Part shown: one piece after another, positions 1-35,970 of the stretch
How the letters are laid out: every line of letters begins with the position of its first letter
Position numbering within the stretch: position 1 is the first letter of the stretch
From: Verrucomicrobiota bacterium
GTDB taxonomy: Bacteria > Verrucomicrobiota > Verrucomicrobiia > Chthoniobacterales > UBA10450
Reading direction: 5' to 3'
Assembly (NCBI GenBank): GCA_003218475.1
Contig: QHNR01000124.1
Span: 1-35,970 of the forward strand
DNA length: 35,970 bases
Program-made: the position numbers and the translations under genes
Notes under the pieces: generated by a model
Seen by the model: the letters and a program-made list of their open reading frames with translations, nothing else
Databases searched by the model: none
Told to the model about the DNA's origin: nothing

Positions 1-823
1 ACATCGGATCGGCTTGAGTACTAAGGGTCTCGGCCAAACCGAAGTCGATCATCTTGACGGTGACTTTCTTATCCTTTCGATCGGGGCCTCGACGCAGCGA
101 GGCGGCTAAAGCAACGAGCGCGGCCTTGAAGCCACGGCGCTGCTTGCCACGCCGAAGCGCAGCGAAGGCGGGTGTCACCGTGCTGGGCGCCATTTCGCGC
201 TCGTGCGAGACGAGCATCAAATTTGCCGGCTTCAAATCGCGGTGAATCAAACCGCGCTTTTCCGCCGCGGCCAATGCAGCGGTGACCTGCTGGGCGATGT
301 CAATGGTAGTGCGGACATTCAATGGCCCCGTGCGACGAACGCGTTTCTCAAGCGTCTCGCCCTCGATCAATTCCATCGCGTAGAAGCATTGCCCTGTCTC
401 CTCGCGAATTCCGAATTGGAATACGGTGGCGATGTTCTCGTGTCGCAGCGCGGCGGCCAAGCGGGCTTCGCGCATAAAAAGTTCGTGGGCCTCGGCGGGT
501 CGCCCGGCGAAGCCGATCTTAATGATTTTCAGGGCAGCCTTGCGCTGGAGCGACGTGTCAACGGCACGATACGTCACGCCCATCCCTCCGCGCCCAAGCT
601 CGTAAAGACTTCCGTCCGGAAGGCGTTCGATTTCATAAACTCCGAAGTGCTCGTTGCCCCCGAAAGCGTTCAGGGTTGAATCCTGTCCCGCGCCTGCGGC
701 ATCTTCGCCCCCGATCCCGACCCGCAATAAACAAACCATGCAGCCAAGTCCGCCACCGAATGTTTCCTCGAGCGCGCCGCCGCAGACCGGACACCTTGAA
801 ATTTCCTGAGCAGGGGGTTGCAT
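1..823 (-). CDS. Serine/threonine protein kinase, N-terminal part (runs off the left edge)
   Basis: Hanks-type Ser/Thr kinase, phosphorylating proteins on Ser/Thr. From the ATG at 823 the frame is open for 274 codons to the window edge, so the C-terminus is missing. A short N-terminal segment has CPVCGG and a later CMVC pair, resembling a zinc ribbon. Then come a glycine-rich loop (LGRGGMG), the lysine of ALKII, the catalytic loop HRDLKPANLML and the DFG of KMIDFGLAE. Between the catalytic loop and DFG lies an unusual insert of about 40 residues rich in Arg, Ala and Lys. The start is 9 bp past the stop of the upstream ECF sigma gene, so the two are probably one operon. Kinase assignment is secure from motifs; the substrate is unknown. 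Confidence 0.93.
   Translation of the reverse strand, partial: MQPPAQEISRCPVCGGALEETFGGGLGCMVCLLRVGIGGEDAAGAGQDSTLNAFGGNEHFGVYEIERLPDGSLYELGRGGMGVTYRAVDTSLQRKAALKIIKIGFAGRPAEAHELFMREARLAAALRHENIATVFQFGIREETGQCFYAMELIEGETLEKRVRRTGPLNVRTTIDIAQQVTAALAAAEKRGLIHRDLKPANLMLVSHEREMAPSTVTPAFAALRRGKQRRGFKAALVALAASLRRGPDRKDKKVTVKMIDFGLAETLSTQADPM
60..185 (-). repeat. Low-complexity/REP-like insert inside the kinase catalytic domain
   Basis: This stretch encodes the extra Arg/Ala/Lys-rich segment (TPAFAALRRGKQRR and following) between the HRDLKPAN loop and the DFG motif. The DNA carries the phrase ccgccttcgctgcgcttcgg, which has the look of the short palindromic repeats dispersed elsewhere in this window (compare 10515-10547). 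It stays in frame. Whether it is a true mobile repeat or a lineage-specific loop cannot be settled from one copy. Confidence 0.4.
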
Positions 824-832
824 TTGTTTGGG

Positions 833-1672
833 CTAAGTTGCGACCAACGTGCGACACAAGTGCCGCAGTTCGTCATCCACTTCCGCGGCTTCCATGACCG
901 TACCGCGCACTTCCTCACGCAAAATTAAGCGATAACGCTTCCGCAATCGGGCTACATCGCTGCGCAGCGTCGCGACTCGTCGATGTGATCGCAGCGCCAT
1001 CTCTTCGTATGGGATCACCGATTCTTCTGTGACCGCAAGATACGGCTTCAAGTAACTAAAAAGCTCCCCTTTGCCAGCCAGCGCGCACTCTTGCGCAAGG
1101 CGATCCAGTGCGCGCCGCAAAAGGGACGCCGCCCACTCGCGGTCATAAACGGAGTCGGCTTGCCAATTCGTTGCTCGCGCAATTTGCGCCTCCGCCTCTG
1201 CAATTGCATTGTCGTCCAACTGCACCAGGATCATTCCGCCGCCGCGTTTCAACGCCTGTCCCCGATCGCGGACGTCCGCGATGAAATGTTTCAAGGCGCC
1301 AAGAAGAAAAGAACGAAACCGCCCCTTCTCTCGGTCGGCGCGCGCGTATGTGCGAGTCTTGATCACGTGGGCGAAAAAGCCCTGAGCCAAATCCTGCGCA
1401 TCCTCCGGTCCATGTCCTTGCTTGCGTAAGAAGGCGTACAACGGGCGCCAATAGATTTGGCACAGTTCCGACAGTGCACTGAGCGCGTGAGCGGAAGCCG
1501 CCGCTGAATCGCCCGCTCCGAGGACCATCGTCCAACGCGTCGAGGCGAATAATTCATCGCGACTTTCCGCTTCGCACAGCGGATCCTCCACTGTTTTTAC
1601 AGTGTCAACGAGAGTAAGACTAACAGCGCTCTCGCGGCCAGACATACGTTCGTGCGAGGGGGCAGATAACAT
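833..1672 (-). CDS. ECF-type RNA polymerase sigma factor
   Basis: Sigma-70 family factor of the extracytoplasmic-function type, 279 residues. Visible features are the TRWTMVL segment near residue 45, a sigma region 2-like helix (WRPLYAFLRKQGHGPEDAQDLAQGFF, residues ~75-100), and a region 4-like C-terminal part with YEEMALRSHRRVATLRSDV (helix-turn-helix, ~residues 220-240). The Q/WRPLYAF...PEDAQDL signature is typical of the large ECF groups of Verrucomicrobia and Planctomycetes. ATG 1672 gives the longest form; ATG 1645 (MSGRESAVS) is an alternative, and neither has a convincing Shine-Dalgarno. The downstream kinase starts 9 bp after the stop, suggesting a co-transcribed sigma/kinase signalling pair. 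Confidence 0.9.
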   Translation of the reverse strand: MLSAPSHERMSGRESAVSLTLVDTVKTVEDPLCEAESRDELFASTRWTMVLGAGDSAAASAHALSALSELCQIYWRPLYAFLRKQGHGPEDAQDLAQGFFAHVIKTRTYARADREKGRFRSFLLGALKHFIADVRDRGQALKRGGGMILVQLDDNAIAEAEAQIARATNWQADSVYDREWAASLLRRALDRLAQECALAGKGELFSYLKPYLAVTEESVIPYEEMALRSHRRVATLRSDVARLRKRYRLILREEVRGTVMEAAEVDDELRHLCRTLVAT

Positions 1673-2142
1673 CGGTATTTAGGTGAGCTAAAGGACGAAG
1701 ATTACACTCGCCTTTCGTCAAGGGAATATAAGACCTTGGTCTCATGTCGCGCCGGAAGAGCGACGGCCCGCTTTTTCAACCATTTCGCTTTTGTACCCGG
1801 CAGAACGGAGCAGTCGCGCCAAGCCCTTCCGCACATCGTCGGCACGAGTTCCGGCTAATTGACCGGTTGTAGACGGGATCGGTGATCCGAGTTGAAGCAT
1901 TGCACCTGGGACTTTCCTTTCATTGTTTTGGCCTTCTCTGATTTCTCCCTTGGAGAACTCATTTCCGAGAAGCGCGGCTGCGCGATCTGGATTTGGATGA
2001 CTCGCGGAAGCGTGGCCATGTGGATGTTCATTTGGAGTTCTTACATTTCTCCAATAGGCCACCGCCCATCGCCGCCTTCCCCGCCCTGCGAGAAGTTGAG
2101 GAAACTATAGAACGGCGAAGTTTCGCAGCTTTTCGCTAGTCT
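1673..2142. other. Intergenic stretch with a relic leader sequence; no supported gene
   Basis: No convincing gene. On the minus strand, 1918-1950 carries a leader nearly identical to that of the surface-protein gene at 10490, including a ribosome-binding site and an ATG (agaaggccaaaacaatgaaa). After ATG-AAA the copy diverges and soon meets a stop. I read it as the remnant of a lost paralogue or a duplicated regulatory segment. A minus-strand frame across 1742-2062 is open for 106 codons but matches nothing I recognise. A small palindrome (agaccttggtct) lies at about 1731-1742. Confidence 0.5.
1918..1950 (-). repeat. Duplicated gene leader, copy A (copy B at 10484-10514)
   Basis: About 28 bases are identical to the leader of the gene starting at 10490: on the plus strand tttcattgttttggccttct followed by ctgatttc. 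Similarity resumes patchily with tcatttccg about 25 bases on; copy B has roughly 30 extra bases there. Confidence 0.75.
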
Positions 2143-2168
2143 GCATATAGGACCTTAATCCTATACGT
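2143..2168. repeat. Short palindrome, left member of an inverted pair
   Basis: The bases gcatataggaccttaatcc (2143-2161) recur in inverse orientation at 2759-2777 with one mismatch (18/19). The site is itself palindromic (ATAGGA-CCTTAA-TCCTAT). A related hairpin is at 28857-28881. It brackets a segment of about 635 bp that holds one F2 and one F1 remnant. Confidence 0.6.
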
Positions 2169-2263
2169 CCGCCGGTTGGAATCAATCGCTGAGACGCAGC
2201 CGCAACTACAACCGGGTTTGCTGAGATTGTCAGCGATGATTTCCCAGTCCTTCTTCCGCCACC
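2165..2263 (-). pseudogene. F2 family remnant (N-terminal half)
   Basis: Minus-strand coding remnant of the F2 small-protein family. The readable part is WEIIADNLSKPGCSCGCVSA followed by IDSNRRT, matching residues ~4-30 of the intact copy at 11788-12003. The C-terminal half (ADEKLTAFLELE) is missing. Confidence 0.75.
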
Positions 2264-2531
2264 AAGGCGTCGCTCCGTATGAAAGTAGGGACGCGCCGGA
2301 AGGAAAAACCGACGCGCCCCTCGCCTCACGAAATTTAAAGATCACGCTACGATCAACTTATCGGATCGCAAGTCCTGGTTGGCCTTGTGATTCTTCCAGG
2401 TCTTCGGCGGCGTGTTTGGATAGCAAAATGTGGCCGGGAGTCGCCGCAATGTTACCCACGCTAATGACGGCAGCTTAATGGTCGTCACGGTTTGGTGGGA
2501 CGCGTAGGGATTGGTTACGATTCGCTCACCG

Positions 2532-2765
2532 ATGTCGGAAGCACGCCATACCTACGAAATCCGCCCGCGCAAAGATAAACGCGGCGTCGATCTAATCTCC
2601 GATGCACTGCCATTCCGTCGGTTGTGGTATGGCGAGCCGAACGCAGTCAGCAACGCAGTTGACTACGAAGTCTTCAGCCGCTCACGCGATGCTGCCTTCT
2701 CCGAAAAGACAGGCTCGGCGGCCTGGGCGCTTCAAAAAACATCGGCCCTAAACGCATTGGACTAA
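2532..2765 (+). CDS. F1 family small protein, N-terminal half intact, divergent C-terminus
   Basis: The ATG at 2532 opens a 77-residue frame. Residues ~5-50 are the best preserved F1 N-terminus in the window: YEIRPRKDKRGVDLISDALP, then LWYGEPNAVSNA. After SRSRDAAF the sequence leaves the family consensus, so the usual SHDAVIRVYDEAGNVIETHEH...FKEW ending is replaced. It may still be translated, but I regard it as a damaged family member. The frame can be extended upstream to TTG 2511. Function unknown; no signal peptide or membrane segment. Confidence 0.55.
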   Translation: MSEARHTYEIRPRKDKRGVDLISDALPFRRLWYGEPNAVSNAVDYEVFSRSRDAAFSEKTGSAAWALQKTSALNALD

Positions 2766-2777
2766 GGTCCTATATGC
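2759..2777. repeat. Short palindrome, right member of the inverted pair
   Basis: The bases ggactaaggtcctatatgc are the inverse complement of 2143-2161 except for one base. It overlaps the stop region of the F1 copy ending at 2765. Between 2778 and 3095 I see no supportable gene. Confidence 0.6.
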
Positions 2778-3095
2778 GGCTGTCGGGAGTGCTGATAAAT
2801 TCTCGTTGATTACGTTACCCGACGTTTCAACGCATCTTCGGTCGGACTAAAACCGGTTGGGGACTTAACCTTCGCTGAGACACCGCTTGCGCGATCTCCA
2901 GATTCAACCGGAACCCCGAGTGAGCTGAAGCGAGGCCGCTGTTGAAAGCGCCCCGTGAAGATGGTTCCTCGTTCCGCGCGGATTTGGAGCAGTCAACCCA
3001 AATAAAAAAACCGGTTTATGAAATTCGTAGCGCTCAGAACAGAGCGTCCTCACCCACCGCGCGATTACATAAGCCATTAGAAACGGAGATACGTC

Positions 3096-3587
3096 ATGAC
3101 AAAATCAACGCCGACCCTTACGCAAAGCGGACTGCTGGCCGTGTTGCTGCAACGCCAGCGCTACAGAATATTCCAGTTGGCCCGCCGCCGTGCACACCGC
3201 AAGCGCGTGCATGCGGCTTTTTGGAATACCCTCACTTGGGGACGGCCCGCGCTCACGGCGCCAAAGCTGCTCGACCGGCCCGCCCCACACTTGAATCTTC
3301 ACCAAACCAACTTTGCCCGTGCGGCGGCTGCACTCCCTCCGGATTCCCATGTCTCACCAAACCATAACTACACCGAACTCCGGCAACAGATCCACGACGA
3401 CCTGCGGACGAAATATCCCGAATGGGTCGAGCCAAATGGCGAATCCTCCATGTGCCTCTTGGAATTACTCGATACTTTGACGCGAACGGGGATCCAACGA
3501 ACCTATCGCTACTCCTCATCGCGCCTTCGAACAGGGACTAAATCGGATCGACACCGTGGCGGTGTAATATGTCCGGAGATAAATTGA
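3096..3587 (+). CDS. Hypothetical protein
   Basis: Unrecognised 163-residue frame. The ATG at 3096 is preceded by a good Shine-Dalgarno (ggag at ~3086, spacing about 7), which supports translation. The first 75 residues are Arg/Ala/His-rich (LLQRQRYRIFQLARRRAHRK). The middle has a more protein-like segment, YTELRQQIHDDLRTKYPEWV, followed by EPNGESSMC and a LLELLDTL helix. The last 30 residues are low complexity and overlap the start of the next gene by 19 bp. It may be an eroded gene whose true C-terminus has been frameshifted. Confidence 0.4.
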   Translation: MTKSTPTLTQSGLLAVLLQRQRYRIFQLARRRAHRKRVHAAFWNTLTWGRPALTAPKLLDRPAPHLNLHQTNFARAAAALPPDSHVSPNHNYTELRQQIHDDLRTKYPEWVEPNGESSMCLLELLDTLTRTGIQRTYRYSSSRLRTGTKSDRHRGGVICPEIN

Positions 3588-4006
3588 AACTTCCGGCGCA
3601 CGTCCTGCCTTACGTATTGTTGGCATTCGCAGCGCTCGCGCTTGCGTCACCATGCCAAGCGCAGCACCGGCGCACTAGTAGGCAGGACAATTCTACACCG
3701 CAACAGGCGTTGGATAAGAGGCAAGACGCTTTTGAAGCAGACAAGGCAAAAGGAGTGCAGGCTAGCTACCAGTGGGAGCTCAGTGGTCCCAACGGAGGCG
3801 ACTGGTGGTTGATTGTAACCGATGGAACTTACAAAATGGGTAGGGGAAAAATTCACAATCCAAATGTCACGTTTGTAGCGAGCGACGAAGATTGGGTTGC
3901 TATGTCAAATAAAACCCTCAACGTCTCATGGGCATACCTGACTGGCCGCTTAAAGATTCAAGGCAGCCATAGGTTGGTAAAAGAATTAGACAAGATTTTT
4001 CCTTAA
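3569..4006 (+). CDS. Secreted SCP2 sterol-binding-domain-like protein
   Basis: The 145-residue product has an N-terminal signal peptide (hydrophobic LPYVLLAFAALALAS, cleavage after CQA, ~residue 31). A charged linker follows, then a domain resembling SCP2/sterol carrier: WELSGPNGGDWWLIVTDGTY, then VTFVASDEDWVAM and LTGRLKIQGS near the C-terminus. In that fold the GKLKIxGD-like strand and terminal helix (HRLVKELDKIF) close a hydrophobic pocket for lipids. Lipid binding outside the cytoplasm is inferred from the fold; the ligand is unknown. An F1 remnant lies 79 bp downstream on the same strand. Confidence 0.75.
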   Translation: MSGDKLKLPAHVLPYVLLAFAALALASPCQAQHRRTSRQDNSTPQQALDKRQDAFEADKAKGVQASYQWELSGPNGGDWWLIVTDGTYKMGRGKIHNPNVTFVASDEDWVAMSNKTLNVSWAYLTGRLKIQGSHRLVKELDKIFP

Positions 4007-4084
4007 AACTTGGAATGAATCTGCGGCAGCGCAGCTGTTGATCCTGCGATTGCAGGCCTGCAGGACGCGGAAAAACCTTTCCAC

Positions 4085-4150
4085 CTTTACGATTCAGCGG
4101 ATAATGTGATTGAAACAAACGAGCACGCGTGGGCAAGTTCAAAGAGCCGT
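4085..4150 (+). repeat. F1 family remnant (C-terminal tail)
   Basis: Degraded tail of F1: the frame YDSADNVIETNEHA is readable, then a shift, then aaagagccgt. It lies 79 bp after the stop of the SCP2-like gene. The region 4007-4262 contains no other feature. Confidence 0.6.
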
Positions 4151-4262
4151 ACAGTTTTTTGCTCGCGTCACGTGGCACTTCCGCTAAAATGAATTTCCAT
4201 GGTTCCGCTTTCATTGGGCGGTTACGAGAGAAGCCGACCGGATTAGACGCCTGGCACCCCTT

Positions 4263-4754
4263 ATGCGATGGCCCACTGTTATACTGACCGCACTAACGGT
4301 TGCCACATTCCAAACGCAGGCTGGAAGTCTCGACTGGCTTTTTGATACTGCTAACAACGATGATTTTGCACGCAAACAGGCCCAATTCTTTGTGTGGGAT
4401 GGTGTGTCGCATCCCTTCTCAGCGAGTTTCGAGAAGGTAGACCTTGTAGACAGAGACGGGCCTTTTTATCTCTTTCACGTTGTAATCAGCAGTCCAGGCG
4501 CCGGAGTAGGCCGCGATCGCAGTTCATACCTGGTCTGCTTCAAGCTGACTGAGCGTACAACCGAGTTCCGCATAGTTACTGTTATTCAAAACGCTTCAGA
4601 TCCCCCGACAGAAAAGGAGGTTGTGATAGATAAGCGTCTCAATAGATGGCCAGTTTTGCCGCCTTGGAACGCAGCAGATGATCTACCATCCAATATCAAG
4701 CCTCCTGGCTTGAGCATCGTGTTAGACAAGTGTCGCGCAGGATTGGAGCAGTAA
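4263..4754 (+). CDS. Secreted hypothetical protein
   Basis: Unrecognised 163-residue protein. Residues 1-20 (MRWPTVILTALTVATFQTQA) form a short signal peptide with a likely cleavage after TQA. The rest is a mixed polar domain with strand-like segments (FYLFHVVISS, SSYLVCFKL, FRIVTVIQNA) that suggest a small beta-rich fold. A single Cys sits in YLVCF and another near the C-terminus. No family motif is recognised. It sits in a plus-strand run of small secreted proteins. Confidence 0.6.
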   Translation: MRWPTVILTALTVATFQTQAGSLDWLFDTANNDDFARKQAQFFVWDGVSHPFSASFEKVDLVDRDGPFYLFHVVISSPGAGVGRDRSSYLVCFKLTERTTEFRIVTVIQNASDPPTEKEVVIDKRLNRWPVLPPWNAADDLPSNIKPPGLSIVLDKCRAGLEQ

Positions 4755-4912
4755 CACCGTTACCCTTCCTACCGGTAACGCAGGTCCAATAACACCAATG
4801 GCAGCAGCATCGGCTCATTGCGCGAGCGTTCGCCGCTTGCGACGGCAAAGGCCTAAACGCCCATTTTTCGACATTGACTGGCGCCCCGTGCCAGACATCT
4901 AATCGGTCACCT

Positions 4913-5377
4913 ATGCAATCGATCCCGATATTTTCCATCCTAATTGCAAGCGCGACCTCGTTGCTGGCAATCGAGGTAGCGTCTAGCCGTCCCCAGTCCG
5001 GGGAGAAGTCGGCATCACTGCCAGCTCCCGTCAGCAAGGAAAAGTTCACTTTGCAACAGATCGAGCAACAGAAGCATGAGCTAGAAGATAAGATCGTTCT
5101 TATCGAGATAACGCTGGTCGGCGGCGGTGACATTGGCCATGGCATGTTACATTACTTTGCCAAGGATACATCGGGATCCGCCATGCCTTACGGCCGGCTT
5201 GACATTCCGCGCGAAGATTTGCAGAAAATGCGCTTAGCGCAGAATCCGCACCACAACGGTCCATTCAAGATCTACGCGCGTGTCCACGTCTTCCCAGAGA
5301 AAAAAGCGGTCGCTATTTGCGTCGCGGTCGGGATGCATGTTTCTGTCGAAAACGGCAAAGCAATTTACTCCTGGTGA
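4913..5377 (+). CDS. Secreted hypothetical protein
   Basis: Unrecognised. I prefer the ATG at 4913 over 4874 because it puts a signal peptide (MQSIPIFSILIASATSLLAI) at the N-terminus; this gives 154 residues. A Gln/Glu/Lys-rich helix (LQQIEQQKHELEDKIVLIEI) follows. The C-terminal domain is beta-rich (FKIYARVHVFPEKKAVAICV, then VGMHVSVENGKAIYSW). No motif identifies a function. An F1 tail begins only 6 bp after its stop, the tightest gene-F1 junction in the window. Confidence 0.6.
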   Translation: MQSIPIFSILIASATSLLAIEVASSRPQSGEKSASLPAPVSKEKFTLQQIEQQKHELEDKIVLIEITLVGGGDIGHGMLHYFAKDTSGSAMPYGRLDIPREDLQKMRLAQNPHHNGPFKIYARVHVFPEKKAVAICVAVGMHVSVENGKAIYSW

Positions 5378-5383
5378 ACTTCC

Positions 5384-5443
5384 GATTCAGCGGACAACGT
5401 GATCGAGAAGCATGAGCACGTTGGCGATTTCAAAGAGTGGTGA
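5384..5443 (+). repeat. F1 family remnant (C-terminal tail)
   Basis: In-frame tail DSADNVIEKHEHVGDFKEW followed by TGA, 6 bp downstream of the preceding gene's stop. The upstream two thirds of F1 are absent. Confidence 0.8.
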
Positions 5444-5554
5444 GCGGTTTGTGCATCAGGTCACGCACGCTATCAAACATCTTTTCGGCTTGCTCTCGGC
5501 GGGACTCGTCGTTAAAACGCTGCTACGAAATAATTTGGGGGAGCCCATTTGAAC

Positions 5555-5740
5555 ATGAAAAAACAAATCCCAAACATCAATATGGTTCGATCCGCTTGGC
5601 GCCGAGTCAAAAAGGACATAAAGGACGCCATAATTCGTGACCTCAAGCCAGTAAAAGACGTCAAAGGTGGCGGCGGTGTTCAGGGCGAATCCAAACCCAC
5701 CACAGGTGCGGGCACTAAGGGCACCACAGGTGGCCAATAA
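5555..5740 (+). CDS. Small peptide with a KDVKGG motif (possible RiPP-type precursor)
   Basis: The ATG at 5555 follows a purine-rich ribosome-binding site (gggggag at 5537-5543), giving a 61-residue peptide. The N-terminal half is a basic amphipathic leader (VRSAWRRVKKDIKDAIIRDL). It ends in LKPVKDVKGGGG, and the remaining ~25 residues are Gly/Thr/Ser/Lys-rich (KPTTGAGTKGTTGGQ). A short leader ending in Gly-Gly followed by a low-complexity core is the layout of peptides processed at a double glycine. That is inference only: no maturase, protease or transporter is encoded nearby. It could also be an ordinary disordered small protein. Confidence 0.5.
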   Translation: MKKQIPNINMVRSAWRRVKKDIKDAIIRDLKPVKDVKGGGGVQGESKPTTGAGTKGTTGGQ

Positions 5741-5798
5741 TAAGGATAAAGTCGCACCATCGTTCGGTACGCGAAATCGTAATTCAAATTAGACATTA

Positions 5799-5968
5799 CC
5801 GATCTGATTTCCGATGCGCTGCCATTCGGCCTGCTGTGGTGCGGCGAGCGAAACGCAGTCAGCAACGTAGTTGACTACGCAAAGTTTCGCAGCCGTTCAC
5901 TTCAGCGCTGTGATTCGCGTTCACCATGAAGCGGGCAACGCGATCGAGACGCGCGAGCAAGCGGGAGC
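5799..5968 (+). pseudogene. F1 family remnant (near full length, frameshifted)
   Basis: Readable pieces are DLISDALPFG, SNVVDYAKFRSRS and, in another frame, the tail equivalent to GNAIETREQAG. At least one frameshift occurs at the SHDAVIRV position (ttcacttcagcgctgtgatt). The 340-bp gap between 5741 and 6080 holds only this remnant and a short segment (about 5977-5990) resembling the edge of F2. Confidence 0.75.
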
Positions 5969-6080
5969 CAACCTGTCAAGCCAATTCGCCGCAAGCGAAC
6001 TGATTTAGTTCGACTCAAAACTGAGAAAAAGATACGATTTCCACAGCTGGACAGCAAAACAGTCACAAGGAGATCACGAC

Positions 6081-6383
6081 ATGACGACGAAAGCATTATT
6101 GGTTAAACTGGAAGCGAAACCAGGCAAAGAAAAGGAAGTCGCTAAATTCCTGCGCGACGGGCAGGGCTTGGTTGCACAAGAGCCCTCAACAACCGCCTGG
6201 TTCGGCATTCGACTTGGCCAAACCTCCTTCGCCATCTTCGACGCATTTCCGGATGATGCCGGACGCGACGCGCATCTGTCAGGAAACATTGCCAAGGCGC
6301 TGATGGAGAAAGCGCCCGAGCTACTGGCGGAGCCGCCGAAAATTGAGAAGGCAGACGTATTGGCAGACAGGTTACCGGGTTAA
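6081..6383 (+). CDS. ABM-domain (antibiotic biosynthesis monooxygenase-like) protein
   Basis: This 100-residue protein has the dimeric ferredoxin-like ABM fold pattern: ALLVKLEAKPGKEKEVAKFL (first strand and helix), then TAWFGIRLGQTSFAIFDAFP (strands 2-3) and a final helix with SGNIAKALMEKAPELL. The ATG is preceded by a strong Shine-Dalgarno (aaggag, spacing about 8). ABM proteins act as small cofactor-free oxygenases or as stress-related dimers; the substrate cannot be told here. It stands alone, and an F1 tail lies 100 bp downstream. Confidence 0.85.
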   Translation: MTTKALLVKLEAKPGKEKEVAKFLRDGQGLVAQEPSTTAWFGIRLGQTSFAIFDAFPDDAGRDAHLSGNIAKALMEKAPELLAEPPKIEKADVLADRLPG

Positions 6384-6482
6384 TCGGCCTAAAGCTATCC
6401 TGCGGCGTGGCGGGCTGCGACAGCCGAGATGATGTCGGGGTTCGATTGCGCGCGGGTTTTGCGGGTCAAAAGGTTCCAGTCG

Positions 6483-6569
6483 TTTTACAGGGACGCTGTC
6501 ATCCGTGTTTGCGATGAGGCGGGCCATGAGATCGAGACGCACGAGCAGGCGGGCGAGTTCAAAGAGTGA
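6483..6569 (+). repeat. F1 family remnant (C-terminal third, open)
   Basis: An uninterrupted 28-codon stretch reads FYRDAVIRVCDEAGHEIETH then EQAGEFKE and TGA. Compared with other copies most base differences fall in third codon positions, so the tail was shaped by selection on protein before it became a fragment. Confidence 0.8.
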
Positions 6570-6666
6570 TGAGTGATGCTGGTATGCACTCGGCCTCTAC
6601 TTGCACCTGCAGACGGGTGGCAGCCGCTCGCTCTCTACTGAAGTGCCAGTCGGGAGCCCGTCATTG

Positions 6667-7077
6667 TCAGTGTCCGCCCGTGACGGTGTATCCGGCAGCT
6701 CTCAAATCTTCAGCCAATTCCACTTCCATCTGAACCGCTGCTTCAAATGGCATCGGGTTTAAATGTTCGTAAAGCTCCGGCATCAATCGCACGCCATATT
6801 TCCTGACGACCCAAGCCGATTTATAGCTGTTTTTGTGATTCTCGAATCGGTGATCGACTGGGATTCCTGTCATGCCGACATAGACGCAGGGCTTAAGAGG
6901 ATCACGTTTCGGATTCAGCCGTAAAATAGAAGGATGCCTTGCGACGGCATCGCTCAGCAGAATCACGTAGACGTTATGGTGAAACGTTTGTTCCTTCGGA
7001 AACCTTCTGCTCTTCGTTTTCACCCAAGAGAAATGATACTGTCGTCCGCTACAATTCAAGGCTGAGACGTCCAGCAA
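6667..7077 (-). CDS. GIY-YIG-like nuclease-domain protein
   Basis: The 136-residue frame has the pattern of a compact GIY-YIG domain. NVYVILL (residues 35-41) stands for the GIY strand and CVYVGMTG (64-71) for the YIG strand. RFENHK (77-82) carries the conserved Arg and His, and a Glu-rich helix (EAAVQMEVELAEDL) provides candidates for the metal-binding Glu. The family cleaves nucleic acid. The spacing between the first two strands is long (about 28 residues). The longest frame uses a TTG start at 7077; GTG 7023 is equally possible. It is divergent from the SWIB gene on the other side. Confidence 0.7.
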   Translation of the reverse strand: MLDVSALNCSGRQYHFSWVKTKSRRFPKEQTFHHNVYVILLSDAVARHPSILRLNPKRDPLKPCVYVGMTGIPVDHRFENHKNSYKSAWVVRKYGVRLMPELYEHLNPMPFEAAVQMEVELAEDLRAAGYTVTGGH

Positions 7078-7139
7078 TATTTTTTTGTTTGCTCAAATTT
7101 GATATTGCTCGCTTGCGAGGAAGACGTTAATCAGTTTCC

Positions 7140-7421
7140 ATGCCGAAAACCAAAAAGAAAACTTCCAAGCGCAAACTGAATCCCGCCTTCATGAGACCGG
7201 TCCAGCCTGACGATAAGCTTTCTGCCATCGTCGGGTCCCAGCCGCTACCACGCTCCGAACTTACCAAAAAGCTCTGGAACTACATCAAGAGGCACGGTTG
7301 CCAGGATAAAAAGAAACGAACCATGATCAACGCCGACGACTCACTCAGGCCGGTATTCAATGGCAAGAGCCAGGTGAGCATGTTCGAGATGACCAAGCTT
7401 GTCTCGAAGCATCTGCGGTAG
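7140..7421 (+). CDS. SWIB/MDM2 domain protein
   Basis: The 93-residue protein has a Lys-rich N-terminus (MPKTKKKTSKRKLN). It then has a complete SWIB domain: FMRPVQPDDKLSAIVGSQPL, RSELTKKLWNYIKRHGCQD, and a C-terminal part with LRPVF..KSQVSMFEMTKLVSKHL. Bacterial stand-alone SWIB proteins occur in chlamydiae and relatives and are thought to bind chromatin or DNA-associated proteins, fitting the basic tail. The ATG is the first in the frame and the Shine-Dalgarno is weak. Confidence 0.9.
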   Translation: MPKTKKKTSKRKLNPAFMRPVQPDDKLSAIVGSQPLPRSELTKKLWNYIKRHGCQDKKKRTMINADDSLRPVFNGKSQVSMFEMTKLVSKHLR

Positions 7422-8077
7422 ATGCTGCCCTGATCCAGATTGGAAAAGATTGCCAGTTCCGCTGACGAATTAATTGGCGCTTGGGGATAAATAAGACGAG
7501 AATGTCGTCTGCACGCGCTCAAGAAATGCGAGTCAACGCTTTTTCTTAAGAGATTTTCCGATCGCAGATCACCAAGGTCGCGAAGCTGCAGCAGACAAGC
7601 AATTTTCGCAGTGGTGCAGTGCGGCCCGCAGGATCTTGCGTCATCGGACTCCTAGCACATCTTCGCCTGCCGCAGCGAAAAGCATCGGCCAGCGCGTTTT
7701 GCCATCCCATCGCACGTCCTTCCTGTTCTGCTTCGACGGCGACGGCATCTCCAATGCGTTCTCGTGCTGGAGGAAGATATCGCTCTCGAAATTTCACCCA
7801 AAACGCCGACACAGCCAGCACTCAATCCGGCCGTCCTGATTCAGATCTTTGCAGATTTTTGAGAAAATCGCGCCGAGTTGTCAAAACAATTCGCCGCAAG
7901 CGCGAATTGCTGATTCGAGTTCCAGAAACGCGGTCAGCTTTTCATCCGCGTACACAACGAACCGACCATTCGAGTTGCCATCAGGACAAGTCCGTGTAAA
8001 GGCTGGTTAAAGTCAATGCGAGACGATTTTCGCAAAACTGATACAGTACAAAAGACGAAAGCCTAGGAATGTAAGTT
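7422..8077. other. Long non-coding stretch with an F2 remnant; no supported gene
   Basis: Several short overlapping frames exist on both strands (for example 7546-7821 minus and 7636-7839 plus), but none shows a recognisable motif, ribosome-binding site or clean composition. The only identifiable content is the F2 remnant at about 7905-7972 and a possible scrap of the same repeat at about 7510-7540. Confidence 0.5.
7905..7972 (-). pseudogene. F2 family remnant (C-terminal part)
   Basis: Minus-strand reading gives FVVYADEKLTAFLELES, matching the last third of the intact F2 copy. It is preceded on the plus strand by tcgccgcaagcgcgaat, a flank that also borders the F2 copy at 10735. Confidence 0.75.
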
Positions 8078-8557
8078 ATGAACAGCGGCCCAACACTCAG
8101 CATCGGTGCGACTGGTCACGATGTACGAAGACTTCAACGTATCTTTGTGATGACTAAAGCACTCGTTTTTAGCGACATTACCGGAAGCTTCGACGTCACG
8201 ACAGAACAGGCTGTTAAAGATTTCCAACAAGGCGCGGGTTTGACAGTAGACGGCATCGTCGGGCCTGCAACATGGCAGGCGCTCCCAGCCGATCCACATA
8301 CGTCGGTATTATCTCGTGGTGCGTCAGGCAGCGTTGTGACAGCATTACAACAAGGTCTCAAGAAGTATTCAACTCCGGCGACGGATCCGGGTCTGGTGGA
8401 CGGTGATTTCGGGCCCAAGACCGAAGCCGCTGTCAAAGCCTACCAACAGGATCGAGCTGTCCACGTGGACGGGATCGTCGGCGATCAGACATGGTGGGTT
8501 CCCGCGGGTGCCGCGGGTGCTACTCTCGCTTCGCTTTCCGGACTTACGACGATATGA
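8078..8557 (+). CDS. Double peptidoglycan-binding domain protein
   Basis: The 159-residue product is built of two PG_binding_1 repeats. The first is LSIGATGHDVRRLQRIF ... AVKDFQQGAGLTVDGIVGP (residues ~6-65). The second is LSRGASGSVVTALQQGL ... AVKAYQQDRAVHVDGIVGDQ (~76-140). Each has the typical ATxxAVKxFQ and DGIVGxxTW signatures. No signal peptide is visible, so export would need another route, or the protein is the binding part of a lost larger enzyme. The C-terminal ~18 residues are Ala/Gly/Ser-rich. It binds cell wall by family knowledge; no catalytic domain is attached. Confidence 0.88.
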   Translation: MNSGPTLSIGATGHDVRRLQRIFVMTKALVFSDITGSFDVTTEQAVKDFQQGAGLTVDGIVGPATWQALPADPHTSVLSRGASGSVVTALQQGLKKYSTPATDPGLVDGDFGPKTEAAVKAYQQDRAVHVDGIVGDQTWWVPAGAAGATLASLSGLTTI

Positions 8558-8599
8558 TTTGACTGGGCTAAGGCTTCAGTGACTGGCCGCACGACACGC

Positions 8600-8670
8600 C
8601 GATTCGAGTTCTAAAAACGCGGTCAGCTTTTCCTTCGCACGCACAACGAAACGCTTTTCGTTGCCGCGAT
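8600..8670 (-). pseudogene. F2 family remnant joined directly to an F1 remnant
   Basis: Minus-strand F2 C-terminal segment (plus-strand phrase gattcgagttctaaaaacgc then ggtcagctttt). It stops at cgcgatg and continues without a gap into a plus-strand F1 segment. A copy at 10735 breaks at nearly the same place. Confidence 0.7.
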
Positions 8671-8736
8671 GATCATCGCGGCGTGAATCTGATTTCCGAC
8701 GCGCTGCCTGTGGTACGCTGAGCCAAACGCAGTCGG
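8671..8736 (+). pseudogene. F1 family remnant (N-terminal middle)
   Basis: Readable as RGVNLISDALP, then a deletion removes FGRL and the frame shifts (tgtggtacgctgagccaaac). The C-terminal part of F1 is absent. Apart from the two fragments and the hairpin at 8925, the gap 8558-9002 holds nothing I can support. Confidence 0.65.
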
Positions 8737-8924
8737 AGGTTTACGATTACGTCGACCGGGAACGCGTCGCTTATTTGATCTTGTGGAAAAGATTGAAAAG
8801 CGTGGCCGGCGCCGAATTCGCACGGCTGAGTACTGGCGTGCGTATTACACGCGGAAACAGCGGGAATGGCTTGCTGCTCACCCGCGAAAACAGAGCAGGT
8901 CGAGAGCAAAAGAGTCGAAACGGT

Positions 8925-8955
8925 AAAGGCGTTCGCCGCGGAGGCGAACGCCTTT
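8925..8955 (-). terminator. Hairpin after the S74 surface-protein gene (probable terminator)
   Basis: Perfect 13-bp stem (aaaggcgttcgcc / ggcgaacgccttt) with a 5-base loop, starting 48 bp past the stop of the minus-strand gene at 9003. Only a short T run follows on the minus strand, so termination strength is uncertain. Confidence 0.55.
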
Positions 8956-9002
8956 CCAATTCGCCTCGGTGTTTAACACACAAGGCCACTCTAATCGCAG
9001 CT

Positions 9003-10490
9003 TTACGGTTCGTTCGCGACTACTTGCGGCGCAGGTTTGTTCACTTCAAGCTGGGCGCTGACTTTTTGCAAGCCGGCAGTAAGCGCCTCAATTTGCTTCT
9101 GCTGCTCACCGACAATCGCTTTCAAGTCTTGCATTTGATGATGCTCTTTGAGGAACTCATTCAGCAACATGGCGTTGATCTGGTCGTAGCGCACGCTGTA
9201 GGGTTTTCCTTCTTTGTCGCGCACCACCAAGTCCGGATTCACCTTCTCCACCTCTTCGGCCACAAGGCCGAACTGCGATCTTGCGGCTGGGTCAATCTCC
9301 TTTTTGTATCGGAAGGTAACCGGTTTGAGCTCCAGGAGCGCTTCACTGGATTTGCCGATGGGCTTGATGTCTTCCTTAAAACGCTTTGAGGAAGTGATTG
9401 TACCGAGCCTATTATTTGCATCAATGAAAACGGCACTTCCTGAGGGAGCCATTGCATTGAAGATGTTGCCAATAAAACAGCTGTCGCTTATGTCCTGACC
9501 TTGAACACCGATAGCAATAACGTTATTAGACGTGGTAACGGCCAGGCCAGCGAACTCGCCCACCGCGATGTTGTTGCTGCCACTCGTGTTGTTCGAGAGC
9601 GCAGCTTGACCGACGGCTATATTGTGGCTGCCGTCCATGTTGGTAAAGAGCGCTGCACCGCCGACGGCAGTGTTTTCAATGCCGGAGACATTAACTGGAA
9701 GCGCAGACACACCGACGGCCGTATTGGAGTTCCCGGTGTCATTGCTTGCGAGCGCAAAAGCACCAACGGCGGTGTTGGAACCGCCATCAGTGTTACTGAA
9801 GAGCGCCCCAGTGCCAACTGCCGTGTTGAAACTGGCAAAGCCGTTTCCGCTCGAGTCATTATTAAAAAGCGCGGCATTACCAATGGCAGTGTTCTCTCTG
9901 GCGTTAATATTGGAAAAAAGCGCGGCATCGCCAAAAGCGCTGTTGGTCGTTCCGTCGACGTTGCTGGTAAGCGCGAAGTTGCCAAAAGCGTTGTTGCCGT
10001 TGGCATGACCGAGGCCGCTCGAGTCATTATTATAGAGCGCAAAGGAGCCGACAGCATTGTTGCCGCTGCCGGTCAAGTTGTTGACGAGCGCATTAGTTCC
10101 AACGGCCACGTTCTGAGAGCCGCTGAGGTTGAGTATCATCGCTGCGGTGCCAACTGCGGTATTGGAATTCCCATCGGTCCCGGCCCCTGTTCGACTGGTG
10201 AGGGCCAGCGTTCCAGCACCAAGAGCGGTGTTGAAGCTGGCGTCACCGGCTAAAAAGTTGGAATACCAACCAACTGCTGTGTTTCCTATGCCGCCGAGGA
10301 GCTGATGAAGGGCGTTGCACCCTTCCGCTGTCGTGAACGCGGGATAGCACCCGTCCGGGTTCCCGGGTATCTCCGGGGGTAATTGCGCTTGCATTGTTGG
10401 CAAAAACGCACAGCAGGCAAGCACGGACAGGATCGATGTGAATATTTTGAGGCGAGTTTTCATTAGCTTAATTTTCCTTTTTTCTTTCAT
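9003..10490 (-). CDS. Secreted surface protein with YadA-like repeats and C-terminal S74 chaperone domain
   Basis: The 495-residue protein has a signal peptide around residues 10-35 (MKTRLKIFTSILSVLACCAF). Residues ~70-340 are at least ten imperfect repeats of 22-28 residues with the pattern NTAVGxxALxxN, like YadA/trimeric autotransporter head repeats. A peptidase S74 (intramolecular chaperone) domain follows from residue ~367: SSKRFKEDIKPIGKSSEALL, FGLVAEEVEKVNPDLV, YDQINAMLLNEFLKEH. The final ~50 residues are coiled coil. Ser367 and Lys372 keep the spacing of the S74 Ser-Lys self-cleavage dyad, though the usual Asp after the Ser is Ser. Such domains guide trimer folding of fibres. Start could be 10490 (agaagg site) or 10463 (aagga site), the latter giving a cleaner signal peptide. 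Confidence 0.87.
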   Translation of the reverse strand: MKEKRKIKLMKTRLKIFTSILSVLACCAFLPTMQAQLPPEIPGNPDGCYPAFTTAEGCNALHQLLGGIGNTAVGWYSNFLAGDASFNTALGAGTLALTSRTGAGTDGNSNTAVGTAAMILNLSGSQNVAVGTNALVNNLTGSGNNAVGSFALYNNDSSGLGHANGNNAFGNFALTSNVDGTTNSAFGDAALFSNINARENTAIGNAALFNNDSSGNGFASFNTAVGTGALFSNTDGGSNTAVGAFALASNDTGNSNTAVGVSALPVNVSGIENTAVGGAALFTNMDGSHNIAVGQAALSNNTSGSNNIAVGEFAGLAVTTSNNVIAIGVQGQDISDSCFIGNIFNAMAPSGSAVFIDANNRLGTITSSKRFKEDIKPIGKSSEALLELKPVTFRYKKEIDPAARSQFGLVAEEVEKVNPDLVVRDKEGKPYSVRYDQINAMLLNEFLKEHHQMQDLKAIVGEQQKQIEALTAGLQKVSAQLEVNKPAPQVVANEP

Positions 10491-10600
10491 TGTTTTGGCC
10501 TTCTCTGATTTCCCTTAGAGTCGCCTTCGCTGAGGCTACGGCGGGCCATGGGAATTCATTTCCGGCCGTTCATGGTGGATGTTTGTTTTGCCTGGCCCTA
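10484..10600 (-). repeat. Duplicated gene leader, copy B, with a REP-like insert
   Basis: Same 28-base leader as 1918-1950, here directly upstream of a real gene. Compared with copy A it carries about 30 extra bases (cgccttcgctgaggctacgg then cgggccatgg) that resemble a short palindromic repeat. After the insert the phrase ttcatttccg resumes. Confidence 0.65.
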
Positions 10601-10734
10601 AGCAAACCTGACTCCCAAAGTGTTTTCCCAAAAGTTCAATGCTGTGTCAACAAGAAAAGCTAAAAGAGAGAACGCGCTGAAAGCTGCACTTCCGCGCACG
10701 CCTGGCTCCCATGAGCAAACAGGCGTACCGATCA

Positions 10735-10835
10735 TTCGTCGCAAGCGCGAATCGCCGATCCAAGTTTAACGAACGCAGTCAACTTCTAATCCGCTTGCAC
10801 AACGAAACGCTTTCCGTCGTCGCGATGCGCCGAGG
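10735..10835 (-). pseudogene. F2 family remnant (C-terminal half)
   Basis: Minus-strand F2 tail with several substitutions and small shifts; plus-strand phrases cgcagtcaacttctaatccg and cacaacgaaacgcttt correspond to ADEKLTAFLE and RFVV. It breaks off at gtcgcgatgcg, close to the break in the 8600 copy. About 25 bases further on, 10858-10905 shares the phrase gagcgttct-gcggcctcgtacg with 26715-26745. The rest of 10600-10955 shows nothing. Confidence 0.65.
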
Positions 10836-10955
10836 AACTTCGGATTTTTTGCAGTCGCGACAGCCGGGGCCGTCCTCTGAGCGTTCTAGCGGCCTCGTAC
10901 GCTGACAAAATTTTCAGATCGACCGCGCAGCTTTGGTTTGAGATAACTGTTCGCC

Positions 10956-11216
10956 ATGAGCACAGATGAACCTTTTAGGACTGACTATGAGTTTTTGAAA
11001 GGAGTCGATTATATTTTTGTGTCCCTCGACCGGAATCTGTCCGGCGAAGAATGCCACGAACTTGCCGAGAAGTATTTTGAGACTCATAAAGGGATGACTT
11101 TGCCCGGACAGGCGTTGCGTGTTGATTTGCGCCCGGCGTTTCGGAAACCGTTAGCTGATGTCACGGCCAAATTCCGCGCTGTTTCTGTCGGCCATACTTT
11201 CACGCCACAGCGATGA
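10956..11216 (+). CDS. Hypothetical protein
   Basis: Unrecognised 86-residue soluble protein. The sequence has a balanced protein-like composition with strand- and helix-like parts: YIFVSLDRNLSGEECHELAE, KYFETHKGMTLPG, then ALRVDLRPAFRKPLADVTAK. The ATG at 10956 is the first in the frame; no strong Shine-Dalgarno precedes it. No signal peptide or motif. An F1 remnant starts 12 bp after the stop on the same strand. Confidence 0.55.
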   Translation: MSTDEPFRTDYEFLKGVDYIFVSLDRNLSGEECHELAEKYFETHKGMTLPGQALRVDLRPAFRKPLADVTAKFRAVSVGHTFTPQR

Positions 11217-11227
11217 GCATCGGCACA

Positions 11228-11368
11228 TATGGCGAGCCGGATGCAGTGAGCAAAGCAATCGGCTAGGCCAGGTTTTTCAGCCGCTCACACGATGCGGTGA
11301 TTCGCGTTTACGATGACGCGGGCAACGTGATCGAGACGCACGAGTACAAGGCGGATTTCAAAGATTGA
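11228..11368 (+). pseudogene. F1 family remnant (C-terminal two thirds, one stop codon)
   Basis: Reads YGEPDAVSKAIG, a TAG, then ARFFSRSHDAVIRVYDDAG and NVIETHEYKADFKD with TGA, all in one frame. Only a single nonsense change interrupts it, so it is a fairly recent loss. It starts 12 bp after the gene at 10956. Confidence 0.85.
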
Positions 11369-11414
11369 TAAACTTGCTTGCGCTTGCCGGGCGGCTGAGC
11401 TTGTGGCTTGTTTT

Positions 11415-11810
11415 ATGAACTATCGAACGTTGACTGTCGCGGTGGCGCTTATCGCTGTTCGCTTGGTCGTTCCCTTCGCCTCCGCTGAGCCAAAAGCCTA
11501 CGACACCGTTTTCTACAAGGGGAAGGCGGCTGGCCTGAGAATCGTCTTTGAGTTCGACCACGGCCATGTGGAGGCCAGCAATGTCAAGATCACCGAACCT
11601 GCCAGTGGTAAAACAACGAAGTTTTATCTGTCGGGTAGAGATGGACAGACGGGAACGGGCAAGATACGATTTGCTCCTGTGAAGGGCGCAAAAAAAGAGG
11701 TTTTGTTAGAGATGGATCCGCTTGGCGATCCTCAGTCCACTATCAAGGGCAGTTATACGGCCGCCGGAAAAACTGTTCCGTTCACTCTTACAAAAAGGAA
11801 GAAGCACTGA
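11415..11810 (+). CDS. Secreted hypothetical protein
   Basis: Unrecognised. ATG 11415 is preferred to 11403 because MNYRTLTVAVALIAVRLVV followed by PFASAEP is a good signal peptide. The mature part (~105 residues) is beta-rich: TVFYKGKAAGLRIVFEFDHG, TTKFYLSGRDGQTGTGKIRF, then a Lys-rich end. It could be a small periplasmic beta-sandwich. Its last 23 bp overlap the 3' end of the convergent F2 gene. Confidence 0.6.
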   Translation: MNYRTLTVAVALIAVRLVVPFASAEPKAYDTVFYKGKAAGLRIVFEFDHGHVEASNVKITEPASGKTTKFYLSGRDGQTGTGKIRFAPVKGAKKEVLLEMDPLGDPQSTIKGSYTAAGKTVPFTLTKRKKH

Positions 11811-12003
11811 ACGGCTCAACTGCCGCTTCAAGCTCAAGAAACGCAGTCAGCTTTTCATCCGCGTGCACAACAAAACGCTTTTCGTTGTCGCGATGTGCGT
11901 CTGCAATCCAGATCGTTCGCCCGCGAGAATCAATCGCTGAGACGTAGCCCAAACTCCAACCGGCTTTCTTGAGATTGTCAGCAATGATTTCCCAGTACTT
12001 CAC
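11788..12003 (-). CDS. F2 family small protein, intact copy
   Basis: The only unbroken F2 copy: 71 residues from a GTG start. It reads KYWEIIADNLKKAGWSLGYV, SAIDSRGRTIWIADAHRD, KRFVVHADEKLTAFLELEAA. The pattern suggests one compact alpha/beta domain: an N-terminal helix, two strands around GRTIWIADAH, and a C-terminal helix. No catalytic signature or signal peptide is seen and I do not know its function. Five further fragments of the same family lie in this window, all coding on the minus strand. It ends convergently with the gene at 11415-11810 and lies 64 bp before tRNA-Val. Confidence 0.65.
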   Translation of the reverse strand: MKYWEIIADNLKKAGWSLGYVSAIDSRGRTIWIADAHRDNEKRFVVHADEKLTAFLELEAAVEPFSASSFL

Positions 12004-12067
12004 GCGAGCTCGATTGTGCCTCTCGCTTTGCTCGGGTCCGCTTTTCCACTATCGTCAATCAGTTTCC

Positions 12068-12139
12068 GGGCGGTTAGCTCAGCGGTAGAGCATCTCGTTT
12101 ACACCGAGAGGGTCGGGGGTTCGAAACCCTCACCGCCCA
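12068..12139 (+). tRNA. tRNA-Val (anticodon UAC)
   Basis: Full cloverleaf: acceptor stem gggcggt pairs with accgccc, D-arm with gctcagcggtagagc, anticodon stem tctcg/cgaga with loop tttacac (anticodon TAC), T-arm gggggttcgaaaccctc. CCA is not encoded. It marks the junction between the repeat-rich left block and the core-like block. Confidence 0.96.
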
Positions 12140-12343
12140 GTTTTTTCAGTGAAAAGTGACTAGTGACCGGTGAATCGTGATTGCTGATCGGTTCTTAACC
12201 ACAAATCCGCCTTCGGTCGCCGCGGCGACCTACGGCACGACAGGTGGACATAGAATGAGCACGAATTTTTAGGAATCTCCTGGCTCCTGCTGTGCTGATG
12301 GTTTCATTCGTGTCAATTGGTGTTGATTAGTGGTTGATGCTGC
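12140..12343. other. Intergenic, short repeat-like phrases only
   Basis: No gene. Contains phrases such as gtgaaaagtgactagtgacc and attcgtgtcaattggtgttg that look like scraps of dispersed repeats; a related acgaataaacacgaac lies at 13062. Confidence 0.4.
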
Positions 12344-13051
12344 TCAGGGCGGCGTTGACGACAACATTTCAGTCACGGCAGCTTCGACGTGAATCTTTGT
12401 CGTGTTGAGAAACAGAGTTCCGTTGTGGTCGGGGTCGCGTAGAATCAGCGGCAACTCCGTTCCGGCAAGAACCACGCCGTCGATGTCGCTCTTTGCTTTC
12501 ATGCGATCAACAATGGCAAGCAAACCGGCGCGGGTCTCCGGCAGCAATTTTCCTGGAACCAATTCGTTCATGTATTTATCGTCAATGTAATCCTGATCCT
12601 TCGGTTCCGGCACGAGAAGCTCGATTGCCTCACGCGAGAAAACCTTCGGGTAAAAAGTGGCCTGCATTGTGTAGCGCGTGCCAAACAAAGCAAGCCGCTT
12701 TAGTCCCAATGCTTTGGCCGCTGCACAAGTGGCTTCCACAATACTGATCAAAGGAATCGGCGACTTGAACGCGACCTCATCGAACACAATGTGTGGCGTG
12801 TTTGCTGAGATCAGAGCGAAATCGGCACCCGCGTCGGCAAGTTTGCCGATTCCTTCGAGCAAATAATCGGCCATGCCAGCTAGATCGCCGGCCTCCATGA
12901 AATCGAGTCCCTTCTTCAGATCAACGCTGATGATGAAGAAGCGCGGATAACTCCCGTCGCGCGTTCGCTCTCGGTAAAGGGCGATAATCCTCTCGTAATA
13001 ATCGATCGTGCTCTCGGGCCCAAGGCCACCAATGACTCCAAGGCTCTTCAT
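12344..13051 (-). CDS. Aspartate/glutamate racemase family protein
   Basis: The 235-residue protein has the Asp/Glu racemase fold signatures: MKSLGVIGGLGPESTIDYYE at the N-terminus, ISANTPH (residues 81-87) and VLAGTELPL (194-202) around the two active-site positions, plus LALFGTRYTMQATFYP. Classical members use one Cys in each half (CNTxH and GCTE). Here these positions are Ala83 and Gly197, so the standard two-Cys racemization chemistry is not available and the real reaction is uncertain. ATG 13051 is chosen over 13156 because homology starts there and the extension covers a repeat. Divergent from the MFS gene. Confidence 0.85.
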   Translation of the reverse strand: MKSLGVIGGLGPESTIDYYERIIALYRERTRDGSYPRFFIISVDLKKGLDFMEAGDLAGMADYLLEGIGKLADAGADFALISANTPHIVFDEVAFKSPIPLISIVEATCAAAKALGLKRLALFGTRYTMQATFYPKVFSREAIELLVPEPKDQDYIDDKYMNELVPGKLLPETRAGLLAIVDRMKAKSDIDGVVLAGTELPLILRDPDHNGTLFLNTTKIHVEAAVTEMLSSTPP

Positions 13052-13080
13052 TTGTTTACCACGAATAAACACGAACTGAT

Positions 13081-13216
13081 ACAATGACGAAATCCGAATG
13101 CCGAATGTCGAAGGAATGACTGAATGACGAATACCGAAAAAGCGTTGCATCTTCATTTGTCATTCTAGCTTCGTCATTGATTCGTCATTCGACATTCGTG
13201 CTTCGGCATTTCACAA
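13081..13216. repeat. Inverted-repeat element rich in 'acgaat/attcgt' units
   Basis: Left arm: cgaatgccgaatgtcgaagg, aatgactgaatgacgaa. Right arm: ttcgtcattgattcgtcatt followed by cgacattcgtgcttcggcat. The arms are imperfect inverse complements and fill the space between the divergent racemase and MFS genes. A second copy of the type is at 22590-22735. Confidence 0.75.
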
Positions 13217-13237
13217 TCCGTGTCCGTTCGTGATTAA

Positions 13238-14392
13238 ATGAAAAGCAGCTCGGCGCTTCGCTTCGTTCTCATCATCGGTATCGCGAACTTCTTCGCTGAT
13301 TTTACCTATGAAGGTGCGCGGGGAATCGTCGGCCCATTTCTCGGTTCGTTAGGCGCGAGCGCGGCGATCGTCGGGTTTGTCGCAGGCCTTGGCGAGCTCA
13401 TGGGTTATGGGCTGCGCTCCGTGTCGGGGTATTTCGCAGACAAATCGCATCGGCATTGGGCGTTCGCCTTCGTGGGCTACACCGTCAATCTGCTCGCGGT
13501 TCCCGGGCTCGCACTCGCAACGCGATGGCCGCTCGCAGCAACTCTGGTCGTAGCAGAACGGACCGGGCGAGGTATTCGCAAACCGACTGTGGAAGCAATG
13601 CTTTCGTATGCAGGTAAATCGATCGGCGCCGGATGGGTTTTCGGACTAAACGAAGCACTCGACCAGGCGGGGGCGACTGTCGGTCCATTGCTCATGGCGC
13701 TCATTCTTTATCTCAACGGCGGGTTTCGGACTGGGTTCGCTGTGTTGCTCATTCCAGCTTCGCTTTGCCTCGCGATCCTGGTGGCAGCCAGGTTGCTACA
13801 TCCACGTCCGCACGAGCTCGAAGAAGGCACGGGACACACGTTTGCAACAACGAAGCTGACGCGCCCCTACTGGATTTATCTCGTGGCCGGCTCACTGATT
13901 GCGGCGGGTCTCGCGGACTTTGCGCTAATCGGTTTTCACTTTCACAAGGCGAACACGGTGCCCGCAAACCTGATTCCGGTGTTTTATGCAGTTGCAATGG
14001 CGAGCAGCGCGCTCGCTTCGATCCCATTGGGGCGATTGTTTGACAGGTTCGGCGCAAACATCTCCCTGTTCGCGTTTCTTATTTCTGCCGCGGCTGCGCC
14101 TTGTGTTTTTCTAGGCACATCTGTCGCTGCATTGATCGGGATGGTTTTTTGGGGAATCGGGATGAGCGCGCAGGGTTCTCTGCTTCAAGCGATGCTCACC
14201 GGCGTTATTCCACCACAGAAACGAAGCACGGCATTTGGGCTTTTTGATACCGGATACGGAATCGCGTGGTTTCTCGGTAGCGCGGTCATGGGATTGCTTT
14301 ACGAAAAATCAATCCTGGCGGTCGCGCTGTTTTCAGTGTGTTTTCAAGTTGCGGCTCTTCCGATCTTTTTTATCGTAAATAAGAAGCGCTGA
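13238..14392 (+). CDS. MFS transporter
   Basis: The 384-residue membrane protein has about 12 hydrophobic segments and an MFS layout. The N-terminal half contains IVGFVAGLGELMGYGLRSVS, then the loop DKSHRHWAF after TM2. The middle loop RPHELEEGTGHTF separates the halves, and the second half has IPLGRLFDRFGANIS, an MFS-type loop. The substrate cannot be predicted; the fold resembles drug-efflux or metabolite exporters. The ATG is the first in frame. The small basic ORF downstream starts 8 bp after the stop. Confidence 0.9.
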   Translation: MKSSSALRFVLIIGIANFFADFTYEGARGIVGPFLGSLGASAAIVGFVAGLGELMGYGLRSVSGYFADKSHRHWAFAFVGYTVNLLAVPGLALATRWPLAATLVVAERTGRGIRKPTVEAMLSYAGKSIGAGWVFGLNEALDQAGATVGPLLMALILYLNGGFRTGFAVLLIPASLCLAILVAARLLHPRPHELEEGTGHTFATTKLTRPYWIYLVAGSLIAAGLADFALIGFHFHKANTVPANLIPVFYAVAMASSALASIPLGRLFDRFGANISLFAFLISAAAAPCVFLGTSVAALIGMVFWGIGMSAQGSLLQAMLTGVIPPQKRSTAFGLFDTGYGIAWFLGSAVMGLLYEKSILAVALFSVCFQVAALPIFFIVNKKR

Positions 14393-14400
14393 GCTCGTTG

Positions 14401-14664
14401 ATGGACCCGTACGCAAAAGCAAGGGAGCGAAAAGTGGGAGCGCAGCGCCCAAAGATCAAGCACCTGCCGCACGCCACGGAGCCGCGAACACGGCGAGAAC
14501 GCCAGGCACAGAAGGAAGCCGTAGCAGCACAGCGACGCGCGATTAAAAAGGCAGCGCGCCGGCATCTGAAGGAGCAATTGCTCAAGGAACTCGAAGAGGA
14601 TGATAAGGGCCATGACCACCGATTGCGTGCAGCCGCTTCGCAATGCAAAGCGCGCCGCCCATAG
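14401..14664 (+). CDS. Small basic helical hypothetical protein
   Basis: An 87-residue, strongly charged, Ala/Arg/Lys-rich frame starting 8 bp after the MFS stop. It has long helical stretches (RRERQAQKEAVAAQRRAIKK, KEQLLKELEEDD) and no hydrophobic core. It may bind nucleic acid or be disordered. Composition agrees with a translated frame but no family is recognised. Confidence 0.45.
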   Translation: MDPYAKARERKVGAQRPKIKHLPHATEPRTRRERQAQKEAVAAQRRAIKKAARRHLKEQLLKELEEDDKGHDHRLRAAASQCKARRP

Positions 14665-14701
14665 GGCGGCAGCTACAGGGCGTTAATGAAGCTACGAACG
14701 C

Positions 14702-16546
14702 GTGATATGCTTTGCGGCTTCCCCATTTAACATTACGATTGCGCGGGTGAAGCCAGCGGACTTTGTACTGATCGGATGCGTGTTACTCGCGCCCGCAAGT
14801 GCCATGACGCAGTCGCCCGCGGGGCGAAATCCCGATGTGTCGAACAAAGCATTGATCACAAAGGCAACGCCCACCATAAACACGGATAGGTTCAAAAATC
14901 AGAGTGCAGACGCGGCAGTAGCCGCCCTGCACAAAATGGCGGACGATTATTATCCGTGGCGGAATGAAAATTATCCAGTCCGCAGCAGTTACGGCGGGCT
15001 GCACACATGGGACGATCGGCTGACGGATTATTCGCCGGCGAAAATCGCGGAGCGCGCCCAGCACGTGCGTTCACTGTTAGACAATGTTCGCGCGATGAAG
15101 ACTGACAGCTGGCCGAAAGACCAGCGCATCGACTGGATCCTCTTTCGCGCGCAACTGGAGAATGTCGATTTCGGAAATCGCGTCCTAAAGTTCGAGCGGA
15201 CAAATCCGCAGGTTTACACGGAGGAATGCACGAACTCGATCTTTTCATTGCTGAAAAAGGAATATGACACTCCGAGAAAACGCGCGCTCGCTGCCACTGC
15301 GCGTCTCAAGCAGATGCCGGCCCTGTTGAAGCAAGGCCTGAACAACTTGCAAGGTCCAATAAAGCTTTACGCGCAGCTCGCGATCCAATCGGCGCGCTCG
15401 ATCGATCCGCTTTTAAATAAGAGCTTGATGGCGCTCGACGTGGACCTTGCGCCTAACGAGCACGATGAGCTGATCAAGGCGCGCGATGCGGCGTTGGCTG
15501 CTCTGCACGGTTACGCCGACGAGCTGGAGAAACGTCTACAGGAGATGGCCGATTTCTCGCCGATGGGCGAAGCGAACTACAATTATTATCTCAAACACGT
15601 TTTGCTTCTGCCGCTCAATGCCTCAGGGGTGGAGATGATTGGACGCGCCGAGCTCGCGCGTTACCGCGCGCTCGAGGCTCTTCTCCCCGATCCGAAACTG
15701 GCCGATCCCGATCCAAAACGCGCCGCGCACATCCCGCCTGACCAGGAATCGTTTCTGAAAGCTTACGAGAGCCGCGAAGCAGAAATGATCAGCTTCTTGA
15801 AGGAGCACAATCTCGTGACTTTGCCAGACTATCTTGGGCCGTTTCAAATTCGACAGTTGCCGGACGCGTTCAAGCCGACTAGCCCGGGCGGCTTCATGAA
15901 TCCTCCCGGCGTTTACGACAAAGATCCAACCGGGTTCTTTTTCATTCCGACTTACAACCCGGAATCGAAGAATTTTTATATTCGCGCGGCGATTGAAGAT
16001 CCCCGGCCAATCCTCGGACACGAAGGAATTCCCGGGCATTTTCTCCAGCTCTCAATCGCAAATCATTTGAGCGACGAAATCCGGCGTCAGCACGAGGACA
16101 CAGTGTTCGTGGAAGGCTGGGCGCTTTATGGCGAAGAGATGTTGATGCGCACCGGCCTTTACCCGAACAACTCGCCCGCACAGGGACAAATCCTGCGCCT
16201 CTCGCGGTATCGTGCCGCGCGGATCGGCGTGGATGTAAATCTGCACACCGGCCGGTGGAATTTCGAACAAGCCGTCAAGTATTTCATGGACGCGGGCGGA
16301 CTGGATCGCGAGGCAGCCGAAGGCGAAGCGGCCGGTGCAGCTTCAAGTCCAACGCAAAAAATCAGCTACATCATCGGCAAATGGCAGACCATGAATTTGC
16401 TCGGCCGCTACAAAGATCGACAAGGCGCAAATTTCCGGCTTGGCCAGTTTCACGATGACCTGATCAAGAACGGCAGCCTGCCAGTCTCGGTCATCGAATG
16501 GATCTTGCTCGATGATCCTAAAGCGGTGCAGCAAGCGACGAAGTAA
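14702..16546 (+). CDS. Secreted DUF885-family putative metalloprotein
   Basis: DUF885 proteins are long, usually exported and suspected metallopeptidases. This one is 614 residues from GTG 14702; GTG 14747 would give a cleaner signal peptide (VKPADFVLIGCVLLAPASA). The key motif HEGIPGH (about residues 440-446) is a HExxxGH-type zinc site. The downstream EGWALYGEEM supplies the conserved Glu, as does the C-terminal YIIGKWQTMNL segment. The N-terminal half is helical (ADAAVAALHKMADDYYPWRN). Peptidase activity is family inference only. No operon partner is evident; the next gene is 265 bp away. Confidence 0.88.
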   Translation: MICFAASPFNITIARVKPADFVLIGCVLLAPASAMTQSPAGRNPDVSNKALITKATPTINTDRFKNQSADAAVAALHKMADDYYPWRNENYPVRSSYGGLHTWDDRLTDYSPAKIAERAQHVRSLLDNVRAMKTDSWPKDQRIDWILFRAQLENVDFGNRVLKFERTNPQVYTEECTNSIFSLLKKEYDTPRKRALAATARLKQMPALLKQGLNNLQGPIKLYAQLAIQSARSIDPLLNKSLMALDVDLAPNEHDELIKARDAALAALHGYADELEKRLQEMADFSPMGEANYNYYLKHVLLLPLNASGVEMIGRAELARYRALEALLPDPKLADPDPKRAAHIPPDQESFLKAYESREAEMISFLKEHNLVTLPDYLGPFQIRQLPDAFKPTSPGGFMNPPGVYDKDPTGFFFIPTYNPESKNFYIRAAIEDPRPILGHEGIPGHFLQLSIANHLSDEIRRQHEDTVFVEGWALYGEEMLMRTGLYPNNSPAQGQILRLSRYRAARIGVDVNLHTGRWNFEQAVKYFMDAGGLDREAAEGEAAGAASSPTQKISYIIGKWQTMNLLGRYKDRQGANFRLGQFHDDLIKNGSLPVSVIEWILLDDPKAVQQATK

Positions 16547-16599
16547 GCTCGCGTAGCTCGTCGTGTTGTGGCTGCAGCTCTGATGTCCTCGATGCGTGT

Positions 16600-16745
16600 G
16601 GTTTTTCGCCTGTCCCCTTGGACCAGGGGAGAGCAGTAAGGTGAGGAGTCGAGGTCACACCGTCGAGTTGACTCGACCGAATCCTCACCCTCCCCCTCTC
16701 CCTTACGAAGGGAGAGGCGACCCAGCCGGCAGCCGCCAAGCGATG
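16600..16745. repeat. Inverted-repeat element with 'ctctccc / gggagag' arms
   Basis: Left part ccccttggaccaggggagag, centre caccgtcgagttgactcg, right part ctctcccttacgaagggaga. The right half holds a clear hairpin (ctctcccttacgaagggagag). Such elements often occur as dispersed intergenic repeats. It fills most of the gap before the lipoprotein gene. Confidence 0.65.
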
Positions 16746-16811
16746 CCTCTTCATGTCTTGACACGCGGAACCGAACCGGCGCAAGATCGTGAACCTAACA
16801 CCCCGCGCCCT

Positions 16812-17234
16812 ATGAACCGGAACACGCCGAAGAATTTTATCGTCCGAAATGTTTTCCTCTGCGCTGCCGCAATCCTCATCACGAGTTGTGGCACTGCGAC
16901 TTTCACTAAAACCGGAAGCGATGCCACGATCGAAAGCTTGCGTAATTTTGAACTCGCCTTTATTGACGAGTTCGCTGTGCCTGGCAAGAAATTCAACGCC
17001 GCTGCGTTCAATGCTAAAGTGAACGAAGGCAACGCAAAATTTCAGCAGGCCATCGCCGATGAGAAATTCACGGCGCGTCGTCCGGTATTAGTTGACCTCA
17101 AAGGGCAGTTCGACGCTGATGCTGCGCATCTGCGAAGTAAAGCCAGCCGCGGCAAAATCACTCCAGCGCTGGCAACCGAGATGAAAAAGGACGTTAACAA
17201 AATCTACGATCATGCCCTCGGACGGCAAACCTAA
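16812..17234 (+). CDS. Predicted lipoprotein
   Basis: ATG 16812 (MNRNTPKNFIVRN) is chosen over the upstream frame that runs through the repeat. The 140-residue product has a signal peptide ending in the lipobox-like ILITSC, giving a lipidated Cys around residue 29. The mature part is helical and charged (ESLRNFELAFIDEFAVPGKK, NEGNAKFQQAIADEKF), without a recognised domain. Its 3' end overlaps the next gene by 23 bp, indicating translational coupling. Confidence 0.68.
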   Translation: MNRNTPKNFIVRNVFLCAAAILITSCGTATFTKTGSDATIESLRNFELAFIDEFAVPGKKFNAAAFNAKVNEGNAKFQQAIADEKFTARRPVLVDLKGQFDADAAHLRSKASRGKITPALATEMKKDVNKIYDHALGRQT

Positions 17235-17592
17235 ACGCAGGAAATCTTCGCGGAAGAAATCGGAGCTCGACTCCGCGCTTGATCAGGTTGGCGACGAGAC
17301 CGTCGCCGCATCGATGAAAGAATTTCAGGAATTGCTCGCCCAAGCGAAGGGCGACACAGCTGAGCAAATCCGGCAAAACGCGGAGGAGCTCGAACGGCGT
17401 CTTGTTCTTTTAAAGAATGGAGAGATCGATAAGGAGGACTTCGATTTTTTCGTGGAAAATCAAAAGCGCGATCTCAGGGTGTTTATCGACAGCCAGCCTG
17501 CGCAGTCGCAGGAACGCGCCGAGAAATTGACGTTACACATTCTGGAGATAGCTGTGACAAAAGTCGTGCCCGTGCTGATCGCAATGATCTAG
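17212..17592 (+). CDS. Hypothetical protein with coiled coil and C-terminal hydrophobic helix
   Basis: This 126-residue protein overlaps the lipoprotein gene by 23 bp. It starts with a basic tail (KPKRRKSSRKKSE), continues with a Gln/Glu-rich coiled coil (MKEFQELLAQAKGDTAEQIR, QNAEELERRLVLLKNGEIDK). It ends in a short hydrophobic stretch (VTKVVPVLIAMI) that could anchor it in a membrane. It probably works with the preceding lipoprotein. Function unknown. Confidence 0.65.
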   Translation: MPSDGKPKRRKSSRKKSELDSALDQVGDETVAASMKEFQELLAQAKGDTAEQIRQNAEELERRLVLLKNGEIDKEDFDFFVENQKRDLRVFIDSQPAQSQERAEKLTLHILEIAVTKVVPVLIAMI

Positions 17593-17756
17593 CCGCAGCG
17601 GCATCTCCCCATTTCGCACGAAGTGCTGTTGGAGCGCGATGCGTCGTCGCATCGCTTTCAATGCGCAGCCCTACCACCAAAAAGCGACGCGAGGACGCCC
17701 GCACACGGCGGGCAGGCAGTGCGCACTCCGAAAGCTTCGCGAAAAGATGATACCAC

Positions 17757-18965
17757 TCACCGGAAATGCTTCATGATTTCACGCAACCGCTCGTGCGGGA
17801 GCGCTTCTACGCGATGATTATCGCGGCCGGTCATGGAATGGTTGTCGACCAACGCGTTTACGACTGCCTCTTCGGTCGCTTGCACCACACCCGCGAACAG
17901 CGGGTCGATTAGATCATTGGGAATTGTTTGCACGTTATGCGTGATCTGATCGGGATTCGCAACATTCGGATTCGCAGTTGAAAACGCGATGAACAAATCG
18001 CCGGAGCCATTTCCCGAAATTGTTCCCGTTCGCGCGAGGCCGAGCGAAACGCGGCGCGCGAGTCGCTTTAATTGATTTGGCAGCAGCGGCGCATCTGTTG
18101 CAACCACTGCGATACAAGAGCCGCTTTCCTCCTTGTAAACTTCCCCGGGAATTTCTTTGCCCACCGGCACGCCCGCGATTGTGAGCTGCGGACGGCGACC
18201 GAAGTTTGCCTGCAAAAACACGCCTACGATGAAAGTTCGCGGTGGAGCGTCTTTCGAAACCTGGATTTCGATCTTGCGCGAGGCAGTTCCGTTGCCGCCC
18301 TTGAACTCGTAACAAATCATGCCGGTCCCGCCGCCAACGCTCCCCTCTTCCACTGCGCCATCATGCGCGGTATCGAGCGCGCCCCAGACATCTTCGGGCT
18401 TAACGTGAAAGCCATTAATATCGTTGAGCCAGCCGTCCCAAGTTTCTGCGACTACGGGTAAGCTCCACCAGTAGCCGGCCGTATCGGCTGCGCCGTGCTT
18501 AACCCGCCACGCAATGACTGCGTCCCGCGCGACGCCAACGCTGTGCGTGTTGGTGATGACGATCGGCCCTTCGAGGAAACCACTCTCGTCGACCCAGGTC
18601 GTTCCCGTCATTTCGCCGTTGCCGTTCAAACTGAAGAAGCCGGCGTAAACCGGATCATTCAGTGAAGCATGGCCGCGAGGCAGGATCGCGGTAACGCCAG
18701 TGCGCACCGGGCCTTTGCCCACTTCGAGTTTTCCTTCGCCACTGATCAGCGTCGTATAGCCGACTTCGACGCCGGGGACGTCCGTGATGGCATTAAGCTT
18801 TCCCGGAGTCCCTTCAAACGGAATACCCAAATCGCGCGCGCGAACGATTTTCGTCTGAGTTGTCGGCGGCGGCGATTTGATCGGCTCACGCGCTAGAGAA
18901 TCGACCGCGAGCAGGAGCACCACTAAGAAGAGGGAGAGCAAGCCGCGTCTTGACTTTAGGAACAT
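17757..18965 (-). CDS. P1 family (S58, DmpA-like) aminopeptidase, exported
   Basis: The 402-residue protein has a signal peptide (RRGLLSLFLVVLLLAVDSLA). It contains the DmpA/BapA signatures LNAITDVPGVEVGYTTL, GPIVITNTHSVG, EEGSVGGGTGM and SGSCIAVVATDAPLLPNQLK. Gly282-Ser283 in SGSCIAVV matches the site where the family cleaves itself to expose the nucleophile Ser, so the enzyme should be active. The family removes N-terminal residues from peptides and amides. ATG 18965 is chosen because the longer frame to 19214 runs through repeats and overlaps dnaX. It is divergent from dnaX. Confidence 0.9.
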   Translation of the reverse strand: MFLKSRRGLLSLFLVVLLLAVDSLAREPIKSPPPTTQTKIVRARDLGIPFEGTPGKLNAITDVPGVEVGYTTLISGEGKLEVGKGPVRTGVTAILPRGHASLNDPVYAGFFSLNGNGEMTGTTWVDESGFLEGPIVITNTHSVGVARDAVIAWRVKHGAADTAGYWWSLPVVAETWDGWLNDINGFHVKPEDVWGALDTAHDGAVEEGSVGGGTGMICYEFKGGNGTASRKIEIQVSKDAPPRTFIVGVFLQANFGRRPQLTIAGVPVGKEIPGEVYKEESGSCIAVVATDAPLLPNQLKRLARRVSLGLARTGTISGNGSGDLFIAFSTANPNVANPDQITHNVQTIPNDLIDPLFAGVVQATEEAVVNALVDNHSMTGRDNHRVEALPHERLREIMKHFR

Positions 18966-19012
18966 GGAGCGAACGTTCCAACGCTCAACGTCCAACGTCC
19001 AACGCTCAATCA
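18966..19012. repeat. Short direct repeat tract of 'ccaacgctcaacgt' units
   Basis: The phrases ttccaacgctcaacgtccaa and cgtccaacgctcaatc repeat a 7-8 base unit upstream of the peptidase start. It looks like an intergenic repeat. Confidence 0.5.
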
Positions 19013-19097
19013 AAAGCTCAAAATCCTGCTTCGTTTTCCGTTCGTTGTTAACAGATTTGTGTTTTGAGGCGTCAATCAACGCATTTAGATTGATCGC

Positions 19098-20747
19098 GTG
19101 AGTTACGAGGTTTTCGCCAGAAAATATCGGCCCCAGACTTTTGACGATCTGGTTGGGCAGACCCATGTCTCGCGCACTTTGAAAAACGCGGTTGCACAGA
19201 ACCGCCTGGCCCACGCCTATCTCTTCGTTGGCCCGCGCGGAATCGGCAAGACATCCACGGCAAGGATACTGGCCAAATCACTGAACTGCATCAAAGGTCC
19301 GACGGTCACGCCATGCGGAGAGTGCGACAACTGTCGGGAGATCGCAGCAGGCAATAGTCTGGATGTGATCGAGATCGACGGCGCCAGTAACAACAGCATG
19401 GAAGATGTGCGTCAGTTGCGCGAGAACGTCCGTTATGCTCCGGCAAAGGGCCGTTACAAAATTTATCTGATCGACGAGGTGCACATGCTCTCGGCTGCAG
19501 CGTTTAATGCGCTTTTGAAGACGCTGGAAGAGCCGCCCGAGCATGTGAAATTTATTTTCGCGACGACCGAACCGCAGAAGGTTTTGCCCACCATTCTCAG
19601 CCGCTGTCAGCGGTTCGACCTCCATCGCATTCCGGCAAACCTGATCGCGCAGCACCTGCAATTGATCGCCGGAAAAGAAAAGATCACGCTTGAGTCCGCG
19701 GCGGCGCACGCGATCGCGCGCGGAGCGGAAGGAGGCCTCCGTGATGCGGAATCGATGCTCGATCAGTTGGTCGCCTTTTGCGGCGAAAAAATAGGCGAGA
19801 GCGATGTGCTCAATGTTTTCGGGTTCACGAGCGAACAAACCGTGGTCGATCTCACGGGACGGATTTTGCGGGGAGAAACGCCCGACGCGATCGATCTGTT
19901 GCATCAGCAAAGCGAAAGCGGCAAAGACATGATTCGGCTCATGTCAGACCTGATCGCTTATCTGCGCGATCTGCTCGTGTTCAAAGCGAAACCAGACGCG
20001 CTCAAGGAAGATGTCGATCTGGACGTGCAAAAGTCGCTCGCCGCACACGCGGAATTGATTCCCACGGATCGGTTGCTCGATCTGATCGATCAGTTTGCCG
20101 GCGCCGAGGGCCGCATGAAATGGGCGCCAAACAAAAAGCTGCATTTCGAAGTTGCGATCATTAAGGCAATCCAAACTCTGGGACAGGCGACGCTGGACGA
20201 GGTGATCGAAAGACTTGGCGAGCTTCGGGATGGAAAAACCAATACACAAAAAGAATCTAGCCCTGTGGTGGCAGGCGGGCCTGTGCAACCTGTAGCCGGC
20301 ATCGGTGATGCCGGTGGGCAACGATCATCCGCAACAAAGGCCGGGATCACCAATCCCGGCTACAGCGCAGCGCGTGTGGAGGAAAAGACCGCACCCATTA
20401 ATTCTGAAGAGATTTGGCAGCACGTGCTCACAAGAATTCCAGCGAAAAGTTTCTTGCGAACATTAAGCGAATTGGTTCGTCCGATTGGAATCGACGGCAG
20501 CAATTTTCTGCTGGGGCATGCGCCGGATGACAAGCCAAAGGTTGAAGCGCTAGCCAGCGCAAATAATCGGCGGCAGCTGGAAACGCTGCTGAGCGAAGCC
20601 AGCGGACGCGATTGGTCGGTGAAGTTTGTGGCGAAAGATGGAATTCTCCCGAGTACTGCTGATGCAGCGAAACCAGCGGAATCGTTCAAAGACGACCCGC
20701 TGATCCAGCAAGCAATCGAACTGTTCAAAGCCCAAGTAAAATCCTGA
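19098..20747 (+). CDS. dnaX: DNA polymerase III subunit gamma/tau
   Basis: Clamp-loader ATPase of the replisome, 549 residues. The N-terminus SYEVFARKYRPQTFDDLVGQ is diagnostic. Walker A is GPRGIGKTS (45-53), the zinc site has Cys64, Cys73, Cys76 and Cys79 (PCGECDNCRE), Walker B is LIDEVHML (124-131) and the SRC sensor is at 168-170. Domain III follows to about residue 370; after that comes a variable linker with a repeat insertion (residues ~391-422) and a tau-like C-terminus. The start is GTG 19098, the point where homology begins; it is followed downstream by ybaB, a classic dnaX-ybaB pair. Confidence 0.97.
   Translation: MSYEVFARKYRPQTFDDLVGQTHVSRTLKNAVAQNRLAHAYLFVGPRGIGKTSTARILAKSLNCIKGPTVTPCGECDNCREIAAGNSLDVIEIDGASNNSMEDVRQLRENVRYAPAKGRYKIYLIDEVHMLSAAAFNALLKTLEEPPEHVKFIFATTEPQKVLPTILSRCQRFDLHRIPANLIAQHLQLIAGKEKITLESAAAHAIARGAEGGLRDAESMLDQLVAFCGEKIGESDVLNVFGFTSEQTVVDLTGRILRGETPDAIDLLHQQSESGKDMIRLMSDLIAYLRDLLVFKAKPDALKEDVDLDVQKSLAAHAELIPTDRLLDLIDQFAGAEGRMKWAPNKKLHFEVAIIKAIQTLGQATLDEVIERLGELRDGKTNTQKESSPVVAGGPVQPVAGIGDAGGQRSSATKAGITNPGYSAARVEEKTAPINSEEIWQHVLTRIPAKSFLRTLSELVRPIGIDGSNFLLGHAPDDKPKVEALASANNRRQLETLLSEASGRDWSVKFVAKDGILPSTADAAKPAESFKDDPLIQQAIELFKAQVKS
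20292..20363. repeat. REP-like inverted repeat inside the dnaX linker
   Basis: Arms 20292-20314 (gtagccggcatcggtgatgc then cgg) and 20341-20363 (ccgggatcaccaatcccggc then tac) are inverse complements at 20 of 23 positions. Each arm is itself a small hairpin. It stays in frame and encodes part of the linker (VAGIGDAGGQRSSATKAGIT). Confidence 0.8.
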
Positions 20748-20759
20748 ATCAAGTGAATG

Positions 20760-20848
20760 TCATTCCGAGCGAAGTCGAGGAATCTCGTTGCATTAGTTTC
20801 GGCAGCGCCACGGGATCCTTCGACTCCGCTTCGCTACGCTCAGGATGA
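20760..20848. repeat. Inverted repeat element between dnaX and ybaB
   Basis: Left arm tcattccgagcgaagtcgag followed by gaatct, right arm ggatccttcgactccgcttc followed by gctacgctcaggatga. It lies wholly in the 124-bp spacer between dnaX and ybaB and may also act as an attenuator or RNA processing hairpin. Confidence 0.75.
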
Positions 20849-20871
20849 CGGAGAGCCATAGCATTCGCCAT

Positions 20872-21180
20872 ATGAACTTAAACAAATTAATGAAACAGGC
20901 TCAGAAAATGCAGGAGCAAATGAGCAAGACGCAGGCTGAGCTTGAGAAACAAACTATCGAAGTGAGCGCCGGTGGCGGGAAAGTGAAGGTTACGGCGAAC
21001 GGCGCGGGCGATATCATTGCGATTAAGATCGACAGGGAAGTTGTCGATCCTGACGACGTCGAATTTCTCGAGGAAATTGTCCTGAGCGCCGTTAAGCAGG
21101 CTGTTCAACAAGGTAAGGCCCTCGCACAATCTGAGATGACAAAAATCACCGGTGGCCTCGGCATACCTGGACTGCAATAA
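20872..21180 (+). CDS. ybaB: YbaB/EbfC nucleoid-associated protein
   Basis: This 102-residue DNA-binding dimer belongs to the YbaB/EbfC family. It has the N-terminal helix MNLNKLMKQAQKMQEQMSKT, beta segments VSAGGGKVKVTANGAGDI and IKIDREVVDPDD, and the helix LEEIVLSAVKQAVQQGKALA, ending in KITGGLGIPGL. ATG 20872 is taken; the upstream frame would read through the repeat. The usual third partner recR is not present downstream; instead a hairpin and convergent serS follow. Confidence 0.94.
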   Translation: MNLNKLMKQAQKMQEQMSKTQAELEKQTIEVSAGGGKVKVTANGAGDIIAIKIDREVVDPDDVEFLEEIVLSAVKQAVQQGKALAQSEMTKITGGLGIPGLQ

Positions 21181-21197
21181 TGACGAAATCCTAATAC

Positions 21198-21278
21198 TGT
21201 AGAGCGCTGTCCTCAGCGCAGTTGCGCGCTTAGCCGGCTTACGGAACCGATTATCCGCTGAGGACAGCGGACACTACA
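21198..21278. repeat. Hairpin element between convergent ybaB and serS
   Basis: Arms tgtagagcgctgtcctcagc-g (21198-21218) and cgctgaggacagcggacact-aca (21256-21278) form a long imperfect stem. A related element lies at 26251-26342 in inverse orientation. Its location suggests it doubles as a bidirectional terminator, though there is no T run. Confidence 0.75.
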
Positions 21279-21302
21279 GCGGCGTCTCTCATTCATTCGG
21301 CG

Positions 21303-22580
21303 TCATTTCGTCATTTCGATTTTGTCGGCACCAAAATAGGCTTGTAATTTCTCCGGAATCCGCACCGGCCCATCCGGCTGTTGATAGTTCTCGATCAACG
21401 CGGCAAATAACCTGGGCAATGCCACGCCGGAGCCATTCAACGTGTGGCAAAACCGGTTTTTTCCATCGCGATCTTTGAACCGAAGCTGCATTCGGCGCGC
21501 CTGAAAATCTTCGCAGTTTGAGCAACTTGATACTTCCAGATAAGCATCTTGTCCCGGGGACCACACTTCAATGTCGTAACTCTTGGCCGACGCAAACCCC
21601 AAATCGCCGGTGCAAAGCTCCACCACTCGATAATGCAAGCCAAGGAGTTGCAACACCCGTTCGGCGTTCGCCGTAAGCGATTCGAGCTTTTCGAACGATT
21701 TCTCAGGCGTTGTGATTTTCACCAATTCTACCTTGTCGAATTGGTGCACCCGAATAATCCCACGCGTCTCTCGCCCCGCCGCTCCGGCCTCCCGCCGGAA
21801 ACACGGCGTATAGGCAACGAATTTTTTCGGAAGATCGGCAGCACTGAGGATCTCCTCACGATGAAGATTTGTTAGCTGGACTTCCGCAGTCGGCGCGAGA
21901 AAAAGCTGATTCTCTTCCAAGCCGTACATGTCGGCTTCGAACTTTGGGAGCTGCGATGTCCCAATCATGCAATCGCGCCGGACTAAAAATGGTGGACTAA
22001 TCTCGACATAACCATGCTCGCGCGTGTGAAGGTCGATCATGAAATTGATGAGCGCGCGTTCCAGTTTTGCGCCGGCGCCTGTGAAACAAATAAGACCGCT
22101 CCCGCTGAGTTTTGCCGCCAACTCGGGATTGAAAAGATTGAGCCTGGTGCCGAGCGCAACGTGATCGGACGGCTCGGCAAGTCGCGGTTTCTCACCCCAA
22201 CTGCGGACGACCCGATTTGCGCTTGGGTCTTTGCCAATTGGAACGCTCTCATGCGGCAAGTTCGCGATTCGAAGAAGCAAATTGTTTTGCTCATCTTCAG
22301 CGGCCGTTGCCCGCGCATTCAGTTCGGCAATCTGTTCGCCGATTTGGCGCACGCGCCGCTCCGCCTCGTCGGTTGTTTCTCCGCGCGATTTCTTGCCTCC
22401 GATCTCTTTGCTCAATCGTTTGCGATCGGCGTTCAATTGTTGCAGCGCCGTTTCCAGTTTTCGTCGCTCCGCATCGACCCGCAGCACTTCGTCGATTTTG
22501 GCTTCGTCACCGGCACCGCGCGTGGCCAACCGCTCGCGAACGAAATCCGGCTTCTCGCGAATCAAACGAATGTCGAGCAT
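21303..22580 (-). CDS. serS: Seryl-tRNA synthetase
   Basis: The 425-residue class II synthetase charges tRNA-Ser with serine. It has the N-terminal MLDIRLIREKPDFVRERLAT and the tRNA-binding antiparallel coiled coil (~residues 25-105, AERRKLETALQQLNADRKRL). Motif 2 is FRREAGAAGRETRGIIRVHQ, followed by FDKVEL. Motif 3 is NGSGVALPRLFAALIENYQ near the C-terminus, followed by GPVRIPEKLQAYFG. Length fits the family. ATG 22580 is the natural start. It is convergent with ybaB. Confidence 0.97.
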   Translation of the reverse strand: MLDIRLIREKPDFVRERLATRGAGDEAKIDEVLRVDAERRKLETALQQLNADRKRLSKEIGGKKSRGETTDEAERRVRQIGEQIAELNARATAAEDEQNNLLLRIANLPHESVPIGKDPSANRVVRSWGEKPRLAEPSDHVALGTRLNLFNPELAAKLSGSGLICFTGAGAKLERALINFMIDLHTREHGYVEISPPFLVRRDCMIGTSQLPKFEADMYGLEENQLFLAPTAEVQLTNLHREEILSAADLPKKFVAYTPCFRREAGAAGRETRGIIRVHQFDKVELVKITTPEKSFEKLESLTANAERVLQLLGLHYRVVELCTGDLGFASAKSYDIEVWSPGQDAYLEVSSCSNCEDFQARRMQLRFKDRDGKNRFCHTLNGSGVALPRLFAALIENYQQPDGPVRIPEKLQAYFGADKIEMTK

Positions 22581-22589
22581 GGCGCAGTA

Positions 22590-22735
22590 TGAATGACGAA
22601 TGTCGAATGTCGAAGCTCGAAAGAATGAGTAATGACGAATTGCGAAGAAACGGAAGACCGCATCGACTTCGTTTTGGTCATTGGGACTTCGTCATTCCTT
22701 CGTCATTCGTCATTCGGATTTCATCATTTGCTCCT
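22590..22735. repeat. Inverted-repeat element rich in 'acgaatg/cattcgt' units
   Basis: Left arm tgaatgacgaatgtcgaatg, then tcgaaag; right arm cttcgtcattccttcgtcat, then tcgtcattcgga. Same type as 13081-13216, again placed between two divergent genes (serS and the DUF4126 gene). Confidence 0.75.
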
Positions 22736-22785
22736 AGCCTAAGCTTGCGCGTGACATTGGTTTGTTCCCTCCGATATTTTTCTCC

Positions 22786-23976
22786 GTGGCGAGATTAGAT
22801 CTGCTTAGCGTCGGACTGGGACTGGCGGCCCTTGCCGGAGTGAATCTTTACCTGACCGTCTTCGCCACCGGTCTGGCGATTCATTTCCATTGGATCACGC
22901 TGGCGCCGCAATATCAGTCGCTCGAGATCCTTGGACATCCGCTCGTGATCACCATCTCGGGCATTCTCTATCTGCTCGAATTTTTCGCCGATAAAATGCC
23001 GTGGCTCGATTCGGCCTGGGACGCTGTGCACACCGTTATTCGCCCGATCGGCGGCGCGTTGCTGGCAATTCAGGTACTCGGTCATCCGAGTCCTGCGTTT
23101 ACGATAATTGTCGCACTGCTCGCCGGCGGGACGAGCCTCGTCGCGCACACTGCAAAAGCAGCGACCCGGCTCGCCAGCAACACGTCGCCAGAACCCTTTT
23201 CGAACATAGGGCTGAGTCTTGGCGAAGACGCTGTGGTCCTGGCCGGATTGGCTCTGGTGCATTTCAATCCCGTCCTTGCCCTGATCATCTTCGTGATCGG
23301 CATCGCTGCCTTTTTCTATTTTGCGCCAAAAATTTTGCGGGCCATGAAAGCGAAGATTTGGCTGGCCTGGAAAAAACTAAATGGACCAGCTGACCGCAAC
23401 ACCCCTGCAAAGTTGCCGGTTACATTACCGGCGCGGCTCGCATCTGTGTTCGGCCGTGAAAATGTTTTAGGTGAAACACTGGCCTGGGCTGCGCGGTGCA
23501 TCAGCGGGCGCAGCCGCCGCATTCCGACAAATCTTTTCGGCGCACTTGTGGCCACGAACGAGGAACCGCGTAGACTCATTTTCGTGGCGCGCAAAGGCGG
23601 ACGTCCGTATACGCGCACGATCGAGCTGGAGGGCTCCATCATAACTCATGAGCCACGATTCTTGTTAGAGAGCCTTCTTATTTCGCCTGCTGAAGGGAAA
23701 GGCCCAGCGTATTCCTTCATTTTCCCGCGATCGGATGCGGCTTTAGTTGAGGGGATTCTGCGATCCCGCTTGAGTAGCGCACAGCTTGCCCCCCAGTGTG
23801 CGGCGTCTCGCGTGTTTCTGGGGAGCACAGGCTGCCAGCCTGTAGTTGCCGGCACCCCTGCCGGCAACATCTTTGGCACACAACTTCTGACGCGACTCTA
23901 TTTCCCGGTCTCGGCAAGCTGCCGAGACCTGCAGGCTGGCAGCCTGCGCTCCCCAGAACGGGTGCATCACGCGTGA
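22786..23976 (+). CDS. DUF4126 membrane protein with a repeat-derived C-terminal tail
   Basis: The first ~200 residues are a DUF4126 integral membrane domain (GLGLAALAGVNLYLTVFATG, ILYLLEFFADKMPWLDSAWD, ALLAGGTSLVAHTAKAATRL, SLGEDAVVLAGLALVHFNPV). A soluble part follows (RRLIFVARKGGRPYTRTIEL ... SFIFPRSDAALVEGILRSRL) that resembles a DUF502-type domain. GTG 22786 (VARLDLLSVGL) is favoured over TTG 22762. From codon ~345 the frame enters a structured repeat at 23820-23954 and takes its last ~50 residues and stop from it; the original C-terminus was probably shorter. Function unknown. Confidence 0.82.
   Translation: MARLDLLSVGLGLAALAGVNLYLTVFATGLAIHFHWITLAPQYQSLEILGHPLVITISGILYLLEFFADKMPWLDSAWDAVHTVIRPIGGALLAIQVLGHPSPAFTIIVALLAGGTSLVAHTAKAATRLASNTSPEPFSNIGLSLGEDAVVLAGLALVHFNPVLALIIFVIGIAAFFYFAPKILRAMKAKIWLAWKKLNGPADRNTPAKLPVTLPARLASVFGRENVLGETLAWAARCISGRSRRIPTNLFGALVATNEEPRRLIFVARKGGRPYTRTIELEGSIITHEPRFLLESLLISPAEGKGPAYSFIFPRSDAALVEGILRSRLSSAQLAPQCAASRVFLGSTGCQPVVAGTPAGNIFGTQLLTRLYFPVSASCRDLQAGSLRSPERVHHA
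23820..23954. repeat. Nested palindromic element (outer stem plus two inner hairpins)
   Basis: Outer arms 23820-23842 (ggggagcacaggctgccagc-ctg) and 23932-23954 match as inverse complements at 22 of 23 bases. Inside are two perfect 10-bp hairpins: 23845-23868 (gttgccggca cccc tgccggcaac) and 23907-23929 (ggtctcggca agc tgccgagacc). The whole can fold as a cloverleaf-like structure and overlaps the 3' end of the DUF4126 frame. Confidence 0.85.
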
Positions 23977-24007
23977 CATTTCCGCACGCTCTTTCCATAA
24001 TTTGCCC

Positions 24008-25402
24008 GTGAGATCCCTGGCAGAATGCTACGCGCAAATGCGCGATGTCACTCGCGTGCATGAGCGCGCATTGTTCGTCTCACCGCGAATCCCGTCCGAG
24101 CTGGAGCTGCAAGCACGCTGGTTTGCCGGAGATTTCGGTAAACATTTCGTGAGCACTGCCGGCGACGAAATCGAGATATTCCAATTCGGCACGTGGAACC
24201 GTGAAGCCGGTCCTGATTTTCGCGATGCTGCAATTCGGATAAATCGCAGCGAGCCGGTTCGCGGCTGCATCGAGATCGATTTGCTTGATCGCAGTTGGGA
24301 AACACATGGTCACGCTACCAATCCCGCTTTCGATTCGACTGTGCTCCACGTCTTTGTCGAGAGAAGCGAGCGCGAATTTTTCAGCCGCACAAAATCGAAC
24401 CGCAACGTCCCGCAGGTGTGCATCAATCCCACGACGTTGCCACAAGTTTTCAACGCAAACGTGCCACTCGCCCGGCCTGGGCGTTGTCAGGCGCCACTCA
24501 AAGATTTGCCCGAGGAACGCGTGTTCAGCGTGCTGGACGCAGCAGCGCAATTTCGTTTGCGACAAAAAGCAAACCGGATTCGCAACAAGATCGACACGCA
24601 CGGGCGCGACGAAACGCTATTTCAGGAGATCGCGAGTGCGCTCGGTTACAAGGAAAACAAGCTGCCGTTCACGCTTCTCGCACAGCGGCTGCCGTTGCGA
24701 TTACTGCGTGAAAATGTTCGCGACTGCGAAGCGTTGCTCTTTGGTGGAGCCGGTTTCCTACACACGCACGATCTCGATGTTTATAAAAAATCGGCGCGCG
24801 AATATGTGCGACAGCTATGGGACGGTTGGTGGCCGCATCGTGACGAGTTGCAAAGATTCATTTTGCCAGCCAACACCTGGCGGCTGAGCAGCACCCGTCC
24901 ATTAAATCACCCGCAGCGCCGGCTCGCCGCGCTGGGAATCCTGGCGCGTGATTGGTCCCGGCTTCAGCGCGCGTCGGGCAAAAACAGCGTCGCTGCGGCG
25001 AATGATTTGTTTCGAGCGCTTGAGCATCCGTTTTGGAATTTCCATTACACGCTCACCGCTGCTCCCTCGGCAAAGAAGATGGCGCTCATCGGCGAATCGC
25101 GGATCGCCGATATTCTGGCAAACGTTCTATTTCCTTTTTGGCTTGCGCACGACGTCGCGGCTGCCGCGTCGCCGAGCACACCGCTTTGGGCGGAATATGC
25201 AAAGCTGCCGGCACAGTTGTCGAACAGACGGCTCGAAACAGCTGCGACCCGCCTTTTCGGAAATGATTCGCGCCGGAAAGACTTTCTGAAAACCGTCGCA
25301 CACCAGCAAGGTCTGCTCCAAATCTACGAAGACTTTTGCATGCAGGACAATTCTGATTGCGCGCAATGCCCGTTCCCGGAGCAGATGGCGAATTGGATGT
25401 GA
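24008..25402 (+). CDS. DUF2851 family protein
   Basis: The 464-residue protein matches DUF2851 in its order of features: ELQARWFAGDFGKHFVSTAG, IEIFQFGTWNREAGPDFRDA, GCIEIDLLDRSWETHGHATN, VLHVFVE. The middle helical part has LFQEIASALGYKENKLPFTL. The C-terminus carries a Cys cluster FCMQDNSDCAQCPFPEQM (C-x7-C-x2-C) typical of the family. The fold suggests a nuclease-like N-terminal half, but the function is not established. GTG 24008 or TTG 24002 can serve as start. Confidence 0.85.
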   Translation: MRSLAECYAQMRDVTRVHERALFVSPRIPSELELQARWFAGDFGKHFVSTAGDEIEIFQFGTWNREAGPDFRDAAIRINRSEPVRGCIEIDLLDRSWETHGHATNPAFDSTVLHVFVERSEREFFSRTKSNRNVPQVCINPTTLPQVFNANVPLARPGRCQAPLKDLPEERVFSVLDAAAQFRLRQKANRIRNKIDTHGRDETLFQEIASALGYKENKLPFTLLAQRLPLRLLRENVRDCEALLFGGAGFLHTHDLDVYKKSAREYVRQLWDGWWPHRDELQRFILPANTWRLSSTRPLNHPQRRLAALGILARDWSRLQRASGKNSVAAANDLFRALEHPFWNFHYTLTAAPSAKKMALIGESRIADILANVLFPFWLAHDVAAAASPSTPLWAEYAKLPAQLSNRRLETAATRLFGNDSRRKDFLKTVAHQQGLLQIYEDFCMQDNSDCAQCPFPEQMANWM

Positions 25403-25540
25403 TTAGTTAAAACGGTTACAAGGGTTACAACGTCGTCAATGCAAATGCATTAGTGAAAGGCCGTTGTCGCCTTTGTAACAATGCAACTTTTTTAACGATT
25501 TAACGTGCGCGCCATTCAACTTGCGGCTAGCATTGGCCCC
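25403..25540. other. Spacer with imperfect hairpin sequence
   Basis: Contains the related phrases cggttacaagggttacaacg and cgttgtcgcctttgtaacaa, which can pair imperfectly around aatgcaaatgcatta. It may be another short repeat; no gene. Confidence 0.4.
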
Positions 25541-26224
25541 ATGCGTCCACCCCAGAAAGATAAGCACGCGTTCACTCTCATCGAGCTGCTGGTTGTTATC
25601 GCAATCATTGCGATTTTGATCGGTCTGCTCTTCCCTGCTTTCAAAGCAGTTCAAAACCAAGCCAGACAAACGCAGGCGAAAAACGATCTCACTCAGATCG
25701 TGAATGCCGTGAACGCGTTCTACACAGAATACGGAAAGTATCCACTTCCCACTGGAACAACAGGTGACTTCATCTATGGACCTGGGGGAAGCTCAAGCCC
25801 GCCGTCAAACGCTGAACTATTTTATACTTTGCGTGGCGTGAGTGCGGGCACGATGAACCTGAACAATGCTGCCAACCCCCGAATCATTGTTTTTATTAAT
25901 CCGCCCTACGCGAAGACTCCGACAAATCCGCGTTCCGGAATCGCCACGCAAGCCGCGACGGTTCCAGGAAATTGCTTTTCGGTCGCGATCGGCGACTTCG
26001 TCGATCCTTGGGGAACACCCTATAACGTGAAAATCGACGGCGATTACAATAACCAAATTGCCACGAATCCCTATGGAAACAATAACGGTGCTGGGCCACA
26101 GCCACTGTCAATCGGCGTCATCGCCTGGTCGCTCGGTAGCGATGAAGTACTGGGGACCAAAACAACGGGGTGCACCGGCGATGGCATCTTCACCAACTCC
26201 GACGACGTGATTTCGTGGCAGTGA
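25541..26224 (+). CDS. Type II secretion/type IV pilin-like pseudopilin (GspG-like)
   Basis: The 227-residue product begins with a prepilin leader (MRPPQKDKHA) and the N-methylation helix FTLIELLVVIAIIAILIGLL, with Phe+1 and Glu+5 conserved; the residue before the cleavage is Ala instead of Gly. The globular part has the GspG-like segments NAFYTEYGKYPLP and DPWGTPYNVKIDGDYNN, and ends with WSLGSDEVLG ... DDVISW. It would be processed by prepilin peptidase and assembled in a pseudopilus. No other secretion gene is adjacent, as is common for scattered pseudopilins in Verrucomicrobia and Planctomycetes. Confidence 0.87.
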   Translation: MRPPQKDKHAFTLIELLVVIAIIAILIGLLFPAFKAVQNQARQTQAKNDLTQIVNAVNAFYTEYGKYPLPTGTTGDFIYGPGGSSSPPSNAELFYTLRGVSAGTMNLNNAANPRIIVFINPPYAKTPTNPRSGIATQAATVPGNCFSVAIGDFVDPWGTPYNVKIDGDYNNQIATNPYGNNNGAGPQPLSIGVIAWSLGSDEVLGTKTTGCTGDGIFTNSDDVISWQ

Positions 26225-26250
26225 ACGCAGTTCGCATTCGGGTTTTCGTG

Positions 26251-26342
26251 TTGTAGCGTCCACAGCTTGCCCGCCGTGGCAGGTCCTCAGCGGATAAAAC
26301 TCCGATCTATTCTCTCTGCGCTGAGGACAGCGCACGCTACAG
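26251..26342. repeat. Hairpin element related to 21198-21278
   Basis: Contains ggtcctcagcggataa and ctgcgctgaggacagcgcac followed by gctaca, the inverse of the 21198 element's ctgtcctcagcgcag and ttatccgctgaggac. It sits between the pseudopilin and tRNA-Gly. Confidence 0.7.
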
Positions 26343-26399
26343 CCGTCTCGGCGTTTGACTATTCAGTGATGACCGATCACGGTTCACTTCTTCCAAAAC

Positions 26400-26470
26400 G
26401 CGGGTGTAGTTCAATGGCAGAACGGCAGCTTCCCAAGCTGCACACGGGGGTTCGATTCCCCTCACCCGCT
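26400..26470 (+). tRNA. tRNA-Gly (anticodon CCC)
   Basis: Acceptor gcgggtg pairs with cacccgc; D-arm gttcaatggcagaac; anticodon stem gcagc/gctgc with loop ttcccaa (anticodon CCC); T-arm cgggggttcgattcccctc. CCA is not encoded. It closes the core-like block; the second repeat-rich block follows. Confidence 0.96.
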
Positions 26471-26845
26471 CTTTTGCCAATGAAAAATAGGCTTTTTCGG
26501 TCTCTCAAAAGCCCAAAGTCAGAACATAAAGTCAGACTACGTCCATGATTGTCGTTCGATTCCCGGTTGAGCCTATTTCACCAATGACAACCAGATCATG
26601 AGCCGGTTTGGTGGCTGAGTTTCGTTCTGATAGGCTCATTCCCGGGCCTGTGCCGCCCGAATTTCTGCGTTTGGCCGTCCGAGCGGGTCAAGCAGCGGCT
26701 GAGGGACTCCGAGCGTTCTGGCGGCCTCGTACGTGTGACACTCCCAAACGATTCCGCTTCCTAAATGCCGAATGATTCGGCACAATTCTCGCCTGGCAAA
26801 AACAGACACTGCTCAAGCGGTGCCAGCGTATTGACGACAACGAAA
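26471..26845. other. Region after tRNA-Gly, no gene seen
   Basis: No supported frame. The phrase gagcgttctggcggcctcgt at ~26718 also occurs (one mismatch) at ~10878. I looked for a repeated tRNA 3' end (attachment site) just downstream and saw none. Confidence 0.45.
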
Positions 26846-27505
26846 ATGCGACACTTCGACCTGTTTGTTTCAATAATTGGAGGAATGGCGGCGGCGCTGC
26901 TGTCAATGGATGCAAATGCCAGCGAACCTTTCGTTGATGTCCGGTCCGTTGATCCGACGATCACGGTTGAGTTGCGCTACGCAGGCCGAAATAATTTCCT
27001 TGGATATTCGCTTTATCCCCTCGGAACACCCGCACTCGCTCGTCCCGAAGTCGCCTCAGCCTTGCCTGTGGCCCAGGCCTTTCTGCGGCGCTACCAATGC
27101 GGCATCAAAATCTGGGATGCGTATCGGCCGGCGGCGGTGCAGGTCAAGCTTTGGCAAGCGTCCCACAACAGTGATTATGTCGCGAACCCTGAAATCGGCG
27201 TCGGCTCGCTGCATAGTTGGGGTATCGCCGTCGATGCTACTCTGGTGGATTCATGGAATCGCCCCGTCCGCATGCCAAGTGACTTTGATGATTTTACGCC
27301 GGCTGCAATGTGGCGTTACATGGGTTCCTCCGATGAAATACGCGCACATGTGCGTTTGCTGCAGTACGCAATGCACAAGGCCGGGTTTTGGGGGTTACGT
27401 ACTGAGTGGTGGCATTTCACGATTGCTGACTGGCAAAAATACTTGCCGCAGGAGGTAAGGCGATCTGCTCAGGTCTGCGGAACCCACTGGGAAGGTAAAT
27501 TGTGA
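26846..27505 (+). CDS. VanX-like D-alanyl-D-alanine dipeptidase (M15D), exported
   Basis: ATG 26846 gives 219 residues with a signal peptide (MRHFDLFVSIIGGMAAALLS, ending near ANAS). The family zinc and catalytic residues are all visible: SLHSWGIAVD (His123, Asp130), EWWHF (Glu and His near the C-terminus) and Arg94 in WDAYRPAAVQ. VanX-type enzymes hydrolyse D-Ala-D-Ala; stand-alone exported versions probably recycle wall dipeptide. No vanH/vanA neighbours, so a glycopeptide resistance role is not supported. A damaged paralogue is at 31321 and an F1 remnant follows. Confidence 0.9.
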   Translation: MRHFDLFVSIIGGMAAALLSMDANASEPFVDVRSVDPTITVELRYAGRNNFLGYSLYPLGTPALARPEVASALPVAQAFLRRYQCGIKIWDAYRPAAVQVKLWQASHNSDYVANPEIGVGSLHSWGIAVDATLVDSWNRPVRMPSDFDDFTPAAMWRYMGSSDEIRAHVRLLQYAMHKAGFWGLRTEWWHFTIADWQKYLPQEVRRSAQVCGTHWEGKL

Positions 27506-27536
27506 TCGAGAGCCTGGTCCGTGGTTTGCGGCAGCC

Positions 27537-27801
27537 ACGTTTACAAAGTGCGCCCCCGCAAAGATCATCGCGGCCTCAATCTGATGTCCGATGCTCTGCC
27601 ATTTGGGGCTGTGGTACGGCGAGCCAAACGCAACCGATTTCGTGATTAAAAGATTACCGCCCCCCACACCGACGGTGTGAAGGGCGGCTGTTCCCCCCAG
27701 AACAATCGTGGAAATCTTCGACGGTACTAAATCAGCGTCCAGTAAAGCTTTGCAACGTAATCGAGACGCATGAGCACAAGGGGTAAGTCTCAAGAGTGGT
27801 G
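27537..27801 (+). pseudogene. F1 family remnant split by a ~100-bp insertion
   Basis: N-terminal part reads VYKVRPRKDHRGLNLMSDAL then shifts (27537-27650). The tail NVIETHEHKG, a stop, and caagagtggtga resume at 27751. The intervening ~100 bases include a hairpin (ccccccacaccgacggtgtg) and do not belong to F1. It begins 32 bp after the VanX-like gene. Confidence 0.75.
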
Positions 27802-27832
27802 AATTAGTGTCGCCCGCATTAGCAGAAAAAAT

Positions 27833-28180
27833 CTATATTACGATTGCCTTCAGTTTGCGCATGTGAAGGACCACGAGCAGCCGCTTCAACCAACTGCTGT
27901 TGTCGGATTTAACAGTGAGGCCGGCCCAGCGAAAGATTGTTCGCCGATTGCGAACATTGACCCAAATCGTTCGCTTATAAGTTTCAAAGAAATGCCAATT
28001 ACCCCGGTGGAGGCCAACCACGACGCTGGAAAGGTCCCGTGTGGGGAAATTGGCGGTCTCGCCGTCGAGCGAGCCGCCCTCATAAATCATTTTGAGCGCC
28101 GTCGAAACCCTTCGCTCCTTCGCATCGTCGAGTTTGACGGGCTTATCTGTGAACCGTGCCTCGATCGCCCTCATGGACAT
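27833..28180 (-). CDS. Hypothetical protein
   Basis: Unrecognised 115-residue frame on the minus strand with protein-like middle: KMIYEGGSLDGETANFPTRD, VVVGLHRGNWHFFETYKRT, then FRWAGLTVK. The EGGSLDG and GNWHFFETYKR parts have the look of a small beta-rich domain. Its start overlaps the end of a short membrane-like frame (28171-28314) by 10 bp, suggesting coupling or that the two are halves of one frameshifted secreted protein. Confidence 0.42.
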   Translation of the reverse strand: MSMRAIEARFTDKPVKLDDAKERRVSTALKMIYEGGSLDGETANFPTRDLSSVVVGLHRGNWHFFETYKRTIWVNVRNRRTIFRWAGLTVKSDNSSWLKRLLVVLHMRKLKAIVI

Positions 28181-28314
28181 CGTTCCTTTGCTTTCTTGGT
28201 TTGGGACTCCGTGTGTGCTCGCAATACCGCCATTGAAGAGACTGCGACGCGCCCAAGCCAGGGGAGAAGAAGCAGAAACGTTATCAGTATGGTTACGCTG
28301 TCTTGATTCTTCAT
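28171..28314 (-). CDS. Short hydrophobic N-terminal peptide (possibly 5' part of the gene at 27833)
   Basis: Frame of 47 residues starting MKNQDSVTILITFLLLLPWL, a good signal peptide or anchor, ending in a charged tail (ESQTKKAKERCP). It overlaps the next frame by 10 bp. One frameshift would fuse the two into a single secreted protein of about 150 residues. Confidence 0.33.
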   Translation of the reverse strand: MKNQDSVTILITFLLLLPWLGRVAVSSMAVLRAHTESQTKKAKERCP

Positions 28315-28502
28315 CGCCTCCAAAGTCGCTAGTGATCGAGGCGGCCGCCTTTGCGCGTTCGCAGGATTTTCCCGTGACACTTCAGGGGTGATTCGTAATC
28401 CCTCTTTCGAGGGAGCGAATCAATCGAAGGAAGGAGACGGGACCTGAAGCTAAAAGAGCAGCGGCCACCAAGCGGCCAGCAATGCCGTCCAATTACGCGC
28501 AA

Positions 28503-28601
28503 TTCTACAGCCGCTCACATGATGCTGTGATTCGCGTTTATGATGAAGCTGGCAACGTGATCCAGACGCACGAGCACGCGGGAGATTTCAAAGAGCCGTG
28601 A
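28503..28601 (+). repeat. F1 family remnant (C-terminal third, open)
   Basis: Uninterrupted FYSRSHDAVIRVYDEAGNVI then QTHEHAGDFKEP and TGA. This is the best preserved F1 C-terminus in the window. The upstream part (about 28470-28502) is only faintly similar. Confidence 0.85.
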
Positions 28602-29155
28602 AGTTCTCTACCAATCGCCGCTTATCCGCGGCGGCTCCTCCGTTTGGTAGCCTTTGTTATGACATTCGCACCTTCAATAGGCCCGTAAAGCCATTGGAGA
28701 GTTTTCTCCCCATATCATACGCTCTTCTGGCGGGCTGACCATAAACGGTGGTACACAATATCCAATGCGCTTCTTTTACGCCAAGTATGAAACTTTTGAT
28801 GCTGTATTTCATTCTGCCTACTTAATTGGGAGATCTTACCAGCACTCTCGACAGCCGTATATGGGACTTTCGTCCTATACGTTTAAGAACCGCAAAGACG
28901 GCAATGGAATCGGCGAAATCGCTGGATTTGCTAGACTCGAAACTCGCACCAGATGATCAAACCGCTTCCCCGGACTGACCGGAAGATCGTCCGCATCGCC
29001 TGAAACATGCGCTCGCCAACAAGAAGCGGTCAATCTTTTGCAAAATACGCCCGAGTGCATTCACCGGCTCAGGTAAATTACGTTATTCACACCTGGCAAA
29101 AGAGGGAGAGCCTTAAAACCAATCTGGGGTGTCTTCTGATTCAGAAAGGAAGGAA
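28602..29155. other. Non-coding stretch with a short palindrome
   Basis: At 28857-28881 the phrase gtatatgggactttcgtcct plus atacg is a hairpin of the same type as 2143-2168. A 63-codon frame at 28765-28956 shows no motif, contains the palindrome, and is not accepted as a gene. Confidence 0.45.
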
Positions 29156-29653
29156 ATGAGCACACTAATAAACTGGAATCCGTTTGGAGAACTCGACGAG
29201 CTGCAAAACCGGCCTGGCGGTTTCTTCTTCGACGGCTTCCCAAATCGAATGGGATTTCCGAATCGCATGGGAAACGGCGATGGCCTGAAGTTAGCCGATT
29301 GGTCACCACTGGTTGATATCACTCAGGACGATCAGGAATATCTCTTCAAAGCAGATCTGCCCGAGATGAAGAGATGGTCCGAGATCGATGCTGAGATTTT
29401 AAGCTTTCTTGCACGGTCGGGTTCTACCTCGATAAGTATCAACGAATGCGTCAGCAACGCGGAAATCTTTGAATCAAAAGCCCATTATCGTCGGATTGGG
29501 TTCAGTTTGCTTCATCATCTGACTTCTCGCCGCCATCCATCCGGTGGGATCGACAAGCGTCGGTCCTCGAGAATTTCTTGGTTATTTTTGTCGCAATTCT
29601 TTTTTGTTAACGCCTGCCCGCAAATGACAAAAACACCTAATCAATCGGTGTAA
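29156..29653 (+). pseudogene. Truncated Hsp20 small heat-shock protein, chimeric tail
   Basis: Good Shine-Dalgarno (aaaggaagg) before ATG 29156. Residues 1-72 match the N-terminus of the intact Hsp20 at 34559 (TLINWNPFGELDELQNR ... ADWSPLVDITQDDQEYLFKA-DLPEMK). Directly after DLPEMK (about base 29371) similarity stops and an unrelated 90-codon tail follows, so the alpha-crystallin core is lost. The segment FPNRMGFPNRMG is an internal 15-18 bp duplication absent from the intact paralogue. Not expected to be a working chaperone. Confidence 0.75.
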
Positions 29654-29668
29654 TCGCTGGCCGTCGCG

Positions 29669-29850
29669 ATGACTACCTCACAACACGTTTACGAAGTCAG
29701 ACCGCGCAAAGATAAACCGCGGCGTCGATCTCATTTCCGATGCGCTGCCATTTGGTCGGCTGTGGTACGGAGAGCCAAACGCAATCAGCAATGCAATCGG
29801 GCACGCGAAGCATCGCAGCCGTTCACATGATGCTGTGATTCGCGTTTACG
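29669..29850 (+). pseudogene. F1 family remnant (near full length, one frameshift)
   Basis: ATG 29669 starts TTSQHVYEVRPRKDK, then one extra base near 29717 shifts the frame. The second frame continues GVDLISDALPFGRLWYGEPN, AISNAIGHAKHRSRSHDAVI, then RVY and breaks at 29850 into other sequence. The C-terminal tail NVIETHEH is lost. Confidence 0.85.
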
Positions 29851-30129
29851 CGCCCGAGGGAAGCCGAACTGTCGGCGTTTGGGAAGCGGGGATAGCGCTA
29901 GGAAAAAGGATTGTTTCGCGTTGTCCGGAGGCAACCGATTTGTCAGGCCGCTTTCAACGGCGAGTTCGGTAATAGCCGTGATGCCAGCGTGCATGCTGAC
30001 GGTGCCAAATCCAGGTGTCCGAAACGAGTGGCCGGCGCATTGCGACGGAGGAATTCATTACATATGGCCATTCAAATTGGGGTTCGAGCTTGTCCTCGTT
30101 ATCGTTTCCACGATTGCGGCCCACATTCG

Positions 30130-30285
30130 GCGCAAACAGAACAAGGCGGCCAAACAGCATTACTAACTTCTCTTTGACAACTTTGCCAAACTTACCGCCC
30201 GAATTCCGCGCAAACAGAACAAGGCGGCGAAACAGCATCACTAATTTCCCTTTCACAACGTCCCCCAATTTCATTTCGTGGCGCG
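30130..30285. repeat. Tandem duplication with a 78-bp period
   Basis: The phrase cgcaaacagaacaaggcggc followed by aaacagcat-actaa occurs at 30131 and again at 30209, offset 78 bp. Similarity extends over most of the unit. On the minus strand the unit encodes a 26-residue repeat (LVMLFRRLVLFARNSGGKFG / LVMLFGRLVLFAPNVGRN). No known protein is recognised; region 29851-30301 is otherwise without a supported gene. Confidence 0.75.
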
Positions 30286-30301
30286 ACCAAATGTTGGCCG
30301 T

Positions 30302-30400
30302 GTTTACAGCCGTTCACATCAGGCTGTGATTCGCGTTTACGATGAAACGGGCAACGTGATCGAAACGCACGAGCAGGAGGGGCGAGTTCAAGGAGCCGTA
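30302..30400 (+). repeat. F1 family remnant (C-terminal third)
   Basis: Reads VYSRSHQAVIRVYDETGNVI then ETHEQEG before a one-base shift in the FKE tail (ggcgagttcaaggagccgta). Confidence 0.8.
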
Positions 30401-30501
30401 AAACTTTTCGTCCCATCACGTTTTTATCATTGACTTATATGCTTTGATTTGCTTGGAATTCTGAGTCGTTGGGACAAACTTTAACCAAAAAGGAGAAATA
30501 G

Positions 30502-31251
30502 ATGAAAAAACTGGTGCTGTGCGCGTTATGGATGTGTTTAGTCGCCTCGGTCGCTTTTGCCGGAGTCGGTTATTCGGGCAAGGAAGTGAAACAGGTAGCT
30601 GTTCCTCCGCCGTGCCCGGAGTGGTACGCTGACAACGAGTTTAACGTTGGCCTTTGGGGCACCTACATTTTCACCGGAACTGAGTGGATCAATGACCGAT
30701 ACATGTTATCCGATCACGCCTGGGGAGGTGGTATCGACGCCAAATACTTTTTCCATCGCTACTTCGGCGTTGGGATTGAAGGCTGGGTCGTCGATTCCAA
30801 TCAGGCGCGGGAAAATATCTTCGTCGACGTGAGCGACGCATTTTCACACAGCGAATTAAACCGTACAAACAAAGCCATCGGATCCGTCCTGGGTACACTG
30901 ACGTTGCGCTATCCGTTCCACTGCTCGCGCTTCTCACCTTACATCTTTGGTGGCGGCGGCGGGATTTTTGGCGGTGGCCAGAGGCCGGTCAATCGGTGGT
31001 TTCGCGAAAAAAACGACCGGCCTGTAACAGGACCCGGTGGGTTCATTAGTAACGGGGGCGAGGGCTTCGACATTCTCAAGACCGTTGGTCACACGGAGTC
31101 TGAATCATTAGGAATTGGCCAGGTCGGCGGTGGGCTGGAAGTTCGCTTAACGCCGCACATCGGGTGGATCGGTGATTTCAGCTGGAATTTTGTCAGCGGT
31201 CCGAAGAATAACTTTGGGATGGTCCGCACCGGCCTGAATTTCGCGTTCTAA
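30502..31251 (+). CDS. Outer-membrane beta-barrel-like protein
   Basis: The 249-residue protein has a clear signal peptide (MKKLVLCALWMCLVASVAFA). It then has alternating strand patterns typical of a small outer membrane barrel: FNVGLWGTYIFTGTEW, GGGIDAKYFFHRYFGVGIEG, GTLTLRYPF, SPYIFGGGGGIFGGG, and the last strand FGMVRTGLNFAF ending in Phe. Preceded by a strong Shine-Dalgarno (aaaggaga). A terminator hairpin follows 26 bp after the stop, so it is a single-gene unit. Confidence 0.85.
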   Translation: MKKLVLCALWMCLVASVAFAGVGYSGKEVKQVAVPPPCPEWYADNEFNVGLWGTYIFTGTEWINDRYMLSDHAWGGGIDAKYFFHRYFGVGIEGWVVDSNQARENIFVDVSDAFSHSELNRTNKAIGSVLGTLTLRYPFHCSRFSPYIFGGGGGIFGGGQRPVNRWFREKNDRPVTGPGGFISNGGEGFDILKTVGHTESESLGIGQVGGGLEVRLTPHIGWIGDFSWNFVSGPKNNFGMVRTGLNFAF

Positions 31252-31276
31252 CTGTCGGCAGCCATCCAAATGTACC

Positions 31277-31309
31277 GCGGCGTCCGGAATCTCGGACGCC
31301 GCTTTTTTT
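31277..31309 (+). terminator. Rho-independent terminator of the outer-membrane protein gene
   Basis: Perfect 10-bp stem gcggcgtccg / cggacgccgc with loop gaatct, followed by seven T. Confidence 0.93.
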
Positions 31310-31320
31310 GGAGTCCAACA

Positions 31321-31743
31321 ATGAGATGTTTCATTCTGCACGCGGTGCTGGTCGTGGCGGGAGATTGTGTGAGAGCGCAAAGTGTTATCCCGCTCGTCGA
31401 TATTAAATCGGTTGATCCGACTATCGTCATCGAGTTGCGCTATGCTGGTGCAAATATTCTCGCGGGGCGGGCATTATATCCGCCAGGGACTCCGGCCTTG
31501 GTGCATCCCGAAGTGGCGCTGCCCTTAGTCGCAGCACGAGGCATTTCTGCAGCGCTACAAATACGGACTAAAATTTTGGGATGCTTATCGCCGTCGATCC
31601 GTGCAGATGCTGCAATGTGGCATTACCGAGGTGCTGACCCGGCGATTCGCTTGCATCTGCATTTGCTGCAGACCGCGATGCGAGATGCCGGTTTTGACGG
31701 GCAGCCGATAGAGTGGTGGCAGTTCGTGATAGCCGATTGGTAA
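31321..31743 (+). pseudogene. Broken VanX-like dipeptidase (paralogue of 26846-27505)
   Basis: The N-terminus (signal peptide, then VDIKSVDPTIVIELRYAGAN, LYPPGTPALVHPEVALPL) and C-terminus (GADPAIRLHLHLLQTAMRDA, IEWWQFVIADW) match the intact gene. Between them the frame is shifted around 31540 and the section with the SxHxxGxxxD zinc motif is deleted (junction near 31605-31615). The terminal EWWHF has become EWWQF. Enzymatic activity is not possible. The old C-terminal coding sequence continues past a stop created at IADW. Confidence 0.85.
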
Positions 31744-31790
31744 AATATTTGCCGCGCAAAGAAGCCGAACGTGCCACGTAAGCTTGGGAA

Positions 31791-31838
31791 ATCGTGATCG
31801 AGGCGCACGAGCAAGCGGGCGAGTTCAAAGAGTGGTAG
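31791..31838 (+). repeat. F1 family remnant (last 16 codons)
   Basis: Reads VIEAHEQAGEFKEW with TAG, fused to the decayed 3' end of the VanX pseudogene. The join lies at the shared phrase gtgatcgag, also present at the end of the intact VanX gene (27502-27510). Confidence 0.8.
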
Positions 31839-31986
31839 GGCGATCAAAATGTTTGCGACTACCGGGTCAGTGCTGCCCATCTGTCAACGGCAAGGATTAA
31901 TTCGATCTGAATCAATTGCCCCAGTTTTGCTCGGAGCGTTGTGAAAGTTAATTTGTCGAAAGCGACAGAGCGGTTATTTAATAGGT

Positions 31987-32307
31987 ATGGAACTGTCGCT
32001 TAAAGCGTTAGAAGAAGCGGTCTCGATCCGTCGACAAATAGATACTCTGGAAAGACGCCTCGCTTCACTCTTCGCGACTGCTTCATCACGTGTAAAGTCC
32101 GAAACCCACAGACGAACGATGTCTGCGGCGACCCGTGCTAAACTCGCGGCGGCCGCCAGAGCTCGTTGGGCCAGACTGAAGGCTGGTAAGAAGAAGGGTC
32201 GAACGACCACGGCCAAAAAAAAGGGTGGAATCACCCCTGCTGGACGGAAGAGGCTTTCCCAACTGATGAAGGCCCGTTGGGCGGCGAGAAGAAAAGCTGC
32301 TGCCTAA
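31987..32307 (+). CDS. Small basic, probably DNA/RNA-binding protein
   Basis: A 106-residue protein with an N-terminal helical part (ELSLKALEEAVSIRRQIDTL then ERRLASLFATA). Two similar basic motifs follow: SAATRAKLAAAARARWARLK and TPAGRKRLSQLMKARWAARR. They are joined by a Lys-rich linker. The RxKLxxAxxARW pattern resembles NUMOD3-like or histone-H1-like basic repeats. I infer nucleic acid binding. An F1 remnant follows 28 bp after the stop. Confidence 0.7.
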   Translation: MELSLKALEEAVSIRRQIDTLERRLASLFATASSRVKSETHRRTMSAATRAKLAAAARARWARLKAGKKKGRTTTAKKKGGITPAGRKRLSQLMKARWAARRKAAA

Positions 32308-32334
32308 GAGCTGAAGTACGTTTTATTTTCGATT

Positions 32335-32531
32335 ACACCAAAGATCGACGTGGGGTCGATTTGATTTCGGATGCGCTGCCATTCGGTCGCTTGTGGTACG
32401 GCGAGCCGGATGCAATCAGCAATCGGTTACGCAAAGTTTTACAGCCGCTCACATGATGCTGTGATCCGCGTTTACGACGCCGCTGGCAGCGTGATCGAGA
32501 CACACGAGCACGCCCGGCGAGTTCAAAGAGG
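32335..32531 (+). pseudogene. F1 family remnant (near full length, two frameshifts)
   Basis: First frame DRRGVDLISDALPFGRLWYG, then EPDAISN. A 5-base loss at a gcaat repeat shifts to SAIGYAKFYSRSHDAVIRVY and DAAGSVIETHEHA. One extra C then shifts the FKE tail. Both lesions are small slippage-type changes. Confidence 0.85.
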
Positions 32532-32677
32532 CATTGTAGCCGCAGCGTCCACGAACGCTCTGAACTTCTCTGGATTTTTCATGCTTGACCGTTCGGTTGC
32601 TTTGCGATTAAAGACTCAGACCGTGGGCTGCCTCGGGTGAGGACAGGTCATTGGTTTCTGTTTCTTTTCATAACATG

Positions 32678-32720
32678 GAGCGCGGGCGGATGAGGAGAAT
32701 AACGCTCGCGCTCTTTTTTT
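32678..32720 (+). terminator. Rho-independent terminator
   Basis: Stem gagcgcgggcg / cgctcgcgctc (11 bp, one G-T pair) around a 14-base loop, followed by seven T. The gene it served is not obvious: only an F1 remnant lies between it and the basic-protein gene. Confidence 0.8.
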
Positions 32721-32819
32721 AAGCAACACGGCTGAGGAACGCGTTGAACTTCTCGGGGATCGTCTCCGATCGCTTCGAATTCTGTGACCAGACGCCGCCT
32801 GTGTAAAACGCTCTAAGGA

Positions 32820-32961
32820 TCACGGCGGGAGAGTCGGGCCAAAGGCGCCGCTGACAAAGACGTTGTTGTTCATGTACCAGATCGCCGTTTGGAGCGTGAG
32901 TGGGTTGGCGAGCACATAGTCTGGTTTGGAATCGCCGTTGAAATCGCCCACCGCTAGCCTC
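32820..32961 (-). pseudogene. FG-GAP/VCBS repeat fragment
   Basis: Minus-strand frame AVGDFNGDSKPDYVLANPLT followed by AIWYMNNNVFVSGAFGPTLP is a typical FG-GAP (VCBS) beta-propeller blade with its Ca-binding DFNGDxKxD loop. No start or full gene is present. The fragment abuts the F1 remnant that begins at 32962. It is the leftover of a large secreted or surface protein. Confidence 0.75.
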
Positions 32962-33033
32962 ACATGATGCTGTGATTCGCGTTTTCGACGAGGCGGGCAA
33001 CGTGATCGAGACGTATGAGCACAACGGCGAGTC
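32962..33033 (+). repeat. F1 family remnant (C-terminal third)
   Basis: Reads SHDAVIRVFDEAGNVIETYE then HNGESS, with the FKEW end replaced. The left border meets the FG-GAP fragment. The right border continues into a ~90-bp leader shared with the Hsp20 gene. Confidence 0.8.
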
Positions 33034-33128
33034 CTCAATGTGCACAAGATTCGGGTCGACTCAGACAACAAGCGGTGAGCGCGATGCACCGAGATGGCTT
33101 TAACTGAGTGCAAGAAAGGATTTAAAAC
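33020..33128 (+). repeat. Duplicated upstream segment, copy 1 (copy 2 at 34450-34558)
   Basis: The order gagcac..cgagtcctcaa-gt-cacaa, then ggtgagcgc-atg-acc, then gatggctttaactga is shared by both copies, each ending a few bases before the ATG of an unrelated gene. Both copies start within an F1 tail. Confidence 0.8.
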
Positions 33129-33416
33129 ATGCAAACGAAACTACCTATAAATGGGACAATTCAGCATCCCGACTTGGCAGAGGCGTTGCGCGGAGAGAGC
33201 GGCACATTCTTTTGCCAGCAAGGTGGCCAAGGCTACGTTGTGACGGCAGCGGAAGGCTTCTCCATTAAATCATTGCGGCCAGTCGGTCGCAAGATCGTGG
33301 AAGCCAATGTGTTCATGCAGACTACTCCAGAACCCTGGGCGATTACCAAAATCTCCGAGGACGTTCTTGAGTTTGGCGCATTACCACAACCCTCTCGCCA
33401 ACAGCGAGCCGCCTAA
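33129..33416 (+). CDS. Hypothetical protein
   Basis: The 95-residue protein is not recognised. It looks like a small soluble domain: LPINGTIQHPDLAEALRGES, GTFFCQQGGQGYVVTAAEGF, VGRKIVEANVFMQTTPEPWA. The ATG has a Shine-Dalgarno (aagaaagga). Its upstream 90 bp are a copy of the sequence in front of the Hsp20 gene, so the two may share a promoter. A possible terminator follows. Confidence 0.6.
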   Translation: MQTKLPINGTIQHPDLAEALRGESGTFFCQQGGQGYVVTAAEGFSIKSLRPVGRKIVEANVFMQTTPEPWAITKISEDVLEFGALPQPSRQQRAA

Positions 33417-33430
33417 AGGCTAAATGAGTG

Positions 33431-33468
33431 CTCCGCGTGTTTAGTACACGCGGGGCAACTTGTTTTAA
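33431..33468 (+). terminator. Possible terminator after 33129-33416
   Basis: Stem ctccgcgtgt / acacgcgggg (10 bp, one G-T pair), loop ttagt, then caacttgtttt. The T tract is weak and displaced. Its presence argues that any protein below starts later than 33428. Confidence 0.5.
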
Positions 33469-33505
33469 TGCAAACAAACTACCGGATCGCGACCGCTTAG
33501 ATCAG

Positions 33506-33682
33506 ATGCGCCGGGCCGGAATTAAGCGCGTAAAAATGCTCGACTCAGTTTCGGCGGAAAATTGCGACGCCTGCAAGAAGTTAGCCGGACTAACGTATTC
33601 CATCGACAGTGCGCCAGAGTTACCGCCAGACGGCTGCACTTGTTTTCCGTGGTGCGGTTGCATCCATATTGCACTCGAATAA
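33506..33682 (+). CDS. Small Cys-rich hypothetical protein
   Basis: ATG 33506 gives 58 residues (MRRAGIKRVKMLDSVSAENC). Six Cys are arranged C-x2-C near residue 20 (ENCDAC) and C-x-C-x3-C-x-C near the end (GCTCFPWCGC), suggesting a zinc or metal site. The ending ELPPDGCTCFPWCGC resembles the Cys tail of some phage head-morphogenesis proteins, but it is too short for more than a hint. The longer frame from GTG 33428 runs through a hairpin and is not favoured. Confidence 0.5.
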   Translation: MRRAGIKRVKMLDSVSAENCDACKKLAGLTYSIDSAPELPPDGCTCFPWCGCIHIALE

Positions 33683-33694
33683 GCGACGACATTT

Positions 33695-33748
33695 TGATTC
33701 AAGTTCCACAAACGCAGTCAGCTTCTCATCTGCACGCACAATGAAACA
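33695..33748 (-). pseudogene. F2 family remnant (C-terminal tip)
   Basis: Plus-strand phrase gattcaagttccacaaacgc, then agtcagcttctcatctgcac, corresponds to ADEKLTAFVELES on the minus strand. Upstream part missing. Confidence 0.7.
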
Positions 33749-33911
33749 AATACACTGAAATTCGCCATTGTTCGCTGACGTGCAAATTCGCCAGATTCAC
33801 GCTTGCCGGTTCGTCGCGAAACCGCGAGACTCAACTGGCGTGAGCGTCGTTGCACACGGAAAAAGATAAGGCTTTTCACGCGGCCAAACCTGGAGGAATC
33901 ACGGAATCCAC

Positions 33912-34328
33912 ATGTTCACTCGAACGACCGAACCCACGGCCCACGCAAACGAATCGGCCAGACCATCTGTCGTCCCAGGGCCATCCAACCACACGTTAAT
34001 GCCAACGCAATCCGGCCCTATTCTCTCCCAAGGAGTTTTGATCAAAGGCTCGATCAAATTCCTGAACGAGTTGCTCATCGACGGCGAGGTGGAGGGCACA
34101 ATCGATTCCACCGGAACGCTCACGATCGGGGAGCACGCGCGCATACGCGGTGAGATCAGGACGAAATCGGTGAAGGTGCTAGGGACGGTGGAGGGCAATA
34201 TTTTCGTGACTGAACTCTGCGAACTCCAGGCGGGTTGCACGGTGCGTGGTGATATCGAAGCGCCCCGGCTGGTGGTTAATGAGAACGTGACATTCCTTGG
34301 CAACGCAAAGGTCGGGACGGGGAAGTGA
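33912..34328 (+). CDS. Bactofilin
   Basis: The 138-residue protein has a disordered, Pro/Thr-rich N-terminus (~40 residues). A bactofilin right-handed beta-helix core follows: ILSQGVLIKGSIKFLNELLI, DGEVEGTIDSTGTLTIGEHA, RIRGEIRTKSVKVLGTVEGN, ELQAGCTVRGDIEAPRLVVN. Bactofilins polymerise into cytoskeletal filaments at the membrane and take part in shape or stalk formation. ggagga lies about 15 bp before the ATG. No M23 peptidase gene, a common partner, is adjacent. An F1 remnant follows the stop by 18 bp. Confidence 0.93.
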   Translation: MFTRTTEPTAHANESARPSVVPGPSNHTLMPTQSGPILSQGVLIKGSIKFLNELLIDGEVEGTIDSTGTLTIGEHARIRGEIRTKSVKVLGTVEGNIFVTELCELQAGCTVRGDIEAPRLVVNENVTFLGNAKVGTGK

Positions 34329-34345
34329 CACCCGGCTTGACGTTC

Positions 34346-34472
34346 GACTGGCGAACCGAATGCAGTCAGCAACGCAAAGTTCTAAGCCTTTTCACATGAC
34401 GCCGTGATTCGCGTTTACGATGATGCGGGCAACGTGATCGAAACGCACGAGCACGTAGCCGAGTCCTCAACG
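34346..34472 (+). pseudogene. F1 family remnant (C-terminal two thirds)
   Basis: gaaccgaatgcagtcagcaa corresponds to EPNAVSN, followed by a deletion and SHDAVIRVYDDAGNVIETHE, then HVAESS. The border then continues into the leader shared with 33020-33128. Confidence 0.8.
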
Positions 34473-34558
34473 TACACAACATTAGGTTCAACCCTGACAA
34501 TAACCGGTGAGCGCAATGTACCATGATGGCTTTAACTGAATCCAGAAGGTAAAATAAA
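34450..34558 (+). repeat. Duplicated upstream segment, copy 2 (before Hsp20)
   Basis: Matches 33020-33128 over about 90 bases, including gatggctttaactga just upstream of the ribosome-binding site. The transition into the coding sequence differs (ccagaaggtaaaataaaatg). Confidence 0.8.
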
Positions 34559-35026
34559 ATGAATACATTGAATAAAGTAATAACATGGAATCCGCTTAGA
34601 GAGATCGACGAAGCGCAAAATCGCTTCAATCCGTTTTTCTTGGCCAGATTTCCGAACAGAATGGGCAGTGGGGCGATCGACAGCCTGTCGGTCGCAGATT
34701 GGTCACCGGACGTTGATATCAGTGAGGATGATCGCGGGTATCTCCTCAAAGCTGACCTGCCTGAAATGAAGAAGGATGACGTTAGGGTAACAGTCGAAGA
34801 TGGCATCCTCTGCGTTTCCGGAGAACGCAAAAGCGTGAAGGAAGATCAGAAAAGGAAATTCCATCGCATCGAGCGCTCCTTTGGTACCTTCGAACGCAGC
34901 TTCACGCTGCCTGAAGATGCCGATAGCACGAAAGTGACGGCGGAGTTCCACGACGGAGTGCTGAAAGTGCATCTCCCGACAACGCCGATAGCAAGATCAA
35001 AAGCTATCGAAGTTCAAGTGAAATAG
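34559..35026 (+). CDS. Hsp20 / alpha-crystallin small heat-shock protein
   Basis: ATP-independent holdase that binds unfolding proteins. The 155-residue product has an N-terminal arm (TLNKVITWNPLREIDEAQNR). The complete alpha-crystallin domain runs from ADWSPDVDISEDDRGYLLKA-DLPEMKKDDV through VTVEDGILCVSGERK, FGTFERSFTLPEDAD and FHDGVLKVHLPT, ending in KAIEVQVK. The GVLKVHLP motif is diagnostic. Preceded by agaagg; the upstream ~90 bp are shared with another gene. The N-terminal half is paralogous to the truncated copy at 29156. Confidence 0.96.
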   Translation: MNTLNKVITWNPLREIDEAQNRFNPFFLARFPNRMGSGAIDSLSVADWSPDVDISEDDRGYLLKADLPEMKKDDVRVTVEDGILCVSGERKSVKEDQKRKFHRIERSFGTFERSFTLPEDADSTKVTAEFHDGVLKVHLPTTPIARSKAIEVQVK

Positions 35027-35167
35027 TGTGTCGAGTCGGTCCGGAAAGAAAAACTTTGGGCAGCGGCTTAAATGCGGGGAAGATAGGTGCCGATTGACGT
35101 AATCAAGCCGGCCCTGCCTGCCCAAACTCACGCTCCCCTCAGCGAAGCCGATCGATTTACTGAATTG

Positions 35168-35302
35168 ACTGGCAACGCATCTGCGGTGTTCAGCCACTAA
35201 TTCTGGCGGTACAAAGCGCAATCCTAGGTAAACTAACGCAGGGACAATAGTCACATCATCCAAATGGCCGATTACCGCGGCTATGCTGTTTGGGAAATTC
35301 AT
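35168..35302 (-). pseudogene. DUF1232-like membrane protein fragment
   Basis: Minus-strand frame FPNSIAAVIGHLDDVTIVPA, then LVYLGLRFVPPELVAEHR, matches the middle of DUF1232 (YkvA-like) proteins, whose hallmark is PDxIPxxGxxDD followed by a hydrophobic helix ending in PPE. The N-terminal hydrophobic region is missing and an F1 remnant starts 19 bp away, so the gene was cut there. Nothing else is seen in 35027-35167. Confidence 0.65.
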
Positions 35303-35320
35303 CCGGGGATGAAACTAAAC

Positions 35321-35390
35321 GTTCAGTGATTCGCTTTTACGACGAGGCTGGCAACGTGATCGAAACGCACGAGCACGCGGTGGCCAGTAG
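35321..35390 (+). repeat. F1 family remnant (C-terminal part)
   Basis: Reads SVIRFYDEAGNVIETHEHAV and then leaves the consensus (ggccagtagcgg). Confidence 0.78.
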
Positions 35391-35526
35391 CGGAGATTTT
35401 TGGTTCCATCGCTGATTTAATGCGTACGCGCCTGCAAAATGGCTGGGAGGAATGCCGCTACACGAAATTTGCCATCTGATTGGAACACTGCGAAAATCCG
35501 AAAATGTTTTTTCAAATTCGACTACT

Positions 35527-35970
35527 ATGCTGCGATTGATGAGGAGCGTTTTGCTGTGTCTACCGGTCGTCCTTATCACGTCCTGCGCCACCATCACTCG
35601 CGGCTCCCATGATAAGCTTACAGTGTTGAGTGAGCCATCGGGAGCAAAAGTCGTACTTTCCTCTGGAGAGAAAGGTGTCACGCCCACGAAGTTTGTGAAG
35701 AGTCGTCGGGACAGTTTTACGGTTACAGTAAGCAAAGCTGGGTATGTTCCCCAGACCGTAAACGTTGAAAGCAAAGTATCCGCAACTGGTGGAACTGCCA
35801 TGGCGGGTAATGTGATTGTCGGAGGGCCTATTGGGGCAGGGGTCGATGCCGTCAGTGGTGCATACAACTCTCTGTATCCAAATCCGGTTTCTGTGCGTTT
35901 GGTGCCGCGCAGAAAATCTGCGGCAGCGGTTGAGAGACGCAGTGGAGGGTCGCGTACAACGACGAGCAGC
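35527..35970 (+). CDS. PEGA-like lipoprotein, C-terminus beyond the right edge
   Basis: The frame is open from ATG 35527 to the window end (148 codons, no stop), so the protein is partial. A lipoprotein signal peptide ends in the lipobox LITSC (Cys ~20). A PEGA-type beta-sandwich follows: LTVLSEPSGAKVVLSSGEKG, TPTKFVKSRRDSFTVTVSKA, GYVPQTVNV. After it comes a Gly-rich hydrophobic segment (AMAGNVIVGGPIGAGVDAVS) followed by NSLYPNPVSVRLVP, the usual layout of small PEGA lipoproteins. It probably sits in the outer membrane or periplasm. The Ser/Arg-rich end is unusual. Confidence 0.8.
   Translation, partial: MLRLMRSVLLCLPVVLITSCATITRGSHDKLTVLSEPSGAKVVLSSGEKGVTPTKFVKSRRDSFTVTVSKAGYVPQTVNVESKVSATGGTAMAGNVIVGGPIGAGVDAVSGAYNSLYPNPVSVRLVPRRKSAAAVERRSGGSRTTTSS

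Follow-up and report, generated by a model that had tools for sequence, protein, structure and literature searches.

Two mirrored families of small proteins in the window

The window, meaning the whole stretch of 35,970 nt analysed here, corresponds to positions 1-35970 of contig C94 in its own genome G000, a metagenome-assembled genome (MAG) of 195 contigs and 3.16 Mb with 83% completeness. Dispersed copies of two small-protein families, designated F1 and F2, lie in it (Table 1). The original prediction described one intact F2 copy and five fragments, all coding on the strand opposite to F1. Translation bore out the intact frame of 71 residues, while tblastn and nhmmer recovered the five fragments within a few tens of bases of the predicted positions and placed all six F2 copies on the minus strand and every F1 copy of the window on the plus strand. 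An additional F2 copy lies barely beyond the window (C94:36856-37058, minus strand). The nhmmer bounds of the five fragments are slightly narrower in part than the ranges of Table 1 (2167-2260, 7846-7964, 8521-8671, 10726-10830 and 33695-33747). Self-BLAST aligned F2 copies over 50-126 nt at pairwise DNA identities of 76-84% (E-values between 1e-7 and 1e-21), so this likeness is not due to chance. The F1 and F2 copies sit at 2.1-12.0 kb and 27.5-35.4 kb, amid small unrelated genes, and the core-gene stretch at 13-26 kb (dnaX, serS and others) contains neither.

Table 1 Features of the F1/F2 islands in the window
Feature	Position	Strand	Evidence
F2 fragment (start half)	2166-2260	-	nhmmer, tblastn
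F1 copy	2525-2694	+	nhmmer
F1 end fragment, 6 nt past the stop of gene 5051-5377	5383-5454	+	nhmmer
F1 fragment; with 5383-5454 brackets the block common to G007:C165	5800-5966	+	nhmmer
F1 end fragment, downstream of gene 6081-6383	6492-6581	+	nhmmer
F2 fragment (end half)	7846-7976	-	nhmmer, tblastn
F2 fragment (end half)	8521-8677	-	nhmmer, tblastn
F2 fragment (end half with a single in-frame stop)	10726-10860	-	nhmmer, tblastn
F1 end fragment, 12 nt past gene 10956-11216; left border of the block shared with G000:C35	11228-11404	+	nhmmer
Cargo gene between F1 fragment and F2; gene end overlaps F2 end	11403-11810	+	
F2, intact 71-residue frame, GTG start	11788-12003	-	translation; predicted alpha-beta-beta-beta-alpha (dsRBD-like) fold
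tRNA-Val(tac), neighbour of intact F2, kept in species G015	12068-12139	+	
F1 start fragment, directly behind VanX-like gene 26765-27505	27525-27635	+	nhmmer
F1 end fragment	28472-28610	+	nhmmer
Degenerate attC left arm (CCTAATCAATCGGTGTAATCGCTGGC), immediately 5' of F1	29636-29661	+	arm PWM, score above 99% of background
F1 copy, start region fused to attC left-arm remnant	29654-29850	+	nhmmer
F1 end fragment	30303-30422	+	
F1 end fragment, behind second VanX-like gene	31793-31879	+	
F1 copy, downstream of gene 31987-32307	32339-32530	+	
F1 end fragment	32959-33033	+	
F2 fragment	33686-33747	-	nhmmer, tblastn
F1 end fragment, 21 nt past bactofilin-like gene 33912-34328	34349-34456	+	
F1 end fragment, behind Hsp20-like gene	35325-35380	+	

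The window holds several further features. Two VanX-like paralogues (26765-27505 and 31270-31743) and two Hsp20-like paralogues (29129-29372 and 34557-34772) lie in direct order within the F island, each pair with about 66% DNA identity. The F1 end fragments at 32959-33112 and 34391-34544 have 80-90 nt more in common on their 3' side (82% identity), including a CGGTG...CACCG hairpin. A near-palindromic repeat of about 130 bp, which matches in both orientations, is present at 13083-13210 and 22592-22729 and is unrelated to F1 and F2. The minus strand at 9003-10490 encodes a protein with repeated NTAVG-type motifs, the C-terminal part of which resembles, by eye, an intramolecular chaperone domain of tail fibres or adhesins.

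Coding signature, decay and predicted fold

Judged from their sequences, F1 and F2 are genuine protein-coding families, mostly present as decayed copies. The similarity shared among F2 copies starts at the GTG or ATG start codon, that among F1 copies stops at the stop codon, and substitutions in both fall mostly at third codon positions. Pooled pN/pS was 0.34 for F1 and 0.38 for F2, and median pairwise dN/dS was 0.22 and 0.27, respectively. The majority of copies are truncated and several carry stop codons; 106 of 136 F1 matches extend to the gene end and only 43 to the gene start. Neither family matched Pfam, NCBIfam or PHROGs, and comparison with PDB sequences gave nothing convincing.

The structure model of F2 (pLDDT 89) has the order alpha-beta-beta-beta-alpha, as does the double-stranded RNA binding domain (dsRBD), and dsRBDs were its best Foldseek matches, with TM-scores up to 0.69 and probabilities up to 1.0. 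F2 is thus predicted to be dsRBD-like in fold, at an E-value of only ~1e-2 and an identity of ~10%, and the canonical RNA-contact motifs of dsRBDs were not evident by eye. The F1 model was of lower confidence than that of F2 and gave no credible Foldseek match.

Distribution of the families

We infer that the window comes from an uncultured soil bacterium, Candidatus Udaeobacter or its GTDB equivalent. Candidatus Udaeobacter ranks with the most abundant bacteria of soil (PMC7343977). F1 was found in all 35 genomes of the genus and F2 in 33 of them; G000 alone gave about 70 F1 and 40 F2 matches. Outside the genus, F2 occurred in a minority of the genomes from the family's remaining genera and was nearly absent from the rest of the order. 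Among the plasmids searched there was no F1 or F2, and the viral contigs searched yielded one F2 and no F1. Both families are almost confined to Candidatus Udaeobacter and its near relatives. F2 contigs assigned to Acidobacteria and Deltaproteobacteria MAGs (L160, L168 and L234) are probably mis-binned Udaeobacter contigs. Every genome used is a draft MAG; assemblies break at the islands, and a good many F copies are located close to the end of a contig.

F1 and F2 are linked and mirrored

An F1 copy was found less than 2 kb from F2 in 49 of 70 cases, against about 5.5 expected (G000, 23 of 38 against about 3; the relative G007, 26 of 32 against about 2.5), so the proposed linkage holds beyond the abundance of the two families. 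The coding strands were opposite in 47 of the 49 linked cases (22/23 in G000 and 25/26 in G007), and 74 of 76 adjacent F1-F2 pairs with a spacing below 4 kb, counted on strong matches, had the mirrored orientation. The suggestion that F1 and F2 are parts of one element stands as far as linkage and mirroring go; they do not form one compact element, as diverse cargo lies between them. Nor do they move together as an adjacent unit, since the cargo between them varies and either can be swapped in behind one cassette end. An adjacent, co-transcribed pair, as in toxin-antitoxin systems, was not seen in Udaeobacter, where F1 and F2 lie apart on opposite strands.

Dictation of orientation by the upstream gene was ruled out, as plus-strand genes are followed by F1 on the plus and F2 on the minus strand in the window and by the reverse in contig C79. 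Array polarity was uniform irrespective of the strand of the open reading frames, as in integrons and in clusters of attC sites lacking integron-integrases (CALINs). The mirrored look of F1 and F2 would arise because F polarity follows that of attC, that is, of the array.

Cassette-like organization of the F islands

F1 and F2 alternate with unrelated cargo nearly one to one, and the F elements begin at distances from a few up to some tens of nucleotides 3' of cargo stop codons. Blocks common to several loci start and stop within F1 or F2. The window segment 11255-11901, comprising an F1 piece, the gene at 11403-11810 and an F2 piece, recurs at C35:18204-18847 with 91% identity; C15:19356-20093 matches C57:5043-5783 (94% identity) and window 5395-5959 matches G007:C165 (83% identity), both with F on either side. 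Block ends were scattered within F1 and F2, with no hot spot at a single site. These blocks show modularity and not, by themselves, a recombination mechanism; since F sequence fills the gaps between cargo genes, they are also compatible with a duplication and a later deletion.

One and the same cargo gene, together with its attC left arm, precedes F2 in C79 and F1 in C60 (94% identity over 426 nt), so that at this joint either family can take the place of the other. The stretch with the intact F2 of the window and tRNA-Val is kept in the species G015, where similarity stops at the F2 C-terminus and a different gene is attached, so the cassette was swapped at the F2 end. Among the matches listed for G015 near this conserved F2, a stop codon lies within the frame, so it is not obvious that selection maintains the intact F2 frame in the two species alike. 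Three F1 copies in G000:C23 (6826-7120 and 10712-10769) and G000:C173 (17094-17345) have one downstream junction in common (GAGCACGGCAATCCAACAGAAGCACGG); this joint is recent, and copies of it lie at several loci.

Integrons of the genus and attC remnants at F copies

IntI scored above the curated cut-off in 10 of the 35 genus genomes, and contig C340 of G015 (L102 and L107) carries a real attC array of at least six sites adjoining IntI. On this sequence evidence, Candidatus Udaeobacter has bona fide integrons; no paper on them was found in the library searched. The IntI search of G000 itself returned only short fragments and Xer-like matches. At loci L090-L099, IntI frequently lies at contig ends. 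The stretches of intact, IntI-adjacent arrays that were read contained no F1 or F2.

Solitary attC left arms (R''-L'') were found at about 10 non-redundant loci, which are among the best preserved, each followed within 1-55 nt by F1 on the plus or F2 on the minus strand and all in canonical polarity; attC remnants thus mark cassette ends here, as expected of an integron or CALIN. With an arm position weight matrix (PWM) built from about a dozen sites and a threshold of 15, left flanks of F copies contained 10 forward left arms against 3 in three control combinations together. A recognisable arm survives in no more than a few percent of the F copies. Right arms 3' of F were rarer than left arms and only weakly enriched in the PWM test, with clear cases behind F2 in L251 and behind F2 and F1 in G007:C114; at no locus was an F clearly flanked by the two arms. 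The attC covariance model gave zero matches in the window, and no cluster of at least two intact attC sites, as would mark an integron or CALIN, occurs in the island. Other F contigs contain scattered intact attC sites, mostly sharing the F polarity. In genome G162 (L246, G162:C54), F2 lies near nine complete attC sites, and in the minus-strand stretch 5619-6082 its frame shares a 4-nt overlap with a frame weakly resembling F1, which weakly hints at an ancestral F2-F1 operon.

Origin of the F1/F2 arrays

On balance, and with modest confidence, we interpret F1 and F2 as joint genes of old cassette arrays in Candidatus Udaeobacter that lack an integrase and descend from a chromosomal integron. 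Each array unit would comprise a cargo gene and, originally, an attC site, after which the following cargo gene starts with a leader of its own. The distal portion of attC would have been replaced by F1 in the sense or by F2 in the antisense orientation. The IntI of the genus would formerly have assembled the arrays. F1 and F2 may have inserted into the loop region of attC and thereby disabled its hairpin, leaving the arrays able only to lose, duplicate or swap modules via homologous or illegitimate recombination while the F copies decay.

The main alternative, which we consider less likely, is that F1 and F2 were ordinary cassettes, merely very numerous ones, in an integron that has since decayed (CALIN); each would once have had its own attC, and deletions would have joined the left arm of the cargo to F. 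Fixed polarity, multiplicity, decay and attC remnants would all be accounted for, and the nine complete attC sites near F2 in the related genome G162 point the same way. However, F tracks the cargo almost one to one, beginning a few nucleotides past the stop codon, and the right arm of the previous cassette, expected directly 5', is not enriched before F. Entry of the F genes into the attC loop is our tentative preference over the remains of over-abundant ordinary cassettes with decayed attC.

The remaining explanations are much less probable. Were F1 and F2 strand-polarised chromosomal repeats oriented by replication, their strong concordance within contigs, even over the 14-kb core-gene stretch of the window, would follow; but polarity changes inside contigs C15, C60 and C138 and, among the matches listed, between distant copies in G011:C176, G015:C188 and G006:C28. 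F polarity also showed no correlation with GC skew, a weak test as skew is almost absent here, and we regard this origin as improbable. A shade less credible is that F1 and F2 form a family of non-autonomous mobile elements, MITE-like or retro-copied, with gene ends as their target. Its dispersed, often 5'-truncated copies would be expected to sit just past stop codons, as F copies do, yet the moved blocks consist of cargo plus F pieces and the similarity is restricted to the coding frame, which is under coding-type selection. The conserved non-coding ends and terminal inverted repeats of MITE and REP elements were not apparent, similarity beginning at the start codon in F2 and ending at the stop codon in F1. 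Least credible of all is that one ancestral F1-cargo-F2 block was duplicated locally in tandem and then decayed: direct repeats would retain polarity automatically and the VanX-like and Hsp20-like cargo is repeated in the window, but neighbouring cargo is mostly unrelated and the same cargo adjoins F1 at one place and F2 at another.

The joint-gene interpretation has a bolder extension, in which attC sites of this lineage carry whole genes in their hairpin loop (F1 sense, F2 antisense) and the proteins act on attC or cassette RNA, so that the sites would encode their own cofactors. F2 would here contribute a hairpin-binding, dsRBD-like fold. We consider this extension as a whole unlikely, though less so than the replication, mobile-element and tandem-duplication explanations. 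If the F proteins do act in recombination, integron sites would encode proteins. The mirrored F1/F2 pair is also a simple marker with which to locate and read cassette arrays in soil metagenomes, and the arrays provide a test case for the death of integron arrays and the replacement of attC.

Relation to known systems

Among known systems, the F islands are closest to compare with sedentary chromosomal integrons and CALINs, the latter being clusters of attC sites without IntI (PMC8618304). The F arrays share with them a common array polarity and diverse single-gene cargo; their left arms match the genus's own attC, and IntI is present in the genus. In contrast, the F joints are two protein-coding sequences in fixed sense or antisense orientation rather than intact attC hairpins, and the window lacks an attC cluster. 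Some elements are inserted in attC sites in a fixed orientation, namely IS1111-attC elements and group IIC-attC introns. F1 and F2 resemble them in their proposed insertion into attC with fixed orientation, but comprise only 70-80 codons and have no transposase, reverse transcriptase or ribozyme.

Follow-up and report, generated by a model that had tools for sequence, protein, structure and literature searches.

The palindromic element at the end of the DUF4126 frame in the window (the whole stretch of DNA analysed here, 35,970 nt) is very probably a non-autonomous REP doublet (BIME/REPIN/MITE-like) belonging to a RAYT-linked, genus-wide family, here called family 1, and the C-terminal tail of the DUF4126 protein a passenger that followed the loss of the protein's normal end. 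The preliminary description had reported a palindrome with outer arms matching at 22/23 positions around two perfect 10-bp hairpins, and this was confirmed: the arms at 23820-23842 and 23932-23954 pair at 22/23 positions, and the hairpins lie between them at 23845-23868 and 23907-23929. As single-stranded DNA the element folded at -56.7 kcal/mol, compared with -27.6 ± 2.8 kcal/mol for 200 dinucleotide shuffles (z = -10.3). The repeated unit exceeded the span first described and extended from about 23816 to 23958 on the plus strand (about 143 bp), with arms of 39 nt at 87%. It consists of REP1 (23817-23843, plus strand), inner hairpin 1 (23845-23868, plus strand, 10 bp with a loop of 4), a variable central spacer (23869-23906, plus strand) with little conservation among copies, inner hairpin 2 (23907-23929, plus strand, 10 bp with a loop of 3) and REP2 (23931-23957, minus strand), an inverted copy of REP1. 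REP1 is composed of the tag TCTGGGGAGC and the self-palindrome ACAGGCTG-C-CAGCCTGT. Each REP is a palindrome by itself, and the inverted arrangement of two self-palindromic REPs gives rise to the 23-bp outer stem. Within the window, REP sequence was found at the element alone (chance expectation 0.00). Two other strong hairpins, at 8925-8955 (13 bp) and 31277-31302 (10 bp), lie outside family 1 and may be terminators.

The preliminary description had proposed a REP/BIME-type element and a search for further copies. In the genome of origin (G000), one incomplete MAG of 3.16 Mb in 195 contigs that is 83% complete, 105 matching pieces amounted to 40 places, 38 of which were inverted REP pairs (plus, then minus) and two single REPs. 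The REPs of a pair were about 105 nt apart and the unit length was mostly 134-149 nt. With minor variation, all pairs began with TCTGGGGAGC and a palindrome and ended with a palindrome and GCTCCCCAGA, and enclosed two inner hairpins, with little conservation at the centre. Family-1 matches were present in 32 of the 35 same-genus genomes (own genome included) versus 1 of 23 outside the genus; judging by their source labels, the former are soil Verrucomicrobiota (Chthoniobacterales) MAGs.

Covariation was assessed in an alignment of 36 copies, two copies with large indels (L062 and L084) being left out. Under a model with a long outer stem, 94.4% of the outer cells paired and columns 11-151 were unpaired in 11/36 copies; under a model of local hairpins, the two REPs paired at 99.0% and 96.5%. 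In five copies, both sides of the local pair at columns 11-27 had switched from A-U to G-C, and one copy left it unpaired; the pair at columns 134-151 had changed likewise in 12 copies and was unpaired in none. Both-sided changes occurred at 7/10 pairs in each of the two inner hairpins, and the local hairpins together held 124 both-sided cells versus 27.6 ± 3.9 in shuffles. The outer stem was rejected as a kept structure, as the ends of the local hairpins compensated in the same alignment in which the pairs of the long stem often failed. Contrary to the cloverleaf with outer stem proposed at first, the covariation thus favours four hairpins in a row as the structure kept by evolution, with the cloverleaf as a by-product. 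Four hairpins in a row also match what is expected of RAYT substrates. Template switching between the arms could be a further source of compensatory change, so that such change need not reflect selection alone.

Dispersed palindromes, regular inverted pairs, covarying hairpins and ends that flank a RAYT all agree with the REP/BIME-type reading. Inverted self-palindromic REPs numbering in the tens per genome, ends in common with a RAYT and a match to the transposase profile are likewise features of the REP/BIME/REPIN systems of RAYT/TnpAREP. Family 1 differs from these in its two additional covarying inner hairpins and in its tag, which was TGGGGAGC in nearly all copies and not GTAG (or CGTC). 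The tag resembles the GTGGGAG of Pseudomonas REPs as given in part of Nunvar 2010 (PMC2817692), and the label of the GTAG super-family is withheld here.

Genes carrying the elements were identified with Pfam on 20 element-spanning frames, codon-score gene calling being too weak to use. Five of the 38 pairs were located in or at the end of homology-supported genes, namely the DUF4126 gene of the window, DnaE, MetH, Lhr and RecG, and the other 33 were intergenic or unassigned. Long frames over elements at seven loci (L002, L057, L065, L071, L073, L076 and L083) were N-terminal extensions before the first domain and remained uncounted. Outside supported genes, 2.8 of the six frames per copy were open, versus about 1.9 in shuffles, indicating that an open frame is partly intrinsic to family 1.

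The DUF4126 frame (22762-23976, plus strand) encodes 404 aa, with the PF13548 domain at residues 16-188 and a TGA stop at 23974-23976. A DUF2851 gene (24002-25402, plus strand) follows, and this gene order is kept in most relatives. The element had been said to supply the last ~50 residues and the stop; it encodes about residues 353-398 (~46 aa), beyond the DUF4126 domain, and the stop lies 16 nt downstream, outside it. The window protein ends ~50-65 residues later than its relatives. Among 27 relative loci, 23 were readable (four were truncated, frameshifted or diverged), and in all 23 the DUF4126 gene stopped 1-28 codons past the aligned part, none entering an element. As the preliminary description had anticipated, relatives lacking the element also lacked the tail.

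The further claim that the element had reshaped the protein was not borne out in that form. Residues ~336-352, upstream of the element, were also unlike the normal DUF4126 C-terminus, and a probable left-arm remnant of a second palindromic family was present inside the frame at 23767-23816 (plus strand; local alignment to the intergenic element of locus L051, score 56), with shorter matches in L029 and L028. The old last codons and stop were lost upstream, beside this other repeat, and in the congener L045 a family-1 element was found in the same gap ~40 nt after the DUF4126 stop, so that the protein ends before it. For the window copy, no cleanly unoccupied site that would define its junction was found. 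From the missing normal end and the second-family match, the read-through most likely came after the old end had been lost next to an older repeat, rather than being a simple product of the family-1 insertion. Translation of the tail would be expected from the open frame. The tail could also be an artefact of a single-base error just upstream, given that the genome is one incomplete MAG and that an out-of-frame TAG lies at 23775-23777, just upstream of the element. In the relative L032 (G020:C215), the contig repeats the DUF4126 end in inverted orientation, possibly an assembly foldback at a palindrome.

It is extremely unlikely that DUF4126 has gained the tail as a new C-terminal domain under selection. 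In favour of this reading, two repeat remnants are crossed by the frame without a stop and the tail is unique to the window lineage, but its presence in no relative makes purifying selection unmeasurable, and the REP-encoded linkers of a modelled RecG-RAYT fusion (see below) had the low confidence of disordered passengers. Most likely, the tail is tolerated as a passenger.

The gap between DUF4126 and DUF2851 contained palindromic elements of several kinds among the relatives: one collapsed REP in L040 and the second palindromic family in several others. Its position between two co-oriented genes, the palindromes there in many relatives, the strong fold of the element and the mostly downstream location of REPs relative to genes noted in the part of De Nocera 2013 (PMC3733652) drawn on here would all suit an RNA device, i.e. 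a terminator or an mRNA-stabilising or processing hairpin, with the frame read-through incidental. This explanation is somewhat unlikely, as the kind of palindrome differs among relatives, the gap of L046 is only about 54 nt, family copies occur in many unrelated contexts, frames included, and no Rfam family reached the gathering score in the locus around the element (L001).

The RAYT link of the preliminary description was borne out at recG. A Pfam Y1_Tnp search of G000 gave 11 matches, one of them in a frame of 943 aa whose remainder is RecG. A complete family-1 element stands in the same frame, ~65 nt ahead of the part of the RAYT that Pfam matched. In three congeners (L086, L088 and L112), the RAYT in recG was flanked by family-1 REP1-hairpin 1 on the left and hairpin 2-REP2 on the right, and L112 carried a second, degenerate family-1 copy ahead of the RAYT. 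No family-1 REP was found at the nine other RAYT-like (Y1_Tnp) loci checked in G000, whose flanks hold other hairpins, and no RAYT of family 1 was recognised among the standalone Y1 genes checked there. The RAYT-bearing recG insert of G000 (L075, C157, 1172-1990) is itself a composite, with second-family REP ends outside and a whole family-1 element inside, and continues with a RAYT having its own ATG in one open frame throughout.

Six proteins were scanned with NF047646, the NCBIfam model of the REP-associated tyrosine transposase, and scored 85.0 bits (MetH), 75.3 (RecG), 76.5 and 75.6 (ThrRS), 56.3 (AlaRS) and 78.6 (standalone); all matches were significant and the MetH protein alone exceeded the cut-off of 80. 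Among solved structures, the only relative found was TnpArep (PDB 4ER8; E = 3.7e-4). These scores, near or above the REP_Tyr_transpos cut-off for a RAYT flanked by family-1 ends, argue against the elements being MITEs derived from an ordinary element of the DDE or IS200 type with no relation to RAYTs. Long terminal inverted repeats would fit such MITEs, but the REP hairpins are self-complementary like RAYT substrates (as described in part of PMC8266576), and this origin is very unlikely. The window copy has no adjoining RAYT and is most likely a non-autonomous, RAYT-less, MITE/REPIN-like form of the RAYT module, which a RAYT would have moved.

The four clear in-gene insertions in G000 were located in the PHP domain of DnaE, in a linker of MetH, in Lhr and in RecG, and the same sites were compared across the genus. 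In Lhr, an insert was present in 2 of 25 readable loci, all 25 being in phase and stop-free; the flanks compared for a target-site duplication were highly diverged. All 28 readable DnaE sites were in phase and stop-free. As read by eye from their peptides, 20 of these carried REP-type inserts, five other inserts and three nearly none, and the REP-type inserts fell into at least four families ('LGSTGCQP' for family 1, and 'LGSARVSR', 'LGSARLQR' and 'LGSAGASP'). At the PHP position, L123, L125, L134, L135 and L144 had a different in-frame insert, with an NCRASVSDAN-type peptide in most, perhaps another repeat family. The 27 readable MetH sites (two from one contig) were all in phase and stop-free, and contained elements of several families, a RAYT (L192 and L195) or nothing. 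Of 30 RecG loci, 17 had a RAYT (two cut by contig ends), two had small elements only and 11 were empty, and all 28 complete frames were in phase and stop-free. CarB, AlaRS, RarA/MgsA and Sua5 were further RAYT hosts in the genus. Several congeners (L205, L206, L210, L215, L216, L217 and L224) carried an in-frame RAYT close to the oligomerisation domain of CarB, in frames of 1326-1376 aa where complete, identified by Pfam for L205, L215 and L217 and by frame length or N-terminus only for the rest.

Most of the genomes are MAGs, and the in-frame inserts might accordingly be assembly chimeras, pseudogenes, or introns or inteins removed before the mature protein. It is most improbable that they are, as the sites recurred across many independent MAGs, every frame being in phase, and the RAYT-bearing recG was the only complete high-identity recG match in G000. 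No Rfam intron (group I/II) reached the gathering threshold in seven loci, no intein (Hint) Pfam domain was found in the fusion proteins scanned, and RNA splicing would not need a stop-free phase. Two near-identical recG-RAYT contigs were observed in two species-level MAGs (L092, G007:C63; L093, G023:C334); since G023 also has a RAYT-free recG, binning contamination is suggested for this pair.

The embedded proteins matched the RAYT/TnpAREP family profile, and the recG-embedded RAYTs retained both HUH histidines in 14/14 and the catalytic tyrosine in 13/14 sequences. For the ten sequence pairs of lowest pS, dN/dS was 0.10-0.16 for the embedded RAYT versus 0.07-0.10 for the C-terminal part of RecG; part of the purifying selection on the RAYT may predate its arrival in recG. 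In 10/14, the 20 codons preceding the first conserved motif contained no ATG, GTG or TTG, so that these RAYTs are probably not produced apart from RecG. An AlphaFold model of one RecG-RAYT fusion, based on 20 sequences, reached a mean pLDDT of 69.5 and a pTM of 0.52, with pLDDT values of ~80 for the RAYT, about 24-30 for the REP-encoded linkers and mostly 70-90 for the RecG parts. Its best PDB match was RecG 1GM5 (861 alignment columns). A 369-aa Y1 transposase frame with a C-terminal DnaA-type helix-turn-helix, a different RAYT architecture, was found in L222 (G008:C50, 974-2080, minus strand).

RAYT and RecG distances were uncorrelated (Spearman -0.09 over 91 pairs, some RecG sequences being partial), and vertical descent of a single recG insertion was rejected on this ground. 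Two separate RAYT clades also occupied one codon position of recG. Together, these observations point to turnover at the recG site, through either transposition or interspecies recombination.

When genomes were scanned with the recG-RAYT alignment, 79 loci were detected, all in Verrucomicrobiota except one in Kiritimatiellota and one labelled only 'bacterium'. The hosts were RecG (38), AlaRS (22), MetH (7), ThrRS (2) and CarB (1), with six standalone frames and three unassigned; five of the six standalone frames had been reassigned, the RecG reference having matched through the RAYT tail only. At least 120 aa before and at least 60 aa after the RAYT, i.e. embedding, was seen in 63/79 loci, a figure biased by a query built on recG-embedded RAYTs. 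Among the RAYT matches listed, frames of at least 550 aa made up 14/150 in an even phylum sample (counted by eye, hosts unchecked) and 36/150 when the genus was searched with the Pfam model (also by eye). Embedding is a minority state of RAYTs across the phylum. A quick RAYT tree with many open forks required 15 host changes, against a least possible number of seven and a shuffled mean of 39, in line with RAYT lineages that are mostly host-bound, with repeated switches. In more distant Verrucomicrobiota, L241 and L254 had a RAYT inside threonyl-tRNA synthetase; in the RAYT tree, L252 and L256 cluster with these two, and their host is possibly ThrRS too.

Building on the observed structure, copies, reading phase and conservation, an account of the mobility, expression and function of the family can be proposed. 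The RAYT protein would recognise the REP hairpins as single-stranded DNA and would have copied or moved the family-1 element in trans. The element would then have settled in the DUF4126-DUF2851 gap, where several palindromic families gather, and with the normal end and stop of DUF4126 lost beside an older repeat, the frame would read through the element and stop just past it. The window copy would be one instance of a broader pattern: disruptive insertions would be purged, so that family members and RAYT modules persist where they are translatable, in the loops and linkers of housekeeping proteins. A bolder proposal is that RAYT-REP modules form a protein-borne mobile class, in which the transposase exists only as an internal domain of essential host enzymes (RecG, AlaRS, ThrRS, MetH, CarB and others), where selection preserves it intact; fixed in-frame docking sites would be the places to which it hops or at which species exchange it. 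The RecG fusion would then be a working helicase plus HUH-nuclease, likened to Rep-helicase enzymes, that mobilises small REP elements including the window copy. This proposal is unlikely.

Inteins with homing endonucleases place the gene of a DNA-cutting enzyme inside a conserved host gene. In this they, like IStrons, resemble the embedded RAYTs; here, however, no module for protein or RNA splicing was found, and the protein seems to retain the insert. REPs read through in frame, many of them in DNA replication and repair genes, are described in De Nocera 2013 (PMC3733652), with most GTAG in-frame cases in the verrucomicrobium Opitutus terrae and with different REPs at about one site in recB of two Xanthomonas species. 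The present elements are likewise read through in frame, but compared with the parts of that paper drawn on they are larger four-hairpin units, with family turnover at one site genus-wide and an embedded RAYT. Rickettsia palindromic elements (RPE) are also in-frame palindromic repeats in protein genes including DnaE; as far as the same account (PMC3733652) describes them they have no linked transposase, whereas the elements here are RAYT-linked and from another phylum. In the portions of the literature drawn on, RAYTs are defined as flanked by inverted REPs (Nunvar 2010, PMC2817692), a few long proteins are set aside as fusions or annotation errors (PMC6006769), and tnpAREP genes are mostly single copy, evidence of mobility being absent (PMC8266576). 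The RAYTs described here are not single-copy, housekeeping-like genes of their own but modules inside other genes' frames, with several Y1 copies per genome. No in-frame RAYT was found in a literature search with subscription papers mostly outside its scope, nor in the parts of PMC3733652 drawn on.

In-frame REPs are thus already known and the window element alone is an ordinary REP doublet; the RAYT-bearing, site-sharing in-frame family appears new against the literature covered. RAYTs have been described as immobile, domesticated and mostly single-copy, and the spread of REPs is an unsolved question. RAYT modules and their small derivatives in housekeeping frames, with types swapped per site among close relatives, are natural evidence of RAYT module exchange, and the embedded RAYTs offer testable fusion proteins. 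Family 1 illustrates how selfish palindromes add peptides to proteins.
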